A DNA stretch of 64,000 bases from a filamentous cyanobacterium CCP2 (GTDB taxonomy: Bacteria; Cyanobacteriota; Cyanobacteriia; Elainellales; Elainellaceae). A program made the translations under genes and the position numbers. The stretch is from contig PVWD01000005.1 in the NCBI GenBank assembly GCA_003003615.1, positions 1-64,000 on the forward strand, in the 5' to 3' direction. The first letter of the stretch is position 1. Every line of letters begins with the position of its first letter. Below, one piece after another: positions 1 to 64,000 of this stretch. Below the pieces are notes generated by a model. It worked only from the letters and a program-made list of their open reading frames with translations, was not told the origin of the DNA and did not search any database.

Positions 1-24
1 CTTTAATCCCTGCCCCCGCAATCC

Positions 25-1545
25 CTATCTCCCCATCGCCTTATCGCTCTGCGAAACCCGCCCATACAAAGCGGCCATGTCCCGCAGACGAGCCGCTACC
101 TCATCGGTTAGGGCATCAGGATGATATCGCCAACCCCAGTTTCCCGTGGGACGGCTCGGTTCATTCATCCGGGCTTCTGTATCCAGCCCTAGTATGTCTT
201 GCAAGGGGACGATCGCTTGATTGGCAATTGTCCCAAACGCCATGCGGATCATGTCCCAGTGGATACCCTCATTGCCAAAACAGCTAAAGTAACGACGAAC
301 CCGCTCTTGCTCTTCGGGCGATCGTTTGTTAAACCAGCCGACGGTGGTGTCGTTGTCGTGGGTTCCGGTGTAAACCACTGAATTATGAACGTAGTTAAAC
401 GGCAGGTAGGGATTGTCTGGCTCAGAGTCGAAGGCAAAATGCAGCACCTTCATGCCAGGAAACTCAAATTCATCCCGCAGAGCTTCCACTTCTGGCGTAA
501 TTAAGCCCAGATCTTCCGCAATAATCGGCAATTTGCCTAACTCTTCCCGCATTCGGGTAAACAGTTCCTTGCCCGGAGCCAGCTTCCATTCCCCATTCAC
601 GGCCGTTTCTTCGCCCAGCGGCACTGCCCAGTACGCCTCAAACCCCCGGAAGTGGTCAATTCGCACCAGATCGACGCGCTCAAACAACCCCTGGAAGCGA
701 TGAATCCACCACTTAAAGTCATTTTCCTGGATGTAATCCCAGTTGTAGATGGGGTTGCCCCAGAGTTGCCCGGTCGCGCTGAAGTAGTCGGGCGGAACCC
801 CTGCCATGAGCGAGGGTAAACCCGTTTCTTCATCCAAACAGAAAAGTTCTGGATGGGCCCAAACTTCGGCACTGTCGTGGGCGAGATAAATCGGCAAATC
901 TCCTAAGATTTCAATGCCCTTTTCGTTGGCGTAGGCTTTGAGATCTGTCCACTGCCGGAAGAATTCAAACTGGAAAAACTTGTGGTAGAACACTTCATCA
1001 GCAAGCTTCTGCCGCCACTGTTCCAGGGCTTCGGGTTCCCGACGGGCGATCGGCTGATCCCATTCGTGCCAGCTCACGCCGTTGTGGGCATCTTTAATGG
1101 CGCGAAACAGCGCATAGTCTTCTAGCCAGTCTGCCTTAGACTGACAAAATTCCTCAAAGGCATTTCGCAATTCTGAACTCGCCTGAGCCTGAAATGTGTC
1201 ACAGGCTTTTCGCAATAGCGGGATTTTGGTGTGAATCACCCAGCCATAGTCCACAGGTAGGGGGAACTCTGGAGTATCGCTCAGATCGGCATCTGTCAGC
1301 AGTCCTTCATTCTGCAAACGGTCTGGGCTGATGAGGAGCGGGTTGCCCGCATTTGCTGAAAAGCACTGATAGGGAGAATCTCCATAACCCGTGGGGCCTA
1401 AGGGCAAAATTTGCCAGACCCGTTGACCGGATGCCACCAAAAAATCAACAAATCGATAGGCCTCTGAGCCAAGATCGCCAATGCCAAATCGACTGGGGAA
1501 GGATGTAGGATGCAGCAGGATACCGCTCGATCGGGGAAAGAGCAT
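25..1545 (-). CDS. malQ: 4-alpha-glucanotransferase (amylomaltase)
   Basis: Cytosolic GH77 enzyme that transfers alpha-1,4-glucan segments between maltodextrins during glycogen turnover. The 506-residue product matches the usual bacterial MalQ length. Visible motifs: the N-terminal substrate-site block from about residue 7 (GILLHPTSFPSRFGIGDLG), the nucleophile region VRIDHFRGFEAYW near 295, the acid/base region IIAEDLGLITPEVE near 340, and YTGTHDNDTTVGW near 395. The start is ATG and the stop lies 25 nt inside the window, so the gene is complete. It stands alone; the next gene upstream diverges from it after a 328-nt gap. Family assignment is secure from the motifs; the exact role in glycogen degradation is inferred from the family. 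Confidence 0.96.
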   Translation of the reverse strand: MLFPRSSGILLHPTSFPSRFGIGDLGSEAYRFVDFLVASGQRVWQILPLGPTGYGDSPYQCFSANAGNPLLISPDRLQNEGLLTDADLSDTPEFPLPVDYGWVIHTKIPLLRKACDTFQAQASSELRNAFEEFCQSKADWLEDYALFRAIKDAHNGVSWHEWDQPIARREPEALEQWRQKLADEVFYHKFFQFEFFRQWTDLKAYANEKGIEILGDLPIYLAHDSAEVWAHPELFCLDEETGLPSLMAGVPPDYFSATGQLWGNPIYNWDYIQENDFKWWIHRFQGLFERVDLVRIDHFRGFEAYWAVPLGEETAVNGEWKLAPGKELFTRMREELGKLPIIAEDLGLITPEVEALRDEFEFPGMKVLHFAFDSEPDNPYLPFNYVHNSVVYTGTHDNDTTVGWFNKRSPEEQERVRRYFSCFGNEGIHWDMIRMAFGTIANQAIVPLQDILGLDTEARMNEPSRPTGNWGWRYHPDALTDEVAARLRDMAALYGRVSQSDKAMGR

Positions 1546-1873
1546 AGCAAATGTTTTAGACGAGTACAGGAGTAAGTTGCAATAAAATCAATTTAATTAA
1601 TCTGGCTTTGATAAGGGGTTTCGCATGGCTTGGCCCCGTTCCTTCATTAAAGCGGCAATTTAACTCGATTTAGAATCTATCACGCGATAGGTTTTAGAAG
1701 CAGAGCAAATCGAACACTACAGTAGCCTTTGCTGATGAGAACGTCGATATTGGAGCGAGAAATTTAATTACGAATTCATATTGCGAATTCATGTTGCAAG
1801 TTCTGCACAGATGCTATTTTTTGTGCATTCAATGGAGACCTTGACCGTGTAGCGTAACAAGTCGCTTAACCGT
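1546..1873. other. Divergent intergenic region malQ / acetyltransferase
   Basis: Non-coding region of 328 nt that must hold the promoters of both divergent genes. No confident -10/-35 pair or operator was recognised. The only structure seen is two adjacent near-identical 13-mers at 1771-1783 and 1784-1796 (CGAATTCATATTG, CGAATTCATGTTG). No small gene with a plausible ribosome-binding site was found. Confidence 0.5.
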
Positions 1874-2485
1874 ATGGATAGCCAAGGCAAAATGCATCGT
1901 CCAGACAAAACTGAAAAACAAAGAATGTTAGCAGGAGAGCTTTATCTGGCCTCCGATCCAGAATTGGCTGCTGGCAGTAAACGGGCCTTTCGTCTGCTGC
2001 ACCTTTACAACCAAACCACCGTGGATGAACCCGATCGCCGTCGTGAAATTTTGCAAGAACTTCTGGCTCAAGCAGGGGAAAAACTTGTCATCACACCGCC
2101 ATTTCACTGTGATTATGGCAGCAATATTTATTTGGGCGATCGGGTTTACATGAACTATGGCTGCGTTGTTTTAGATTGCAACACGGTTCACATTGGCAAC
2201 GATGTCATGTTTGCACCTTACGTACAAATTTATACAGCTCATCATCCCACCGACCCAACCGTGCGCCTCAGTGGGAGGGAACTTGCCTCGCCCATTCGGA
2301 TTGGCAATAACGTTTGGCTTGGCGGCGGTGTGATTGTGTGTCCAGGGGTGACGATCGGCGATAACACAACAATTGGAGCGGGTAGCGTTGTCACGAAAGA
2401 TATTCCAGCAAACGTGGTGGCGGTTGGGAATCCCTGTCGCGTGATTCGATCGGCTACACCTGATCCGTTGGAGAAGCTTGCCTAG
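1874..2485 (+). CDS. maa: Maltose/galactoside O-acetyltransferase family protein
   Basis: Acetyl-CoA-dependent sugar O-acetyltransferase of the left-handed beta-helix (hexapeptide repeat) superfamily, presumed cytosolic and trimeric. The 203-residue protein begins with a Mac-type helical domain (about residues 15-65, MLAGELYLASDPELAAGSKRA), then hexapeptide repeats from about 75 to 190 (IYLGDRVYMNYGCV, IRIGNNVWLGGGVIV, TIGDNTTIGAGSVVTKDIP). The catalytic His lies in YTAHHPTD, as in Maa and LacA. The natural acceptor cannot be told from sequence. Its last 32 nt overlap the 3' end of the convergent K+ channel gene. The symbol maa is by family resemblance only. Confidence 0.88.
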   Translation: MDSQGKMHRPDKTEKQRMLAGELYLASDPELAAGSKRAFRLLHLYNQTTVDEPDRRREILQELLAQAGEKLVITPPFHCDYGSNIYLGDRVYMNYGCVVLDCNTVHIGNDVMFAPYVQIYTAHHPTDPTVRLSGRELASPIRIGNNVWLGGGVIVCPGVTIGDNTTIGAGSVVTKDIPANVVAVGNPCRVIRSATPDPLEKLA

Positions 2486-3584
2486 GTAAGCGCAGCCTCC
2501 GGGGATTCAACGGACTCAGAAGTTGGTTGAGTCCTCGTAATTGTTCGGCAGTCCCCATACAAATCAGGACATCCATTTGGTGGAGAACGGTTTCAGCCGT
2601 TGGACTACCAATGAGAGAGCCGTCAGCCCGACGAATGGCAAGTACCAAAACCCCTGATTGCGATCGAATTCCTGCCTGATACAAGGTTTGCCCTACATGC
2701 GGACAGCTTTCTGGATCAATCAAAAACTCTTCCATGTACAGGGAGCGATCGGTTCCTGCCATGATGCCATCTACAAAGTCCATCACCTGCGGACGAAGGG
2801 CTGCTGCTGCCATCCGCCTGCCCCCGGTAATGTAAGGCGAAACCACGGCATCGGCTCCACCTCGTTGTAGCTTTTTAAGGGCTTCTTCGGTGTTGGCGCG
2901 GGCAATTGCACGCACTTTGGGATTCAGCGTTTTAGCAGAAAGTACGGTGTAAAGGTTTTCAGCATCAGATGGCAGGGCAGAAACCAGACAAACCGCGCGA
3001 TCGATGCCAGCCGTGAGCAGCGTTTCATCTAATGTTGCATCGCCTTGGAGGGTCAAATAGCCCATTTGCTGACTGGTTTCTGCCATGTCAGGCTGAAATT
3101 CAATCACCAAAAAAGGGACATTTTCAGTGGCAAACTCTGAGGCAATTTGCCGCCCCATTCGCCCAAACCCGCAGATAATGTAATGCTCTGATAGCTTACT
3201 AATCAAGCGTCGCTGCTGCCTCTTACGAAACCCTTCCTGGAGTTGCCCCTGAATCAAAACTTCAGTGAATCGATTAATAATGTAACCGAAACTGGCAATT
3301 CCCATCACAATCAAAGCGATGGTAAAGATGCGCCCACGCGGGCTTAATGGCTCAACCTCAGTAAACCCAACTGTTGAGAGGGTAATTATGGTCATGTAAG
3401 CCGCATTTACCCAGGAATATCCTTCAATGAAGCGATAACCCAAAGTCCCAATGAATGTAATTCCGATAAAAATAACAACGCCGATCGTCAGTTCAATCCG
3501 AATGCGGCGATAGTTTCTGGGAAACTTTGGGGACACAGTTGAGAAGAATAAAGGACATGAAGGATAAATATCTACGTGATGCAA
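2454..3584 (-). CDS. Potassium channel with RCK/TrkA domains
   Basis: Membrane K+ channel subunit. Two transmembrane helices flank a pore loop carrying the selectivity-filter-like TVGFTE near residue 92. They are followed by an RCK (TrkA-N) Rossmann domain beginning HYIICGFGRMGRQIASEF near 135 and a TrkA-C domain at about 275-355. This is the layout of MthK-like, ligand-gated prokaryotic channels. The start is uncertain: the long form opens with TTG at 3584, while a GTG at 3536 would begin just before the conserved SPKFPRNYRRIRIELTIG stretch. Neither has a clear Shine-Dalgarno. Gating by nucleotides or Ca2+ is a family property, not visible here. Confidence 0.92.
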   Translation of the reverse strand: MHHVDIYPSCPLFFSTVSPKFPRNYRRIRIELTIGVVIFIGITFIGTLGYRFIEGYSWVNAAYMTIITLSTVGFTEVEPLSPRGRIFTIALIVMGIASFGYIINRFTEVLIQGQLQEGFRKRQQRRLISKLSEHYIICGFGRMGRQIASEFATENVPFLVIEFQPDMAETSQQMGYLTLQGDATLDETLLTAGIDRAVCLVSALPSDAENLYTVLSAKTLNPKVRAIARANTEEALKKLQRGGADAVVSPYITGGRRMAAAALRPQVMDFVDGIMAGTDRSLYMEEFLIDPESCPHVGQTLYQAGIRSQSGVLVLAIRRADGSLIGSPTAETVLHQMDVLICMGTAEQLRGLNQLLSPLNPRRLRLPRQASPTDQV

Positions 3585-3728
3585 TATCTGCCTGCGTAAA
3601 TCACTTAAATCCTAACGTAGTCCAAGTTTGGAGAACTGGTCTTGCTTGTTAGCCATGTATAGCCGTAGCCATAAAGATGATTTGGCTAGATGATTTGGAC
3701 AAATTCCTTTCCAGGCTCACCTAAATAG

Positions 3729-3767
3729 AAAAAGGCGATGGAACTGAGAACTTCCCGCTCCATCACC
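3729..3767 (-). terminator. Intrinsic terminator of the 5'-nucleotidase gene
   Basis: On the minus strand a 9-bp stem GGTGATGGA (3767-3759) pairs with TCCATCGCC (3742-3734), including one G-U wobble that only works in minus-strand RNA, followed at once by TTTTT (3733-3729). It lies about 40 nt beyond the stop of the upstream minus-strand gene. Confidence 0.85.
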
Positions 3768-3805
3768 CCTATGCTTCACAGGATCAATGCTGCAAAAGTC
3801 AAGTC

Positions 3806-6082
3806 TTACAAACCAACGGAGATAGTGAGATCGCCGATCGCAATTTCACCCGTTGGCAATCCACCAGACCCAAACAAATTGTTCAGGTTGCCAAGGCCAC
3901 TCAAATTGATGTTGGGCAACGAGAAATCCACAGAGGGGCTGCTCAGGTCAATCGGATGTCCACCAATCACCAGGGAAGGAATGTTGCTTAGCTCAATCCC
4001 TGCACCTTCCAGGAGGCTCGTGAATTGGTCGATCGCCACTTCACCATTCAATGACACCCGAACATTCACCACGCCCTCAACGGGATCGCCCATATCCGGC
4101 GTATCGTCTCCTGGCATATCCGGCATATCCGGCATACCTGGCACACCTGGCATACCCGGCGCATCTTCCACCACCAGAACCGTATCTTCCCGGAAGGCTA
4201 GATTTTGAATGCGGGTATCCCCTGCAAAATCAACATCTTCCATATCAAAGGGCGTTTCGCTGAAGGTGGCCGCCAGGTATTCTGCCAGCGCATCCTGCTC
4301 TGAACCGTCTGGGGCAAAGGTGGCTACCCCGGTGCGGCTAGAGGGGTCAGGGTTGGCTGCCTCTTCTGTCACCAAATCCACCCGATCGCGCTCTGGGAAA
4401 GGATAGCCATCACCACCGCTTGCCAAGAAGTTTAGCGTCACCGTGCGGAATGTGCGCTCAGGATCACCGACCAATTCGCCGTTTTCTACGACCACATCCG
4501 CAATATTGCCTTCTTCATCCAGGATGGCTAGAGACTGAATCCGGCTGCCTGCTGGAAGATCGGCATCAAAGCTAAAGGTGAAGCCGCTGATTTGGGGGAA
4601 CTGCCCGGGGGTTGCTCCAGGAGCCACTGCTGCCACACCATGTTCTGCAACCGCGACTAGCTCTTCTGCGGTTAAGGTCAGTAGGGTCAGCCCGTTGTTA
4701 AACCGCAATGCGTTGGTGATGTCAAGCTGGGAAATGTCACCCTCTTCCTTGCCAGCTACTGGGTTAGCTTCAGGGGGGAGCCGAAGTGCATCCTCTGGAC
4801 TGGTGGAACCAGCGGGGAAGGTCAATACACCAATGTTGTCCCGGATGCCGCCACCGTTTTTGATGGAGATTACCGTATCTGGGTCGTAGGTTTTGGCGAT
4901 CGCCAGGTTGGCATCAGCCGTTAAGTTGCCCAGGTTGGTTTCCTGAGTCCGTACATCGTTGCGGGTTCCATTCAGGAAGACGGAGGTCTTACCGAACAAG
5001 TTACCATCCTGGTCGATGATGACTTCCCGCAGGGCTTCTACGATCGCAATAATCTCTTCATCGGGAACCCCGTTTACCGCCAAAACCCCCTCCTCATCGG
5101 TGGCGTAGGCTCCGCTGATGGTCGGGTCAATACTTTCAGGAATGATAATTCCGTTTTCGTCAAAGTCCACCACTAGGCGACCGACGTATCTGTAGTTACC
5201 GTCTGTGTTAACAACGGCAACCGGATTACCGTCTGCACCAGTGCTAAGGATAGGGTAAACATTAGCCGCTTCATCCCCTGCCCGAAGCCGATCGGTTTCG
5301 TCTGCCAGAACCGTGTTGGAGCCACCCGCCACGATGATGTCTACATTTTGCAGTAGTTCAGCAAGCTGCAACTCGATCGCCAACTGCTGCATGTGCGCCA
5401 GCAAAATTACCTTATTGATATCGGGATTATCTGCCAGCAAAGCATCCACCGAGGTTTGAATCTCCGCTGCCAGAGCCGCAACATCGTCTGGGTTGCTGCC
5501 ATCAAATTCTTCCGGAAGAACCGTCACCCCCCCCGGAGAGGAGATCCTGGGCAGAGTCGGCGTGGTTGCTCCGACAATACCAATCCGCTCACCATTGACA
5601 GTGATGATGGTGTTTCCAGCCAAGCTGTTGGGAATGTCACTGGCTTCTTGCCCATCTTCAACGACTAAATCGGCTAGGGCAGAATCCGTGCTGAAGTCCA
5701 GGTTGGCACTCAGGTAGGGGAACAATGCACCAGGGTAGCCATCTTCTTCATCTGCTTGGAGCAGCGAGGCAACGACTCCGGTACCCAAATCAAATTCGTG
5801 GTTGCCCAGGGCGATCGCCTGAAACCCTAATAGGTTTTGGATGAGGATATCGGCTCGTCCCTGCGCTCCAAATGCGTTTTCGCTTGCAAAGAAGAAGGGG
5901 CTGGGAATGTAAGCATCACCAGAGGACAGAACCAGGGTGTTGGGGAAATCGGGTTCACCATCACCACTGAGATCTTGAGTTTTCAGCGCGTTCAACACGG
6001 CGGAGAAGCGAGGGGCATCATCCAAAGCTGGAACACCGGCTTCCTGGTCAGCCGCGTGGAGAAGCTGAAGTGTAAAAACCAT
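3806..6082 (-). CDS. Bifunctional metallophosphatase / 5'-nucleotidase
   Basis: Large (758 residues) calcineurin-like phosphoesterase plus 5'-nucleotidase C-domain protein, the type used to release phosphate from extracellular nucleotides. The metallophosphatase domain starts at once (LLHAADQEAGVPA, residues 8-20) and includes IALGNHEFDLGTG near 95; the C-domain carries IKNGGGIRDNIGVL near 405. No classical signal peptide is present, so if exported it probably uses a type I route (inference). After the enzyme domains comes a short repeat of Gly/Pro/Met/Asp residues (about 642-660, GMPGVPGMPDMPDMPGDD) and a C-terminal tail of about 100 residues of unknown function. An intrinsic terminator follows. 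Substrate range cannot be set from sequence. Confidence 0.9.
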   Translation of the reverse strand: MVFTLQLLHAADQEAGVPALDDAPRFSAVLNALKTQDLSGDGEPDFPNTLVLSSGDAYIPSPFFFASENAFGAQGRADILIQNLLGFQAIALGNHEFDLGTGVVASLLQADEEDGYPGALFPYLSANLDFSTDSALADLVVEDGQEASDIPNSLAGNTIITVNGERIGIVGATTPTLPRISSPGGVTVLPEEFDGSNPDDVAALAAEIQTSVDALLADNPDINKVILLAHMQQLAIELQLAELLQNVDIIVAGGSNTVLADETDRLRAGDEAANVYPILSTGADGNPVAVVNTDGNYRYVGRLVVDFDENGIIIPESIDPTISGAYATDEEGVLAVNGVPDEEIIAIVEALREVIIDQDGNLFGKTSVFLNGTRNDVRTQETNLGNLTADANLAIAKTYDPDTVISIKNGGGIRDNIGVLTFPAGSTSPEDALRLPPEANPVAGKEEGDISQLDITNALRFNNGLTLLTLTAEELVAVAEHGVAAVAPGATPGQFPQISGFTFSFDADLPAGSRIQSLAILDEEGNIADVVVENGELVGDPERTFRTVTLNFLASGGDGYPFPERDRVDLVTEEAANPDPSSRTGVATFAPDGSEQDALAEYLAATFSETPFDMEDVDFAGDTRIQNLAFREDTVLVVEDAPGMPGVPGMPDMPDMPGDDTPDMGDPVEGVVNVRVSLNGEVAIDQFTSLLEGAGIELSNIPSLVIGGHPIDLSSPSVDFSLPNINLSGLGNLNNLFGSGGLPTGEIAIGDLTISVGL

Positions 6083-6503
6083 GAGAATTTACCGTAAGGT
6101 GTATTGGACAATCAATGAACTGACGAACTGAGATCGAACAAGTTGTGAACTGGCAAACTTTGAATTGACATCACAAGTGCCACTCCACACAATTCCACAG
6201 CAAGGTTAAGCACCTTATAAGAGGCTGTTAAATCTCAGTAGGAATACGGAAAATCCTCATGTTGTTAGATGAACAATGCATATACCTAGCACAAGATGGA
6301 GAAGCGAACCACCTTGAACCAAGAAGTTATCTTAAACTTTCATCCTCGTTTGCCAAAGAAACCATGAAGCGAGGGCAGGTTCATCCCAATAAATTTATAA
6401 CCCTATGCAAGCACGTTAAGACAGTTCCGTAATGCCAAACCGATCCGTTTTGGGTTTCAGCCACCTGAGATTGTCCTAACCTTTCCATCCGTTGCCACAT
6501 GAC
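6083..6503. other. Intergenic region with a dispersed repeat
   Basis: Non-coding stretch of 421 nt upstream of the 5'-nucleotidase gene and downstream of the Uma2 gene. Its left part should hold the nucleotidase promoter, but no clear Pho box or promoter was recognised. Its right part (6396-6497) is one copy of a repeat family annotated separately. Confidence 0.6.
6396..6497 (-). repeat. Dispersed ~100-bp repeat, copy B
   Basis: Read on the minus strand this stretch begins TGGCAACGGATGGAAAGG and continues through TTAGGACAATCTCAGG, CTGAAACCCAAAACGGATC, GGCATTACGGAACTGTC and TTGCATAGGG. The same succession occurs on the plus strand at 33134-33233 with only a few differences. It carries no open reading frame of note and sits immediately after the Uma2 stop codon. 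Confidence 0.85.
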
Positions 6504-7160
6504 TTACTCTCCTCTCACCCAGGCTCGAAGCATCCGCAGGGCAGTGGCAAGGCTCATGGTATCGCTGTGTTCAATGAACAGGGTAATGCGATCGGCGGTG
6601 ACAGTGGGAAACTGGAGGCTAGTTTCGGCTTGCTGGTATTGTCCGTCTTGCAGTTGGTAGATTAGCAGGCTGCCCTCCAGGACTTTTTCACCTGCTGTCG
6701 TGATGTATCGCCACACTTCCGGAATGCCGAGGATAGCGTAGATTGGCAGTTTGTCCAGGCTGCTTTTAGTCAGGGCAACTTCCACAATTAAATCAGGGGC
6801 AGGAGCCTGAGTCAGGTCAATTTCTGCCTGGTTTTTAACCGCACTTTCTTCCTGGAAATAGTAGCAGGCATCGGGTTCTGTGGCGTATCCCAGGTCAGCA
6901 TGTTTAAGTAAGGCGGGGGCAACTTCGGTGACGGGCAAGGAGAATTCATCCACCAGCACCATGATGAACGACTCAATCAGCTTATGGCAGCGATCGTGTT
7001 CGGCAATGGGAGTCATCAGTTCCAGTTGACCACGCAAATAGGTGAGCCGCGCCTGCCGTTCAATGCCTAGCTCCTGCAATAGCTGCTCAAACTGCACCCA
7101 ACTCACATTCGGTACAACCACCCGCTGTTCCGTTGTCACCTTCTTTTTTGCCATCCCCAT
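6504..7160 (-). CDS. Uma2 family (DUF820) protein
   Basis: Member of the Uma2/DUF820 family, which has a PD-(D/E)XK restriction-endonuclease-like fold and is massively expanded in cyanobacteria; no function is established. Visible landmarks: a helical N-terminus, LTYLRGQLELMTPIAEHD near residues 40-57, PDLIVEVALTKSSLDKLPIY near 122-141 (the Asp and Glu-x-Ala/Ser of the nuclease-like core), and IPEVWRYI near 147. I start at the ATG at 7160 (218 residues); an in-frame TTG at 7202 would add 14 residues drawn from repeat DNA and is unlikely, and another ATG lies at 7154. Whether it is an active nuclease is unknown. Confidence 0.85.
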   Translation of the reverse strand: MGMAKKKVTTEQRVVVPNVSWVQFEQLLQELGIERQARLTYLRGQLELMTPIAEHDRCHKLIESFIMVLVDEFSLPVTEVAPALLKHADLGYATEPDACYYFQEESAVKNQAEIDLTQAPAPDLIVEVALTKSSLDKLPIYAILGIPEVWRYITTAGEKVLEGSLLIYQLQDGQYQQAETSLQFPTVTADRITLFIEHSDTMSLATALRMLRAWVRGE

Positions 7161-7171
7161 TCCCCGCTGCT

Positions 7172-7220
7172 GTACAGACGCAAAATTCCCGTACAGACGC
7201 AAACTTTTACGTCTCTACCC
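7172..7220. repeat. Palindromic AGACGC...CGTCT repeat with direct repeat
   Basis: GTACAGACGCAAA occurs twice (7172-7184 and 7191-7203), and AGACGCAAACTTTTACGTCT forms a small hairpin just downstream of secF. It resembles the AGACRYGAAATTTCRTGTCT units around 28 kb. Confidence 0.6.
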
Positions 7221-8162
7221 TTCCGCCTCATCCACCGTCACCGGCATTGCCTTTTCATTGCGTTCCCGCCACAAGGCAAGGAGGGTACTGGCAATAAAAA
7301 TACTGGAATAGGCTCCCGCAACAAAACCAACAATGAGGGCAAGGGCAAAATATTTCAGCGTATCGCCGCCGAGGAAGAAGATGGCAATCAGCGGGAGGAG
7401 AGTGGTCAAAGAGGTGTTGATGGTACGTGCCAAAGTTTGATTAACAGCATCATCCACAGTGACATCAATTGGGCGATCGGGGTTCAGTTGAATGTTTTCC
7501 CGAATCCGATCGTAAATCACCACTGTATCGTTCACCGAAAAACCCACGATCGTTAGCAGCGATACGATGAACAAACTATCTACTTCAACTCCCAGCACTA
7601 AACCCAGAATTGAAAAAATCCCCAGCGTCACCAGCACGTCATGGAACAGGGCGACGATCGCAAAAAAGGCGTAGTCGGGCTGAAACCGGAAACTGAGATA
7701 AACCATGATTCCGGCAAAAGACACAATGAGGGCAAGTAACCCGGCTGTGAAAATTTGTCGCCCAACGGTAGGACCAACGGAATCAATCAGCGTACTTTCC
7801 GAGTCAAACGCGCCAATTTCGGCAGTCAAATCTTCCTGAAGCTGGACGCGCTGTTCAGGAGTAAGGCTGGAGGTGCGAATAGACACCCCATACTCATCCA
7901 AAATCTGGATGGAACTGCCTTCTAGCCCTTGCCTTGACAGGATTTCCCGAACCGTTCCTGTCTCGATCGGTTCGTCACAGTTATTGGGCTGGGTGCAGTC
8001 TAACTCCAGTTGCAGCCTGGTTCCGCCAACAAAGTCGAGGTTGGGACGCAGCGGCGCGCCGATCTGCTGCCAGGAGATAAACATAGCGACAATGCCGCTC
8101 AGAATGACCAGAGCAGAAATAGTCCACCACAGCGATCGCTGTCGAATGACGTGCAGTTTCAT
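7215..8162 (-). CDS. secF: Protein translocase subunit SecF
   Basis: Inner-membrane RND-family subunit that works with SecD to pull exported proteins across the membrane using the proton motive force. The 315-residue protein has TM1 at about residues 10-32, a periplasmic domain containing [13 protein letters not shown] (the SecD/F D1-type motif FxGG) and [10 protein letters not shown], then five further membrane helices, including [22 protein letters not shown], the conserved TM4-TM5 region of SecF. Its ATG overlaps the secD stop codon by 4 nt (ATGA), implying translational coupling. Order secD-secF is the usual one. Full length, no oddities. Confidence 0.97.
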
Positions 8163-9595
8163 GATGATTTCTCAGCTTGGAGGGGGGTAGAGGAAGGAAG
8201 GTTTGGGCAAAACAATTCGGGCTTGCGGAATTGAGGGAAGCTCAACACAAACAGCAGCAAGGTACGACTACAGCTAAGGGCAGTAAACATACTCACCGCG
8301 ACCCCGATCGCCAATGTTACAGCGAACCCCTTGACCAGCCCAACCCCCAACCAAATCAGGGCAAGACAAGCAATCACAGTGGTAACGTTACCGTCCAAAA
8401 TACTGGAAAATGCCCGATAAAAGCCTGACTCAACCGATCGGTACAGCGTTTTGCCCGATCGCAACTCTTCGCGGGTGCGCTCAAAGATGAGGACGTTTGC
8501 ATCCACTGCCATCCCAATACTGAGAATGAATCCAGCAATACCAGGCAATGTCAGCACTACTCCAATCAGGTCAAATACCGCCAAAGACAACAGTGCGTAA
8601 ATAATCAGGGAAATATCGGCAATCAGTCCGGGCAGACGATAGTACACCACCATAAAAATTAACACCAGGATTAACCCTGCCACGCCAGCGTAAACACTCC
8701 GACGGATGCTGTCCTGCCCCAAGGTTGCCCCTACCGTGCGGTTTTCCACAATTTCCACGGGCACAGGCAACGCACCGCCGCGAAGCTGAATGGCCAGGTC
8801 GGCTGCCTCCTGAGTAGTGAACCCGCCTGAAATGGTGGCCTGCCCGCCTGTAATGCCCGTTTCCGCGTAGCGTACTTGAACCGTTGGGGCACTGATCAGA
8901 CGATCGTCCAGGAAAATGCCGATCGATCGTCCAGTTCCAGCTACATTCCGGGTAATTTCTGCAAACTGGTTGCCGCCTTCGGTGTTAAAAGCCAGGTTGA
9001 CCTGCCAGGTTCCGGTTTGGCTGTCGTAGGTTTCTCTAGCATCGCGGAGCATTTCGCCCGTCAGATCTGTTTTTTGAAACAGCGAGGCAATGGCAGCATC
9101 TCGTTCGTCTAGGGCAGCTTGCCTTTCTTCAAAGGCCGCCTGGTCGCCGCTTTGTCTGGCAATTTCTAACTCGGCTTCGGCCTGCGATCGAAGATTAAAT
9201 TCAACGGGTAGCTCGGCTTCTGTGCCGCGAATTTGCTGCCGAAAGTCTAGCTGTGCCGTACCACCCAGCACTCTTTCGGCTTGGGCAGAGTCACTGACTC
9301 CGGGTAGCTGAACAATCAAGCGATCCTGTCCGGCGGTTTGCACCTGCGCTTCCGACACCCCCAACCCATTGACACGGTTTTGAATCACGCTTTCAACGGC
9401 TTCTAGCTTATCGGGGGTAATGTTGGGTACGGCTTCCGTAGGAGTCAGTTGGAGGGTTAGCTGCGAGCCGCCTCGTAAATCTAGCCCCAGTGGAATCGGA
9501 ATGGTGACAAGGACGACGATCGCCGCAATTGCCAGGATCAAAATTAATGCGAGTAGTGAACGTTGTCTGCCCATACTTTGTAGTCGCTGCAACAA
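8159..9595 (-). CDS. secD: Protein translocase subunit SecD
   Basis: Inner-membrane partner of SecF. The 478-residue protein has an N-terminal helix (about residues 13-35), the motif [15 protein letters not shown] (conserved D-LRGG), a periplasmic P1 domain ending in [33 protein letters not shown], and five C-terminal helices with [22 protein letters not shown], the SecD signature in TM4-TM5. It is shorter than the Escherichia coli protein (about 615 residues) because the P1 region is compact, which is usual in cyanobacteria. It heads the secD-secF unit. The gene is complete with an ATG start. Confidence 0.97.
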
Positions 9596-9628
9596 ACGCT
9601 ATGATAGCTGGATTTGGCGAAACTCGTT

Positions 9629-11056
9629 TCATTCGTCTGCCTGTTCGGCAACCCAAAGGTTAATGCCGCGCCAAACTAACCCCACCACCACCAATCCGGC
9701 TCCCATCAGCCATATCCGCGAGTCTAGCCACAGAATGAAAAACAGGCACAACGCCACGCCACCCAACGCCACCCAGCGAGGATAAAGCCGATCGGCCTCT
9801 GGAAGCTGGAACGCAGCCAAATTCGTAATGGCAGAATGAAGTAAAAAGGCAAAAGCCGCAAACGTCCAAATTGCACCGACATCGTTTGCCAGGGCAATGA
9901 AGGCAGTCATCCCAACCGCAAGGCCAACCGCAAACGGTGGAAGAGCTTGAAATGGCTTGAGCCGAGCCAGGGATTTGGGTAAGTCTTGCTGTTGCCCCAT
10001 CGCCCACAACACTTGGGACAGTTCCCTCAACAAGTAGCTCACCATTCCCAGCAGGGTAAAGCTAGCTCCAAGAGCCACGATCGCCTTACCTCCAGGAATC
10101 GCAAACTGCTGGGCTGCAATCGTTAAGGGAGCCACATAAGCTTCCACAGCATCGCTTAGCACGGTAGTTCCCACGGCTTCAACTGCAACAATGGCCACCC
10201 CCGCATAAAGGAGCAGCGTCGTGAGGAGGGTCAACCCGATCGCCTTGGGCAAATTCTGCTGTGGGTGATGGAGTTGTCCAGACAGTCTGGCAATGCGTCC
10301 ATAACCGGCATAGGCCACCACCAGGAGACTAGCAGCGCGAAATACTTGGGTGAGCGTTGGAGAGGTAGGAACTTCGGGGGGTAAAGCTGCGTTTAGCGAG
10401 CTAGTGGTAAATGTGCTGATAGACAGCAGCCCAGAGGCAATGAAGAAAAGCAGGGTTAAAACGCCGATCACCGTTGAAACCCGCATGAACCAATCGAGCA
10501 TTTGGGGCCGTTTCCAGAGAGTGAATGCCAGCAAAAGCAGGGTCAGTAGGGCGATCGGGATAAGCAAAATGGGATTGAGGGCAAATAAGCTGAGCAAATA
10601 ACCGGAAACCCCCAAAACAGCCGTGGCAGCAGTGGCGGCTTGGGCCAGTGCCAATGTCCAGGCGGCAGTAAACCCCAACCAGGAATTCAGTAATCCATGA
10701 CTGTGGCCGTAAATATCAGGATCGAAGCCAGGATCAAAATGATTAGCATTTGGCAAATCCTGCTTGGATGAAAGCTGCCCCGTTGATGAAAGAATTTCAT
10801 CGGTAAAGAAAGGGTCTGCGGTTAAATAATAAGTCGTTAGTTGAATGCGATTTAGCCCACTCAAAAAAGTGATCAAAGCAGCCAACCCGAACGCAAAAAC
10901 TAAATGACTTCCCCCTCTTGCAGCAATTCCCAACCCTACAAAAATACCTGCCCCAATCATCGCTCCCATGCCAGTCCAAGTCGCTTGCCAGATGTTGAGA
11001 CTCATCGTGCGAACCGTGAAGGAGAGGGGATCTGTAGTTAAGGGTTTCGGTGGCAT
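9629..11056 (-). CDS. APC-family amino acid permease
   Basis: Polytopic membrane transporter of the amino acid/polyamine/organocation (APC) superfamily, 475 residues with about 12 hydrophobic segments. The start of TM1 (WQATWTGMGAMIGAGIFVGLGIA, residues 24-46) has the helix-breaking GAGIF that binds substrate in this family, and AYAGYGRIARLSGQLHHPQQNLPKAI near 250 is the conserved TM6-loop region. A poorly conserved, hydrophilic insert lies between TM2 and TM3 (about residues 70-115). Substrate unknown. It stands 33 nt upstream of secD on the same strand, so it might be co-transcribed; no terminator is obvious between them. Confidence 0.88.
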   Translation of the reverse strand: MPPKPLTTDPLSFTVRTMSLNIWQATWTGMGAMIGAGIFVGLGIAARGGSHLVFAFGLAALITFLSGLNRIQLTTYYLTADPFFTDEILSSTGQLSSKQDLPNANHFDPGFDPDIYGHSHGLLNSWLGFTAAWTLALAQAATAATAVLGVSGYLLSLFALNPILLIPIALLTLLLLAFTLWKRPQMLDWFMRVSTVIGVLTLLFFIASGLLSISTFTTSSLNAALPPEVPTSPTLTQVFRAASLLVVAYAGYGRIARLSGQLHHPQQNLPKAIGLTLLTTLLLYAGVAIVAVEAVGTTVLSDAVEAYVAPLTIAAQQFAIPGGKAIVALGASFTLLGMVSYLLRELSQVLWAMGQQQDLPKSLARLKPFQALPPFAVGLAVGMTAFIALANDVGAIWTFAAFAFLLHSAITNLAAFQLPEADRLYPRWVALGGVALCLFFILWLDSRIWLMGAGLVVVGLVWRGINLWVAEQADE

Positions 11057-11108
11057 AGGGGTGCTGTAAAAGAGCTATGCAAAAATGCATAGGAGCAAGT
11101 TTTACGGA

Positions 11109-12587
11109 CTATTCATTCATCGTTTTATACGTTGCTACGGCAGAGGGGGAAACGCGGTTTAGGTAGCGAAAGATCCAATACTTAAAAATGGTGTCTAGAA
11201 TCACTGGAAAGGTGGCAATAAATAGGAAGATAAAATCCCGATTTGCAGGTAAACCAAAATGGCGAGAGACTCCTTCTAGCAGAATTTCCCAGCCGTGTGG
11301 TGAGTGGAATCCGACAAATATATCTGTAAACAAAATAATGACAAATGCCTTCGCACTGTCACTCAAGCCGTAAATCAGTTGATCCATAAACGACTTTAGA
11401 ACCTCAATTTCCCTTCGGCTGTTAACCAACACCAAGGTAAAGGCAATGAGTGCGAATAGATCAGCAAAAACATTCTTAATTGAATCTGCACTGGCACGGC
11501 GAAAATCTGCTTCTAATTCCTGGGCTTTGTCGCGAATTTGATCCGCAATTTCTTCTTCAGATTGAGGTTGAATCCGTCCAACCAAAATTTCAAATCGGAG
11601 ATGCTGCTCAAATCGTTCCAATTCACTGAGGGCTTCTGCTTCCATATCTTCATTCAGAAATACTCTATTTTGGATGCTTTCCCCTCCAAATTGATCGACG
11701 ATCGGCCCCACAACAAAGGTTTTTGTCACCTGTTGGGTGAGCAACGGAATGATAATTAGAAACAAAACTAGCCTTAATGAAACGATCGTCCGAGCTTTAG
11801 ATTTGCGAAAATCTCGAACGACTTGTTGCTCTGCTTCGGGGTCTAATTCTCGCTTAATTCGATCGACCGTTTCCAAAATCGATCGTGGGAGAATACCTGT
11901 TTTATCAGTAATTGATTTACCCGCCTGCATCTCTTTTCGGGCGGATGGATCGTTTAACATTGCATCGCTCAAGCTAGCCGGTTTTGGAGTGTTGCTCTGT
12001 CCATTCGCTTGACCATTTGCTCCAGAACTGGATGCCATTTTTGGCCGATTTCTTAATCGACTTTGAGAGCGACGATCGGCTGTATTGATGGTGATGCGAT
12101 CGGGCGGATTCGTATCAGCAATGACAGAACTAGTATCAGAGATGACAATGACGGAGGAGGGTTCCGGTTCTGTTCTGCCGTAGCGACTCAAGATGTCATC
12201 AATTAACTGAAGTTTCTTAAGAATCAAAGCTTGCCGATCGATCACATTGATGTTTTGTAGATCGGCTGTATTTTCTTCAACTGGGATTTCAGTAATGACT
12301 CGGCTGGAAAGGCGAAAAATCGCACTGCTTGCGCGAAATTCTGAAATGCGAAATTTGATAATGTCTAAATTTTTTCTCAGTTCAGATTGAAAATAGTTCT
12401 GGGCAATTCGACCATAGTTTCCAGAATCTGTTGGAATTCGATTGCCATTGAAGCGTTCATCTTCTAAGCGTTTAATCGCTCTAGCTGCTTCATATGCCTC
12501 ATCTAATGCTCGCTCTGGCGTTCTCAAAAACCATCGATTTGCTGTCCGAAAATACGCTTTGATGGAGTCTAAAACACTGCTTCTCAT
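11109..12587 (-). CDS. pcxA: Proton extrusion protein PcxA (CemA family)
   Basis: Cyanobacterial counterpart of chloroplast CemA, needed in Synechocystis for light-induced Na+-dependent proton extrusion and linked to CO2/nitrate uptake at acid pH (family knowledge). The 492-residue protein has a long soluble N-terminal half, a low-complexity linker near residue 185, and a C-terminal CemA domain with four membrane segments: IVSLRLVLFLIIIPLLTQQ near 275, FADLFALIAFTLVLV near 390, AFVIILFTDIFVGFHSPHGW near 420 and FIFLFIATFPVILDTIFKYW near 455. The PHGW motif between the last helices is typical. ATG start; single gene. Confidence 0.93.
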   Translation of the reverse strand: MRSSVLDSIKAYFRTANRWFLRTPERALDEAYEAARAIKRLEDERFNGNRIPTDSGNYGRIAQNYFQSELRKNLDIIKFRISEFRASSAIFRLSSRVITEIPVEENTADLQNINVIDRQALILKKLQLIDDILSRYGRTEPEPSSVIVISDTSSVIADTNPPDRITINTADRRSQSRLRNRPKMASSSGANGQANGQSNTPKPASLSDAMLNDPSARKEMQAGKSITDKTGILPRSILETVDRIKRELDPEAEQQVVRDFRKSKARTIVSLRLVLFLIIIPLLTQQVTKTFVVGPIVDQFGGESIQNRVFLNEDMEAEALSELERFEQHLRFEILVGRIQPQSEEEIADQIRDKAQELEADFRRASADSIKNVFADLFALIAFTLVLVNSRREIEVLKSFMDQLIYGLSDSAKAFVIILFTDIFVGFHSPHGWEILLEGVSRHFGLPANRDFIFLFIATFPVILDTIFKYWIFRYLNRVSPSAVATYKTMNE

Positions 12588-12826
12588 TGTGATTACAGCT
12601 CGTTCATAAGTTGATTGATTCTGTGTAATCGTCGATCGATAGGGCGATCGGCTTTAAATCATAAAAATTACCCAGCCGAGGTATCAAAACGTGCCTGATG
12701 ATATTAATCCAACCGTAGAATGAACGAGTTCATCATTTAAGCGAATGGAACGAGGATGGGGCTGAAAATTATTAGCTTTATCGGTTTAAATGTACGTAGT
12801 ATCATATCAAATTTACCTAGGGGCAA

Positions 12827-14956
12827 TTGGTGTATCGGGATTCTATCTGGATTAATGGATCAACGTTTAGCGGCAAGACCAGCCGACTGATTCAGCAACT
12901 CCACACTTGGGCTGAGGCTGCCTCCATTCGCCTGCAATCTAAACCATTCTCTACGTTTTTAGTGTTTGCTGCCACAGGGGACAACCGCCTGCAACTGGCT
13001 GACCGAATTGCGATCGAAACGCAAGGCCAGTATCGGGTAGACTCTGCCACCCCTTTAGGATTTTTTCAAGATGAGGTGATGCTGTTTCTCCCCCTCATCG
13101 CCCAAACCCTGAACCTCACAACTCAGTTTCCCCTCAGGCTGCGCCCAGAAACCGAACAGCAACTCGCCACCCAACTCTGGAAACCCGCCCTGGATGATGG
13201 CAGGCTCCGGCAGCCAAGCGTTTCGGAGTACTTTGTGGTGCGCCGTACCCTTGACTTGCTACAGCTAGCAGCAGCGAGTGGTGTTCCCCATGAGGATATT
13301 CCCTTGATCCTGAAACAGGGGTTTGGCGAACCAGAGGATGTGTCAGAACAGGAGAACGCCAGCCCAGAGGCCCCCAATCTATGGGATGAAATGGGCGATG
13401 CGCTGGTGCAGTGGTGGAATTGGTGTTTGGAACGAGGCTTGTTAACTTACGGGATCATTACTGAACTGTATTGGCGGTATCTTTTACCCCATCCCACTTA
13501 CCAGCAGCACCTTAAACGTCGCTATCATGCGGTCTTGGCAGATGATGTAGATGAATATCCTGCGGTTGCCCGATCGCTGTTTGAGGTGCTTTTAGCGCAG
13601 AATATCCCTGCCTTGTTTACCTTCAATCCTAATGGCGGGGTTCGGGTCGGGCTGGGGGCTGATCCGTCCCATTTAGCAGGCTTAGCCGATCGCTGTCAGC
13701 AAACTGAAACCCTAACTCAACCACCCGATCGCAGTGTAGGGGCCACTTGGGGCAGTACGCTGGTGGAATGGCTACAGCAGCCAATGATTTTGCCGCAACT
13801 GCCAGAGTCAATTCAAACCCTCCAGACCACTTCCAGGGCAGAACTCCTCCGGCAAACCGCCCAAATCATTGTGGAGGCGGTGCAGTCTGGGCAAGTCCAA
13901 CCGGAAGAAATTGCTGTCATCGCACCGGGTTTAGATGCGATCGCCCGCTATACACTCCGAGAAATTCTTTCCAGCCGAGGAATTCCTATCCTGTCGCTCA
14001 ACGACCAACACCCCCTGGCTAGCTCTGCCCTAATTCGCGCCCTCCTGACGCTGCTTGCCCTGATTTACCCTGGACTGGGACGGCTGCTCAGCCGAGAAAC
14101 CGTTGCTGAAATGTTGGTCTTACTTAGCCAAATGCCAGGGCTTCAAGGGGCGATCGACCCAGTTCGAGCCGGACTTTTAACCGATTCTTGCTTTGTACCC
14201 GACCCTGAACATCCACACCTGCTACCCGCAACGGTTTTTCCTCGGTGGGATCGGCTGGGGCATGGGGCCACACAAGCCTATGGAGAGCTTTTGGAGTGGA
14301 TTGAAACGCAGAAAGAACAACAGCGACAACGGTTAATTCCTAGCCCTGTGGTGCTGCTCGATCGCGCCATTCAGCGATTTTTGTATGGAGGCAGTCATTT
14401 ACCCTACGACCAACTTGCCGCTTTACGAGAACTGATTGAAACTGCCCAGCACTATTGGGAGGTGGATGCTCGGCTGCGACAACATAGCCGATCGGACATT
14501 GCCACTTCTACCTCCGTTGAGCAATTTATTCGGCTGCTGCGGGAAGGCACCATTACGGCTGACCCTTACCCCGTGCGCCCTTTGGGTAAGGCAAATCAAG
14601 CAGTCACAATGGCAACGATTTACCAATATCGCAGCGATCGACGGTTTCACCGATGGCAGTTTTGGTTAGATGCGGGTTCTCCCTTCTGGCTCACCGGAGG
14701 AGCCGTCCTATTTGGGGCCCCACTTTTTTTACAAACCTGGTCAGGCCGCCCCTGGACACCTGCCGACACCCTGGAAGCCGATCAGCAACGATTGGAAAGA
14801 CAAGTACTTGACCTGCTCTATCGGGCAAAAGAACGAGTTTACCTCTGCTACAGCGAACTGGCGACCAACGGACAAGAACAAGCCGGATCGCTCCTCTCTT
14901 TGGTCAATGCTGCCCTGCCGCTACCTGTCCCTAATCCCTCATTAAATGTGTTCTAA
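12827..14956 (+). CDS. SF1-helicase/AddB-like P-loop protein, function unknown
   Basis: I do not recognise a named gene. The 709-residue protein has a Walker A at residues 11-18 (GSTFSGKT), a Walker-B-like VLADDVDEYPAVARSLFEVLL near 235-255, a helicase-domain-2-like stretch EEIAVIAPGLDAIARYTLREILSSRGIPI near 360-388, and a region near 600 (QAVTMATIYQYRSDRRFHRWQFW) in the place where UvrD-type proteins have the loop before motif VI. This resembles UvrD/AddB superfamily 1 proteins, with several helicase motifs degenerate as in AddB. No C-terminal nuclease Cys cluster is visible. Start is TTG at 12827 or GTG at 12830, both without a strong Shine-Dalgarno. Role in recombination is inference. Confidence 0.7.
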   Translation: MVYRDSIWINGSTFSGKTSRLIQQLHTWAEAASIRLQSKPFSTFLVFAATGDNRLQLADRIAIETQGQYRVDSATPLGFFQDEVMLFLPLIAQTLNLTTQFPLRLRPETEQQLATQLWKPALDDGRLRQPSVSEYFVVRRTLDLLQLAAASGVPHEDIPLILKQGFGEPEDVSEQENASPEAPNLWDEMGDALVQWWNWCLERGLLTYGIITELYWRYLLPHPTYQQHLKRRYHAVLADDVDEYPAVARSLFEVLLAQNIPALFTFNPNGGVRVGLGADPSHLAGLADRCQQTETLTQPPDRSVGATWGSTLVEWLQQPMILPQLPESIQTLQTTSRAELLRQTAQIIVEAVQSGQVQPEEIAVIAPGLDAIARYTLREILSSRGIPILSLNDQHPLASSALIRALLTLLALIYPGLGRLLSRETVAEMLVLLSQMPGLQGAIDPVRAGLLTDSCFVPDPEHPHLLPATVFPRWDRLGHGATQAYGELLEWIETQKEQQRQRLIPSPVVLLDRAIQRFLYGGSHLPYDQLAALRELIETAQHYWEVDARLRQHSRSDIATSTSVEQFIRLLREGTITADPYPVRPLGKANQAVTMATIYQYRSDRRFHRWQFWLDAGSPFWLTGGAVLFGAPLFLQTWSGRPWTPADTLEADQQRLERQVLDLLYRAKERVYLCYSELATNGQEQAGSLLSLVNAALPLPVPNPSLNVF

Positions 14957-15154
14957 ACAGCGTTGCTGAATAGTGAATAAAGACATGAGCAGTTCATTCA
15001 CAAATTAGTCCATTCTCTCCTGACAAAACCTGACATTGCAGCCCTAAGTCCTGATATTTTCCTGAAGTTATCTGTAACGACAAAACCAGGACTTTAGGAG
15101 ATTCTTAAAGGGTGAGCATTTAGCCCCAATTTAAATTTGCCCCAAGAAATTTCC

Positions 15155-15493
15155 ATGAATACAACGATCGCCTTCCGCCCCTCCCCCCATGCCTCCCAAA
15201 AGGCTTCTTCCTACTCCATCGACACGCTTTGCCAACCGATCATTTACAAAAATATTCCACCGTTTATGCCATCCCACTCCAAAGTTAGACGGTTTACCGC
15301 ACTAAACTGGCTGGATGACCTCTGGAATGCAATTACTGGACGGCTTCTCCCCAGCCCTGAACCCAAAGCCTTTCAAATGTACGATCGATTGGGTCAAATT
15401 TGGTGGTATGTTTACAATCCAGTCACCGGAGAATCCAAGTGCTTTCACTCTGAAGACGAGGTTTTACACTGGTTTGATCAGCGTTTTTCCTGA
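15155..15493 (+). CDS. Small conserved-looking hypothetical protein
   Basis: Unrecognised 112-residue protein. The N-terminal half is Ser/Pro-rich and probably disordered; the C-terminal half is better ordered, with NWLDDLWNAITGRLLPSPEPKAFQMYDRLGQIWWYVYNPVTGESKCFHSEDEVLHWFDQRF read in pieces: an amphipathic helix, then a WWYVYNPVTG / CFHSEDEV beta-turn unit that looks like a small two-strand domain. Start set at the ATG at 15155; an in-frame TTG at 15137 would add six residues. No membrane segment. It is preceded by a 180-nt gap and converges on the Hsp70-like gene. Function unknown. Confidence 0.6.
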   Translation: MNTTIAFRPSPHASQKASSYSIDTLCQPIIYKNIPPFMPSHSKVRRFTALNWLDDLWNAITGRLLPSPEPKAFQMYDRLGQIWWYVYNPVTGESKCFHSEDEVLHWFDQRFS

Positions 15494-15580
15494 AGTAATC
15501 TTCAACCAGCGATTCGGACAAAGATTAGGACACTTTCCGCATTTCCCACCCCATACTGGACTCAGCAACTTCAAGCATTC

Positions 15581-17695
15581 TTATCTATACTTATCTGTTG
15601 CCATAGGAGCATAGGGTGTCATCAGCGTTTGGTGGGTGTGGGAAAGAATTGTATCCAGGAAATGCTGTAGCTGCTTGTGTTGGTGTGGATTGAGGTAATA
15701 CCGATCGCCCCGTTTTTGAAAGAGCGGAGCCTGAACCACCTGATAGCTGGGGTGTTGTAGAGAGGCTGCGGTGAAGAGAGACATGTCGCGTTCTGAAGGA
15801 ACTAAGCCGGGAGGTAAATGCCCTTCTAGCAGAGCGAGAATGTGAGACTGGCAGCCTGCTGTCTGAATGCCGCTTTGCTCTAGGCAGCCTAGGATCGCCT
15901 TGAATGTCGCAGGATGCTTGGGAACGTTTCGCAAAAGTGCCAGAAGCAGAAAATAATCATTAAATTGATGTCGCGATACATCCAGCAACCGAGGATATAG
16001 CGGCAACACGGCCAGCCCATAGGCAACCCGACTACAGCTAAACATACAGTTCTCCTGAGGACTGCTGGGTCGGGTATAAGTATCTTGAATAATGACTGCA
16101 TTGGGCAGCTTTTGGCGAAGCCACCGAGCAATTCCGCCCATTGAAGCCGTCCCACCCGTACAAATGACTTGATTCACCTCTGGAGGGGTGACTCCGGTTT
16201 GCTTCAGTACTGCATTTAGCTCCCGGTTCAGCCGTTGAATGTAAGGTAGCAGTACTTTCGTGCCCAAGTCCTGTCGCAAGATCACCCAAATCCGATCGCC
16301 CAGTTGTAACGTCAAGTAGCTTTGCTGTTGCAAGGTTCTCTTAAGGAAACAGGCCGCCTCCAAAAGAGTCTGTCCTGACTGGGAGGCGAATAAACGCTGT
16401 TGCAAACGGTAGCGGTTCGGCAAGTCTGGTTCACCTACGGTGGGCAATGTTAACGTATCCAGCCTCACTGCATCCAAATCCACTGCCCTCAAGCTCAGGT
16501 CAATCCGATCGAGTTGCCGAGTATCAACGGGCTGCGGCTGCTGCAAAAGCGGATAAAGCAACTGACAAACAATGTCCTGGTCGATCGCGTTTCCGGCAAA
16601 GGGCAAGCTGCGATACGTGATGTCTGCATGGGTCAGGGTATCCAATTCAGCAGGCAAATTGACCAATGCCAATTCAGTCATGCTGGCACCTGCATTTAAG
16701 ACCAATGTATATCCTTGCCAGTCAGCATTTTGCAAAATGATGCTTTGCTCTGGTGGAGGTGTAGGACGGAAAGCAGGCTGTTCAAGGGCAGAAGGCTGTC
16801 CGGGGTTGCTTCCCTGCCGCCGCAAGACAGACAACAGCGTGGCGATCGTATCTTCCACGAAGAAAATCTGTTCAGGTTGAGCCACTAGTCCAGCCGCCAA
16901 AATGCTTTCTCGCAGGTTAAAGCTATACGTATCCGACCAGTTGGCAGGATAACCAACCACAACGCCCGACAACTGATGCAAAGCATTCTGCAATGCCTGC
17001 TCCTCTAATCCCAACGCCCCACAAGTCAAAATTCCCTTTGTGCTACGGGACGGCTGCTTGAAAGTCCTCAGCAATGCCTGGAAAGCCTTAAGCAGCCAAA
17101 CGAGAGGAAGTGTCTGCTGTTCCGACCACTGCAATATTGGTTCCCATTGATTTGTCTGCTCAGACCAATAAGGAATGCCAACCCGAAGATAGGGTTTAAG
17201 CTGTTGGATAAAGAAATCAGCAGGAAACTCTTCCTGGCTCATATCAGGCATTTCATGAACCGGCACGGCAATACCCAGCCGATCGGACTGTGGTTGAAGC
17301 ACAGGGGGCTGCCCACCGCCTTTTTCTGGCACAAACTCGGACATTAAGGACACCACTATGGGAAGCCGGAACCGTCGCCCTTGGCTTTCGTTTGGCGGCA
17401 TCGTCTCAGAAGTAGAAGTTGCCCAGTACAAAGGATAAACCTGCTCTGTGATTGGATTCAACAACACCGCAGACAGTCCCGTTGTCCCCACATCAATTCC
17501 TAAAATCCATCCCTTTGTCGATTCGTCAGAAACCAGCTGCAATGGCGGCGGTACGCTCCACCAGCTACGATTCTGCGGAGATGTTGAGGCGATCGGTTCT
17601 GGGTTGAATACTGGGTCTAATTCCAGTCCTGATGCTTCTTCCAGCCCTGATGCCCCTGGGCTATCTCCCAACAAATCCCGGATGAGGTCAGCCAC
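15581..17695 (-). CDS. Hsp70/actin-like ATPase (probable C-terminal part of a larger protein)
   Basis: Actin/Hsp70-fold ATPase module. Phosphate-1 loop: GWILGIDVGTTGLSAVLLN (residues 62-80). Connect-like FVEDTIATLLSVL; phosphate-2-like VLNAGASMTELALVNL; adenosine motif VICTGGTASMGGIARWLRQKLP. The only in-frame start is a GTG at 17695 with no Shine-Dalgarno in front (CAAATCGATGGTACT precedes it). The reading frame stays open for 40 more codons upstream (to 17815), with acidic, Ser/Thr-rich residues like those of the upstream gene, and reaches back exactly to a run of ten A where the upstream protein's frame ends. This suggests the two are one protein joined by a +1 frame change, split either by a sequencing error or by real recoding. 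Client and role unknown. Confidence 0.8.
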   Translation of the reverse strand: MADLIRDLLGDSPGASGLEEASGLELDPVFNPEPIASTSPQNRSWWSVPPPLQLVSDESTKGWILGIDVGTTGLSAVLLNPITEQVYPLYWATSTSETMPPNESQGRRFRLPIVVSLMSEFVPEKGGGQPPVLQPQSDRLGIAVPVHEMPDMSQEEFPADFFIQQLKPYLRVGIPYWSEQTNQWEPILQWSEQQTLPLVWLLKAFQALLRTFKQPSRSTKGILTCGALGLEEQALQNALHQLSGVVVGYPANWSDTYSFNLRESILAAGLVAQPEQIFFVEDTIATLLSVLRRQGSNPGQPSALEQPAFRPTPPPEQSIILQNADWQGYTLVLNAGASMTELALVNLPAELDTLTHADITYRSLPFAGNAIDQDIVCQLLYPLLQQPQPVDTRQLDRIDLSLRAVDLDAVRLDTLTLPTVGEPDLPNRYRLQQRLFASQSGQTLLEAACFLKRTLQQQSYLTLQLGDRIWVILRQDLGTKVLLPYIQRLNRELNAVLKQTGVTPPEVNQVICTGGTASMGGIARWLRQKLPNAVIIQDTYTRPSSPQENCMFSCSRVAYGLAVLPLYPRLLDVSRHQFNDYFLLLALLRNVPKHPATFKAILGCLEQSGIQTAGCQSHILALLEGHLPPGLVPSERDMSLFTAASLQHPSYQVVQAPLFQKRGDRYYLNPHQHKQLQHFLDTILSHTHQTLMTPYAPMATDKYR

Positions 17696-17786
17696 AGTAC
17701 CATCGATTTGAATAGATTCAGATTGAATGGATTCAGCATCCGCCAGAGGAAGGGAAACTTCAGCAGCTGAATCATCCGTCCAATCA

Positions 17787-20693
17787 TCACTGGGTGTTGT
17801 CTCTGGGGTTAAACTTTTTTTTTTCTACCTCCGCATGGCTCGGAGGGAAAGAAGAATGAGGCTCGACATCCTCTGGGGGCGGCGAATTGGATGAGTTTGA
17901 AAAATCACTAAATGCATCGTCAATGGTAATCCGCTGGGTATCGGTTTCGGACGGTTTGCGTGGAGGGGGAGGAGCCGTCCCTTCAAACAAGCTTTCTAGA
18001 CCATCTAGGGTGAAGGTACTGTCATTCTCATTCGATGGTGCCACTTCCCGCCCGCCCAATGCCGAATGCTCCCTTTGCACATCATTTTTGGCAGCTTCTG
18101 GTGTAACTGCTGGGTCAGCCTCGACGTTGGCAAACCAGTCTTCCAGGGTAGACTCCATCACGTCATTTGAGCCTGGCGAATCTGGACTTGCTGTCTGCGC
18201 ACCCTCAAAAGGATCTGCGAAAGATGGATCAGCGGGGGTATTGTTGGCAAACCGATCGCTAAACAACCATTCCTCAATGCTCAAGGGAGAAGCTTGGGAA
18301 GCTGAGGCTGCATCAGGATCGGCATCGACTGTCCAGTCTGATGTTTGAAATATTTGTGGCTCAGAGGTTTCTTGTCGCTCAGAGGCTTCTGGAGGGTTGG
18401 GCTGCTGCGATCGTTCAACGGCTTCTGTCCAGTCTGCTAGCGTCCATCCCTGCGTCACTTCTCCAGGTGGGTTTCCCCCTTCCAGGTTAGATAAGTCGTT
18501 TGTTAGCTGCTGTAGGGTGTTTTCAGGCAAACGAAGGTCGAGTGCTGCGTCGGGCGGGGGAGGTTCAGTAATCAGCAGGTCTTCTTCTGGATGCGCCGTT
18601 TCATATTCTTCTTGGGGAAATGCCATGCCAGACATCGCGTTGTTCGGTGTATCGGCTCTGCCCGTTTCAGCCACGTCATCGGGAAGCAAATCAGTCAGAG
18701 ACGTAATGGTTTCGGCATTGGCTTCTGATGGTTCTGGGTCAATGCCGCCCAACGGGTCTGGGATCTCTTCATCCAGAAAATTGTCCAGGGTTAGAGGGTC
18801 TGCGGTTGGGGGTTCTGGCTGTTGTAAAAGGAACTGTTCAACCGATTGTGGCAGATCGCGGTTTACAGAAAATTGTTCAAAGGGGAATGGCTCGTTGGGA
18901 GCGGAAGCGGCTTCCTGAGACGGGTCAGCCAATCCGGCAAATAGATCAGGATCAATGTTGACTGCTGGGTCAGTGTTAGCTGCTGGCGTTTCCAGAAGGT
19001 TTTGCCCAGGGGAATTCTCCACCGGCAGCGCAAAGGGTTCTGTTTCAGATGCATCCCTGCCTTCAGTCTGGCTCTCTTCCGGCTGTTCCGTTTCAGGCTG
19101 CCCAAACAAATCTTGATAGAACGCATCTTCATAGAGGTTGTCCGGCGATGACACAAGCGGCGGCTTGGATGGCAACGCTTTTGCCGTGCCACTGGTTGCA
19201 TCCTTTAAAGGGGCATCATCTTCAGCATCGATCGGCGGAGTAGGAAGCTGGCTGAGCAAATCCAAGGCCGAGTCTAGGTCGTCGCTTTGCGATTCTGTGG
19301 CGGGAAAGCCTGGTTGCGATGAATCGTTTGCTTCCCCCTCAAACCAGTGGTTTCGCTCACCTTCATCCAAGCGAGACGGAAAAGGAAAAGGTTGCTCTTC
19401 TGTTGAAATCCGGTTTACATCTACACCAGGCTCGATCGACGAGGGAGCATCCGAAAACTCTGCTGCAAACTCTGAGAGATCGAGCTGGCTCAATTCGCGA
19501 TCGAGTTCTGCTAGGCGATCACGTTCCGTCTCTGGCGAAAGGGAAGAGGAATCATCCAACTCAAATGGAACGGGTTCCCCTAATGCCGTTTGGTTCAAAC
19601 CAGACTGATCTAGGGCATTTAATTCTTCTAAAAGGCGAGTGATTTGGCTATCAGGATCATTTCGTGCGGCGGTTTGGTTGTCTTGCCCTGGAAGGGTGCG
19701 GGCCGGGTCGCCATAGGCTAACCGTTGATCCTCTGCCCAATGTCCTGCCTGGGATGGAGTTTGTAAAAATGAGGAAGCTTCCCGTCCCAAAATTTGTGCT
19801 AGTCGAGTCACAAACGCTGCAAAAACGGCTTCCCCCTGCTGCCCCATGTCATGCATTCGCCCTAAGCCTTCCCCCAAAGAGTCCTGGTAGCTTTGCAGGT
19901 TTCGCTGAAGGGACTCAAAAACAACGCGGAGGGTCGTATCCAGCTTTAGCAACAGTTGGTCAGACTGTGCCTGAAGGGACTGCAACCGCTTGAGCCGTTC
20001 GGCCGGACTCAGGGTAGACAAATCTGCTGCTCCTAAAGCTCCGATCGCCTCAGAACTTTGTAATTGCTGGGTATGTGCCGCCTGAACCGTAACCGCTGCC
20101 ATCATTTGGGCAACTTGTCCGGAAAGATTTTCCTGAATCTGCGCCATTGCTGACTGAAGAAAGTCCTTCAGATACTCTGGGGGAGGGGTCATTAAATATT
20201 GCTGACGCTGCATCTCCAACCGGCGCACTTCCTGCAATAACGCATCTCGCTGATGTTGCAACACGGCCACATCCGATTGCATCGGTTGCAGCATATTCGT
20301 TCGCAGGTAGGTCATTTCCTGCAACACAGCTTGCAAGACCTGTTGAGCCGATGCTTCCGCTGATGCAGTTCCACCCTCAACGGTTGGAATTGGCTTAGGG
20401 CTAGAAACGGCTGTCTCAGGTTTTTGTTCAGAACCAGACCCGCCAGACCCACCTGACCCCTCGCGCTGTTGCAACGATAAAAGGTATCGCCGAGTCTGCT
20501 CTAAAACCTGACGCTGCTGTGCGGCATCACTCGACATGACCCAAGGCAAACGAGGACTGGTTCGACTCAGAACTTCGTCAATTTGATGAATCAGGGTTTG
20601 GATTTGAGGGGTTTCGGAAGTCACGACGGGATCTCTGACGAATAACGTTTCAGGCAAATACCAAAAGGACGGAATTTGCAGTGAAGAAGCCAT
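17787..20693 (-). CDS. Coiled-coil protein with acidic short-motif repeats
   Basis: Unrecognised. From the ATG at 20693 (968 residues; a longer in-frame start would add 41 unlikely residues) the layout is: a small N-terminal domain (SFWYLPETLFVRDP, to about 75), a Gly/Ser linker (about 79-89), a long Gln-rich helical/coiled-coil region (about 117-300), and then more than 600 residues of acidic, Pro/Ser-rich, probably disordered chain. That chain repeats short amphipathic units of the form [TS]-[LI]-[DE]-x-[LFW], for example LTLDNFLDEE, LSIEEWLFSD, STLEDWFANV, FTLDGLESLF, ITIDDAFSDF. After the A10 tract the last eight residues (FNPRDNTQ) break the pattern and hit a stop. The downstream Hsp70-like frame resumes the same composition at once. 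Function unknown; a scaffold or client-binding arm is a guess. Confidence 0.75.
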   Translation of the reverse strand: MASSLQIPSFWYLPETLFVRDPVVTSETPQIQTLIHQIDEVLSRTSPRLPWVMSSDAAQQRQVLEQTRRYLLSLQQREGSGGSGGSGSEQKPETAVSSPKPIPTVEGGTASAEASAQQVLQAVLQEMTYLRTNMLQPMQSDVAVLQHQRDALLQEVRRLEMQRQQYLMTPPPEYLKDFLQSAMAQIQENLSGQVAQMMAAVTVQAAHTQQLQSSEAIGALGAADLSTLSPAERLKRLQSLQAQSDQLLLKLDTTLRVVFESLQRNLQSYQDSLGEGLGRMHDMGQQGEAVFAAFVTRLAQILGREASSFLQTPSQAGHWAEDQRLAYGDPARTLPGQDNQTAARNDPDSQITRLLEELNALDQSGLNQTALGEPVPFELDDSSSLSPETERDRLAELDRELSQLDLSEFAAEFSDAPSSIEPGVDVNRISTEEQPFPFPSRLDEGERNHWFEGEANDSSQPGFPATESQSDDLDSALDLLSQLPTPPIDAEDDAPLKDATSGTAKALPSKPPLVSSPDNLYEDAFYQDLFGQPETEQPEESQTEGRDASETEPFALPVENSPGQNLLETPAANTDPAVNIDPDLFAGLADPSQEAASAPNEPFPFEQFSVNRDLPQSVEQFLLQQPEPPTADPLTLDNFLDEEIPDPLGGIDPEPSEANAETITSLTDLLPDDVAETGRADTPNNAMSGMAFPQEEYETAHPEEDLLITEPPPPDAALDLRLPENTLQQLTNDLSNLEGGNPPGEVTQGWTLADWTEAVERSQQPNPPEASERQETSEPQIFQTSDWTVDADPDAASASQASPLSIEEWLFSDRFANNTPADPSFADPFEGAQTASPDSPGSNDVMESTLEDWFANVEADPAVTPEAAKNDVQREHSALGGREVAPSNENDSTFTLDGLESLFEGTAPPPPRKPSETDTQRITIDDAFSDFSNSSNSPPPEDVEPHSSFPPSHAEVEKKKFNPRDNTQ
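17815..17824 (-). other. A10 homopolymer at the frame junction of the two ORFs
   Basis: Coding-strand sequence AGGTAG, ten A, then GTTTAACC. The upstream gene reads GTA GAA AAA AAA AAG TTT; the downstream frame reads TAG AAA AAA AAA AGT TTA, being open from just after this TAG. Loss of one A, or a +1 slip, makes a continuous frame of about 1,703 codons. Confidence 0.9.
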
Positions 20694-20780
20694 GATTGCC
20701 CTACCTGGGCAATTACCGCCTAATACTAACGCTATCTTGCCCAACCGGAACAGAAAACTTGATAGGGGTGCAATAGAGAA

Positions 20781-20804
20781 GGGCACACAATGACATGTGT
20801 GCCC
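20781..20804. other. Perfect 9-bp inverted repeat
   Basis: GGGCACACA (20781-20789), six-base loop, TGTGTGCCC (20796-20804). It lies between the 129-residue gene and the coiled-coil gene, upstream of the latter's start. No U-run follows on either strand, so it may be an operator or a weak terminator. Confidence 0.55.
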
Positions 20805-20860
20805 CAGGTTCACCACCCAAATCTATCAGTAAAGTTGGCAGGAACTATGCATCGGCAAAG

Positions 20861-21250
20861 CTATGCAAGCGTTTCAGGACAGTATCCTAGCCCCTGCACA
20901 AACTGCTTCCGAAATTCTTCGATTTCCCGGTGATCCGGACTTCCATGTGAAACGACAGCGACTTGATAGCGGCGCATTACCTCCACGGGAGACTGCCCAG
21001 TCTCCAATCCCCAAAGTGCCATCCGAACTCGAATTTCAGGCTCGTAAGGAATGCCTAATTCGTTTAAGAAGGAGCGAAAATCCCCATCTTCTCTTGGATC
21101 GAGCGGACGATGTAGTTTAATCTTGATAACCCATCCATCAATCTGATGAATTACCGTCATAAACCGGACTGGAAGCCAGGGCATAGTATGGAGGAATTCA
21201 ACTACCCTCAAAGTCAGACTGGCATTCGCGAGGTAATAGAGATATTCCAT
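20861..21250 (-). CDS. Conserved-looking hypothetical protein, 129 aa
   Basis: Unrecognised small protein. I chose the ATG at 21250 because AGGAG stands 8 nt upstream (CCAGGAGTGCTTAT before ATG); a further upstream in-frame start would add 17 residues without that signal. The protein opens MEYLYYLANASLTLRVVEFLHTMPWLPVRFM, a mixed helical/hydrophobic N-terminus without a clear signal peptide, followed by a soluble region with DGWVIKIKLHRPLDPRED and a C-terminal segment VEVMRRYQVAVVSHGSPDHREIEEFRKQFVQGLG. No catalytic motif is evident. It lies upstream of the coiled-coil gene on the same strand with a 167-nt gap that contains an inverted repeat. Confidence 0.6.
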   Translation of the reverse strand: MEYLYYLANASLTLRVVEFLHTMPWLPVRFMTVIHQIDGWVIKIKLHRPLDPREDGDFRSFLNELGIPYEPEIRVRMALWGLETGQSPVEVMRRYQVAVVSHGSPDHREIEEFRKQFVQGLGYCPETLA

Positions 21251-21453
21251 ATAAGCACTCCTGGCAAATGCTACACTCTTATCTTCGCGAGAAGCTACCA
21301 AACTTACTAGGGGAGAAGCCCCCGCCGTGACATGGGGGATCTACCCAATCTAAAAGAAAGATTGAAGAATAGAAATATGGCAAGGTTGAGGCGATCGAAC
21401 GAAACGAGGTGTTCGTAAGCCTTCGAGTAAATCGGTAAAGTGAGCCGGAAGAG

Positions 21454-22689
21454 ATGGAGCAGGGACAATTTGACATGCCAGACCGTACAAAGACCGATCG
21501 CGGGTCTATTGCCGCTTCTGCTGAATTCACTGAATTAAATGAACTGGAAAATCCAGATCTACAGCTTGCTGCCTATGACTACAACCTTCCGGAGGAACGA
21601 ATTGCCCAAAATCCCGCTGTCCCCAGAGATAGTTCTCGGTTGCTGGTTGTGGGGAAAATGCCCCAGCATCAGCATCGTGTGTTTCGCGATCTGCCTGATT
21701 TGCTGAAGCCAGGAGACTTGCTGGTTTTGAACAATACCCGTGTTATTCCGGCTCGGCTGTATGGGCAGAAAGTGGGAGGGCAGAAGGGAGCAGAGCAAAG
21801 CCCTGGGGGAGCAACGGTAGAAGTCTTGCTCTTAGAGGAAAAGCATCCTAATGAATGGCTAGCTCTCGTCAAACCTGGAAAACGGCTCAAGCCTGGAGCC
21901 ACGATCGACTTTGGCAGCTTTCAGCCAGAGGGGAACTTATCCAAGGACAGCCCCTCCGATCGCCTGTCTTTAACAGCCGAAGTCACAGCGATCGACCCAT
22001 CCACAGGTGGACGAATCCTGCGATTTGATTTACAGCCCAAACAACCCTTCATCCCGATCTTGTCCCAGTTGGGGGTGGTTCCCCTGCCGCCCTACATCAC
22101 CTCCTCCCAAGCTGACCCAGAACAGTACCAAACGGTTTACGGCAAGCAGGTTGGCTCGGCGGCGGCTCCAACAGCCGGACTACACTTTACCCCAGAGTTG
22201 CTGGAACGGTTGAGCGATCGGGGTATCCAGCAGGCATTTATCACGCTTCATGTTGGGGTGGGCACGTTTCGCCCGGTGGAAGTGGAAGATATTACCCAGC
22301 ATCAGATGCATGGCGAGTGGGGAGAAGTGCCCTCAGAGGTGGTTGAAAAAATTCAGCAAACCAAGGCAGGCGGCGGACGGGTCATTGCCGTTGGCACAAC
22401 TGCGGTACGGGCACTGGAGGGAGCAGCCCAAAGGGGAAGCCTTCAGCCTCATTGTGGCAAAACAGAATTATTTATCTATCCGGGCTACCCATGGCGAGTG
22501 GTTGACGGACTGATTACTAATTTTCATTTACCAAAATCTAGTCTGATGATGCTGGTCAGTGCCCTAATCGGACGACAGCGATTATTAGACCTGTACCAAG
22601 TGGCGATCGAGCAGCAGTATCGATTCTATTCGTTTGGGGATGCCATGTTGATTTTGCCAGAAGCGCGGATGGGGCATGGCAACGGGTGA
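21454..22689 (+). CDS. queA: S-adenosylmethionine:tRNA ribosyltransferase-isomerase
   Basis: Penultimate enzyme of queuosine synthesis: transfers and isomerises the ribosyl group of SAM onto 7-aminomethyl-7-deazaguanine in tRNA. The 411-residue protein has the family core from residue 38 (LAAYDYNLPEERIAQNPAVPRDSSRLLV), FRDLPDLLKPGDLLVLNNTRVIPARLYG, PTAGLHFTPELL, FITLHVGVGTFRPVEVEDI and the C-terminal YRFYSFGDAMLIL. The N-terminus is some 35 residues longer than usual; ATG at 21475 is an alternative start. Its last codons and stop (GHGNG, stop) are encoded by a copy of the TGGCAACGG repeat, so the natural C-terminus has been replaced or trimmed by repeat DNA. Confidence 0.95.
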   Translation: MEQGQFDMPDRTKTDRGSIAASAEFTELNELENPDLQLAAYDYNLPEERIAQNPAVPRDSSRLLVVGKMPQHQHRVFRDLPDLLKPGDLLVLNNTRVIPARLYGQKVGGQKGAEQSPGGATVEVLLLEEKHPNEWLALVKPGKRLKPGATIDFGSFQPEGNLSKDSPSDRLSLTAEVTAIDPSTGGRILRFDLQPKQPFIPILSQLGVVPLPPYITSSQADPEQYQTVYGKQVGSAAAPTAGLHFTPELLERLSDRGIQQAFITLHVGVGTFRPVEVEDITQHQMHGEWGEVPSEVVEKIQQTKAGGGRVIAVGTTAVRALEGAAQRGSLQPHCGKTELFIYPGYPWRVVDGLITNFHLPKSSLMMLVSALIGRQRLLDLYQVAIEQQYRFYSFGDAMLILPEARMGHGNG

Positions 22690-22713
22690 AAAGGTTAGGA
22701 CAGCCTGAGGCAA
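22677..22713 (+). repeat. Dispersed repeat, partial copy D at the queA 3' end
   Basis: TGGCAACGGGTGAAAAGG followed by TTAGGACAGCCTGAGG matches the first third of the family seen at 33134 and 6497. It supplies the last residues and stop codon of queA. Confidence 0.7.
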
Positions 22714-23279
22714 CCCGATCTAGGAGTCAGAAGAAATTTTCACCGTTAATATCGCGAGGAGTGCTGTAACGGAAGCTACAAATTTACTGTAAAAATTCTC
22801 AATTTTGTAAAGATTTTGAGGTTTTTACAGGCTTGGGGTTAGCTGACTCACAAAATTTTTGCCAGATTGGAAATGCCCCCAACCTATAGTGCAAAAAATA
22901 TATGAACGTTAAAACGAGTTTCCGAATTTTGGCCTTGAAGTATCTGCCCTTGCTCCCCAAGGTGCGAAAGTCCTACCAGGTGAACCACATTAGAAGGTGC
23001 TATGAGATGAATGAAGAATCGCATCTCAAGTTCTAACACCGTGTCGCTAGATAAAGATTTCGCTTTCAGATGAGCGATCGGCAGTAATGAGTGATTCGCC
23101 GTTGGCAAACTGCAACTCGTTATCTGTCATCCCTGATGGATGAGTCAAAACCGAAGAGTCTGGTTCAAAGCGCAGCTCGATACATTATCTTTTGTCATAA
23201 AACGATCGCCTCCCCTTTTCTGAAGAGGAGGCAATTTATTTTAGATGAATCAGTTTAGGTTAGGGAAACCCAGCATCGC
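22690..23279. other. 590-nt intergenic region, no recognised gene
   Basis: Convergent intergenic region between queA and infC. It contains the tail of repeat copy D on the left and the infC terminator on the right. Short open frames exist (for example a 44-codon frame from 22902 on the plus strand and a 74-codon frame on the minus strand) but lack ribosome-binding sites and recognisable products. An unannotated small RNA is possible but nothing in the sequence demonstrates one. Confidence 0.5.
23198..23232 (-). terminator. Probable terminator of the downstream infC copy
   Basis: On the minus strand GCCTCC (23232-23227) pairs with GGAGGC (23213-23208), with additional pairing inside, followed by GATCGTTTT. 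It lies about 50 nt after the infC stop. Confidence 0.65.
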
Positions 23280-23801
23280 TCACTTCTTAGGAGCCAAAAG
23301 CATCATCATTCGGTGTCCTTCCCGCTTCGGAGCCTGCTGAATGTCAGCGGTTTCTTGCAAATCTGCCGCCATGCGTTTTAATAAATCTTCAGCAAGGTCT
23401 TCATGCTGCCGCTCTCGTCCTCGGAAGGTGATGGTCGCTTTTACCTTATCGCCATCCTTGATGAACTTCTCAGCCCGATTCACGCGAACGTTATAGTCGT
23501 GTTCTTCAATTTTGTACCGCATCTTCACTTCCTTCACCTTAGAAGTGTGCTGATTTTTGCGGGCTTTGCGCTGTTTTTTCTGTTGTTCAAATTTGAATTT
23601 GCCATAGTCCATGACTCGACAAACCGGCGGATTGGCTTTATCGCTGACTAAAACAAGATCCAACTCTCGTTCTTTGGCAATTTCCACAGCTTCTTTAGGA
23701 GCCATAATCCCCAGTTCATTGCCATCGGTGTCAATGACTCGGATTTCAGGAAATCGAATGCGTTCGTTGATGGTCGGTAAGTTTTGGTTTCGTTTGATCA
23801 T
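23280..23801 (-). CDS. infC: Translation initiation factor IF-3, diverged second copy
   Basis: IF-3 binds the 30S subunit, keeps it apart from 50S and checks initiator tRNA/start codon pairing. The 173-residue product has both domains: N-terminal [23 protein letters not shown] to about residue 75, the Lys-rich linker, and C-terminal [19 protein letters not shown] through [24 protein letters not shown]. It is a near-copy of the gene 75 nt upstream (by eye roughly three quarters identical), but departs from the usual cyanobacterial sequence at several normally constant places (RERQH instead of REIQH, EGHRMMM instead of [20 protein letters not shown]). It therefore looks like the derived paralogue. 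ATG start. Confidence 0.93.
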
Positions 23802-23822
23802 TCAGTTCAATTAATAAACAGC

Positions 23823-23850
23823 AAAAATCAGGGAACTAGAAAATTCCCTG
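23823..23850 (-). terminator. Intrinsic terminator between the two infC genes
   Basis: On the minus strand CAGGGAA (23850-23844), eight-base loop, TTCCCTG (23835-23829), then ATTTTTG. It should end transcripts of the upstream infC copy, so the two copies probably have separate promoters. Confidence 0.8.
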
Positions 23851-23876
23851 AAGACGAATCATCTCTAAAAGGAACT

Positions 23877-24407
23877 TCACTTTTTGGGGGCTAGTAACAT
23901 CATCATGTTACGCCCTTCTTTCTTGGGAGCCTGCTGAACCTCAGCAAGTTCCTGCAAGTCTTTAGCCATCCGCTTCAGCAGTGTTTCAGCGAGATCGACG
24001 TGCTGGATCTCTCGTCCCCGGAAGGTAATCGTCGCCTTCACCTTATCTCCAGCTTTAAGAAACCGTTCTGCTTGGTTAACGCGAACGTTATAGTCATGCT
24101 CTTCGATCTTATAACGCATCTTCACTTCCTTGACATCAGAAGTGTGCTGCTTCTTGCGAGCTTCCCGGGCTTTTTTCTCCTGCTCAAATTTGAACTTCCC
24201 ATAGTCCATAATTCGGCAGACCGGCGGATCGGCTTTGTCGCTTACCAACACCAGATCAAGCTCTTTTTCTTCGGCCATTCTCAGAGCTTCACGGGGGGTC
24301 ATAATACCTAGCTGACCACCATCTGTGTCAATCACCCTAATCTTTGGAAATCGAATGCGCTCATTAATGGTCGGTAAATCCCGGTTTTGTCTAGTCAAAG
24401 GCGGCAT
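23877..24407 (-). CDS. infC: Translation initiation factor IF-3, canonical copy
   Basis: The 176-residue product follows the standard cyanobacterial IF-3 pattern: [33 protein letters not shown] at the N-terminus, [29 protein letters not shown] in the linker, then [51 protein letters not shown] and the ending [13 protein letters not shown]. The start is ATG rather than the AUU used for autoregulation in enterobacteria, so that feedback mode is not expected. The gene is not next to rpmI-rplT, which sit 23 kb away. A terminator separates it from the second copy. Confidence 0.96.
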
Positions 24408-24695
24408 GGGCAGTTGATGTTCGGAGATTCCTTTGGTTTAGATTTTGTTCAGAAGAATTTACAAGCAAAGACGGTTTCAAGGATGACCTTAAAGATACTA
24501 AATATGTTAAGGCTTACGCAAGAAGGTGGAACTATAGATTTGTTACGCAGACTAGCGGCGTGATGCCATTTTAGCTGCATTGCTTGGGTATCTGTCTACT
24601 CCCCTAGGTGGGAAGTGTCCAGATGAAGATTTAAGACGATCGATCGCCAAGTGGGTATGAAGCCAGAAACGATTCTAAACAGGTGGGAGGAACAA

Positions 24696-25394
24696 ATGAG
24701 AAAGGCGATTAATGGCTGGTTGCGGAGCCTATCTGGGTGGGGGGATATAGTTTTAGCTTCTCAATGCCCTCTTTGTCAGCGATCGACTTCACGAGAACTT
24801 TGTCAGGATTGCTGGACACAAGTGAGGCAGTGTCAGTGGGTAGGTTGCCAGACTTGGTATGAACCTTTACCAGTATTTGCATGGGGACAATACAAAGGGG
24901 CACTGAAACGGACGATCGCCACCCTCAAATATGATAATCACCGCCAGCTTGCCAGCCCTCTGGGACATTGGCTTGCCGAAGCCTGGATGACAGAACTCAC
25001 CACCCATCCACGTACTTTAACCGTCGTCCCGATTCCCCTTCACCCTAACAAGCAGCAAGAACGCGGATTTAATCAAGCAGAACTACTGGGGCGATCGTTT
25101 TGCGAAATCACCAGGCTGCCTCTTCAGCCTCACGGTCTAATTCGGAGTCGTTTCACTGAAGCCCAATTTCACCTTTCCCCTCAAGCCAGAGAACAAAATT
25201 TATCTGGAGCATTTGAACTGGGAACCCTGCGCCACCATCGCCCTCGGCATCATGCTGTATTGTTGCTGGATGATATCTACACAACAGGAGCCACCGCCCG
25301 GTCAGCCATTCGGGTATTGCAACAATTTCACATTCCGGTTTATGGCATTGTTGCTGTGGCGCGGGCAAGTAATTTTAAGCAATTTCTCGACTGA
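24696..25394 (+). CDS. ComF family protein (double zinc ribbon + phosphoribosyltransferase)
   Basis: ComF/GntX-type protein; relatives are needed for DNA uptake in naturally competent bacteria, including cyanobacteria, with an unknown biochemical step. The N-terminal zinc ribbon has CPLCQRSTSRELCQDCW (two CxxC pairs), and the C-terminal phosphoribosyltransferase domain ends with the PRPP-binding loop VLLLDDIYTTGATARSAIRVL. I chose the ATG at 24696 (232 residues) because GGGAGG precedes it by 5 nt; a GTG at 24651 or ATG at 24657 would add 13-15 residues. No competence genes adjoin it. Confidence 0.88.
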   Translation: MRKAINGWLRSLSGWGDIVLASQCPLCQRSTSRELCQDCWTQVRQCQWVGCQTWYEPLPVFAWGQYKGALKRTIATLKYDNHRQLASPLGHWLAEAWMTELTTHPRTLTVVPIPLHPNKQQERGFNQAELLGRSFCEITRLPLQPHGLIRSRFTEAQFHLSPQAREQNLSGAFELGTLRHHRPRHHAVLLLDDIYTTGATARSAIRVLQQFHIPVYGIVAVARASNFKQFLD

Positions 25395-25482
25395 ACAAAA
25401 ATTTGCTGGGCAAAAATTCCCCACTCAAACCAAATAAAGCTAAATAAAAATCGCCCGATCTAGAGCCTTCGCCCTAACTTCT

Positions 25483-25845
25483 TCAGGATGGACGCACGAT
25501 CGGGCAGGCAGGCGGAACTTCAGCCGAACCGAAGATGGGGGTGGGGTCAAGTCCAGAAATTTGCTGAAATTGCTCTGGGGTAATGGTGCTGACGATCGGC
25601 TGAGTATCCCAAAGTTTCAGCTTATTGTGGGCTTGGGTTAAAAATTCAATGCCTCTTGTGAGGGGAACCGACAGCCAGTTATCAATTAATGTTTCAATGA
25701 GAGCCAGTTCAATTAAGGGACACGGATAACGGTTCAGCAAATCCTCTAAATAGGACTCAAACTGATTCACTTCATCCCCAGCTAGCTGATAACTACTTAC
25801 AATGTGCTTAACACGCTGTCGGCTAAGTTGTTGCCAGATCTCCAT
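25483..25845 (-). CDS. Hypothetical protein, 120 aa
   Basis: Unrecognised, predicted soluble and mainly helical. The ATG at 25845 is preferred because AGAGG lies 5 nt before it (AGAGGTTTCA, ATG); a start five codons upstream is possible. N-terminal MEIWQQLSRQRVKHIVSSYQLAGDEVNQFESYLEDLLNRYP looks like a helical bundle; the middle has PLIELALIETLIDNWLSVPLTRGIEFLTQAHNKLKLWDT, and the C-terminus is Pro-rich with a short ITPEQFQQISGLDPTPIF element. No signal peptide or catalytic motif. Convergent with comF. Confidence 0.6.
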   Translation of the reverse strand: MEIWQQLSRQRVKHIVSSYQLAGDEVNQFESYLEDLLNRYPCPLIELALIETLIDNWLSVPLTRGIEFLTQAHNKLKLWDTQPIVSTITPEQFQQISGLDPTPIFGSAEVPPACPIVRPS

Positions 25846-26021
25846 TGAAACCTCTGTCAAATCTCATTTTTTGATCCAAGCTTGGCGATTAAGAACAGCT
25901 TATTCTGTTACTCAACAATTGAGCGAATGATTCATCTCCTTCTCAAAAGTGTCCAGTTAAGCTAACGTTTAGAGGATGTATTTTCGTAAAGAAGAATGAA
26001 GCATCTCGATGGCGAGGAGCA

Positions 26022-26336
26022 ATGACCGGAGAAGAATTACACCAACTGCTATTGGCAAAGTGGGGACGGTCTTATGATGTGCAGCTACGACGGGGCACAG
26101 GCAAAGTTTTTCTGCAAGTAATGTGGAAATACTTGGAGCAGGCTTCTTTTCCCCTGACTGAGGCAGAATACCTGGCCCATTTAGACGAGGTGGCAGGCTA
26201 CATCAACGCTTGGGGAGGGACAGCCCAAGTACAGGGTTTTATTGCCCAAACTCGCGATCGGCCTCGCCTGGGTAAGGCAGTTAGTATTCCGATCGATTTG
26301 GGGGAACGCGCTTCAGAATGGCTGCTGGAGTTTTAG
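26022..26336 (+). CDS. DUF3067 family protein
   Basis: Small (104 residues) protein of the DUF3067 family, which is shared by cyanobacteria and plant chloroplasts and has no assigned function. Features: N-terminal helix MTGEELHQLLLAKWGRSYDVQLRR, then beta-like KVFLQVMWKYLEQASFPLTEAEYLAHLDEVAGYINAWG, and the conserved C-terminal RDRPRLGKAVSIPIDLG. ATG start; stands alone between two minus-strand genes. Family call rests on remembered sequence pattern. Confidence 0.75.
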   Translation: MTGEELHQLLLAKWGRSYDVQLRRGTGKVFLQVMWKYLEQASFPLTEAEYLAHLDEVAGYINAWGGTAQVQGFIAQTRDRPRLGKAVSIPIDLGERASEWLLEF

Positions 26337-26482
26337 CTGCCTCAGCATGAAAATTTTCCCAACCATGAGATTGGCCCTTTGAAATCCTCTTTAAGGGATT
26401 CAGGGCGAGTGCTTAAAATCAGGTCAATTCCGTTAAGCAAACCTGTTACCCGTACAAGCTACATTACCCGATCGCCAAATCA

Positions 26483-27010
26483 TTACCACAACGCTGACGG
26501 TGGTTCGGTGGGAGTTGGGGGTTGAACACCTGGTGCTGGTGGTAAGGGAGGAGCCCCTGGCACAATTCGAGGGATGGCAGGAGGCGGTAAGGGGTCTTCT
26601 ACGAAGAGCGGAGTCGTCGCTAATGAGCCGGTAAAGGGATTGGGAAAATCAGCAACCCGAATCAGGTCAAAAGGTTGAATCTGCTGCTCTAATAGCTCTT
26701 GATACAGTTCATTAATCCGACGACCATCTCCACCAATGTCGTTTTCGATCGTGCCAAAAATGGGTAAAAGAGTGCGGGGAAATCGTTGATTGCGGTAGAA
26801 ATTTTGGTCTTGGGTAAAAAATGTATCTTCAACTTGCTGCTGAACCGTTGGAATCTCGACGATTTCTCCATCTTCAACTCGGAAAGGAACCGTTGTCACT
26901 TGCGCGAATGCGTCACTTCCAAGCAACCCCGTTATGACAATAGAAATGGGAATTATTCCGATACGATAACCCAGGTGCTTCCAACTTTCTTCACCTAACC
27001 TCATGCCCAT
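26483..27010 (-). CDS. Secreted hypothetical protein with Pro-rich tail
   Basis: Unrecognised 175-residue protein. An N-terminal hydrophobic stretch IGIIPISIVITGLLGSDAFAQ (about residues 17-37) ends in AFA-Q, a plausible signal peptidase I site. The mature part carries an acidic segment VPFRVEDGEIVEIPTVQQQVEDTFFTQDQNFYRNQRFP and ends in a Pro-rich tail (PPPAIPRIVPGAPPLPPAPG). Probably periplasmic or cell-wall associated. No enzyme motif. Confidence 0.6.
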   Translation of the reverse strand: MGMRLGEESWKHLGYRIGIIPISIVITGLLGSDAFAQVTTVPFRVEDGEIVEIPTVQQQVEDTFFTQDQNFYRNQRFPRTLLPIFGTIENDIGGDGRRINELYQELLEQQIQPFDLIRVADFPNPFTGSLATTPLFVEDPLPPPAIPRIVPGAPPLPPAPGVQPPTPTEPPSALW

Positions 27011-27371
27011 AAACCTGCCCTCACAAACCTAAAAAGACTGCTTTACTCACGCCTGAATTCATGCAAATGTTGCTGAATACTTAAGCAATTAGCAATGGCT
27101 CATTTTTTAAGCCTTTAGTTCATCATACGGTCTATGATCAAAGTTGGCACAAAAATTCTTTTCTCAAAGTTTAGTGTTTGGCATTCTTTTTAACCTGTCC
27201 ATAAAACTACGGAGCAATCAATAGAGCGATCGTTGTCAAAGCCCGTGTTTCCTATTAGAAGAGAGGAGGCTGTATATCATGCAAAATATTGCTTCCCATC
27301 GCTGAAACCAGCCTTAGCGAAAGAGCCTGCGTTTATTTTCGGTATAGTTATTCCTTAAATCTCTACGTCCC
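27011..27371. other. 361-nt region upstream of pyrE
   Basis: Divergent promoter region. Contains an 8-codon mini-ORF (27279-27305) with a strong ribosome-binding site GAGGAGG about 9 nt before its ATG. No recognisable PyrR or UTP-sensing attenuator hairpin was found. Confidence 0.5.
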
Positions 27372-27992
27372 ATGTCTGATCAAATCTCTGCTTCAACGAC
27401 ATCACCCACGCCGATCGTTGAGTCTAGCTTACAAACGGTACGCCAATATTTGCTCGATTTATTTTGCACGGTTGCCTACCGTGAAGGTGACTTTGTTTTG
27501 TCTTCAGGGCAACGCAGCACCTACTACATCAATGGTAAACAGGTCACATTACATCCCCTTGGTGGAGTGGCTGTTGGACGGGTTTTGCTGTCCTTGCTGC
27601 CGCCTGATACCCAAGCTGTTGCTGGTTTGACCCTAGGAGCCGACCCAATCGTCACTGCAACGAGCATTGTTGCTGCCTATGCTGGGCAAGCCATCACGCC
27701 GCTGATTGTTCGCAAGGAAGCCAAAGGGCACGGTACGCAAGCCTACATTGAAGGGCCGACTTTACCTCCCGGCAGCTCGGTTGTGGTGCTAGAAGACGTG
27801 GTGACAACGGGGCAATCCGCACTGAAGGCGGTCGATCGTCTGCGTCAGGCTGGGTACACTGTGACTCAAATTCTTTCCCTGGTCGATCGACTTCAGGGAG
27901 GAGCCGAACTTTATGCAGAACAAGGGATTGGGTTTCAGACTGTTTTCTCAATTCAGGAGATTCAGAGGCGATCGGCGGAGTTGAGGGAGTAG
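27372..27992 (+). CDS. pyrE: Orotate phosphoribosyltransferase
   Basis: Fifth step of de novo pyrimidine synthesis: orotate + PRPP gives OMP + PPi, in the cytosol. The 206-residue protein has FCTVAYREGDFVLSSGQRSTYYINGKQVTLHP near residues 32-62, AGLTLGADPIVTATS, the flexible-loop VRKEAKGHGTQAYIEG near 115-130 and the PRPP motif VVVLEDVVTTGQSALKAVDRL near 133-153. ATG start. Single gene; followed at once by a palindromic unit and a 7-bp tandem repeat. Confidence 0.96.
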   Translation: MSDQISASTTSPTPIVESSLQTVRQYLLDLFCTVAYREGDFVLSSGQRSTYYINGKQVTLHPLGGVAVGRVLLSLLPPDTQAVAGLTLGADPIVTATSIVAAYAGQAITPLIVRKEAKGHGTQAYIEGPTLPPGSSVVVLEDVVTTGQSALKAVDRLRQAGYTVTQILSLVDRLQGGAELYAEQGIGFQTVFSIQEIQRRSAELRE

Positions 27993-28012
27993 AGACGCGA
28001 AATTTCATGTCT
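27993..28012. repeat. Palindromic AGAC-GAAATTTC-GTCT unit, left copy
   Basis: AGACGCGAAATTTCATGTCT begins one base after the pyrE stop. The core GAAATTTC is a perfect palindrome flanked by AGAC/GTCT. Nearly identical to 28081-28100. Confidence 0.7.
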
Positions 28013-28025
28013 GTACGAGAGTAGG

Positions 28026-28080
28026 GAGTGGAGAGTGGAGAGTGGAGAGTGGAGAGTGGAGAGTGGAGAGTGGAGAGTGG
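28026..28080. repeat. Heptanucleotide tandem repeat (GAGAGTG)n
   Basis: A partial unit GAGTG followed by seven full GAGAGTG units, ending in GAGATGCG. Seven-base short tandem repeats of this kind are known in filamentous cyanobacteria. Non-coding; lies between pyrE and the glnA terminator. Confidence 0.92.
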
Positions 28081-28100
28081 AGATGCGAAATTTCATGTCT
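28081..28100. repeat. Palindromic AGAC-GAAATTTC-GTCT unit, right copy
   Basis: AGATGCGAAATTTCATGTCT differs from the left copy at 27993-28012 by one base; the two units bracket the heptanucleotide repeat. Confidence 0.7.
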
Positions 28101-28122
28101 ACAGAAGAATCTGAAGCGCAAT

Positions 28123-28144
28123 AAAAAAGGGCGCAGCTGCGCCC
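28123..28144 (-). terminator. glnA intrinsic terminator
   Basis: On the minus strand GGGCGC AGCT GCGCCC (28144-28129) followed by TTTTTT (28128-28123). It is 26 nt after the glnA stop. Confidence 0.9.
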
Positions 28145-28169
28145 TAGGGTGAATGATCAAATCAGGAAT

Positions 28170-29591
28170 TTAGCAGTCGTAGTAGAGAGAGAACTCGTAG
28201 GGGTGAGGACGCAGGCGCATCGGGTTCACTTCGTTATCGAGCTTGTACTGAATCCAAGTGTTGATCAGGTCTTCAGTGAAGACTCCTCCCACCGTTAGGA
28301 ACTCATGATCCTTTTCCAGTGCTTCCAGCGCATCTTCCAAGGAGCCAGGAGTGGATGGAATTTTGGCCAACTCTTCGGGGCTGAGGTCGTAGATGTCCAC
28401 GTCCAGAGGTTCGCCGGGCTCAATCTGGTTCTTGATGCCATCAATTCCAGCACATAGCATCGCAGCAAATGCTAGGTAGGGGTTAGAACTGGCATCAGGA
28501 CAGCGGAACTCTAAACGCTTCGCCTTGGGGTTTGTCCCGGAAAGCGGAATCCGTACAGAAGCCGATCGGTTGCCTTGAGAGTAGGCCAGGTTCACCGGAG
28601 CCTCAAAGCCAGGAACCAATCGCTTGTAAGAATTCGTAGAGGGGTTGGAGAAGGCCAGAATTGCAGGGGCGTGCTTCAGGATGCCACCAATGTACCAGAG
28701 GGCCATTTGGCTTAATCCGGCATAGCCATCTCCAGCAAATAGAGGCTGTCCATCCTTCCAAATCGACTGGTGAGTATGCATTCCAGAACCGTTGTCATTA
28801 AAGACGGGCTTGGGCATGAAGGTGATGGACTTGCCATACTTCCGCGCTACGTTCTTGATGACGTACTTGTAAATCATCAAGTTATCAGCGGACTGCACCA
28901 GCGTATCAAAGCGGATACCGAGTTCACACTGACCGCCTGTTGCTACTTCGTGGTGATGCTTTTCAATGGGAACACCGACTTTGCCCATTGTCAGCAACAT
29001 TTCTGAACGGAGGTCTTGGGAGGTATCGGTAGGGGCAACGGGGAAGTAGCCTTCCTTGTAGCGTGGCTTGTAGCCAAGGTTGCCGCCTTCTTCCTTCCGA
29101 CCAGAGTTCCATCGGCCTTCAATGGAATCAACGTAGTAGTACCCTTCGTGCTGGTTTTGGTCAAAGCGGACATCATCAAAGATGAAAAATTCTGCTTCTG
29201 GGCCAAAGAAAGCCGTGTCGCCAATGCCTGTGCTGTTGAGATAGTCAATCGCCTTGCTAGCGATGACTCTGGGGCAGCGAGAGTACCATTCGCCCGTTCG
29301 CGGTTCTTTAATGCTGCAAATCACGCTGAGAGTCGGCGTTGACATGAAGGGATCGATCCATGCCGTTTTGGGATCAAGCACCATCATCATGTCTGATTCA
29401 TTGATGGCTTTCCAACCCCGAATACTTGATCCGTCGAAGGCTACACCATCTGTAAAACTACTTTCATCAATCTGGTTTGCACAAACTGTTAAATGCTGCC
29501 AAATTCCAGGCAAATCAACAAATTTGAGGTCAATGAGTTCAATGCCTTCACTGCTAATCCAGTTCAGAACTTCTTGCGGGGTCTGAGCCAT
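28170..29591 (-). CDS. glnA: Glutamine synthetase type I
   Basis: Makes glutamine from glutamate, ammonium and ATP; the entry point of the GS-GOGAT cycle. From the ATG at 29591 (AGGAG 7 nt upstream) the product is 473 residues, the normal GSI length; a longer in-frame ORF covers only the leader. Motifs: [23 protein letters not shown] (about 50-72), the ATP/metal block ending in [40 protein letters not shown], and the loop [28 protein letters not shown] carries the Tyr at the position adenylylated in enterobacteria, but cyanobacterial GS is instead controlled by the small proteins IF7/IF17 (family knowledge), whose genes are not here. Transcription is expected from the NtcA promoter at 29826-29867. 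Confidence 0.98.
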
Positions 29592-29825
29592 GAACAACTC
29601 CTTAATCGTCTGGGCTATCGGACAGTGGACTGATAAGGTCTGGTTAAAAAAATGTATCGGTTCGGTTATCTTAAGCTCATTTGAACACTCTATCTGAACA
29701 GTCATTTAAAACTATTCTTCTAAATCTATTCACTCTCGATGAACAACACCATCGCGTAGTGCCGATCGCTCGAAGTAAGAGTGCAAACTTACGTTTGATG
29801 AACCGGGTCTTGACACACCTGAATC

Positions 29826-29867
29826 ATCCTAGGGATAGGGCCGACGAGATTTTGTATCATAAAATAC
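29826..29867 (-). promoter_or_regulatory. NtcA-activated glnA promoter
   Basis: Read on the minus strand: NtcA box GTATTTTATGATAC (29867-29854, consensus GTAN8TAC), then exactly 22 nt, then the -10 box TAGGAT (29831-29826, consensus TAN3T). The box sits inside a wider palindrome TTTGTAT...ATACAAA. This is the standard class II NtcA promoter layout, giving a predicted start near 29819 and a leader of about 228 nt. Confidence 0.9.
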
Positions 29868-30304
29868 AAAATTATGTCTAGCTTTTTTAGGCAGTTGGGA
29901 ATCAAGAATCGCCTTGAACGCTTAAGTCTGCTTGGGCAGGGCTAATGTACAGAACTTTCAATATTTAGCCAATCTACGATCGCTCGGACTTTGATGTGGA
30001 GTAACATGACACAGTTTGCGAATCTTTAAAGATTTTAAGGGTTGCTGCATCAGGCTTCTCTCGACAAATTTGAAAACCGGCGATCGATTCTTGGCAAAAC
30101 AAAGAATAAACAAGCCACATATTTGTGGGAATTTGTCGCAAAGTTTTAATAATTCTTTAGTTTGTTGATGACAGTTATGAATCTTAACAATGAACAGCCG
30201 CTCCTCTCAGAATTTCTGCCTAATTCTGTTAAACGCTGCGTGATAAACTAAATGGCGAAATAGTAAACAAACTACTGATAGAAACGTTTGGGAGACTAGA
30301 TTTC
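29868..30304. other. Region upstream of apcF
   Basis: AT-rich non-coding stretch between the glnA promoter and apcF. It must hold the apcF promoter and possibly distal glnA elements. No confident -10/-35 pair was assigned. A GTA-N7-TAC word near 30262 has the wrong spacing for NtcA. Confidence 0.5.
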
Positions 30305-30814
30305 ATGCGGGACGCAGTGACCAGTCTGATTAAAAACTACGACAGTACAGGTCGATATTTAGATCGGGATGCTCTCGATACTCTGAAATCTTATTTTGCT
30401 TCTGGCACAGAGCGGATACAGGCAGCAGCTGTGATCAATGCCAATGCTGCGTCGATCGTGAAGCAGGCAGGCGCACAGTTGTTTGAAGATATCCCTGAGC
30501 TAATCCGTCCCGGTGGCAATGCCTACACCACTCGTCGTTATGCAGCCTGTCTGCGCGACATGGACTATTACCTCCGCTATGCTAGCTATGCGCTAGTGGC
30601 AGGCAATATGGATGTTTTGGATGAACGAGTCCTGCAAGGGTTGCGGGAAACCTATAACTCCCTTGGGGTTCCCGTTGGCCCAACAGTGGTTGGAATCCAA
30701 ATTATGAAAGGCATTGTTAAAGAGCAAGTCGAAGCCGCAGGAGTGGCAGATGCAGCTTTCGTCGATCAGCCCTTTGACTACATGACTCGTGAGTTGGGCG
30801 AGAAAGATATTTAA
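30305..30814 (+). CDS. apcF: Allophycocyanin beta-18-type core subunit
   Basis: Phycobilisome core subunit that pairs with the chromophore domain of the core-membrane linker and helps pass energy to photosystem II. The 169-residue protein opens MRDAVTSLIKNYDSTGRYLDRDAL, the pattern of ApcF rather than ApcB (which starts MQDAIT...). The bilin-binding Cys82 lies in YAACLRDMDYYLRYASYALVAG, and Asn72, the residue methylated in beta-type subunits, is present in GGNAYTTRR. The ending YMTRELGE is also ApcF-like. It is monocistronic, away from other phycobilisome genes, which is common for apcF. Confidence 0.94.
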   Translation: MRDAVTSLIKNYDSTGRYLDRDALDTLKSYFASGTERIQAAAVINANAASIVKQAGAQLFEDIPELIRPGGNAYTTRRYAACLRDMDYYLRYASYALVAGNMDVLDERVLQGLRETYNSLGVPVGPTVVGIQIMKGIVKEQVEAAGVADAAFVDQPFDYMTRELGEKDI

Positions 30815-30945
30815 GCTGAATCCCCTTGATACACATCCGATCGCGTTAGGGGCAAACATGAAAGCAGATCTCTGTTTGGGAAGCTGTCACCTTCATGTTC
30901 TGCCTCTATTATTGTTTGAGGCTGTATGGCTGTGGAGTTAAACAG

Positions 30946-32064
30946 ATGACTCCTGAGATTTTTACGGTGCCGTTCATGCAACTCGCATCGGGCGATCGGC
31001 TCTCAGTTCAAGTTTATCAATATGTTGGTGCTACAGCTGGAAAAAAGGCGTACTTGCAAGCCAACTTACATGGAGCGGAAATTGCAGGCAATGCAGTCAT
31101 TCTGCAATTTATAGAATGGCTCAATACCCTGGATGCAACCCAACTCATTGGCGAAATTTGGCTCGTTCCGGTTTGTAATCCGATCGGCACCAATCAACGA
31201 TCGCACTACTTTTCCAGCGGACGGTATAACCATTACGATGGCAAAGATTGGAATCGAATTTTTTGGGACTACGAAAAAGCAGAAGAAGACCTAATGGCCT
31301 TTGCTAAGTCCCATTTAAAATCCGATCGTTCTACCATCCAACATCAGTTTCGGCAGCAAATTCAAGAACGGTTTTCTGGTCTATTGGAGCAGCTCAACGC
31401 TCCAAGCGGCGTTCCCGTCAGCGAACTTTATCGCTATCACCTCCAGTCGCTTTGCTTAGATGCAGATTATTTAATCGATTTGCACACTTCAGCCGGACAA
31501 GGACTCGATTACGTTTACTACTTCCGCGATCGAGAAGCCAGTGCCGCCTGGTTTGGTTTGCCCATTGGCATATTGCTGGATGTTTACGATGGTGATGCCT
31601 TTGATGAGGCATTTATCAAACCCTGGCTAGCTCTGGAAACCTGCTTTGCTGAACTAGGACGCGAACTGCGGTTTGACATTGAAGCTTGGACGCTAGAACT
31701 GGGAACTGCGATGCAGTGCAATCCGCAATCAGTGGAAAATGGACTGCTTGGGGTCAAAAATTATTTAGCTCGTAAAGGAATGCTGGCAACACCAGAACCA
31801 CCACTCCCCTTACAGGAGATGAAACTGACGACCCGCAGTACCATAAAACGCTACTACGCCCCTGCTGGCGGCATGATCCAATTCAAAATCGCTTTGGGGA
31901 GTACGGTGGAAGCAGGACAGCAACTCTACCAAATTCTTAGCTTTAATAAAGAGGGAAGGTTGCCCCAAAGGACAGATGTTCAAGCAGAACAAGCGGGCTT
32001 GGTGTTTGATTTATCCATCAATCAAGCTGTCAACCAAGGTGAATATGTGCTGGGTCTTTTGTGA
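30946..32064 (+). CDS. Succinylglutamate desuccinylase/aspartoacylase family protein
   Basis: Zinc-dependent M14-like deacylase/carboxypeptidase fold. The zinc site is visible: LQANLHGAEIAGNAV (HxxE) near residues 37-51 and DYLIDLHTSAGQGLDYVYYF (the third ligand His) near 172-191. VPVCNPIGTNQRSHYFSSGRYNHYDGKDWNRIF near 84-115 is the Asn-Arg substrate region, and a C-terminal biotinyl-like beta domain begins STIKRYYAPAGGMIQFKIALGSTVEAGQQLYQI. I chose the ATG at 30946 (GGAG 8 nt upstream), giving 372 residues. Substrate unknown. Separated from apcF by 131 nt. Confidence 0.87.
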   Translation: MTPEIFTVPFMQLASGDRLSVQVYQYVGATAGKKAYLQANLHGAEIAGNAVILQFIEWLNTLDATQLIGEIWLVPVCNPIGTNQRSHYFSSGRYNHYDGKDWNRIFWDYEKAEEDLMAFAKSHLKSDRSTIQHQFRQQIQERFSGLLEQLNAPSGVPVSELYRYHLQSLCLDADYLIDLHTSAGQGLDYVYYFRDREASAAWFGLPIGILLDVYDGDAFDEAFIKPWLALETCFAELGRELRFDIEAWTLELGTAMQCNPQSVENGLLGVKNYLARKGMLATPEPPLPLQEMKLTTRSTIKRYYAPAGGMIQFKIALGSTVEAGQQLYQILSFNKEGRLPQRTDVQAEQAGLVFDLSINQAVNQGEYVLGLL

Positions 32065-32103
32065 TCACCGTACTGAAACATCGTACCGAGACATTGACTA
32101 TCT

Positions 32104-33090
32104 ATGAGCCACGATATCCCAGATGAGCAAACCCCAAACCTTGAACCTGACTACATTACGGGTGCATCCATTCCGATCGCCCCAGACGGCTTTAAATCCG
32201 GTTTTGTCGGCATTGTCGGTCGTCCAAATGTGGGCAAATCAACCCTAATGAACCATCTGGTGGGGCAAAAAATTGCCATCACTTCACCTGTCGCCCAAAC
32301 CACCCGAAACCGTTTACGCGGCATCCTTTCCACACCCCAAGCCCAAATCATTTTTGTTGATACACCTGGCATCCACAAACCGCACCATCAGCTAGGGGAA
32401 GTCCTGGTTAAAAATGCTCAAATGGCAATTAATTCAGTTGATGTGCTGCTCTTTGTGGTGGATGGAACGGTTGAGGCGGGGGGTGGCGATCGATTTGTGG
32501 CTGATTTATTGAAACGGGCTGAGGTTCCCGTTCTTCTGGGAATTAACAAAATTGATCAGCAGCCTGCCAAGGCAGAAGAGACTGCTCAAATCGATCAAAG
32601 CTATGGCACGATTGCTGCTGAGCAAGGCTGGGTTACAATCAAATTCTCCGCACTGGATGGTGCAGGGCTGGACACGCTGCAATCTGCCCTGGTCGATCGG
32701 CTGGAATCTGGCCCATACTATTACCCGCCTGATTTAGTCACCGATCAGCCCGAACGATTCATCATGGGCGAACTAATCCGCGAACAAATCTTGATGCTGA
32801 CCCGTGAAGAAGTCCCGCATTCGGTGGCGGTGTCGATCGATCGGGTGGAAGAAGCCCCTGACATTACCCGGATTCTGGCAACGGTTTACGTTGAACGCGC
32901 CTCGCAAAAAGGAATCTTGATTGGCAAGGGCGGCAAAATGATGAAGGCGATCGGTTCGGCTGCCCGTCAGCAAATCCAAAAGCTGGTGATGGGCAAGGTT
33001 TACCTGGAAATGTTTGTCAAAGTCCAACCCAAATGGCGACAGTCAAGAATTCAGCTTGCAGAGTTGGGCTATCGGGTGGAAGAAGGATAA
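32104..33090 (+). CDS. era: GTPase Era
   Basis: Essential GTPase that binds the 3' end of 16S rRNA during 30S maturation. The 328-residue protein has a G1 loop GRPNVGKST at residues 39-47, the switch region TTRNRLRGIL, G3 DTPGIHKPHHQLGE, G4 NKID, G5-like KFSALDGAGLDTL, and a C-terminal KH domain with GKGGKMMKAIGSAARQQIQKLMG-type sequence near 280-300. The N-terminus is about 30 residues longer than in Escherichia coli. It follows the deacylase gene after 39 nt and may share its transcript. Confidence 0.97.
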   Translation: MSHDIPDEQTPNLEPDYITGASIPIAPDGFKSGFVGIVGRPNVGKSTLMNHLVGQKIAITSPVAQTTRNRLRGILSTPQAQIIFVDTPGIHKPHHQLGEVLVKNAQMAINSVDVLLFVVDGTVEAGGGDRFVADLLKRAEVPVLLGINKIDQQPAKAEETAQIDQSYGTIAAEQGWVTIKFSALDGAGLDTLQSALVDRLESGPYYYPPDLVTDQPERFIMGELIREQILMLTREEVPHSVAVSIDRVEEAPDITRILATVYVERASQKGILIGKGGKMMKAIGSAARQQIQKLVMGKVYLEMFVKVQPKWRQSRIQLAELGYRVEEG

Positions 33091-33133
33091 AAAGCTCTTT
33101 TTGCTTCGAGTTTTCTGCTTTTCTTGAGAAATA

Positions 33134-33233
33134 TGGCAACGGATGGAAAAGTTAGGACAATCTCAGGTAACTGAAACCCAAAACGGATCATGGCATTACG
33201 GAACTGTCTTAACGCGCTTGCATAGGGCTATAT
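33134..33233 (+). repeat. Dispersed ~100-bp repeat, copy A
   Basis: Begins TGGCAACGGATGGAAAAG, continues TTAGGACAATCTCAGG, CTGAAACCCAAAACGGATC, GGCATTACGGAACTGTC and ends near GCTTGCATAGGG. It is nearly the reverse complement of 6396-6497, located in the gap after era. Confidence 0.85.
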
Positions 33234-33371
33234 TGTCAAATCCTTACAACCTGCTTGACATTGCAGATTTCATGGATTGCTGTGATTTCTGAAACAGTCT
33301 TGGGAATGCTGAGTATAGAAGCCCCATCCCTTATTCGCTTAACACTCGGCATTCAATAGGACAGGATACCC

Positions 33372-35927
33372 ATGAGCTTTCATTCCCCAAAGCTGGGATA
33401 TTGCAATTGGCAAGATGATTTGGCAGAAGCCACCTTTTCAATGGGACTTCCTACGCCGAGTCCGTCCGAGAAGAAGCGATCTCAGCCCATCATTAACCCA
33501 CTTGCAGGCTATTCTCAAGCAGAAAAAGGGGTTTCCCATTCATATTCATCTCCTCCCTTACCAGAGGTTTACCGGAAAGCCAGCCGCCCATGCTCCACCT
33601 TGAAGCCCAATTTGGAAACTGATCTGCCGATCGCCCAACCCAGCATTTGCTTCACCCTAAATGCAGCAGGGAACATCTTAGCCATTACCCCCAGTGGAGC
33701 AGTACAGATGGGATATGAGCCAGAGATGCTAATCGGGCAACCTGTAACCAACCTGTTTCGACAGCAAGATTACGATCGGTTACAGTCTGCATTGGCTGGC
33801 TCATTCGCAACGGGTTCAGCGAATCCAGAAACATTTCAGGTTGTTTGCCAGGATAGGAATGGGTTGCCGCTCAACGTGACCTTTCAATCACTGCAAACCC
33901 ACACGGAAATAATTGTTTTGCTGGTTTGCACAATCTGCCAACAATCTGAGTTCATTGCGCCTTCAGAACAGCTTCAAGCTCAGCAGCTTTTAAGACAGCA
34001 AACCGAATGGGAAAGCTTACTGCGGGCAATTACCCAGCCTGGATCTCAGTCGCTTGGATTGCGTGCGATTTTGCGGACTGTAGCAGCAGAGGTACAGCGC
34101 AGTTTAAAAGCCGATCGCGTTTTGATTTATCAAGCCCATCCCAGGAAAGCAGGCAGTGTATTGGCAGAAGCCTTAACGATTGGCTGTCCATCAGTTTTTA
34201 GACAACCGCGAGTAGCGACGCTGTTTCAACAAAGGTATATTCAGCAGCAATTTACCAATTCAACGGGTTCCTTAGAAGAGATTTACCAAACCCATCAAGC
34301 TGCCGATCGTTCAACGGATGCCTTGCTCCAACGGTTGGGTGTGCAGTCCGAGCTTGTTGTGCCAATCCTTCAGCAGGGGAAGCTGTGGGGGTTGTTAATC
34401 GTGCATCAATGCAGCCGATCGCGGCAGTGGCAAGGGTGGGAAATGGGCCTATTGAAACAGGTCGGAACTTATTTAGATAGCGCGATTCATCAGGCGGAGC
34501 TTTACCAAAAAGTCCAGCGTTTGAATGCAAATTTAGAACGTCAGATTCAGGCACGAACTGCCGAACTACGGCTAGCCTCCGAATTTGAAGCAACCCTCAA
34601 ACGCATTACTGATAAGGTGCGCGATAGTCTGGATGAACGCCAAATTTTGGAAACTGCCGTTCAGGAACTAGTATGTGCGATCGGCATTAGCGGCTGTAAT
34701 GCTTCAATTTATGACCTTGATGCCGGAATTTCAACGATTTTCTATGAATACACCACAAATCTTTCCCCCTACCAAGGACGGATTGTGTACCTCGATGCCT
34801 CACCTGAACTTTACAGCCAACTCCTGGATGGACAAACCTTTCAGTTTTGTTCACTGATGGTCAACCCCACCAGAGGCAAAGTTGCCATGCTCACCTGTCC
34901 GCTCGTGGATGATCAAGGGGTGCTGGGAGATTTGTGGTTGATTAACCAGCCCTATTACTGCTTCACAGAACAAGACATTCGGCTGGTGCGTCAAGTGGCA
35001 AACCAATGTGCGATCGCGATTCGTCAGGCTCGCCTTTATCAAGCAGCACAAGCTCAAGTAGAGGAATTAGGACGGCTAAATCAACTGAAGGACGATTTCC
35101 TCAGTACCGTGTCCCATGAGCTTCGCACGCCGATGGCAAATATCAAAATGGCAACCCAAATGCTGGAGGTGAATTTAAAGCAGGGGGGATTGTTGGGTGA
35201 TGATATTTCTAGGGTGAGTAAGTATTTCCAGATATTGCAGGCAGAGTGCCAACGAGAAATCAATTTAATCAACGATCTGCTAGACTTGTCTCGCCTGGAT
35301 ACAGAACATCCTTCCCCAGAACTCGTTACTTTTGATCTGAACACCTGGCTCCCTGCGATCGTTCGTCCCTTTTTAGAGCGAGCCGAGAGTCAACAACAGC
35401 AGTTCATTCTTGATCTGTCTGAGCCAATTCCGCCTGTCATCGCAGACCTGATTAGCCTGGAACGAATTTTGGCAGAACTCCTACAAAACGCCTGTAAGTA
35501 CACACCCTCTGGAGAAACGATTACCCTTTCTGCTCAGTTCGTTAAACCGCAGGGGTCAGGAGCCAGGGGTCAGGGGTCAGTGGAAAGAAGTCAGGAACGG
35601 GATGTAGATTTTCCGTCCTCACACCCTCAAATACTCACACCCTCACCGACTCGCTCACTCACCCTGCACACATCAAATCTCCTACGCCTTTGCGTTACAA
35701 ACTCCGGTGTGGAGATTCCTGCCCACGAAGTCGAGCAAATCTTTGAAAAGTTTTACCGTATTCCCAGCAGCGATCGATGGCAGCATGGCGGTACAGGGTT
35801 GGGGTTGGCGTTAGTCCGAAAGCTGGCAGAACATTTGGGAGGAACTGTCTGGGCCGAGAGCAATGCAGGGCAAACCCAGTTTATTGTGGAATTGCCCTTG
35901 CCAAACGAGGAGGATGAACCCAGCTAA
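33372..35927 (+). CDS. PAS-GAF sensor histidine kinase
   Basis: Two-component sensor kinase, 851 residues, no membrane helix, so likely soluble. Domain order: disordered N-terminus; PAS-like domain (about 90-200, ICFTLNAAGNILAITPSGAVQMGYEPEMLIGQPV); a first GAF domain (about 225-375); coiled coil; a second GAF (about 410-560); HisKA with DDFLSTVSHELRTPMANIK (phospho-accepting His near 580); HATPase with N-box ILAELLQNACKYTP, EKFYR and GGTGLGLALVRKLAEHLGG. A 45-residue low-complexity insert (about 727-772) encoded by repeat-like DNA splits the ATPase domain. No response regulator adjoins it. Ends 4 nt inside the convergent next gene. Signal unknown. Confidence 0.92.
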   Translation: MSFHSPKLGYCNWQDDLAEATFSMGLPTPSPSEKKRSQPIINPLAGYSQAEKGVSHSYSSPPLPEVYRKASRPCSTLKPNLETDLPIAQPSICFTLNAAGNILAITPSGAVQMGYEPEMLIGQPVTNLFRQQDYDRLQSALAGSFATGSANPETFQVVCQDRNGLPLNVTFQSLQTHTEIIVLLVCTICQQSEFIAPSEQLQAQQLLRQQTEWESLLRAITQPGSQSLGLRAILRTVAAEVQRSLKADRVLIYQAHPRKAGSVLAEALTIGCPSVFRQPRVATLFQQRYIQQQFTNSTGSLEEIYQTHQAADRSTDALLQRLGVQSELVVPILQQGKLWGLLIVHQCSRSRQWQGWEMGLLKQVGTYLDSAIHQAELYQKVQRLNANLERQIQARTAELRLASEFEATLKRITDKVRDSLDERQILETAVQELVCAIGISGCNASIYDLDAGISTIFYEYTTNLSPYQGRIVYLDASPELYSQLLDGQTFQFCSLMVNPTRGKVAMLTCPLVDDQGVLGDLWLINQPYYCFTEQDIRLVRQVANQCAIAIRQARLYQAAQAQVEELGRLNQLKDDFLSTVSHELRTPMANIKMATQMLEVNLKQGGLLGDDISRVSKYFQILQAECQREINLINDLLDLSRLDTEHPSPELVTFDLNTWLPAIVRPFLERAESQQQQFILDLSEPIPPVIADLISLERILAELLQNACKYTPSGETITLSAQFVKPQGSGARGQGSVERSQERDVDFPSSHPQILTPSPTRSLTLHTSNLLRLCVTNSGVEIPAHEVEQIFEKFYRIPSSDRWQHGGTGLGLALVRKLAEHLGGTVWAESNAGQTQFIVELPLPNEEDEPS
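35550..35690 (+). repeat. Repeat-derived insert inside the kinase ATPase domain
   Basis: Three imperfect copies of AGGGGTCAG at 35550-35581 and two CTCACACCCTC words near 35619-35650. Both resemble intergenic low-complexity DNA of cyanobacteria. Inserted in frame between the strand ending AQFVKP and the strand RLCVTNSGVEIP. Confidence 0.75.
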
Positions 35928-36811
35928 ATTTCAGCAACCGATCGCTCAATCAAGCGACGAGCCAGCGTTTGGATGCCCGTATGCTCGTAATACTTGACGT
36001 AGATATCTAGAAAGGCTCCCACATAATCAGCCTTGTCCTTCGACACATCCACAAACTTTTGCAGATTGTCTAGAACCCGCTCACGGGTTAGCCCGTTGTT
36101 AGATACAAAGCTGCTCATCCATCCCTGCGTAGATTCAAAACTTTCAGTGATGAATTTGAGTTTTCCAGACGAGTTACTGCCTGGAATCAGTTCATTGACT
36201 CCTATGAAGGTTTGGTTCTTCTCCAACTCAGATGGCGAAGTTTGCTTTAAAACCGATAAAGCCTGATCGATAAAACTGGGCCCTAAGGGAATCAGTCCAT
36301 CAAAACAGGTGAGGGCTGCCATCCGCATTAAAGATTCACCCGCATAGTCACCCAGTGCTGCTAAGAAATCTCCAATACTGTCTCCAGGGATGCCATTAAT
36401 TTGGCAAAACGCTACCAGTTCAACCACTAACTTGACGCACAAATCAAGGCTTTGCAGCTTTTCTGGCTTCGGAGTTAGGTGCTTCAGGATGCCCAAAAAT
36501 GAAACATCCTGGCCAATTCGACCTGCCAGTGCGGCCGTTCCCAGCATTCCAGAGGCAGAGTCTACCGTTTGGTAAAGCCACAATGCCCGTTGATATCCTT
36601 CTGATTTGTCATTGAACAGGGTGATAGCCCGTTCGCCAATTTGCTGGATCAAGGCTTCATCGGTTTCGCCAGTCACAGCGCGAATGGTGTTATCAAACCC
36701 AACTAAGTTCTGCCATTGCCCTGGAACGATGAAATCGAGGGATTTGAGGGCCCTCACCGTAATGCCGCCCGTGGGCAGTTGGTCAACCAACTCATAGATT
36801 GGTTTACTCAC
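35924..36811 (-). CDS. Conserved-looking hypothetical protein, 295 aa
   Basis: Unrecognised, predicted soluble and all-helical. Opens MSKPIYELVDQLPTGGITVRALKSLDFIVPGQW, followed by repeated amphipathic helices (DNTIRAVTGETDEALIQQIGERAITLFND; GYQRALWLYQTVDSASGMLGTAALAGRIGQDVSFLG; LCVKLVVELVAFCQINGIPGDSIGDFLAALGDYAGESLMRMAALTCF). No signal peptide, no metal or nucleotide motif. Convergent with the sensor kinase (4-nt overlap) and 51 nt downstream of a lipoprotein gene on the same strand, so those two may be one transcript. Confidence 0.65.
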   Translation of the reverse strand: MSKPIYELVDQLPTGGITVRALKSLDFIVPGQWQNLVGFDNTIRAVTGETDEALIQQIGERAITLFNDKSEGYQRALWLYQTVDSASGMLGTAALAGRIGQDVSFLGILKHLTPKPEKLQSLDLCVKLVVELVAFCQINGIPGDSIGDFLAALGDYAGESLMRMAALTCFDGLIPLGPSFIDQALSVLKQTSPSELEKNQTFIGVNELIPGSNSSGKLKFITESFESTQGWMSSFVSNNGLTRERVLDNLQKFVDVSKDKADYVGAFLDIYVKYYEHTGIQTLARRLIERSVAEI

Positions 36812-36862
36812 AAGAAACTCCTTAAATGATGGGAAATGATGGAGGTCAGCGTTTCAAACTCC

Positions 36863-37372
36863 CTAGGACAAATCTGCCAAACCCGCTAAATCAAATTTTT
36901 CAATCCAGGCAGCCCGATCGTCTTTCGTAAAAGCTGGATCACGAGAAAGCACTTTCACCTGAAAGCGATCGTTGACCAGAATGGCTGTGGCATTTTGCCC
37001 CTGCTCCACTGCTGGATATCCGGCGATCGACATTTCACTGTTTTGGAATTTTGCGGCGGCTGGAGTGCCCGTCGTATCGTTAATGGCCAGCATGGCAACA
37101 TTTTTGCCGTCTTGATTCACCTTGTATTCCGCAAACCCGTTCTTTTCCTGGTAAGGCACAATGTCATAACCTGCGACCGATCGTGGAAAAAACTGATTAA
37201 AATTACTACCCTGCACCGCTTCATCAGCAACCGCAGCCGGAGCATTTCGCCCAGAGGTTTCTTCTTGAATTTGAGAATACCGGGATGGCTCTTGAGAACT
37301 ACAGGCTGACACGATCAGCACCAAGCTCAACATCAGGGCAGTCAGTGCCTTGCGCCAACGAGGGGAGATCAT
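36863..37372 (-). CDS. Putative lipoprotein, 169 aa
   Basis: Unrecognised exported protein. Residues 1-24 form a lipoprotein signal: basic start MISPRWRKA, hydrophobic LTALMLSLVLIV, then the lipobox VSAC with Cys24 as the predicted lipid-modified residue. The mature part begins SSQEPSRYSQIQEETSGRNAPAAVADEAVQGSNFNQFFPRS in pieces, with a compact beta-rich domain after (GYDIVPYQEKNGFAEYKVNQDGKNVAMLAINDT). Probably anchored to the plasma or thylakoid membrane. It precedes the 295-aa gene by 51 nt. Confidence 0.75.
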   Translation of the reverse strand: MISPRWRKALTALMLSLVLIVSACSSQEPSRYSQIQEETSGRNAPAAVADEAVQGSNFNQFFPRSVAGYDIVPYQEKNGFAEYKVNQDGKNVAMLAINDTTGTPAAAKFQNSEMSIAGYPAVEQGQNATAILVNDRFQVKVLSRDPAFTKDDRAAWIEKFDLAGLADLS

Positions 37373-37529
37373 AACGTATTGCTCCTGAGACTGAGGGAAA
37401 TGACCTTATTATTCTCCCGTAGATCCAGGTCGTTCACTCAATCATTCCAGCAGAATGACACAGGCAAATGGTAGGCAGTTTGTCCTCAAGCCGCCCTCCC
37501 CATCCTTTTGTTGGATGCAGCTACTTTAA

Positions 37530-37575
37530 CCGTCCTGATCTAACCATCTGTTGCCATACCGCTTCACCTGCTCCA
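37530..37575 (-). repeat. Dispersed repeat, degenerate copy E
   Basis: On the minus strand ATGGCAACAGATGG, then TTAGATCAGGACGGTTAAAGT. It resembles the right end of the element at 61300-61448 (GGCAACGGATGATTAGG, GAGTTAAAGT) as far as the following ATCCAAC words. Confidence 0.55.
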
Positions 37576-37618
37576 CGTCCTAATATAAAAGAATGAAAGC
37601 TGCTGCATTTAAAGGATT

Positions 37619-39535
37619 ATGACATTGCGATCGGCTGTCGATTTTCAAGATGAATTTGATGTGATTGTGGTGGGTGGGGGGCACTCTGGCTGTGAAGCGG
37701 CTCTGGCGGCGGCTCGGTTGGGCTGTAAAACGCTGCTGTTGACGCTCAACCTGGATAAGATTGCTTGGCAGCCGTGTAATCCAGCAGTGGGTGGGCCGGC
37801 AAAGTCGCAGTTGACCCATGAAGTGGATGCTTTGGGTGGTGAAATTGGCAAAATGGCCGATCGCACTTATTTGCAAAAGCGGGTACTCAATATTTCACGG
37901 GGGCCGGCCGTGTGGGCATTACGGGCCCAAACAGACAAACGCGAATATGCCGCTGTGATGAAGCGGATTGTGGAAAACCAGGAAAACCTCTCCGTCCGTG
38001 AAGGGATGGTGACGGATTTGGTGCTGGGCAAAAATGATGAAGTGATTGGCGTACAAACCTACTTTGATGTGGCGTTTGGCTGCAAGGCTGTTGTTTTAAC
38101 CACTGGAACATTTTTGGGTGGCGTAATTTGGGTGGGCAATAAGTCAATGGCGGCGGGTCGAGCTGGGGAATTTGCTGCGGTTGGGCTAACTGAAACGCTG
38201 AACCAACTGGGCTTTGAAACGGGCCGTCTGAAAACCGGAACGCCTGCACGGGTTGATCGACGATCGGTGGATTACAGCAAGATGGAAGAGCAGCCTGGTG
38301 ATCCAGAAACCCGATGGTTTAGTTTTGACCCAGAAGTGTGGGTGGAACAGGAGCAAATTCCCTGTTATTTAACGCGCACCACCGCTGAAACCCATCGGCT
38401 GATTCGGGAAAACTTACACCTATCTCCGGTGTATGGGGGATGGGTCGATGCCAAGGGGCCGCGCTACTGTCCCAGCATTGAAGACAAAATTGTGCGGTTT
38501 GCCGATAAAGAATCGCACCAAATTTTCATTGAACCAGAAGGACGAGATATTCCTGAACTCTACATTCAAGGGTTCTCAACGGGGCTACCCGAAAACCTGC
38601 AACTGCAACTGCTACGATCGCTCCCTGGCATGGAACAATGCGTAATGCTGCGTCCGGCCTATGCGGTGGAATATGATTACTTACCTGCAACCCAGTGTTA
38701 TCCAACGATGATGACTAAGAAAATTGCTGGACTCTTCTGTGCAGGGCAAATCAACGGCACCACTGGGTATGAGGAAGCCGCAGCCCAGGGAATCGTAGCA
38801 GGTATTAATGCGGCTCGGTTGGCAGCAGGAAAAGAGATGATCGTGTTTCCCCGTGAGCAAAGCTACCTTGGCACTTTAATCGATGACCTTTGCACCAAAG
38901 ATCTACGGGAACCTTACCGGATGCTGACCTCGCGATCGGAATATCGGTTGCTGCTGCGATCGGATAATGCCGACCAGCGTTTAACGCCCTTAGGACGAGA
39001 AATTGGATTAATTTGCGATCGGCAGTGGGAATGGTTTCAGCGAAAGCAAGCGAACATTGTGGCTGAGAAAGAACGGCTTCATACAACACGAGTCAAGGAA
39101 CGGGAGCCGATCGGTCAACAAATTGTTGAAGACACACAGCAAGCTATCAAAGGTTCAATTACGTTGGCAGACTTGTTACGCCGTCCGGGTTTTCATTATG
39201 AGAACTTCGATCGCTATGGGTTGAGCAATCCTGAACTCAACCAGGCTGAACGGGAAGGCGCAGAAATTGACATCAAATATGCGGGCTACTTGCAACGGCA
39301 GCAAAACCAAATTGACCAGGTTGCCCGTCATGCGAACCGTCCGCTTCCTTCTGACCTGGACTATAGTGCCATTGACACCCTTTCTAAGGAAGCCCGTGAG
39401 AAACTGATGAAGGTTAAACCCCTCACGATCGGACAAGCGGCACGGACAGGGGGTGTCAATCCGGCGGATGTGAATGCATTGCTGATTTACCTGGAAATTC
39501 AAGCCCGAAGATCGTCTGAAGCCGTCACGCTATAA
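37619..39535 (+). CDS. mnmG: tRNA uridine-5-carboxymethylaminomethyl modification enzyme MnmG
   Basis: FAD- and NADH-binding partner of MnmE that modifies the wobble U of several tRNAs. The 638-residue protein has the dinucleotide-binding motif [21 protein letters not shown] near residues 14-34, [37 protein letters not shown], the GidA signatures [12 protein letters not shown] and [18 protein letters not shown], and the C-terminal MnmE-binding domain with [20 protein letters not shown]. Length is normal. ATG start. The 3' end overlaps the convergent lipoate-ligase-family gene by 37 nt. Confidence 0.97.
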
Positions 39536-40290
39536 CTGTTTGTTCTGTTTGTTCTGCCATTGCAGGAGCAAAGTTTATGTATCTCTTCCCACTCTGCTTC
39601 TGATAGCGGCTGAACAATCCATTCGGCTCCAAAGCAGCCCCTTGCCGAACTCAGTAAGGCATTGATCACCGTTTGGCTTAGGGATGCTTCCAGGGAATGG
39701 GGAAAGGTGGGCGGTTTCAGGTTTCCTCCGAAAACGCGATGAAATAGCTCTGGGTCAGGCTTAAGCTGCATGGAGCCATGCTGTAAAATCGTGCCGTCTC
39801 GTCGCAGTTGGGCACTGCCGATTAATTTTGTTCCGTCTACCATCACCAGATCTGCTCCGGTTGCCGTACCAAAACAGTTGGGATTGTGGATGTAGCCCCG
39901 TCTTGCCTCCCCATAACGCAGCGAAACTCCGATCGCCTGCCATCCCTGAAGCAGAAATTCACAAATTGCCTGGTACGCTTGCATCCGGTTTTCCCCTAAG
40001 CCAGAGGTAATGACTGCGTAGGTCAAATCGCCTTGATGGAGCACGGCCCGTCCGCCGCTGGGCCGTCGAACCAAATCGATCGGCTGTTCTTGCCAAATGA
40101 GATGCTTCCAGGCTTCTGGATACTGTCGCTGATGATATCCCAACGAGATGGCAGGGGGCGACCAAGTATAAAACCGCAGCGTTGGAGGGTGCAGCCCTTG
40201 CCGATGTTGCTCCAATAGCCAAACATCGATCGCCATTTGGATTTGTCCCGCAGCCTGGATCGGAGGAATATAACGCCAAGGGTTTGTCAT
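39499..40290 (-). CDS. Lipoate/biotin protein ligase family protein
   Basis: Member of the LplA/LipM/BirA-fold family that attaches or transfers lipoyl or octanoyl groups to E2/GcvH proteins. In 263 residues: [18 protein letters not shown] near 40-57, [21 protein letters not shown] near 75-95 (the RR-x-GGG-type motif), [26 protein letters not shown] near 150-175 with the conserved lysine. Whether it is a ligase or an octanoyltransferase cannot be decided here. The last ~12 residues ([11 protein letters not shown]) come from DNA overlapping mnmG on the other strand and are probably not conserved. Confidence 0.86.
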
Positions 40291-40474
40291 CTTTTGTAAA
40301 TCTTCTGCTGGCTACCAAGCCTGTTTTGTAACAAACTGCAAAATTTCTAAAATTTATTCATTATGTAAAGGGATGGAGGGCGGGTGTGCAGATCACGATT
40401 TGTCGTTCTCACCTTTCCTCACGTATTGACCGATTGATTCCATTCATCTGCCGTTTCGATCGAGAATAATTGCT

Positions 40475-41746
40475 TTGAACGTTTTCATTTCCTTTAATCC
40501 AATCTTGCGGCGAAACCTGTTGGTGTTATTCACCGCAGGTCTTTTGTTTTGGTCAGGATTAGCAGCCCTATTACCAACACTGCCGCTATACATTCAGGCG
40601 ACCGGGGCCAGTGACCATACAGTTGGCATTGTAATGGGAACTTTTGCGGTTGGGCTAATTGCCTCACGCGGTTGGCTTTCCCGGCTGGCAGATCACCGGG
40701 GACGTAAAGTGGTCATGCTGATTGGGATGGTGGCGGTGGCGGTGGCACCACTCGGTTATATTGTCACAGACAGTATCCCGATGTTAATGGCGATTCGGGC
40801 GTTTCATGGCATCAGTATTGCGGCATTTGCACTGGCGTATAGTGCTTTGGTTGTTGATTTGTCGCCCCCTGACCATCGGGGAGAGATTATTGGCTTCATG
40901 AGTTTGGTTAACCCGATCGGCTTAGCATTGGGGCCGGCGATCGGCGGTTATGCCCATGAATGGTTTGGCTTCACGCCCATGTTTTTAATTGCAACCGGAC
41001 TTGGAATTTTGGGATTATTTTGTACGACTCAGGTCAAGGAAGCGCGGCAACTCCAAGATACAGCCCCTCAATCCCAGCATAATTACTTCTGGCGATTGTT
41101 GCTGAGTCCTCGCATTCGCATTCCGGCGATCGTCTTGCTGTTAGTGGGGTTAACCTTTGGTTCGCTCAGCACCTTTATTCCATTGTTCATTCAGGATGTA
41201 GGAGCCAGTTTAAATGTTGGCTTGTTCTATACCGCAGTGGCATTGTCCAGTTTTAGTATTCGGCTACTGGTGGGGCCAGCTTCCGATCGCTACGGACGCG
41301 GCGTATTTATCAGCATTAGCTTAATTTTTTATGCCCTCTCAATGGCGATGCTGTGGCGGGCCCATAATGCGGTCACATTTCTGCTGGCAGGGGCGGTGGA
41401 AGGGGCTGGAGCCGGAACCCTCATTCCCATGATTGCTGCACTGATGGCCGATCGTTCCCATGCTGACGAACGAGGTCGCACCTTTGGGGTTTGTATGCTG
41501 GGCTTTGATGCTGGCATTGCCCTAGCAGGGCCGGTCTTGGGCTTATTTGCCGACCAAATTGGCTACCGGGGCATCTTTGGGGCTTGTGCGGTGCTGTCAG
41601 TCTTAGGATTGGGCATCTTCTTGACCTGCTCTGGCAAAGATACGGCCCATTCCCTACGGTTTGCTTTAGGACTGGGACGAGATAGCTATGCGATCGATTT
41701 ACCTCAGTCCTTGCCTAAACTAGAAAAAGCGAGCAAGTCTCCTTAA
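40475..41746 (+). CDS. MFS transporter
   Basis: Major facilitator superfamily permease, 423 residues with 12 predicted helices. Between TM2 and TM3 stands GWLSRLADHRGRKVVMLIG, the MFS A-motif (GxLaDrxGrkxxl); a second, degenerate copy is ASDRYGRGVFISI after TM8. TM1 begins FTAGLLFWSGLAALLPTLPLYIQATGAS. This pattern is typical of multidrug-type drug:H+ antiporters, but substrate is unknown. The start is a TTG (40475) without a clear Shine-Dalgarno and could be off by a few codons. A strong terminator follows. Confidence 0.88.
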   Translation: MNVFISFNPILRRNLLVLFTAGLLFWSGLAALLPTLPLYIQATGASDHTVGIVMGTFAVGLIASRGWLSRLADHRGRKVVMLIGMVAVAVAPLGYIVTDSIPMLMAIRAFHGISIAAFALAYSALVVDLSPPDHRGEIIGFMSLVNPIGLALGPAIGGYAHEWFGFTPMFLIATGLGILGLFCTTQVKEARQLQDTAPQSQHNYFWRLLLSPRIRIPAIVLLLVGLTFGSLSTFIPLFIQDVGASLNVGLFYTAVALSSFSIRLLVGPASDRYGRGVFISISLIFYALSMAMLWRAHNAVTFLLAGAVEGAGAGTLIPMIAALMADRSHADERGRTFGVCMLGFDAGIALAGPVLGLFADQIGYRGIFGACAVLSVLGLGIFLTCSGKDTAHSLRFALGLGRDSYAIDLPQSLPKLEKASKSP

Positions 41747-41753
41747 AAAAATG

Positions 41754-41783
41754 GGGGTTGAGTCGCTTTGACTAACCCCTTTC
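41754..41783 (+). terminator. Intrinsic terminator after the MFS gene
   Basis: GGGGTTGAGTC, loop GCTTT, GACTAACCCC followed by TTTC. The stem is interrupted by a single bulged base. Confidence 0.7.
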
Positions 41784-41796
41784 GGTTATTCGCTAA

Positions 41797-41870
41797 CGGG
41801 CGAGGAGGGATTCGAACCCCCGACACCGTGGTCCGTAGCCACGTGCTCTAGTCCACTGAGCTACACGCCC
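41797..41870 (-). tRNA. tRNA-Arg(ACG)
   Basis: 74-nt cloverleaf read on the minus strand: acceptor GGGCGTG / CTCGCCC (one T-T mismatch, as also found in plastid trnR-ACG), D arm GCTC...GAGC, anticodon stem CGTGG/CCACG with loop CTACGGA, anticodon ACG, and T arm GGGGG TTCGAAT CCCTC. Discriminator G; CCA is not encoded. A34 is expected to be deaminated to inosine to read CGU, CGC and CGA. Confidence 0.97.
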
Positions 41871-41893
41871 TTACCGAAGATTTATCGTAGCAC

Positions 41894-42442
41894 ATGAAGC
41901 AGGCAATGTCACAACTTTTTTCCTCATCTTCTGATTTTTCCTCCGAATCTACTGCCCCAGCCTTGACCCACCTAGACTCCCAAGGGCAAGCTCAAATGGT
42001 GGATGTATCCGCCAAAACGCCGACCGTTCGCACTGCGATCGCTGAGGCCCGTGTTCGGATGGCGCAATCCACCTTTGCTGCGATCGAGTCGGGGAATACT
42101 CCGAAAGGTGATGTGCTGGGAACGTCCAGACTTGCTGGAATTATGGCCGCCAAACAAACTGCCAACCTGATTCCGCTCTGCCATCCTTTACCCATTCAAA
42201 AAGTTGAAGTGCAAATTACGCCAGACCCAAATTTACCGGGATACTGCATTCAGGCTCAGGTGAAAACGAAGGCAGAAACCGGCGTGGAAATGGAAGCTTT
42301 GACGGCTGCATCGATCGCTGCCCTAACGTTGTATGACATGGCAAAGGCTTTAGAAAAATCGATTTGCATTGAATCCATTCATTTGGTGCAGAAAACCGGC
42401 GGTAAATCAGGAGATTATCACCAAGAAAGTTCTAATGCATAG
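41894..42442 (+). CDS. moaC: Cyclic pyranopterin monophosphate synthase MoaC
   Basis: Second step of molybdenum cofactor synthesis (with MoaA, GTP to cPMP); the cofactor is needed by nitrate reductase. The 182-residue protein has [31 protein letters not shown] near residues 24-55, [31 protein letters not shown] near 73-103 (catalytic region), [28 protein letters not shown] near 125-152 and the ending KTGGKSG. The N-terminal ~20 residues are a Ser-rich extension. It begins 24 nt beyond the oppositely oriented tRNA gene. Confidence 0.97.
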
Positions 42443-42637
42443 TGGTTGGTGAAACAAATTGTGTCGTATGATCCCCCTGTTCTTTCCTCTGCTGGGTGTT
42501 CTATTCTGGAAGAGGGTGAATTAAGACCAGCTTAAGTTTGTCGTTCTCTGAGGCTATATCTGCTACATCTAGTCAAAGAGGCACTGGTAGATGAGATGCA
42601 ATGCTAGGCTCAACGTTTGCAATTCCGGGAGGTCGCC

Positions 42638-43024
42638 GTGAATCAAAATAGTTTTAGAAACCTGCAACTGAATTTGTCAGGCTTACGGTTCTGGTTGACC
42701 CTCCTGCTGGTGATTTGGGTGCTAAGTTCGATCGGGTTGGGTTGGCTGGTTCAGCTTTCCTTCATCGTGCTGGGGTTGCTTTTAATTACTCCGGTGATTG
42801 CTTTTTTCATTTTTCGCTGGTGGTTGAAACGAAATCTTGTGATTGACCAGTGCCCAGTTTGCGGTTATGAGTCAGCAGCTATCAACGGGACGCAGCTTCG
42901 TTGTCCCAGTTGCAGTGAACCCCTCAAAATTGAAAAAGGAAAATTTTATCGCCTCACTCCTCCCGGTACGGTTGATGTTGAGGCGATCGATGTCACTGTG
43001 AAGCAGATTGAAGACAAAAGCTAG
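42638..43024 (+). CDS. Two-helix membrane protein with zinc ribbon
   Basis: Unrecognised, 128 residues. GTG at 42638 chosen because GGGAGG stands 5 nt upstream; a TTG seven codons earlier is unlikely. Two hydrophobic segments (LRFWLTLLLVIWVLSSIGLGWL and FIVLGLLLITPVIAFFIF) are followed by a cytosolic zinc ribbon, CPVCGYESAAINGTQLRCPSCSEPL (two CxxC pairs), and a short tail. The layout suggests a membrane-tethered zinc-binding protein with a possible protein- or nucleic-acid-binding role; function unknown. Confidence 0.75.
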   Translation: MNQNSFRNLQLNLSGLRFWLTLLLVIWVLSSIGLGWLVQLSFIVLGLLLITPVIAFFIFRWWLKRNLVIDQCPVCGYESAAINGTQLRCPSCSEPLKIEKGKFYRLTPPGTVDVEAIDVTVKQIEDKS

Positions 43025-43036
43025 GGTTTAGGGTAG

Positions 43037-43447
43037 CTAGTTTTCCTGGGTAATTGACAAAGTATAAGGATGGCTACCCTGAGCTAAATCGCCCACATAA
43101 ATCGAGTAGGTTCCTGCTTCCCAGACACCTGGCACTTCAAGCTCCCCATTTGACAGCCCGTCACTCATGACACATCGGTTAACGGGGCCAGTAATCCATA
43201 GGGTGGGCTGCCCCTGCCCTTGAAGCTGTAAGCGCAATGCAGTTGGCTGATTCACCACAATGACTTGGCTGGGTGTGCCAGAAATAAAGCCACACTGGCT
43301 TGACTGCCCACCCCCTGAGCTACCATTTACCGTCACAGGTGACGCAAGCGGGGTTTGAACTGGGTTGCTGTGTGCTGTTGTAGCGATCGTTAACGTTGCA
43401 GCCAGGGCAGTTGGAAAAACAAACCAGTTAATTTGCCGTTTCATCAT
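43037..43447 (-). CDS. Secreted hypothetical protein, 136 aa
   Basis: Unrecognised. A Sec signal peptide is clear (MMKRQINWFVFPTALAATLTIATTAHS, predicted cleavage after AHS near residue 27). The mature part, about 110 residues, has two Cys (in QCGFISG and NRCVMSDG) that could form a disulfide and a beta-rich pattern ending WEAGTYSIYVGDLAQGSHPYTLSI, which looks like a small beta-sandwich of the kind found in bacterial pre-peptidase C-terminal domains (inference). Convergent with the zinc-ribbon gene, 12 nt apart. Confidence 0.7.
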   Translation of the reverse strand: MMKRQINWFVFPTALAATLTIATTAHSNPVQTPLASPVTVNGSSGGGQSSQCGFISGTPSQVIVVNQPTALRLQLQGQGQPTLWITGPVNRCVMSDGLSNGELEVPGVWEAGTYSIYVGDLAQGSHPYTLSITQEN

Positions 43448-43732
43448 ACTCCTCCACAGGGATTAAAGGGATGAAGGATAAAGTGATTTAACCCAATGGT
43501 TGACCAGGTTAAAGTGGAGATGCAGGTCTTCATCCTTCCGTTAAATTCAATACATTTCTACTCCACTTTGATCCTAGTCATTCAGCCCAGGACTTGCCCC
43601 TGGTTGCTGTGCCAGTTCTCCAAATGTAGTGCAACTGACTCAGAGCAGACGCTCGTCACGCCTACCTTCCCCGGCTTTTGGGGGTGAATCCTTACCCTAT
43701 CTCCATCTGCCTCTATCAGGCTTGCTTAACGT

Positions 43733-44827
43733 TTAAAGGGGCGATCGGGCGGAAGATGACATTGCTGAATAGGTGACGTAGAAAGACCTGCTAAATGCCT
43801 GTAATTCTGTCAATTTCTCTGCGGCTTGCCCATCGGTTAACAGGCTGCGGGCATGAACGAAGCCAGTTTCCAAGTCAGGACAAATTCCACATTGCCATAG
43901 GTAAAATCCTGCATTCCAAACTGCCGATTCCGTAAGTTCACTGGCAACGCCCTGTAGCGTTTGCTGCATCTGGGTTACTAATTGAGAGGTTGGCACCAGT
44001 GGCACTTCCTCTCCGGCAAAGCCATAGTCGCGGGGATGTAAATGCAGCCGTTCAAAGCTGGGTTTTTCTGGATGATTCACCCCAATAATGCACGTTCGAT
44101 CGCGGGGCAAATCGCAGCTCCCCTCCAAGCCTTTTACCGTAATAAAGCGTTTGACATTGCGAAGGGCAAAAGCCTCCTGGGCCATGCCCTCTGTTGGCGG
44201 ATGGACGAAACCCGGCACAACAATCGCCTCTCCCTCATAGGGGCACCAAAGCAGTTCGATCGTGGCAAAGGGCGGACGTTTACCAATTTGCTCCCGGTAA
44301 GGGACTAACCCTTCAGCTAAGGGAAAATGGTTTGGCAAGTACACAAACCCTAAGCCAGTTTGGGCAAAGATTTGTTGGGTTTGCTCCAACGATAAGCCTG
44401 TCCAGTCTACCTCCAGCCCTTGCCAAAGCTCTACGAGAGGAACTCCTTCTTTGGTTGGCATCCGTCGTCCACCATGCAAAATCACCGGACATCCTGCCGC
44501 CGTTAAAATGAGTGCTGTTAGGGGGCTAATGGGGGCTGTCCGAGATCGTCCATCATAGGGAATGCCCATGACGATCGTTGGGTAAGATGCCGAAATAGAT
44601 TTTAGCCTGGGCCCAAGCTGTTCATAAGCATCCAACATGCCTGCCAACTCTTCCCCAGTTGGGCGTTTAATGCGGTGGGCAATCATAAAGGCCCCAATCT
44701 GAGCCGGAGTGGCCTCCTGACACAGCATCATCCGAGTGGCAGTAGCTGCTTCTTCACGGGTCAGGGCTTTACTTGTATGAGAACCACTACCAACTTTACG
44801 AAGAAGGTCACGGAAGGCGTTGCTCAT
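43733..44827 (-). CDS. cnaT: CnaT: anthranilate-phosphoribosyltransferase-like nitrate-assimilation protein
   Basis: Member of the glycosyltransferase family 3 (TrpD/thymidine phosphorylase) fold. In Anabaena a protein of this type, CnaT, encoded next to ntcB, is required for expression of the nir nitrate-assimilation genes although it is not a DNA-binding protein (published family knowledge). Here it follows ntcB by 25 nt on the same strand, the same arrangement. Visible: helical N-domain MSNAFRDLLRKVGSGSHTSKALTREEAATA, PAQIGAFMIAHRIKRPTGEELAGML, and the alpha/beta domain with GIPYDGRSRTAPISPLTALILTAAGCPVILHGGRRMPTK. The usual TrpD PRPP-loop sequence GTGGD is replaced by GIPYDGR. I chose the ATG at 44827 (364 residues); a longer start would overlap ntcB. 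Confidence 0.82.
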   Translation of the reverse strand: MSNAFRDLLRKVGSGSHTSKALTREEAATATRMMLCQEATPAQIGAFMIAHRIKRPTGEELAGMLDAYEQLGPRLKSISASYPTIVMGIPYDGRSRTAPISPLTALILTAAGCPVILHGGRRMPTKEGVPLVELWQGLEVDWTGLSLEQTQQIFAQTGLGFVYLPNHFPLAEGLVPYREQIGKRPPFATIELLWCPYEGEAIVVPGFVHPPTEGMAQEAFALRNVKRFITVKGLEGSCDLPRDRTCIIGVNHPEKPSFERLHLHPRDYGFAGEEVPLVPTSQLVTQMQQTLQGVASELTESAVWNAGFYLWQCGICPDLETGFVHARSLLTDGQAAEKLTELQAFSRSFYVTYSAMSSSARSPL

Positions 44828-44852
44828 TAGAAGGATAGGTTTTAAATAACGG

Positions 44853-45806
44853 TTACGGATTCCCAGTAGCGGGGATGGAAGGCTGGAGCAAGCCAGCTTC
44901 AAGTGGATTAAGTTGCGAAGACACCAACGCTAACACCAGTTGACGAAAGCGTTGAATGGGGGGAATCTCTATACGGTCTTGAGTGGTGACTAAAACCACT
45001 TGGCGTTTTAGGGTGGGTTCTTCCGTTGGGCGAATGACCAGGGTTGAGTCATTTCGCATTTCTAAAAGAGCCGATCGTGGTAAAAGGGCAACCAGTTCAC
45101 CTTGACGCACCATGCCACGGAACCCATCTAAGGTGTTTAGCTCAACGGCTGGCTTGTATTCCAAAGCATTGCGCTGAAATTGTTCTTGCACCAATCGCTG
45201 CATTCCATATCCATCTTTGAAGACAACTTGAGGATAGCGGGCTAGCTCTGCCCAAGACACACGGGAAACCTGAGTCAAAGGGTGATTTGCTGCCATCAAA
45301 ACCTCGATCGACTCTTCAAAAAGCAAATCGACCACCATTTCAGGGCTTGCTGTCAAAAAGCGGTTATTCATCACAATGGCCATATCAACCAGCCCGTCCC
45401 GCAAAACCTTGAGGGCCCGATCGCTTCCTAAAGATGTCACCCGCAACTGGACGAGGGGGTAGTCCTGGCAAAATTGCTGTAAGACGGGTGGTAAGTACTG
45501 AGCCGAGATCGAATGGATAGCAGCAACACAAAGCTCTGGCTGCTTCCCTTCCGATAATTCCGTTAACTCTGTGATAGCAGTTTGCCACTCCTGACAAATT
45601 TTACGGGCACGCGGCAAAAACCGTTCTCCCGCCACCGTTAACTTTGCCTGAGATGTGCGATGAAATAAGGGTAAACCAAGCTCTGCTTCCAATCCTTGAA
45701 TCTGGCGGCTAATCGTTGATTGCGTCACCTGACATTGTTTTGTGGCCTGCTGAAAACTTCCTGTTTCAGCAACCGCTAAAAACGCTTGTAACTGTTCTAG
45801 GCGCAT
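44853..45806 (-). CDS. ntcB: Nitrate-assimilation LysR-type activator NtcB
   Basis: LysR-family regulator, 317 residues. The N-terminal winged helix MRLEQLQAFLAVAETGSFQQATKQCQVTQSTISRQIQGLEAELG matches NtcB, the nitrite-responsive activator of the nir operon, rather than the carbon regulators NdhR/CmpR. Further NtcB-like stretches: KQPELCVAAIHSISAQYLPPVLQQF, VQLRVTSLGSDRALKVLRDGLVDMAIVMNNRFLTASPEMVVD, and VVFKDGYGMQRLVQEQFQRNALE. Effector binding is in the C-terminal two-lobe domain. Downstream partner is cnaT. An NtcA promoter lies at 45869-45910, so the pair should be induced when 2-oxoglutarate is high. nir/nrt/narB genes are not in this window. Confidence 0.87.
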   Translation of the reverse strand: MRLEQLQAFLAVAETGSFQQATKQCQVTQSTISRQIQGLEAELGLPLFHRTSQAKLTVAGERFLPRARKICQEWQTAITELTELSEGKQPELCVAAIHSISAQYLPPVLQQFCQDYPLVQLRVTSLGSDRALKVLRDGLVDMAIVMNNRFLTASPEMVVDLLFEESIEVLMAANHPLTQVSRVSWAELARYPQVVFKDGYGMQRLVQEQFQRNALEYKPAVELNTLDGFRGMVRQGELVALLPRSALLEMRNDSTLVIRPTEEPTLKRQVVLVTTQDRIEIPPIQRFRQLVLALVSSQLNPLEAGLLQPSIPATGNP

Positions 45807-45868
45807 AACGTGAATCTAGCCTGTGGGATGAGGAGCAAGAACCAATGAATTGGGCCATTTGTATCGCT

Positions 45869-45910
45869 AAGGTACGGGAATTAGAGCAGTCAATTGGTAT
45901 AGTAGAATAC
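45869..45910 (-). promoter_or_regulatory. NtcA-activated ntcB-cnaT promoter
   Basis: On the minus strand: NtcA box GTATTCTACTATAC (45910-45897, consensus GTAN8TAC), exactly 22 nt, then the -10 box TACCTT (45874-45869, consensus TAN3T). Predicted start near 45862, about 56 nt before the ntcB ATG. A nearby GTA-N9-TAC word has the wrong spacing. Confidence 0.87.
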
Positions 45911-45938
45911 TTTTCAAATCCGTATGCTGAGAAAGTGC

Positions 45939-46787
45939 CTATCGTTCTGGTTCCTCCCAATTCCCTTCAATCTGAGACGGAACGCCCACACTAGGCAATC
46001 CCCAATGCTGTACTCGCTCCTGCAACCGACCTTCTGTTCGCCACTGTTCGATCGCCCGATTTACTTGCCGCCGCAGCGAATCGTATTGTAACCCTCTGGG
46101 CAATCCCACTGCTAGAGCCTCAGCCGACAGCAGAACAGGCAACAGCCGATAGGAAGGATACTCCTGCACCCAACCCGTCAAAACACTGGCATCGGCTGCA
46201 AAGGCAACAGCCTGCCCTGTTTCCAGAAGAGCTTTTGCCTCCTCATAAGAGCCAACTCCGACTAAGCGAGCCGTGGGGATTTGGAAACGCACTGTGGCGA
46301 TCGTATCTGAATCATGGAGGACGGCGATCGGTTGGTGGCGTAGATCACTTAATCGTTGCAGAGAACTGTTTTGAGTGATCAGAGCCGTCCCGTCAAAATA
46401 ATAAGGCTGACTAAAATCGACGAGGCGCGATCGAGAGGTAGTAAACGTTAGCCGGGCAACGACCAAGTCCACTTCATCTTCTAGCAGTGCCGAGAGCCGT
46501 TCCTGATTTGCCAACGGCTGAAACACGACGGCTTCAGCATCACCCAATATTCTCTCTGCTAGCCAATGCGCTAGGTCAATCTCCAACCCTTCCAGTTCAC
46601 CTGCCTCATTCGTGAACCCTAGCGGACGAAGATTGTCTTTTACGCCCACAATTAAGTATCCTCTTTGCTCAATTTCTGCCAATTCAGCCGCATGGCTGGG
46701 CTGTATCGCACCTGAAAGACCAAGCAATAAGAGAGTTAGCCCAATAAACGAGAGTACCTCTCGCGTTTTTAAGGAGCGGTAGGGCAT
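45939..46787 (-). CDS. Periplasmic solute-binding protein (SBP_bac_3 family)
   Basis: Family-3 extracellular solute-binding protein, the type that feeds polar amino acid ABC importers. Signal peptide: VLSFIGLTLLLLGLSGAIQPSHAAE, cleavage likely after SHA-A near residue 34. The mature protein starts LAEIEQRGYLIVGVKDNLRPLGFTNEAGELEGLEIDLAHWLAERILG, the classical family-3 opening, then DLVVARLTFTTSRSRLVDFSQPYYFDGTALIT. The ABC permease and ATPase are not adjacent, so it may be an orphan sensor or work with a distant transporter. It lies just upstream of the ntcB promoter on the same strand; 132 nt separate it from ntcB. Confidence 0.86.
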   Translation of the reverse strand: MPYRSLKTREVLSFIGLTLLLLGLSGAIQPSHAAELAEIEQRGYLIVGVKDNLRPLGFTNEAGELEGLEIDLAHWLAERILGDAEAVVFQPLANQERLSALLEDEVDLVVARLTFTTSRSRLVDFSQPYYFDGTALITQNSSLQRLSDLRHQPIAVLHDSDTIATVRFQIPTARLVGVGSYEEAKALLETGQAVAFAADASVLTGWVQEYPSYRLLPVLLSAEALAVGLPRGLQYDSLRRQVNRAIEQWRTEGRLQERVQHWGLPSVGVPSQIEGNWEEPER

Positions 46788-46832
46788 GGGAAAACGGCGG
46801 CGTTAGTTTATGAAGAAATAATATGACAATAA

Positions 46833-46852
46833 GGGCGAAAGCAGATTCGCCC
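46833..46852 (-). terminator. Weak terminator candidate after rplT
   Basis: Minus-strand stem GGGCGAA / TTCGCCC of 7 bp with a six-base loop, followed by TTATTGTC rather than a clean U-run. About 84 nt after the rplT stop. Confidence 0.45.
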
Positions 46853-46935
46853 CCACAGTCTGAAGATGCATTGCTAGTAACGATTGGCAGTCTATTCGCC
46901 ATGTTGAAGAACCGCCCTTTTGCCAGATAAGAGCT

Positions 46936-47286
46936 TTAGGCGTTCGTTGCCAGCTCTACAACTTTGCTGAATCCGGCTGGATCAAGCACTGCCATTTGCG
47001 CTAGCATCTTGCGGTTAATTTGGACATCAGCTTTCTTCAGACCGCCCATTAGCTTGCTGTAGCTCAGACCATGTTGCCGAGCTGCGGCATTGATCCGGGT
47101 GATCCATAAGCGACGAAAATCCCGCTTGCGTTTACGGCGATCGCGGTAGGCATTTCGGAGTGCCTTCATGACCTGCTGGTTAGCGGTACGGAACAGGCGC
47201 GAGTGAGAGCCTCTAAACCCCTTCGCCAGCTTCAAAATCTTTTTACGACGCTTGCGGGCAACATTACCACGCTTTACACGGGTCAT
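46936..47286 (-). CDS. rplT: 50S ribosomal protein L20
   Basis: Early-assembly 23S rRNA-binding protein. The 116-residue product has the basic N-terminal extension [43 protein letters not shown] and the globular domain [43 protein letters not shown], all canonical. Lies 94 nt downstream of rpmI on the same strand, the usual order rpmI-rplT; infC, often the third member, is elsewhere. The spacer contains GTTACGGTTTCG twice. Confidence 0.98.
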
Positions 47287-47380
47287 AGGACGGTTTCCTT
47301 ATCGGTTTAGTTACGGTTTCGACTATTGGGTTACGGTTTCGGAATTGGGAGATTCTAGATTTGGTAGATAGTTACCTAAT

Positions 47381-47578
47381 CTAGAGGTATGGAAGCATTA
47401 GCTCCACATTCTCAGCATCACGTTCATTGACAACCGCAAGCCCGGTGATCCGACGCTTCCGTTCGGAGGACTTGTGTTGTAGAAGGTGATTCTTAAATGC
47501 TTTACGGCGCATAATTTTTCCGCTTCCGCTACGAGAAAAGCGTTTTGCAGCAGCTTTACGACTCTTAAGCTTAGGCAT
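47381..47578 (-). CDS. rpmI: 50S ribosomal protein L35
   Basis: 65-residue product from the ATG at 47578, the normal L35 length: [44 protein letters not shown] in pieces, with the usual [13 protein letters not shown] start. An upstream in-frame start would add five residues not found in the family. First gene of the rpmI-rplT unit. Confidence 0.97.
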
Positions 47579-47905
47579 GGGGATCAAATTCACGAGATTT
47601 TAGCACAGTCTATAATCATAGACCTTGATGATGAATTTTTGCAACCTGAAGATTTGGCGATGTTGAGAGATAAATTTTTTGACGATCACTTCCCTGGCTT
47701 CCGTTTCCCTGGCTTCTTTCTTTGCTGAATCTGCTCGTTCTAGCTCCCCATTTACAGCACAATGCTCGATCGTTCAAAGTCCAACGGCAGGCACTCTCCA
47801 AAGCAGCATTAGCACTGGATAATTGATAGCATGACGTGATCCTGGCTCACCGTTTTTTGGTACATTAGCACCATTTGATTTCGCTCTAAATTTTGCTCTA
47901 AACCT
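47579..47905. other. Divergent region rpmI / NnrU-like gene
   Basis: 327 nt. Next to rpmI is a perfect 6-bp hairpin GTCTAT AATC ATAGAC (47609-47624) about 30 nt before the rpmI start, which could be a leader structure. Further right are the direct repeats TCCCTGGCTTC / TCCGTTTCCCTGGCTTC (47690-47718) and, just before the NnrU-like gene, the near-repeat CGCTCTAAA / TGCTCTAAA. No established ribosomal leader motif was recognised. Confidence 0.5.
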
Positions 47906-48619
47906 ATGTCTGACAACTGGCTTACTGTTAGCCATTTCACCATGTTTGGGCTGCTGGTAGGGTTTGCCATTGCCCACAGCGGACTTGCTGCTCTGCGTTC
48001 TTGGGGAGAAGCTCGAATTGGGGCGCGGCTCTATCGCGTCTTGTTTGCCTTAGTCAGCCTTCCTCTGGCTACTGTGTTGATCATTTATTTTATCAACCAT
48101 CGTTATGATGGGCTTCGCCTGTGGAATCTGCAAGGCATTCCTGGAATAGAACCGATCGTCTGGATACTCTCTGCGATCTCTTTTTTGTTTCTCTACCCAG
48201 CCACCTTTAATTTGCTAGAAATTGCAGCCGTGCAAAAGCCTCAGGTTCACCTTTATGAGTCGGGGATCATCCGGGTGACGCGCCATCCACAAATGGTGGG
48301 GCAGGTGATCTGGTGTATTGCTCATTTGCTCTGGCTTGGTACAAGTTTTATGGTTGTCACCTGTTTGGGGTTGGTTTTGCATCACCTGTTTGGAGTGTGG
48401 CATGGCGATCGGCGGCTGCGCTTGCGATATGGGGAGTCCTTTGAAGTTGTCAGGGATCGCACATCAATCATTCCCTTTTTGGCAATTCTCCAAGGTCGTC
48501 AAACCCTTGTACTGAAAGAGTTCCTTCGTCCATCGTATGTGGGGGTCGCTGCATTTATTTTGCTATTTTGGTGGGTTCATCCACTATTAATTCGTGCAAC
48601 GGGGAACGTGTACTGGTAG
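47906..48619 (+). CDS. NnrU / Z-ISO-like integral membrane protein
   Basis: Polytopic membrane protein of the NnrU family, which includes plant 15-cis-zeta-carotene isomerase (Z-ISO) and bacterial proteins first linked to nitric-oxide metabolism. The 237-residue protein has about six hydrophobic segments, including HFTMFGLLVGFAIAHSGLAAL and LYRVLFALVSLPLATVLIIYF. Possible heme/metal ligands: His in AHSGLA, and the region VTRHPQMVGQVIWCIAHLLWLG near 125-146 with VLHHLFGVWHGDRRLRLRYG after it. A carotenoid isomerase role is plausible in a cyanobacterium but is inference. ATG start. Confidence 0.83.
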   Translation: MSDNWLTVSHFTMFGLLVGFAIAHSGLAALRSWGEARIGARLYRVLFALVSLPLATVLIIYFINHRYDGLRLWNLQGIPGIEPIVWILSAISFLFLYPATFNLLEIAAVQKPQVHLYESGIIRVTRHPQMVGQVIWCIAHLLWLGTSFMVVTCLGLVLHHLFGVWHGDRRLRLRYGESFEVVRDRTSIIPFLAILQGRQTLVLKEFLRPSYVGVAAFILLFWWVHPLLIRATGNVYW

Positions 48620-48666
48620 CATGATCCCAAAGTTTGAATTAAATTTTGGAAAACTGGTAGAAATTA

Positions 48667-49026
48667 ATGTCACTGACGGTTGATCAAATCACGTTTAATC
48701 ACGAGGTTTTGGGGGCATCCGTACCTGTACTAGTAAATTTTTGGGCCCCGTGGTGCGGCGTTTGCCGGATGGTTAGCCCAATGCTGACTGATTTACAAAC
48801 ACAATGGCAAGGTCAAATCAAGCTGGTCAGCATTAATGCCGATGAAAACTTGAAGCTGGCAAATGCGTATCGGCTCAAAAATCTGCCCACGGTGATGCTA
48901 TTCGATCGAGGCACCCTGCAATGTCGGTTTGAAGACTTTCAGGATCGTGATGATTTCCGAAATGCAGCAGAAAATTTGCAGATGGCGTTGGAGTCACTCA
49001 TGCTACGTCAGGGCTGTTCTGCCTGA
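48667..49026 (+). CDS. Thioredoxin-family protein with WCGVC active site
   Basis: 119-residue thioredoxin fold. The active site reads FWAPWCGVCRMVSPML (residues about 25-40): CxxC is CGVC instead of the usual CGPC, which should change redox potential. Other family marks: KLVSINADENLKLANAYRLKNLPTVMLFDRG with the cis-Pro in NLPTV. No signal peptide or membrane segment, so cytosolic. It follows the NnrU-like gene by 47 nt on the same strand and may share its transcript. It is not the standard m- or y-type sequence; target unknown. Confidence 0.88.
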   Translation: MSLTVDQITFNHEVLGASVPVLVNFWAPWCGVCRMVSPMLTDLQTQWQGQIKLVSINADENLKLANAYRLKNLPTVMLFDRGTLQCRFEDFQDRDDFRNAAENLQMALESLMLRQGCSA

Positions 49027-49125
49027 ATAGGAGCGATCGGGAGAACATCACAAGTTAGCGAAGCAGCCGCAAGGCTTTAAAGCACGCCCTACGGGAAAAA
49101 ATCATTGAACTGCATCAGTCTTGAT

Positions 49126-50304
49126 CTAAACAAAGATTTGGCTGTTGATACTGTTCGCTTGAACATTTTTCAACACTGCCAGCAAATCATTCGTTGTGGT
49201 TATGCTGAGAAATGTATCGTTACCAACCTGGGAGACGGATAAATCTGCGAATGAGGCATCACTGCCTAGATGAATGCGATCGTTGCTATCAAAGGTGTGA
49301 ATGGTAGCAACACCTTCACCGGCACTGAGCTGGAACAAGTCACGATCGCTACCCGTGTAAATGGAATCTGTACCGGTAGATATGATTGTATTTTCTCCTT
49401 CACCGGCAAGAATGGTGTTAACCCCCGTTCCACCCGCAAGCGTATCATTCCCTGCCCCTGCACTGATTACGTCATCTCCAAAACCAGCACTAACCGTGTT
49501 GTTTCCCTCACCAACATAGAAAATTCCAGAAGTCGAGTCGATCGCCTGAATGGTATCTTCTCCTGCCCCAGTCACCAGCGTAAACGTGTCCCCCTTGAAG
49601 GAAATTGAAACCGTGTTGTTTCCGTCTCCTGCCAACACTTCTAGCTTGGCACTGCCCCCAGTAATATTCATCTGATCGTCACCCCCTCCTGCTATCAGCC
49701 GGTAGTCTCCCACCGAAAGATGCCCGGTCAAGGTGTTGTTTCCGTCTCCTAAATGAAGCAGGTTTTGGGTTCCTGGAAAGCGTCCTGTGAGGTATGCCGT
49801 AATCCGATCGTCTCCTGCTCCGGTGTGCAGCGTTGCCCCGTTGCCCATCAGCTGAATCGTATTGTTTCCTCCAATAGACGAAACCGTACTGTACATTCCT
49901 GATGCGTGAATTTGATCATCCCCTGGGCCCGTGTGAATCTCATTCTGGTCGGCTGCTGCATGGATAGTATTGTGCCCTCCGCCAGCGTAAATTGTGAGCG
50001 GCCCAGAGCCTCGAAATGCTCCTGTAATATCGATCGTGTCGTTGCCATTGCCGGTAATAATTTGGGCATCTGATAGAACCAATGACCCGGTAATGACGTT
50101 GTTTCCGTTCCCGGCATAAAGCTGATAGCTGCCGTGGGTGCCTCCAATTGATATTTCATCATCTCCATGCCCCGCATAGACGATCGCATCGGCAGAGTCT
50201 AAATGAATAGGAGGATTGGCTCTTAAAGCGTAGATAATGTAAGTTCCAAAGCCAGCAGAAATGCGATCGTTTCCGCTTTCAGCAACGATGATAGTTGGCG
50301 ACAT
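49126..50304 (-). CDS. RTX-like Ca2+-binding repeat protein
   Basis: 392 residues built almost wholly of hemolysin-type repeats. Nonapeptide-like units rich in GxGDDxI/GNGNN recur throughout: AGHGDDEISIGG, AGNGNNVITG, TGNGNDTIDITG, GPGDDQIHASG, GAGDDRITAYL, AGGGDDQMNITGG, AGDGNNTVSI, GAGEDTIQAI, GAGNDTLAGGTG. Ends with the typical C-terminal block DRIHLGSDASFADLSVSQVGNDTFLSI followed by LLAVLKNVQA. Such proteins usually leave by type I secretion with a C-terminal signal. No enzymatic domain. Single gene. Confidence 0.87.
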   Translation of the reverse strand: MSPTIIVAESGNDRISAGFGTYIIYALRANPPIHLDSADAIVYAGHGDDEISIGGTHGSYQLYAGNGNNVITGSLVLSDAQIITGNGNDTIDITGAFRGSGPLTIYAGGGHNTIHAAADQNEIHTGPGDDQIHASGMYSTVSSIGGNNTIQLMGNGATLHTGAGDDRITAYLTGRFPGTQNLLHLGDGNNTLTGHLSVGDYRLIAGGGDDQMNITGGSAKLEVLAGDGNNTVSISFKGDTFTLVTGAGEDTIQAIDSTSGIFYVGEGNNTVSAGFGDDVISAGAGNDTLAGGTGVNTILAGEGENTIISTGTDSIYTGSDRDLFQLSAGEGVATIHTFDSNDRIHLGSDASFADLSVSQVGNDTFLSITTTNDLLAVLKNVQANSINSQIFV

Positions 50305-50525
50305 ATTTTTGAGAATGCAAAATCTTGTTCTGACGAGTCGATGTAAAGCTTGAACGTGAAGGGATACAGTTTTTTAAGATCGTGGTTTTATACTAGCAGT
50401 GCTCTATTTCTTTTCGTCAAAATGTTAGCAAGTGTATCAATTTAAAATCGTTGCTTATTTTATACATTTTTTACTACAACATATTCTTGCTATATGACCT
50501 TAACTGAGTCCAAAACTGGATCCAA

Positions 50526-51416
50526 ATGATTCCTATTATTGACTTTGCGCCTTTTATTGAGGGTGATTTTGCTAATAAGCAAACAGTAGCGCGGCAGATT
50601 TACCAAGCTTGCCAACAGTTTGGGTTTATGTATCTAAAAAATCATGGTTTATCCGCTGAGCAGGTTAGTCAAATCTTGGGGCAAATGCAGCAGTTTTTTG
50701 CTCTGCCTGAGGAGGTAAAAACTCAAGTTTTGCGATCGCCTGAGACAAATTGCGGGTACGTGCCGATCGCAGGTGAACGGCTTAACCCTAAGCGTCCAGG
50801 TGACTTAAAAGAAGCCTTTAATGTAGGGTTACAAACGATTTGGCCGCCAGAACCAGCCGAATTTCAACAAACTGTTGAAACGTTTTACCAAAATACAGCA
50901 CAGCTTGCATTCACAATCCTCCAAGCCTTTGCCCTGGCACTTCACCTACCAGAAACCTTTTTTACCGAAAAACACGGACAGAATCTTTTCTTGCGCTTGC
51001 TGCACTATCCACCTTTGCCCCATTCGATCGCCCCTGCACAAATTCGTGCTGGAGAACATACTGACTATGGCAGCATTACCCTTCTGATTCAGGACTCGGT
51101 TGGCGGGCTAGAAATTTTCACCCGTCAAGGAACCTGGATTCCTGCCCCTGCGATTCCGGGAACGGTGATCGTTAACATTGGTGATGCCATGCAGCGATGG
51201 ACAAATGATGAACTGCGATCGACCCCTCACCGGGTCATCAACCTTGACGGTATACTCAGCCATCGATCGCGATATTCTGCGGCTCTGTTCTGCGACCCCG
51301 ACCCAGAGGTGGAAATCACCTGTTTAGAACCTTGTTGCCCTGCCGATCGACCGCCCCGCTATTCATCCATTCGCTATGGGGCGTATCTCCAGAGCAAATT
51401 TGCTGCCACTTACTGA
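50526..51416 (+). CDS. 2-oxoglutarate/Fe(II) oxygenase, isopenicillin N synthase family
   Basis: 296-residue DIOX/IPNS-like enzyme. N-domain: MIPIIDFAPFIEGDFANKQTVARQIYQACQQFGFMYLKNHGL. The iron site is visible: HTDYGSITLL (His and Asp, near residues 178-187), then TPHRVINLDG (second His near 233) and SRYSAALF (Arg that binds the 2OG carboxylate, RxS motif) near 246-253. Substrate unknown. It lies 111 nt upstream of uraH on the same strand, so a link to purine breakdown is possible but unproven. Confidence 0.9.
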   Translation: MIPIIDFAPFIEGDFANKQTVARQIYQACQQFGFMYLKNHGLSAEQVSQILGQMQQFFALPEEVKTQVLRSPETNCGYVPIAGERLNPKRPGDLKEAFNVGLQTIWPPEPAEFQQTVETFYQNTAQLAFTILQAFALALHLPETFFTEKHGQNLFLRLLHYPPLPHSIAPAQIRAGEHTDYGSITLLIQDSVGGLEIFTRQGTWIPAPAIPGTVIVNIGDAMQRWTNDELRSTPHRVINLDGILSHRSRYSAALFCDPDPEVEITCLEPCCPADRPPRYSSIRYGAYLQSKFAATY

Positions 51417-51527
51417 TTCAAAGAGATTGAGAAAAGGTTGAAAACAGGAGGAATAAAAACAATACGGTAGGATAATTGGCAGCACGAGCGAAAGCTCAAA
51501 CCATCGTCAGGGAGGTTATTCCAAGAC

Positions 51528-51890
51528 ATGACAGGCAAATTAACAACCCATGTATTAGATACGGCTCAAGGCTGTCCCGCCATCAATATGAGCATTGAAT
51601 TGTGGTCAATTCAGCCTGAATCGGGTGAAAAAACATTGCTAAAAACGGTGCAAACGAATGCGGATGGACGCACCGATGCCCCAATGTTATCCAACGAAGC
51701 ATTCCAAGTGGGCACCTATGAACTGGTTTTTGCAGTGGGTGAGTATTTTGCCAAGCAAGCGGTGAAAACGGATGAGCCAGCTTTTCTCGATCGCGTTCCG
51801 CTTCAGTTTGGGATTGCAGATGTGAAGGCTCATTACCATGTGCCACTACTGGTTTCACCTTGGTCGTACAGCACTTATCGCGGCAGTTAG
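51528..51890 (+). CDS. uraH: 5-hydroxyisourate hydrolase
   Basis: Transthyretin-like enzyme that opens 5-hydroxyisourate, the product of urate oxidase, in purine catabolism. The 120-residue protein has the N-terminal His motif TTHVLDTAQGCPA (His near residue 6), the Arg in DGRTDAPML near 46-54, the strand GTYELVFAVGEYF, and the diagnostic C-terminal tetrapeptide YRGS preceded by HYHVPLLVSPWSYSTYRG in part. ATG start. No uricase or OHCU decarboxylase gene occurs in the window. Confidence 0.95.
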   Translation: MTGKLTTHVLDTAQGCPAINMSIELWSIQPESGEKTLLKTVQTNADGRTDAPMLSNEAFQVGTYELVFAVGEYFAKQAVKTDEPAFLDRVPLQFGIADVKAHYHVPLLVSPWSYSTYRGS

Positions 51891-51924
51891 GAATGAGCAA
51901 GGAGAAGTAAGCAAAAATAACCAT

Positions 51925-51950
51925 AAAAAACCCGATAGTTTCCTACCGGG
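51925..51950 (-). terminator. Intrinsic terminator, minus strand
   Basis: Minus-strand stem CCCGGTAG / CTATCGGG (one G-U pair) with a four-base loop, followed by TTTTTT (51930-51925). Lies about 230 nt beyond the stop of the 164-residue gene at 52178, implying a long 3' tail. Confidence 0.8.
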
Positions 51951-52177
51951 CGAACAAACTGCTTAGGTATATCAGGTATGTCCTACGATATACACCAAAC
52001 CAAATGCTTCCATCCTCCAATAGGATGATCTGTTTGCATCGCATGGGATAAAGATGATGAGGGAAAATTTTGTATATTCTGATAACTAATTGCTTGATTG
52101 AATCAATTCGTACAATCAGCGAAATTTTAAATTAGACATATCAAATTAGAACCCGATCGCCGCAGCGTATGCACCCA

Positions 52178-52672
52178 TTAACCGCAGAAAAAGCTGTGCA
52201 GAATAAAGGGAGCATCAGAGCTAAATTCAACTTTGGCAATGTTTTCCTTCAGCAATTCCAAATGATATTGAGGAAAGGATTCATTCAGTTTGCCCTGTCC
52301 CTTGACATACTGAGTCGTTCCGGCGTACTGTTCCGCGATCGGCTCATTATTATGGTTAAATAGCGTCAGCTTAATTTGTTGTGTTGCTGTGACAAATGCT
52401 CCCACCATTCGCTGCAACTGCTCAAAGTGAACTGCAATGCTCCGTCCGGCTTCGGGTGTCAAAACAATCGCTTCGGGGGCTGCCCCAAAAGACGGGTTCG
52501 ATGGACGCAAAGCGATCGCCCCTTCAAACCGAATTCCCCACTGGTGGTATTGCTCGCGAACAAGTTCAAACGCTTTTAAGTCAGAAAAGTCTAAGTGAAT
52601 CGGGTTAATGGGTAGAGGGCATGAAAAGGGCTGGTAGCAAAATTTTTCATGCTGAGGTTGATCTAGGGGCAT
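52178..52672 (-). CDS. Hypothetical protein with beta-rich domain
   Basis: Unrecognised, about 164 residues from the ATG at 52672 (an ATG at 52690 or the first possible start at 52720 are alternatives; none has a clear Shine-Dalgarno). The pattern LDFSDLKAFELVREQYHQWGIRFEGAIALRPSNPSFG resembles the opening of carbohydrate-binding or surface beta-sandwich domains in cyanobacteria (LDF...VxxQYxxxGIxFxGAxALxPSNP), followed by RSIAVHFEQLQRMVGAFVTATQQIKLTLFNHNNEPIAEQYAG. No convincing signal peptide, which is odd for such a domain. Function unknown. Confidence 0.65.
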   Translation of the reverse strand: MPLDQPQHEKFCYQPFSCPLPINPIHLDFSDLKAFELVREQYHQWGIRFEGAIALRPSNPSFGAAPEAIVLTPEAGRSIAVHFEQLQRMVGAFVTATQQIKLTLFNHNNEPIAEQYAGTTQYVKGQGKLNESFPQYHLELLKENIAKVEFSSDAPFILHSFFCG

Positions 52673-52831
52673 AGGGGGGCTGATCCACATTTCAATGCAC
52701 GCAATAAATGAACAAAACAAAACACCAGAAGTTGCTACAAACTGGCTGGTTCCAAAAGCTTCTCAACGCTTTTAGGTGGCTCCTAATGAAGCGATACAGA
52801 ATCATTCAGGGGCTTTCCGCATCCTGTAGGG

Positions 52832-52848
52832 CGGAGTGTGTCACTCCG
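52832..52848. other. Perfect 7-bp hairpin
   Basis: CGGAGTG TGT CACTCCG, between the 164-residue gene and the BrkB-like gene. No U-run follows; function unknown. Confidence 0.5.
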
Positions 52849-52940
52849 TGAAGTGTCAAGTGATAAGTCGAACCCGGCAGCGGAAAATACTGGAGGCAAG
52901 AATGGCAAGCGTGCTGCTTTAGTGAAAACGGTTTAGCAAA

Positions 52941-54068
52941 TTAACGACGATGACGACGATCGCCTCTACTGCCACGAACAGCATCGAAAATAGCAACGAT
53001 CGAACCTAAAATCACGATCGCCAGGTTAGGTGAAGCAGATTGCGATCGTTTTGTGGGATAGGTGGAATGGATGGAATGGGCGGAATGGGGATCTTGATCG
53101 CGTTGAGGTGAATGAGAAGTCTGATCTTTTTCAGCCTCGGCGATCGCTTTGACATATTCACTGCGAGGAATGCCCTGCTGCACCCGTCCTTCATCCGTTA
53201 AAGGAACCGCCAGAGAAGTAGGACGAATGTGAGAACCATACTTACGAGCATACACCTGGGTAAACTCCGCGCCAAACAGCAAAATTTGGGCTGAGTAAAA
53301 CACCCAAACTAAAATAATCACCAGTGAACCGGCCGCCCCATAGGCAGACCCAACCGCAACACTGCCCAAATAAATCCCAATTAGAGTACGCCCAATGGTG
53401 AATAACAGTGCTGTCACCGCCGCCCCAATCCAAACATCGCCCCAAGCAATCTTCACATCAGGCAGTACTCGGTAGATCAGCGCAAACAAAAAGGTAATTG
53501 CAGCAAAGGAAACGGCAAAATTAACTAGTTCCCAAAGGGGAGCCAAATCGGGCAGCATTCCACTCATGAAGGTGCCAATACTTGCTAAGGCGGCACTAAC
53601 GACCAATGAAACTAGCAGCAAGAAGCCAATAATCAGCACCATGCCAAAAGACAAGAAGCGAGTGCGGATAAAGTTAAAAATTCCGCGTCCTGGCTTAGGG
53701 GCCACTTCCCAAATCGTATTCAGGGCATCCTGCAACTGCCCAAACACACCCGATGCCCCAATTAATAACGTCACAATCCCAATCAGGCTGGCAACCACTC
53801 CGCCATCTCTTTGATCAGCATTGGCAATCATCGTTTCGATCGCCTCTGCACCTTCCTGACCCACCAAGCCTTGAATTTGACCCACAATTTGCCCTCTGGC
53901 TGCCTCTTCTCCAAAAAAGAGGGCTGCGATCGAAATTGAAATAACCAACAAGGGGGCTAACGAAAAAACGGTGAAATAGGCTAATGCTGCTGCCAACCGA
54001 GGAACTTTATCTTCCGACCATTCAGAGAAAGTTGCCTTGAGCAGAGGAAAAAACGCAGAGACTTTCAT
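52941..54068 (-). CDS. YihY/BrkB family inner-membrane protein
   Basis: Polytopic membrane protein of the YihY/virulence factor BrkB family, function unsettled (once mis-assigned as RNase BN). From the ATG at 54068 it has 375 residues: MKVSAFFPLLKATFSEWSEDKVPRLAAALAYFTVFSLAPLLVISI (TM1), further helices such as GVVASLIGIVTLLIGASGVFGQLQDALNTIWEV, LSFGMVLIIGFLLLVSLVVSAALASIG and AAGSLVIILVWVFYSAQILLFGAEFTQVYA, the last being the family's most conserved segment. The C-terminal ~80 residues are Arg/Ser/His-rich and disordered. An in-frame start 13 codons earlier is possible but less likely. Confidence 0.9.
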   Translation of the reverse strand: MKVSAFFPLLKATFSEWSEDKVPRLAAALAYFTVFSLAPLLVISISIAALFFGEEAARGQIVGQIQGLVGQEGAEAIETMIANADQRDGGVVASLIGIVTLLIGASGVFGQLQDALNTIWEVAPKPGRGIFNFIRTRFLSFGMVLIIGFLLLVSLVVSAALASIGTFMSGMLPDLAPLWELVNFAVSFAAITFLFALIYRVLPDVKIAWGDVWIGAAVTALLFTIGRTLIGIYLGSVAVGSAYGAAGSLVIILVWVFYSAQILLFGAEFTQVYARKYGSHIRPTSLAVPLTDEGRVQQGIPRSEYVKAIAEAEKDQTSHSPQRDQDPHSAHSIHSTYPTKRSQSASPNLAIVILGSIVAIFDAVRGSRGDRRHRR

Positions 54069-54343
54069 GGGTGCATTTCTGGGAATTAGAGGAGCCAAAT
54101 ATGCCAAAGATTTAGATATGGCAGTACACCGAATGGCTAGAAAAAACGCTGTCCTTCTCAGCCCATCCGTTATGGATTACTGAAAATTTCATCGCCCTTG
54201 CCATAGTTGCTCAAGAGGATAGCAAGAACCTGGCGCTTACTACGTCTCCCTCCAGAGGGAACTCACCCTTCCCGTCTGCCTAAAGAGATACGAGCAGGGC
54301 ATGTGTAACGCGATTGTCTAAATTTTTCAGTCCTGAGGTTTAA

Positions 54344-55825
54344 CTACGGCTTCCGGGTAATGTCTATGTGCGGAACGTAGGGTTTGCAAATGTCCATTCG
54401 AGAGATTAAAGCCGCAACCTGTTCGCCATTTTGCCAGTGGGGGAGGTGTCCTTTTGGAGCTTCCAACGAGAAACAAAGCTGTCCATAGGGAAGCCATTGT
54501 TCCCTCGATCGCCATCCTACCCGCCCCCCAAATCGTTGCCAGGGGCTATTAATCCGCCACTTCCCCCGGTGCTTAGAAAATCGCTCTAAAGCGGGGTAAA
54601 TTGCATCGGTTGTGCCGCCAACACTCTTCCAAATGTCCTGCTGGACGCTAAAGCCAAACAATCCATCGCTGTGATGTAGCCAGAGATAGTTAATTAAGTA
54701 CAGATCTCGGCAGGGAAATTGGCGAATTTCATCGGCAGTGAGTTGTCCTGTTTCCCGTTCAAACGCTTTCAGCATCAGCCGTTGGGTTTCCTGGTCAGCC
54801 GCCTGCCACGATTTGGCAAATAGCAAGTCTTGCAGCGTTTTGTAATCAATACCCACCTCTGAACCAGACGGAGAACCAACCCCAAACCCAGTAAACATTT
54901 GAATTCGCGTTTCAGGGCTGTTCGTTTGCAGATCTGCGTCTACCGGCGGTAAAGACATTAGCCGATCGGGAGCCAAAGGATTCAAGTCTGCCAGCACTTC
55001 CAACGCCGTTTGATACCGTTCACGAAAGTCGTATCGCACCATTTTGTCTAAAATATCGCCCAAACGAGGACTCACCTCGGCCCGATCGCGCCAAATAATC
55101 TCGCTGGTGCGGGCATCTTCGGGGAGGCTTTTGGGATGCAGCCCGGTTAGTGCTTGAATGCCAATCATCCCAACAGCGTATAAATCACTGCAAAAGCGAG
55201 GCTTTCCTGCCATTTGCTCACTGGGCATATAGCCTGGAGAACCAATAGCGATCGTCCGGGTGCTGTGTCCGTGGGTTTGAATTTGGGTACTCAGTTGTTT
55301 AACAGCGCCAAAATCGATCAGCACAATTCTATGATCCCGTCGTCGTCGGATCAGGTTGGAGGGCTTCAGGTCACGATGGATCACATGATGCTGATGCAAA
55401 TACACTAGAACTGCTAAAATCTCCTGGAGCAGGGCGATCGTCTGCACCTCAGTAAACCGATTTCCCGGAGCCAATTCTTGACTCAAATTATCTCCATCGA
55501 TAAATTCTTGAACGAGATAAAACTCTTGATTTTCCTCAAAGTGCGCCAATAACCGAGGAATTTGATGAAAGTCGCTCAGCCGATATAAAACTTGTGCTTC
55601 TGTTTCAAATAGCCGATGCGCCATTGCCAGACTTTCATCGTCTGTTAGCTTCGGTTTGAGGTGTTTAACAACACAGCGAGGTTGCCCTGGTAAGTGATTG
55701 TCCTGCGCCAGATAGGTCTGACCAAAGCCCCCACCCCCCAAGTAGGAAACGATTTGATACCTTCCTCCCAGCTTTACCTCGCCATTGGGTAAATTGATCA
55801 TCGGCCTTACGTTCATCTCTAACAT
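54344..55825 (-). CDS. Ser/Thr protein kinase with C-terminal GUN4 domain
   Basis: 493-residue soluble fusion. Kinase domain about residues 20-290: Gly-loop YLGGGGFGQTYLAQD, Lys in CVVKHLKP, catalytic HRDLKPSNLI, DFG in VLIDFGAVKQ, and APE-like GYMPSEQMAGKPRFCSDLYAVGMIGIQALTG. GUN4 domain about 330-485: DYKTLQDLLFAKSWQAADQETQRLML, QFPCRDLYLINYLWLHHSDGLFGFSVQQDIWKSVGG, RVGWRSREQWLPYGQLCFSLEAPKGHLPHWQNG. Free GUN4 binds porphyrins and activates Mg-chelatase; fusion to a kinase suggests tetrapyrrole-regulated signalling (inference). Start uncertain: ATGs at 55825, 55816 and 55801; the last has AAGG in front. Confidence 0.93.
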   Translation of the reverse strand: MLEMNVRPMINLPNGEVKLGGRYQIVSYLGGGGFGQTYLAQDNHLPGQPRCVVKHLKPKLTDDESLAMAHRLFETEAQVLYRLSDFHQIPRLLAHFEENQEFYLVQEFIDGDNLSQELAPGNRFTEVQTIALLQEILAVLVYLHQHHVIHRDLKPSNLIRRRRDHRIVLIDFGAVKQLSTQIQTHGHSTRTIAIGSPGYMPSEQMAGKPRFCSDLYAVGMIGIQALTGLHPKSLPEDARTSEIIWRDRAEVSPRLGDILDKMVRYDFRERYQTALEVLADLNPLAPDRLMSLPPVDADLQTNSPETRIQMFTGFGVGSPSGSEVGIDYKTLQDLLFAKSWQAADQETQRLMLKAFERETGQLTADEIRQFPCRDLYLINYLWLHHSDGLFGFSVQQDIWKSVGGTTDAIYPALERFSKHRGKWRINSPWQRFGGRVGWRSREQWLPYGQLCFSLEAPKGHLPHWQNGEQVAALISRMDICKPYVPHIDITRKP

Positions 55826-56174
55826 AGAGGAGGAGATAAAAATGAGTATACCGAGTTGGCGTTAGCGATCGGAGGCTAACTCAATGAATCTAGTATGAAG
55901 GTCTGAACAAGAATCCAGGTTAGGACGTTTTTAGGTTACAAATCTGCGTTTAACGGTCAAACTTACTGACCCAGCACAGGTGGATAGCAGCAGCCAAAAT
56001 AATTTAGATAAGCTTTACATTTCCCAACCCATCCATTGTGGATTGCAGAGAATTGCATCATCCTCATTTTTTCATCTGCTGCCATATCCTGCCCCACTCA
56101 GGCAAACCCACACTTCACCCAATTGGGGTATATCTACACTGAACGACTTAAACAGGCTGGACTACTTAACTAGA
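55826..56174. other. 349-nt intergenic region
   Basis: Between ycf39 (stop at 56175) and the GUN4 kinase start. The kinase promoter should be here, but no clear boxes were recognised. No small gene with a plausible start signal was seen. Confidence 0.5.
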
Positions 56175-57149
56175 CTACTTAAACAGACTGCGTTTCTTAG
56201 TTTTAGTCTTGGCTTTTTCCCGCTCATACTCTAATTCCTTGAGCTTTTTCATGATCCGCCCAAAGTACTCTTGCATATATGCTTCAAGCGTCGTCGTTTC
56301 GTTGGGATCAAGTCCAAAGACAGCATAGGTTTCATCCATTGAAGCATCCAGCGGCTTTCCGGAAGCCACCACTTCACTAAATGCCAGCCGATCGGCCAAA
56401 TTCCAACCCCACTGAAAAACGCGGGCTACCCGACCGACCGATCGCAACAAGCCAATGGGCATTCGAGTGATTTTGGCATCCTGTCCAGATAGGCGTTGAC
56501 AAAGCCGAATAATCTCCTGGGCACTCCAGGCTCGCGTTCCCACTACTGGAAACGATCGGTTCACGGTTTCAGGCACTTTGAGGGCTTGAATGGCAAACCG
56601 GGCAATATCCTGGGTATCCATGTAAGCGATCGGCGAACTTTCCCCCATTACCCAAACCGCCTGCTTCTCCAGGATGGGAATTGCATATTGCCCAATTAAC
56701 CCCTGCATAAAGCCGCAAGGTTTGAGAATTGTATAGTTTAAGCCAGACTCCGCCAGGAAAAGCTCCGTACACCGCTTGATCTCCATGAGCGGCACATCAG
56801 GATACTTTTCAGCATCCAAAATCGAAAAGAAAATGTAGCGATCGACTCCTGCTGCTTTTGCCGCTTGGATCAGTGCAACTTTGCCATCCCAGTCCACCTG
56901 TTTGATGCTCAAAGAATCTGTTGGGCGAGTCGTCGCAGCATCAATAACGGCAGTTACATCTTTTAAAGCAGGGGGTAATGTATCGGGTTCGCAAAGATCA
57001 CCCAGAACGAGTTCGGCTCCCCATTCCTTCAAAAAAGCCGCTTTACGTGAACTTCGCACCAAACATCGCACGCTGTATCCCTCGTCCAGAGCGCGACGAG
57101 CAATTTGCCTTCCTAGTGTTCCGGTGGCACCAACTACGAGTATCGTCAT
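56175..57149 (-). CDS. ycf39: Ycf39-type NmrA-like photosystem II assembly protein
   Basis: Atypical short-chain dehydrogenase (homologue of plant HCF244) that binds High-light-inducible proteins and helps deliver chlorophyll to newly made D1 at early PSII assembly. The 324-residue protein opens MTILVVGATGTLGRQIARRALDEGYSVRCLVRSSRKAAFLKEWGAELVLGDL, the Ycf39 signature: a Rossmann GATGTLGR NADP loop and the conserved KAAFLKEWGAELVLGDL. Further: ALKDVTAVIDAATTRPTDSLSIKQVDWDGKVALIQAAK and PIAYMDTQDIARFAIQAL. The C-terminus is basic (KKLKELEYEREKAKTKTKKRS). Length is the family norm. Confidence 0.94.
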   Translation of the reverse strand: MTILVVGATGTLGRQIARRALDEGYSVRCLVRSSRKAAFLKEWGAELVLGDLCEPDTLPPALKDVTAVIDAATTRPTDSLSIKQVDWDGKVALIQAAKAAGVDRYIFFSILDAEKYPDVPLMEIKRCTELFLAESGLNYTILKPCGFMQGLIGQYAIPILEKQAVWVMGESSPIAYMDTQDIARFAIQALKVPETVNRSFPVVGTRAWSAQEIIRLCQRLSGQDAKITRMPIGLLRSVGRVARVFQWGWNLADRLAFSEVVASGKPLDASMDETYAVFGLDPNETTTLEAYMQEYFGRIMKKLKELEYEREKAKTKTKKRSLFK

Positions 57150-57382
57150 GAGGGATTCCGTAACAATTTATTAACTTTATTAAGATATACCAGAAATGGG
57201 GGTGTTCTTGAGTCCTCTGAGGGAGAGTTACATAAAAAATTGTTACTCTGGGGAAGGTTATCCCGTTATGCCCCAGTTATGACAAAGATATAGAGAATCT
57301 TTTGCAGACATCTGGCAATTTAGCAGCCAGTATGCTTAGCCATTGTCATCTGCTCTTGTCCTGTTACCGTGTCTGAAGTGCT

Positions 57383-57769
57383 ATGAATCCTGCTTCTCTC
57401 GAAAATGAAAAGTCACCTAATTGCGAAGTTCAGCATCCGGTTGACATCAACAGCGTCCGCCAAATTCACCGAGACATTCTGAGTGTCGAAAAAGCGCAGC
57501 GAATGGCAGAGTTTTTCAGCTTGTTGGGTGATGCCAATCGGTTGAGGATTCTATCGGCTTTGGCAAAGCAGGAACTCTGTGTTTGTGATCTGGCTGCCGT
57601 TGTAAAAATGAGTGAATCAGCCGTTTCTCATCAGCTTCGGGCCCTTCGCGCCTTGCGGTTAGTCAGTTACCGAAAGCAGGGACGCAACGTTTTTTATTAC
57701 TTAAAAGACAGCCACGTTCTCAATCTGTATCGAGAAGTGGCTGAACATTTGGATGAGCCGGAAGACTAG
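57383..57769 (+). CDS. ArsR/SmtB-family metal-sensing repressor
   Basis: Winged-helix metalloregulator, 128 residues, close to cyanobacterial SmtB/ZiaR (zinc-responsive). The DNA-recognition helix is [31 protein letters not shown]. Both classical metal sites are visible: the alpha-3 site CVC in [11 protein letters not shown] together with an upstream Cys in SPNCEV, and the alpha-5 site ligands Asp and His in [17 protein letters not shown] (Asp-x-His then His-x-x-Glu). The usual target gene, a metallothionein or P-type ATPase, is not adjacent, and no SmtB-type inverted repeat was found upstream. Metal could be Zn, Co or Cd. Confidence 0.9.
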
Positions 57770-57805
57770 ATGAGCCGGAAGATTAGATAAACCCAAAGAC
57801 TAGGT

Positions 57806-57910
57806 TTACTCTTCACCACCCTGAACTTTTAGCATTACAAAGCCAACTCCCAGCCCAATCAAAACTAAAACGAAGGATAAAACGGCTGTAGTAAAAATCT
57901 CTCCACCCAT
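57806..57910 (-). CDS. petM: Cytochrome b6f complex subunit VII
   Basis: 34-residue single-helix subunit of the cytochrome b6f complex in the thylakoid membrane, which passes electrons from plastoquinol to plastocyanin. Translated on the minus strand it reads MGGEIFTTAVLSF, VLVLIGLGVGFVMLKV, QGGEE: one membrane helix followed by the conserved QGGE-type end, as in other cyanobacterial PetM. Start ATG at 57908-57910 with GAGGAT about 7 nt upstream; stop TAA at 57806-57808. Too short for routine ORF lists. Convergent with the metal sensor gene, 36 nt away. Confidence 0.9.
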   Translation of the reverse strand: MGGEIFTTAVLSFVLVLIGLGVGFVMLKVQGGEE

Positions 57911-58011
57911 TGCGTAATCCTCTACAAGTTAAACCAGTACGAGCAAAACCGAATAGACTCAATGAGCCTGTATAAAATCTTAAAGCAGTTTGGTCTTTCT
58001 CTTAATTGCAA

Positions 58012-59076
58012 ATGACAACAACTCAGACTGGATTTTGCCCTCGATTGGTGCTGACGCTTGGTGATCCGGCGGGTATTGGTTCTGAGGTCATCTTGAAAGC
58101 TCTTGCCGACCCTGCTTTCAGCCAAATTTGTGATCTAACTATTGTCGGCAGCCGATCGGCGTTGGAGCAAACCTATCAGCATCTGAAGTGCGGCTCCTTT
58201 CCGCTAGCTGATCCCGCTCAGTTGAAAATATTGGATATTCCCCTGGAGTCATCGCATCTTCGAGTAGGGATGGGCAATGCGGCAAGTGGGGAAGCCAGTT
58301 TTCGCTACCTGGAAACAGCGATCGATCGTACCTTAGCAGGAGAATTTCAGGCCATTGTGACGGCTCCCATTGCTAAGTCAGCTTGGAAGGCAGCCGGACA
58401 TGATTATCCAGGGCAGACCGAGCTATTGGCAGAAAAAGCAGGGGTAGAGCGGTTTGGAATGCTATTCGTTGCTCGATCGCCCCACACAGGTTGGACACTT
58501 CGCACCCTGCTGGCAACGACCCACATTCCCCTGCGGTGCGTCCCCGAAGCCTTAACCCCAGAATTGATGCAGAGCAAGCTCGATCTGTTGCTGGACTGTT
58601 TACGGCAAGACTTCGGCATTTCCCATCCTCGCATTGCCATTGCTGGACTGAACCCCCATAGCGGCGAACAAGGACAACTCGGACAGGAAGAAGTCGATTG
58701 GCTGCTGCCTTGGCTAGAGGCCATGCGGCAACTGGTGCCCCACGCTGAGCTAACAGGACTGGTGCCCCCGGATACGCTGTGGGTACCTCCAGGGCAAGCT
58801 TGGTATGGCACAGGCGGGATATCTTCGGCTCACGATGCTTACCTCGCCTTGTATCACGATCAGGGACTAATTCCTGTAAAGTTGATGGCGTTTGATCGCG
58901 CAGTGAATACAACGATCGGGTTGCCCTTTGTTCGTACATCTCCCGATCATGGAACAGCCTTTGACATTGCTGGCAAAGGAATTGCTGATGCCACCAGCTT
59001 TAAAGCTGCCCTACAACTGGCGATCGATTTGGCAAATTATCGAGTTGGACGACATCAAATGTTGGTACATTCCTAG
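58012..59076 (+). CDS. pdxA: 4-hydroxythreonine-4-phosphate dehydrogenase
   Basis: Oxidises 4-phosphohydroxy-L-threonine in the DXP-dependent pyridoxal phosphate pathway; NAD- and metal-dependent, dimeric. From the ATG at 58012 (354 residues; a TTG two codons earlier is possible) it has [22 protein letters not shown] near residues 10-31, [33 protein letters not shown] near 112-144 (His ligand in GHDYPGQTE), [61 protein letters not shown] near 280-324 (metal His and substrate loop). Complete and canonical. Confidence 0.96.
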
Positions 59077-59320
59077 GTGCGTGCTTGACTTTACCGTCAC
59101 TGCCTGTCACCGACCCATAACAGCATCATGAAACGCTGACATCATAAACGATACGATTGAACAAATACAGGCTAGCGAGGGTGTGCTTTGGCAAAGGCTT
59201 TGCCACCATTTGTTCTTGTGAAATATCTTCTTCAGGATGCCTCGACAGGAATCCACATTCAGAACTAGACTGAGATATTAATTATTTGTGCATCAGTGGA
59301 TACAAAACTCAAAGAATTCT

Positions 59321-61213
59321 ATGCGTAAAGTCCTCCCTGTGCCTTCCCAAACAGTTGCCGCCAGACAAACTTCATCATTGCCTCCCCAACCTGTAGCGGC
59401 AGTTCAAGCGACGGGTGCCTTTGCCCTCATGGACAGTCTGAGACGGCATGGGGTCAAACACATTTTTGGTTATCCTGGTGGTGCCATTTTGCCAATTTAC
59501 GATGAGCTGTATCGGGCAGAAGAGGCTGGCTTCCTCAAACACATTCTGGTACGGCACGAACAGGGAGCCGCTCATGCTGCTGATGGCTATGCACGGGCCA
59601 CAGGGCAAGTTGGGGTTTGCTTTGGTACATCTGGGCCCGGTGCCACAAATTTAGTCACAGGGATTGCGACAGCCCAAATGGACTCGATCCCAATGGTAAT
59701 CATCACGGGGCAGGTGAATCGAGCGGCGATCGGCAGTGATGCGTTCCAGGAAACCGATATTTACGGAATTACGCTGCCCATTGTCAAACATTCCTACGTC
59801 GTGCGCGATCCGGCTGATATGGCGCAAATTGTGGCAGAGGCGTTTCACATTGCTAGTACGGGTCGTCCTGGCCCCGTGTTGATTGACATTCCCAAGGATG
59901 TGGGGCTAGAAACCTTTGACTATGTACCTGTGGAACCGGGTTCTGTGAAGCTGCCAGGCTATAAGCCCACAGTGAAGGGCAATCCACGGCAGGTCATCCA
60001 GGCGTTAAAGCTAATTCGCCAAGCCAAACGTCCTCTCCTATACGCGGGGGGTGGTGCAATTACCTCTGGTGCCCACTCGGAAATTAAGGAACTGGCAGAA
60101 CGATATGGCATTCCTGTCACCACAACGCTGATGGGAATTGGTGCGTTTGATGAGCATCATCCACTCTCGGTTGGGATGCTGGGAATGCACGGCACAGCCT
60201 ACGCCAACTTTGCCGTAACAGAGTGTGATTTGCTGATTGCGATCGGTGCGCGGTTTGATGACCGAGTGACTGGGAAGCTAGATGAATTTGCCTGTCGGGC
60301 TAAGGTGATTCACATTGACATTGACCCAGCCGAAGTGGGCAAGAACCGGACTCCGAATGTGCCGATCGTCGGTGATGTACGGCAAGTATTAATCGATTTG
60401 CTGCAACGGGATACAGAAGATGGCAATTTATCTGAACCAAGCCAGACTAAAGAATGGCTACAACGGATCGATCGCTGGAAACGAGACTATCCCCTTGTCG
60501 TACCAACCTATCCAGACTGCCTTTCGCCGCAGCAGGTCATTGTAGAAATTAATCGCCAAGCTCCCCATGCCTACTACACCACTGATGTGGGACAGCACCA
60601 AATGTGGGCAGCCCAGTTCCTCAAAAATGGCCCCCGTCGCTGGATTTCTAGTGCTGGACTGGGAACAATGGGTTACGGGATGCCAGCCGCCATGGGGGCA
60701 AAGGTGGCTCTGTCCGATGAAGAGGTGATTTGTATTAGTGGTGATGCCAGCTTCCAGATGAACCTTCAAGAGCTAGGCACACTGGCTCAGTATGGCATCA
60801 ATGTTAAAACGGTCATCATCAACAACGGTTGGCAGGGCATGGTACGCCAGTGGCAGCAAGCCTTCTATGGAGAACGATACTCCAACTCAAACATGCAGCC
60901 GAGTATGCCAGACTTTGTGAAGTTGGCAGATGCCTTTGGTGTAAAAGGGATGGTGATTCGACATCCAGATGAACTGGAAGGGGCGATCGCCGAAATGCTG
61001 GCCCACAACGGCCCTGTACTGTTAGATGTGCAGGTTAAGCGAGACGAAAACTGCTACCCAATGGTGGCTCCGGGCAAGAGTAATGCTCAAATGGTGGGCC
61101 TACCCAAACCGCCGGAAGTGGCACAGTCCGCAGAGCCAATCATTTGTGCCAGTTGCGGAGCGACCAATGCACCGAATAATCGGTTTTGTCCTGAGTGTGG
61201 GACAAAGCTCTAG
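59321..61213 (+). CDS. ilvB: Acetolactate synthase large subunit with C-terminal zinc ribbon
   Basis: First step of branched-chain amino acid synthesis; ThDP- and FAD-dependent. From the ATG at 59321 the 630-residue protein has [20 protein letters not shown] and [20 protein letters not shown]-type sequence (ThDP glutamate), then [22 protein letters not shown] and the ThDP motif [32 protein letters not shown]. After the normal end ([13 protein letters not shown]) comes an added tail of about 35 residues ending [23 protein letters not shown], a CxxC...CxxC zinc ribbon absent from the enterobacterial enzyme. A GTG at 59288 could add 11 residues. The regulatory subunit gene ilvN is not here. A terminator follows. 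Confidence 0.95.
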
Positions 61214-61299
61214 AGAGGGTGCAAACCACTATCACGTCATCTAACCAGTAGGGGAATTTTGCCAGATACCCCTACTAATTGACTTGATCAATCCGTAGA

Positions 61300-61448
61300 G
61301 CAACGGATGAATGGGTTAGGACAGGCTTAGGTTAGAGCCTGTCAAGCTTTTTATGTTACCGCCCGTTTTCAGGCTGGCGGATTCAAAAACTTATCCGTTA
61401 GTTGGATTCAGTGACTTTAACTCTCCTAATCCTAATCATCCGTTGCCA
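61300..61448 (+). repeat. Dispersed repeat, element C with inverted ends
   Basis: Left end CAACGGATGAATGGG TTAGGACAGG (61301 on) and right end, read inversely from 61448, GGCAACGGATGATTAGGATTAGG. So both ends carry the family hallmark in opposite orientation, about 150 bp apart, as in a miniature inverted-repeat element. Its left arm doubles as the ilvB terminator. Confidence 0.65.
61320..61352 (+). terminator. ilvB intrinsic terminator
   Basis: GACAGGCT (61320-61327), eight-base loop, AGCCTGTC (61336-61343), then AAGCTTTTT. About 107 nt after the ilvB stop. Confidence 0.85.
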
Positions 61449-61450
61449 CA

Positions 61451-63097
61451 TTAACCCGATCGCTTGCTATGCATCTGTTCACCAACCCGCAGCGATTCCT
61501 CCGCTTCACTGTAAATGGGCAACTGCACACTAAAAAGCGAACCTTCACCGGGCTTACTTTTGACGCTGATGGAACCATGACAGCGCAGCAACAATTCCTG
61601 CACGATCGACAGTCCTAAACCTACACCGCTCGACTCTTCTCCAGTGGTTCGGGCCCGGTAAAACCGATCGAAAATTTTAGGAATGTCAGATTGAGAAATT
61701 CCGATCCCTGTATCGCGAAACTCCAGTTGAATTAACTCTCCCTGCTGTTTAGCCCGCACCCACACTTGCCCACCCGTTTGGGTAAATTTAATGCTGTTGT
61801 GCAAGAGATGAATCACAATTTGCTTGAGCCATTGATTGACACAAGACACAGGAGGTAAGTCCTCTGGAACGGTATAACCCAACATTAAACCCTTCTCTTG
61901 GGCCAACGGTTGGTAAGTACTGACAACACCCGGCACAATCTCGTTGAGACGCAACGCTTCCATTGGGGTTTGCTCCACCGAACCCTCCAACTGCACCAGA
62001 TCCAACACACTCGTAATCAGTAAACTTTGCCGATCGCACTCCCGACTGATCATGTCCATATATCGCTGTCGTTGCGGCGGCTTAATGTGAGGGGAATTTA
62101 GCAGAGATAAAGCCGTTTTCATGCTGGTGAGCGGTGTCCGCAATTCCTGCCCCATCGTCTTGACAAACTCATCCTTCAGTTTTAGGGTTGCCAACAATTC
62201 CTCGTTTTCTTGACGTAACGAATCCACTTGTTCTGCCTGCCGCCGGGAAGCGGCTCCACTCCGCCACACTTCTTCCTGCCGTTGAATTTGTTTCGTTAGC
62301 AGATGCCCCACCAAAACTGAACTCAGCGATGTTGCACCGCCCCTTGCATAAACTGTGTTCCAATCAACCAGCAACTCCTGAATCTCAGCATCCGATCGGG
62401 TTGCAGATTGCCCACAGTAGATTGCCCGATTTACCCCTTGCAAGACTCGTTGCAACGTTGCAGCATCAAAAGAGCAAAGCCCCAAAAGGGGATGTTTTTG
62501 CTCCAAATTCTCCTCCTGATTTGATTTATCAGCCACATCATGAGCCGTTGCATCAGACTTTGCACGACTGGAGCGAGGACGATGGGCCAAAACTAATCCA
62601 TGAAACTCGGAAGCGGCGACAAGCAGAAAATATTCACGCTTTAGCTGGCTATCGGCTGCAAGCGGCAAAGAGTAAAGCGTTGATTGGGAAGGGGAAACGG
62701 CTGCTTCATCATTTAGGTTAAATGGGTGTGCCGCCTCATCCAAAGCTGATGGTAAATTCCAGTTTGATGGGGCTTCAAGCGAGGCTGCTGGGGCAGAATG
62801 ATGATTGCCCAACGGTTGAGGATTGCTTGAAAGCGGTTCTGGCTGAGTTTGGAGAACGTAAATGGTGTAGGGTGCCATTGCCGACTGGTAAAGCCGCTCA
62901 ACTTCAGCTTGCCAAAGCTCTCCTTTGGGTAACTTCAACCAAATGGTTGCAGGAATCTGCTGGTCAAGGAGCAAATCAATCACAATTCCAATCAAAGATT
63001 TAAAGGTGGTTGGACTGATTTGCAAGGGCTTAGGTTGCGATTCTGACTCAGTGGCTAACTCATAGAGCGACACATCGGGTGGGCGTAATGGAGTCAT
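61451..63097 (-). CDS. Sensor-kinase-like protein lacking the phospho-accepting His
   Basis: 548 residues, soluble. The N-terminal part (about 1-110, ISPTTFKSLIGIVIDLLLDQQIPATIWLKLP) looks like a DICT-type sensory domain; a Ser/Pro/Ala-rich linker follows; then LLLVAASEFHGLVLAHR and a helical segment lead to a DHp-like region KDEFVKTMGQELRTPLTSMKTALSLL. In canonical kinases this motif is SHELRTP; here residue 317 is Gln (codon CAG at 62149-62147). The ATPase domain seems intact: VIHLLHNSIKFTQTGG (N box), FRDTGIGIS (G1), FYRARTTGEESSGVGLGLSIVQELL (F and G2). Possibly a pseudokinase or allosteric partner of another kinase. Confidence 0.88.
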   Translation of the reverse strand: MTPLRPPDVSLYELATESESQPKPLQISPTTFKSLIGIVIDLLLDQQIPATIWLKLPKGELWQAEVERLYQSAMAPYTIYVLQTQPEPLSSNPQPLGNHHSAPAASLEAPSNWNLPSALDEAAHPFNLNDEAAVSPSQSTLYSLPLAADSQLKREYFLLVAASEFHGLVLAHRPRSSRAKSDATAHDVADKSNQEENLEQKHPLLGLCSFDAATLQRVLQGVNRAIYCGQSATRSDAEIQELLVDWNTVYARGGATSLSSVLVGHLLTKQIQRQEEVWRSGAASRRQAEQVDSLRQENEELLATLKLKDEFVKTMGQELRTPLTSMKTALSLLNSPHIKPPQRQRYMDMISRECDRQSLLITSVLDLVQLEGSVEQTPMEALRLNEIVPGVVSTYQPLAQEKGLMLGYTVPEDLPPVSCVNQWLKQIVIHLLHNSIKFTQTGGQVWVRAKQQGELIQLEFRDTGIGISQSDIPKIFDRFYRARTTGEESSGVGLGLSIVQELLLRCHGSISVKSKPGEGSLFSVQLPIYSEAEESLRVGEQMHSKRSG

Positions 63098-63410
63098 GGA
63101 TCTAAAAACACAAGGGGAACAATGAATGCAGTGTAGGGGCTTCTAAAGTTTAGTAAAAGGAACTAACGAAAAGGGAAATGTTGTTGATTTAGCACCATTA
63201 CCATTTCCATTTCTAAAGATGCCCCAAAATGATAGATTATCGATCTCTCGATTACTACGATCGCCACATTTCTTAGGTCTGTCTAGAATTTTGTGTCAGA
63301 TTATTATTCTCCAACAATTTCTCAGGAAGAAAATCCTCAATGAAACTTAATTGCTGTCATGTCTGGGCATATCATTGTTCATTAGTAAAGTTAACAAGTA
63401 AACAATTTAC
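63098..63410. other. 313-nt intergenic region
   Basis: AT-rich stretch between the partial beta-lactamase-like gene and the kinase-like gene. It should contain the kinase promoter; no boxes were assigned. A 28-codon frame from 63340 has no ribosome-binding site and is not considered a gene. Confidence 0.5.
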
Positions 63411-64000
63411 TCATGAACCTAAATGAGTCATAGCATCAGCAACGTGACGGGAAATGAAGGGCAAGATTTGTTCATTTTTGCTGTGTGCTGCGCCTTCTGT
63501 AAAAACAACGAGCAGGTAAGGGCGGCAATCTGGTAATTCAATATAGGCTGCATCATGCCGAACTTGGCTCATCAAACCGGCTTTCGACCATAGCCGAGCC
63601 GTTGGCGGCAAGCCTCCTCCCAAAAAGCCTACAACTTGATTCTCTGGATCAGCTTTTAAAACCAATGAATCGAGGCTTCGCTGCATCAGTGCCATCATCT
63701 GTTGCGATCGTTCAGACGATACTGCTACACCTCCCACAATGCTATGCAACAGCCTCGCTACAGCATTCGTCGTCAGCATATTGCGGTTTTCCAACTGTTT
63801 GCCGAGAAACGATCGCTCTCGTCCGTAGGCTCCATCACACCAGGTTTTCTGGTTAATGTTAATGCTTTCTAGCTCCACCCAGCCCAGTGACTGAAAATAG
63901 CGATTGACAATGTTTCGCTGATATTTCCAGGTTTCAAACGGCCCATTTGTTAAGTCGGGGCCGCTCGTCGTTCCGGTGAGAACATCAACGACCAGGCTGG
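63411..64000 (-). CDS. Beta-lactamase-like serine hydrolase, C-terminal part
   Basis: Partial: the frame stays open to the window edge, so at least 195 residues are the C-terminal end of a larger protein. Residues near the edge read LVVDVLTGTTSGPDL, then GPFETWKYQRNIVNRYFQSLGWVELESININQKTWCDG, ENRNMLTTNAVARLLHSIVGG, and the KTG-like LWSKAGLMSQVRHDAAYIELP followed by PYLLVVFTEG. This is the class A beta-lactamase / penicillin-binding fold, with the KTG triad motif as KAG. The serine nucleophile SxxK lies outside the window. Cyanobacterial homologues are common; substrate unknown. Confidence 0.8.
   Translation of the reverse strand, partial: SLVVDVLTGTTSGPDLTNGPFETWKYQRNIVNRYFQSLGWVELESININQKTWCDGAYGRERSFLGKQLENRNMLTTNAVARLLHSIVGGVAVSSERSQQMMALMQRSLDSLVLKADPENQVVGFLGGGLPPTARLWSKAGLMSQVRHDAAYIELPDCRPYLLVVFTEGAAHSKNEQILPFISRHVADAMTHLGS

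Follow-up and report, generated by a model that had tools for sequence, protein, structure and literature searches.

The window, that is, the whole 64,000-nucleotide stretch of cyanobacterial DNA that was analysed, carries on its minus strand a run of ten A (17815..17824), a putative slip site, between an ORF for a coiled-coil/acidic protein and the frame of an Hsp70-like ATPase (all features of this locus are on the minus strand). The upstream ORF (17787..20816) encodes 1,009 residues from a GTG at 20816 or 968 residues from an ATG at 20693. It comprises a conserved N-terminal domain of 304 residues, predicted to be an all-helical coiled coil (19782..20693), followed by an acidic linker rich in Ser, Thr, Pro and Ala, the length and sequence of which vary between species (17825..19781). 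Past the run, the unslipped frame reads ...VEKKKFNPRDNTQ-stop, closing at a TGA eight codons 3' of the run (17787..17789), and the unslipped product ends in KKKFNPRDNTQ. The third frame is closed directly behind the run by a TAA (17809..17811), at which transcripts carrying one extra A would terminate as ...KKKV-stop. The downstream frame is opened by a TAG overlapping the first A of the run and then continues for 747 codons without a stop, from the run through the end of the ATPase (15581..17824). It encodes a further 101 residues of acidic linker devoid of ATG (17510..17814) and a 642-residue Hsp70/actin-fold nucleotide-binding domain with the motif WILGIDVGTTG (15584..17509). Fusion of the two parts requires one A fewer or two A more; the segment from ATG 20693 to 15581 minus one base encodes 1,703 residues, and the predicted peptides across the junction are VEKKSLTPETTPSDDW or VEKKKSLTPETTPSDDW.

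An initial annotation, made from the sequence alone, had described most of this arrangement correctly. The A10 run joining the two reading frames, the end of the upstream frame eight codons past it, the ATPase frame open from the run, the protein of about 1,703 residues produced by a one-base change and the acidic composition retained 3' of the run all held. With regard to the last, the acidic make-up of the linker continues across the run in the ATPase frame, Asp and Glu accounting for 20.7% of residues before the run, 18.0% after it and 9.4% in the ATPase itself. The claim that a GTG is the only candidate start of the downstream frame failed: in addition to GTG 17695, 39 codons past the run, TTG codons occur at 46, 47 and 90 codons, though no ATG is present between the run and the ATPase domain in the window.

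The two parts of the protein differ in how much can be said about them. The N-terminal domain shows 44-59% identity among 14 aligned orthologues; its AlphaFold2 model is all helix but of low confidence (pTM 0.25), and sequence searches of PDB, Pfam and NCBIfam returned no informative match. The model of the C-terminal domain is good (pLDDT 84.9, pTM 0.88) and, in a Foldseek search, matches Hsp70 nucleotide-binding folds, including Ssz1/RAC (5mb9, E 1.7e-13) and the DnaK NBD (7rax, TM 0.67 by target length). The domain thus shares the fold of the Hsp70/DnaK nucleotide-binding domain and of PilM, a member of the actin superfamily, and the earlier Hsp70-like label held on the basis of the structure model and the fold match. 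It differs from these proteins in that identity to the structural matches is only 12-14%, no Hsp70 Pfam family was matched, and weak PilM_2, BcrAD_BadFG and HscA hits all fell below Pfam/NCBIfam cut-offs. Further, unlike in Hsp70/DnaK, a long coiled-coil/acidic N-terminal part takes the place of the C-terminal substrate domain. The phosphate-1 Asp/Gly is invariant in 30 sequences, and Glu219 and GG452-453 are kept, but 27 of the 30 have Asn, Ser or some other residue in place of the phosphate-2 Asp. ATP hydrolysis is therefore not assured.

Gene context yields no function, since the 146-residue ORF just upstream (20861-21301) and the other neighbours in the window have essentially no relatives in the fetched orthologous loci. 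Elsewhere in the window, two adjacent minus-strand ORFs (23280-23801 and 23877-24407) both resemble translation initiation factor IF-3 and appear as tandem copies of similar sequence.

The ATPase was searched for in 390 cyanobacterial genomes, one per species, and was present in 193 of them, representing 83 of 157 genera; it was not found in the sampled other classes of the phylum. The region 5' of the ATPase was fetched for approximately 135 loci, and in 133 of these the frames and runs were measured by script. The N-terminal domain was detected by tblastn in 108 of the 135, the remainder being mostly short contigs or distant lineages. A run of nine to eleven A occupies the same junction in 67 of the 133 loci, spanning 45 genera and at least 15 families, with A10 in 48, A9 in 11 and A11 in 8 loci; A8 was never seen, nor was A12 or longer. 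The run lies at the end of the linker between the N-terminal domain and the ATPase (at a median of 92% of the distance, with 58 residues left to the ATPase motif), and it is kept although the surrounding linkers are unconserved and do not align. These comparisons show directly that both protein parts are orthologous and that the run between them is conserved.

Runs of this kind are otherwise rare. Every other A/T run in the window is of seven or fewer nucleotides, and the genome from which the window derives (6.95 Mb in 528 contigs) contains about ten A/T runs of nine or more on both strands (twelve overlapping A9 matches), only two of which reach A10. Across 1.15 Mb of orthologous loci there are three other A runs and four other T runs of at least nine, and 155 kb of linker contained no further A/T run of that length. 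Lys is rare in the linkers, no second Lys-Lys-Lys was found in these proteins, and about half of the Lys codons outside the run are AAG (598 AAA vs. 531 AAG). Separately, an A9 at contig C336:5333-5341 of genome G000 (locus L084), with a 91-codon frame upstream and, in a different phase, a 180-codon frame downstream, is a candidate second slip site; relatives of the downstream part exist in several copies per genome, and the fetched loci share no common A run.

The frame written in the DNA is not uniform among run-bearing loci. Fusion would require a change of +1 (or -2) in the RNA at 40 of the 67 loci and of -1 (or +2) at 11, the window included, while the remaining 16 are already fused in the DNA. 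On a tree of the ATPase, which was built by a quick method and has some long branches, at least 17 phase changes were counted among run-bearing rows, together with 12 transitions between presence and absence of the run. Frame class is uncertain on truncated contigs (e.g. G117 and G261), and in G014, G150 and G201 the open upstream frame near the run is shorter (53-133 codons). The nearer stop in the non-ATPase frames lies a median of 4 nt past the run, vs. 14 nt at control positions in the linker, which are a fairer control than positions inside the ATPase and give a smaller effect. The frames and the nearby stops are, like the conservation of the run, shown rather than inferred.

The same two parts occur in three arrangements, namely with a slip site, as a permanent fusion and as split genes. 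One long ORF without a run is found in families f13, f20, f22, f23 and part of f31. Two separate genes are found in genus g144 of family f33 and in single members of f36 and f37, where the ATPase has its own ATG beside the motif WYLGID. In three loci of g144 (L145, L152 and L154), short tandem repeats with many stops (e.g. CTGTTGACTGATAA) separate the upstream gene from the ATPase, and relatives from the same family carry the A run where these repeats stand.

Within the variable acidic linker, conserved short hydrophobic motifs of the types FTLEGLxxLF and TLDDxFxxF occur near the end of the short product in families f1, f16, f24 and f33. In the window they span 17901-18014, as FTLDGLESLF (17985..18014, minus strand), of a type common in f1 and f16, and TIDDAFSDF (17901..17927, minus strand). 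An FTLEGLxxLF-type motif located about 53 residues before the run is present in 35 of 59 run-bearing linkers, where shuffling predicts 0.2; of the 37 fused linkers that lack a run, 1 has it. Keeping in mind that this motif is almost confined to f1 and f16, the contrast may reflect kinship.

Considering that the junction is a homopolymer within a 528-contig draft, an assembly error or a decaying pseudogene was an obvious concern, and two loci, L060 (G007) and L101 (G274), do have a second frame break within the ATPase domain besides the A run, which may represent assembly errors or decay. This explanation is refuted as a general one and can be all but excluded: 67 parallel cases show the run at this very junction, including single-contig genomes (e.g. 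G008, G029, G032, G047, G141, G154, G189 and G257), both parts are conserved, and the ATPase is free of stops in nearly all loci. The assembly-error option left standing by the initial annotation is hence removed by comparison with other cyanobacteria. It is also very unlikely that the run is incidental and that the ATPase is a separate gene starting independently inside the linker. Such a reading can draw on the truly split lineages, with an ATG adjoining WYLGID, and on the GTG 39 codons past the run in the window. Against it, an ATG is missing from the stretch between the run and the W-LGID motif in 32 of the 51 shifted loci, and in 7 of them this stretch is free of GTG and TTG as well, a lack of starts that is directly shown; moreover, it leaves unexplained both the conserved run and the many species with one long ORF. 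Homologues that always encode two separate proteins, with the ATPase starting at the GTG, would have refuted the initial annotation, but this pattern was not seen, only a minority of lineages being split. Also very unlikely, judging from comparisons between species, is phase variation at the DNA level, whereby replication slippage would alter the length of the run and toggle the ATPase on and off between cells. In its favour, the frame junction is a homopolymer, each of the three phases is found in some species, and phase differs inside genera g19, g87 and g78 (in g78 one contig is short and its class uncertain). However, 38 of 41 congeneric species pairs share the same phase, vs. 17.7 expected from shuffled labels, albeit these pairs are not independent, one genus supplying 21 of them. 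In addition, genera g5 (A10 and A11) and g12 (A10 and A9) keep their phase despite differing run length, whereas a switch would toggle; run length is confined to 9-11, with long tracts absent; and the protein lacks surface or restriction-type features.

Programmed ribosomal frameshifting on the run, by one backward step in most species, is a more serious competitor for production of the fusion, but we still consider it unlikely. A -1 ribosomal shift has the same effect as one extra nucleotide in the RNA, and the majority +1 class alone therefore cannot separate polymerase from ribosome. Indeed, A_AAA_AAA is compatible with 40 of the 51 shifted loci, E. coli dnaX offers a model for how the 16 in-frame loci could make the short form, and in chloroplasts ribosomes have been documented to correct at oligo-A (PMC8254509). 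On the other hand, the direction is not constant, as the opposite one is required at 11 of the 51 shifted loci, including the window, and runs are never shorter than nine although heptamers suffice for ribosomes. Furthermore, neither of the stimulators looked for was enriched: RNA structure downstream of the run showed no excess (mean MFE -12.8 vs. -12.1 at control positions, p = 0.35), and SD-like sequences preceded the run in 9% of cases vs. 6% at control positions.

Based on these considerations, we regard the frame-switch at the A run as real and probably programmed, and not as a sequencing error. The explanation we prefer, with a probability of roughly 0.8, is programmed slippage of RNA polymerase, from which one isoform with the ATPase and one without it would result. 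Polymerase is favoured over the ribosome because of the opposite direction class, the lower limit of nine A and the absence of structural or SD-like stimulators. The initial annotation had weighed error, recoding or slippage and phase variation and leaned towards recoding; the comparison supports that leaning, while slippage itself, polymerase as its agent and the co-assembly of isoforms all remain inferences for which there are no RNA or protein data. In this scheme, a single gene would encode a two-part protein in which a coiled coil at the N-terminus is connected through a long, acidic and disordered linker to an Hsp70-like nucleotide-binding domain at the C-terminus, and RNA polymerase would gain or lose A's on the run in part of the transcripts. 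For the window, A9 (or A12) transcripts would be read into the ATPase to give the protein of about 1,703 residues, and A10 and A11 transcripts would meet a stop 8 and 1 codons past the run, respectively, leaving the coiled-coil protein of about 968 residues alone. At the 16 already fused loci the short product would be the slipped one. Because slippage would yield both products from each phase, the DNA of relatives may sit in any of the three. Subunits with and without the ATPase would then be mixed in the cell and co-assemble via the coiled coil; a function for the short product and the joint assembly of long and short chains are likewise inferred in the absence of protein data.

On A7-A11 in E. 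coli, insertions outnumber deletions by a factor of two or more (PMC6260861), a bias that agrees with the predominance of the +1 class. One point against slippage is that the -1 class, including the window, would need the rarer slip for fusion. A further argument against it comes from plastid atpB, in which ribosomes account for most of the correction at an oligo-A and stuttering of the polymerase could not be detected (PMC8254509). The plastid polymerase is of the cyanobacterial type. No report of slippage by cyanobacterial RNA polymerase on A runs was found in the literature searched.

The mechanism class is already known; the novelty lies in the gene, in how widely it is distributed and in how freely the phases are exchanged. 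Only a few bacterial genes, most of them confined to narrow groups, are known to undergo programmed transcriptional slippage. The closest parallels are Citrobacter rodentium tssM1, in which an A11 gives transcripts with 10-15 A and about 20% fusion, and Yersinia pseudotuberculosis tssM3, its mirror arrangement (PMC4256274). As is proposed for the cyanobacterial gene, an A11-type run in these genes leads to a long and a short product from one gene, and slippage yields the long form in one and the short form in the other, so that both arrangements are known. Nevertheless, tssM encodes a type VI secretion membrane protein of a few enterobacteria with slippage shown by experiment, whereas the cyanobacterial gene encodes an unrelated coiled-coil/Hsp70-like protein in many families and lacks experimental support. 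Thermus thermophilus dnaX, which uses transcriptional slippage on A9, resembles our locus in that its A run is soon followed by stops in the other frames (cited in PMC3711429, PMC5009743) and that it yields an oligomer-forming protein with and without its C-terminal part; its product, however, is a clamp-loader subunit of DNA polymerase III of unrelated sequence. Shigella mxiE, spa13, spa33 and mxiA also use A or T runs to make extended or truncated products (cited in PMC5009743), but are unrelated type III secretion genes. Finally, the poly-A frameshift gene clusters of GeneTack share with this family a conserved frame transition at an A run, found by comparison (PMC3711429). That survey covered only 14 cyanobacterial species, and its main text describes no cyanobacterial coiled-coil/Hsp70-like cluster (the supplementary cluster list was not covered here). 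Nor was this gene family, or any conserved cyanobacterial slippage site, described in the literature searched, with most subscription journals outside its scope.

A bolder reading is conceivable, in which the slip ratio itself would be regulated and sensitive to conditions such as temperature, nucleotide pools or polymerase fidelity, and would set the number of coiled-coil subunits bearing an Hsp70-like motor, with the frame written in the DNA having no evolutionary relevance so long as the run is retained. Taken as a whole, including this last claim, we regard it as improbable. Returning to programmed slippage as such, one run has persisted across a large part of a bacterial class, in each of the three phases, beside lineages in which the gene is permanently fused or split. 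These phases and lineages therefore constitute a comparative data set with which one can test what the run does, what limits its length and in which direction it is biased. Automatic annotation would label most of these genes as truncated or split, yet together they make up a large, uncharacterised family of cyanobacterial proteins in which the dosage of the ATPase seems to be set during transcription.
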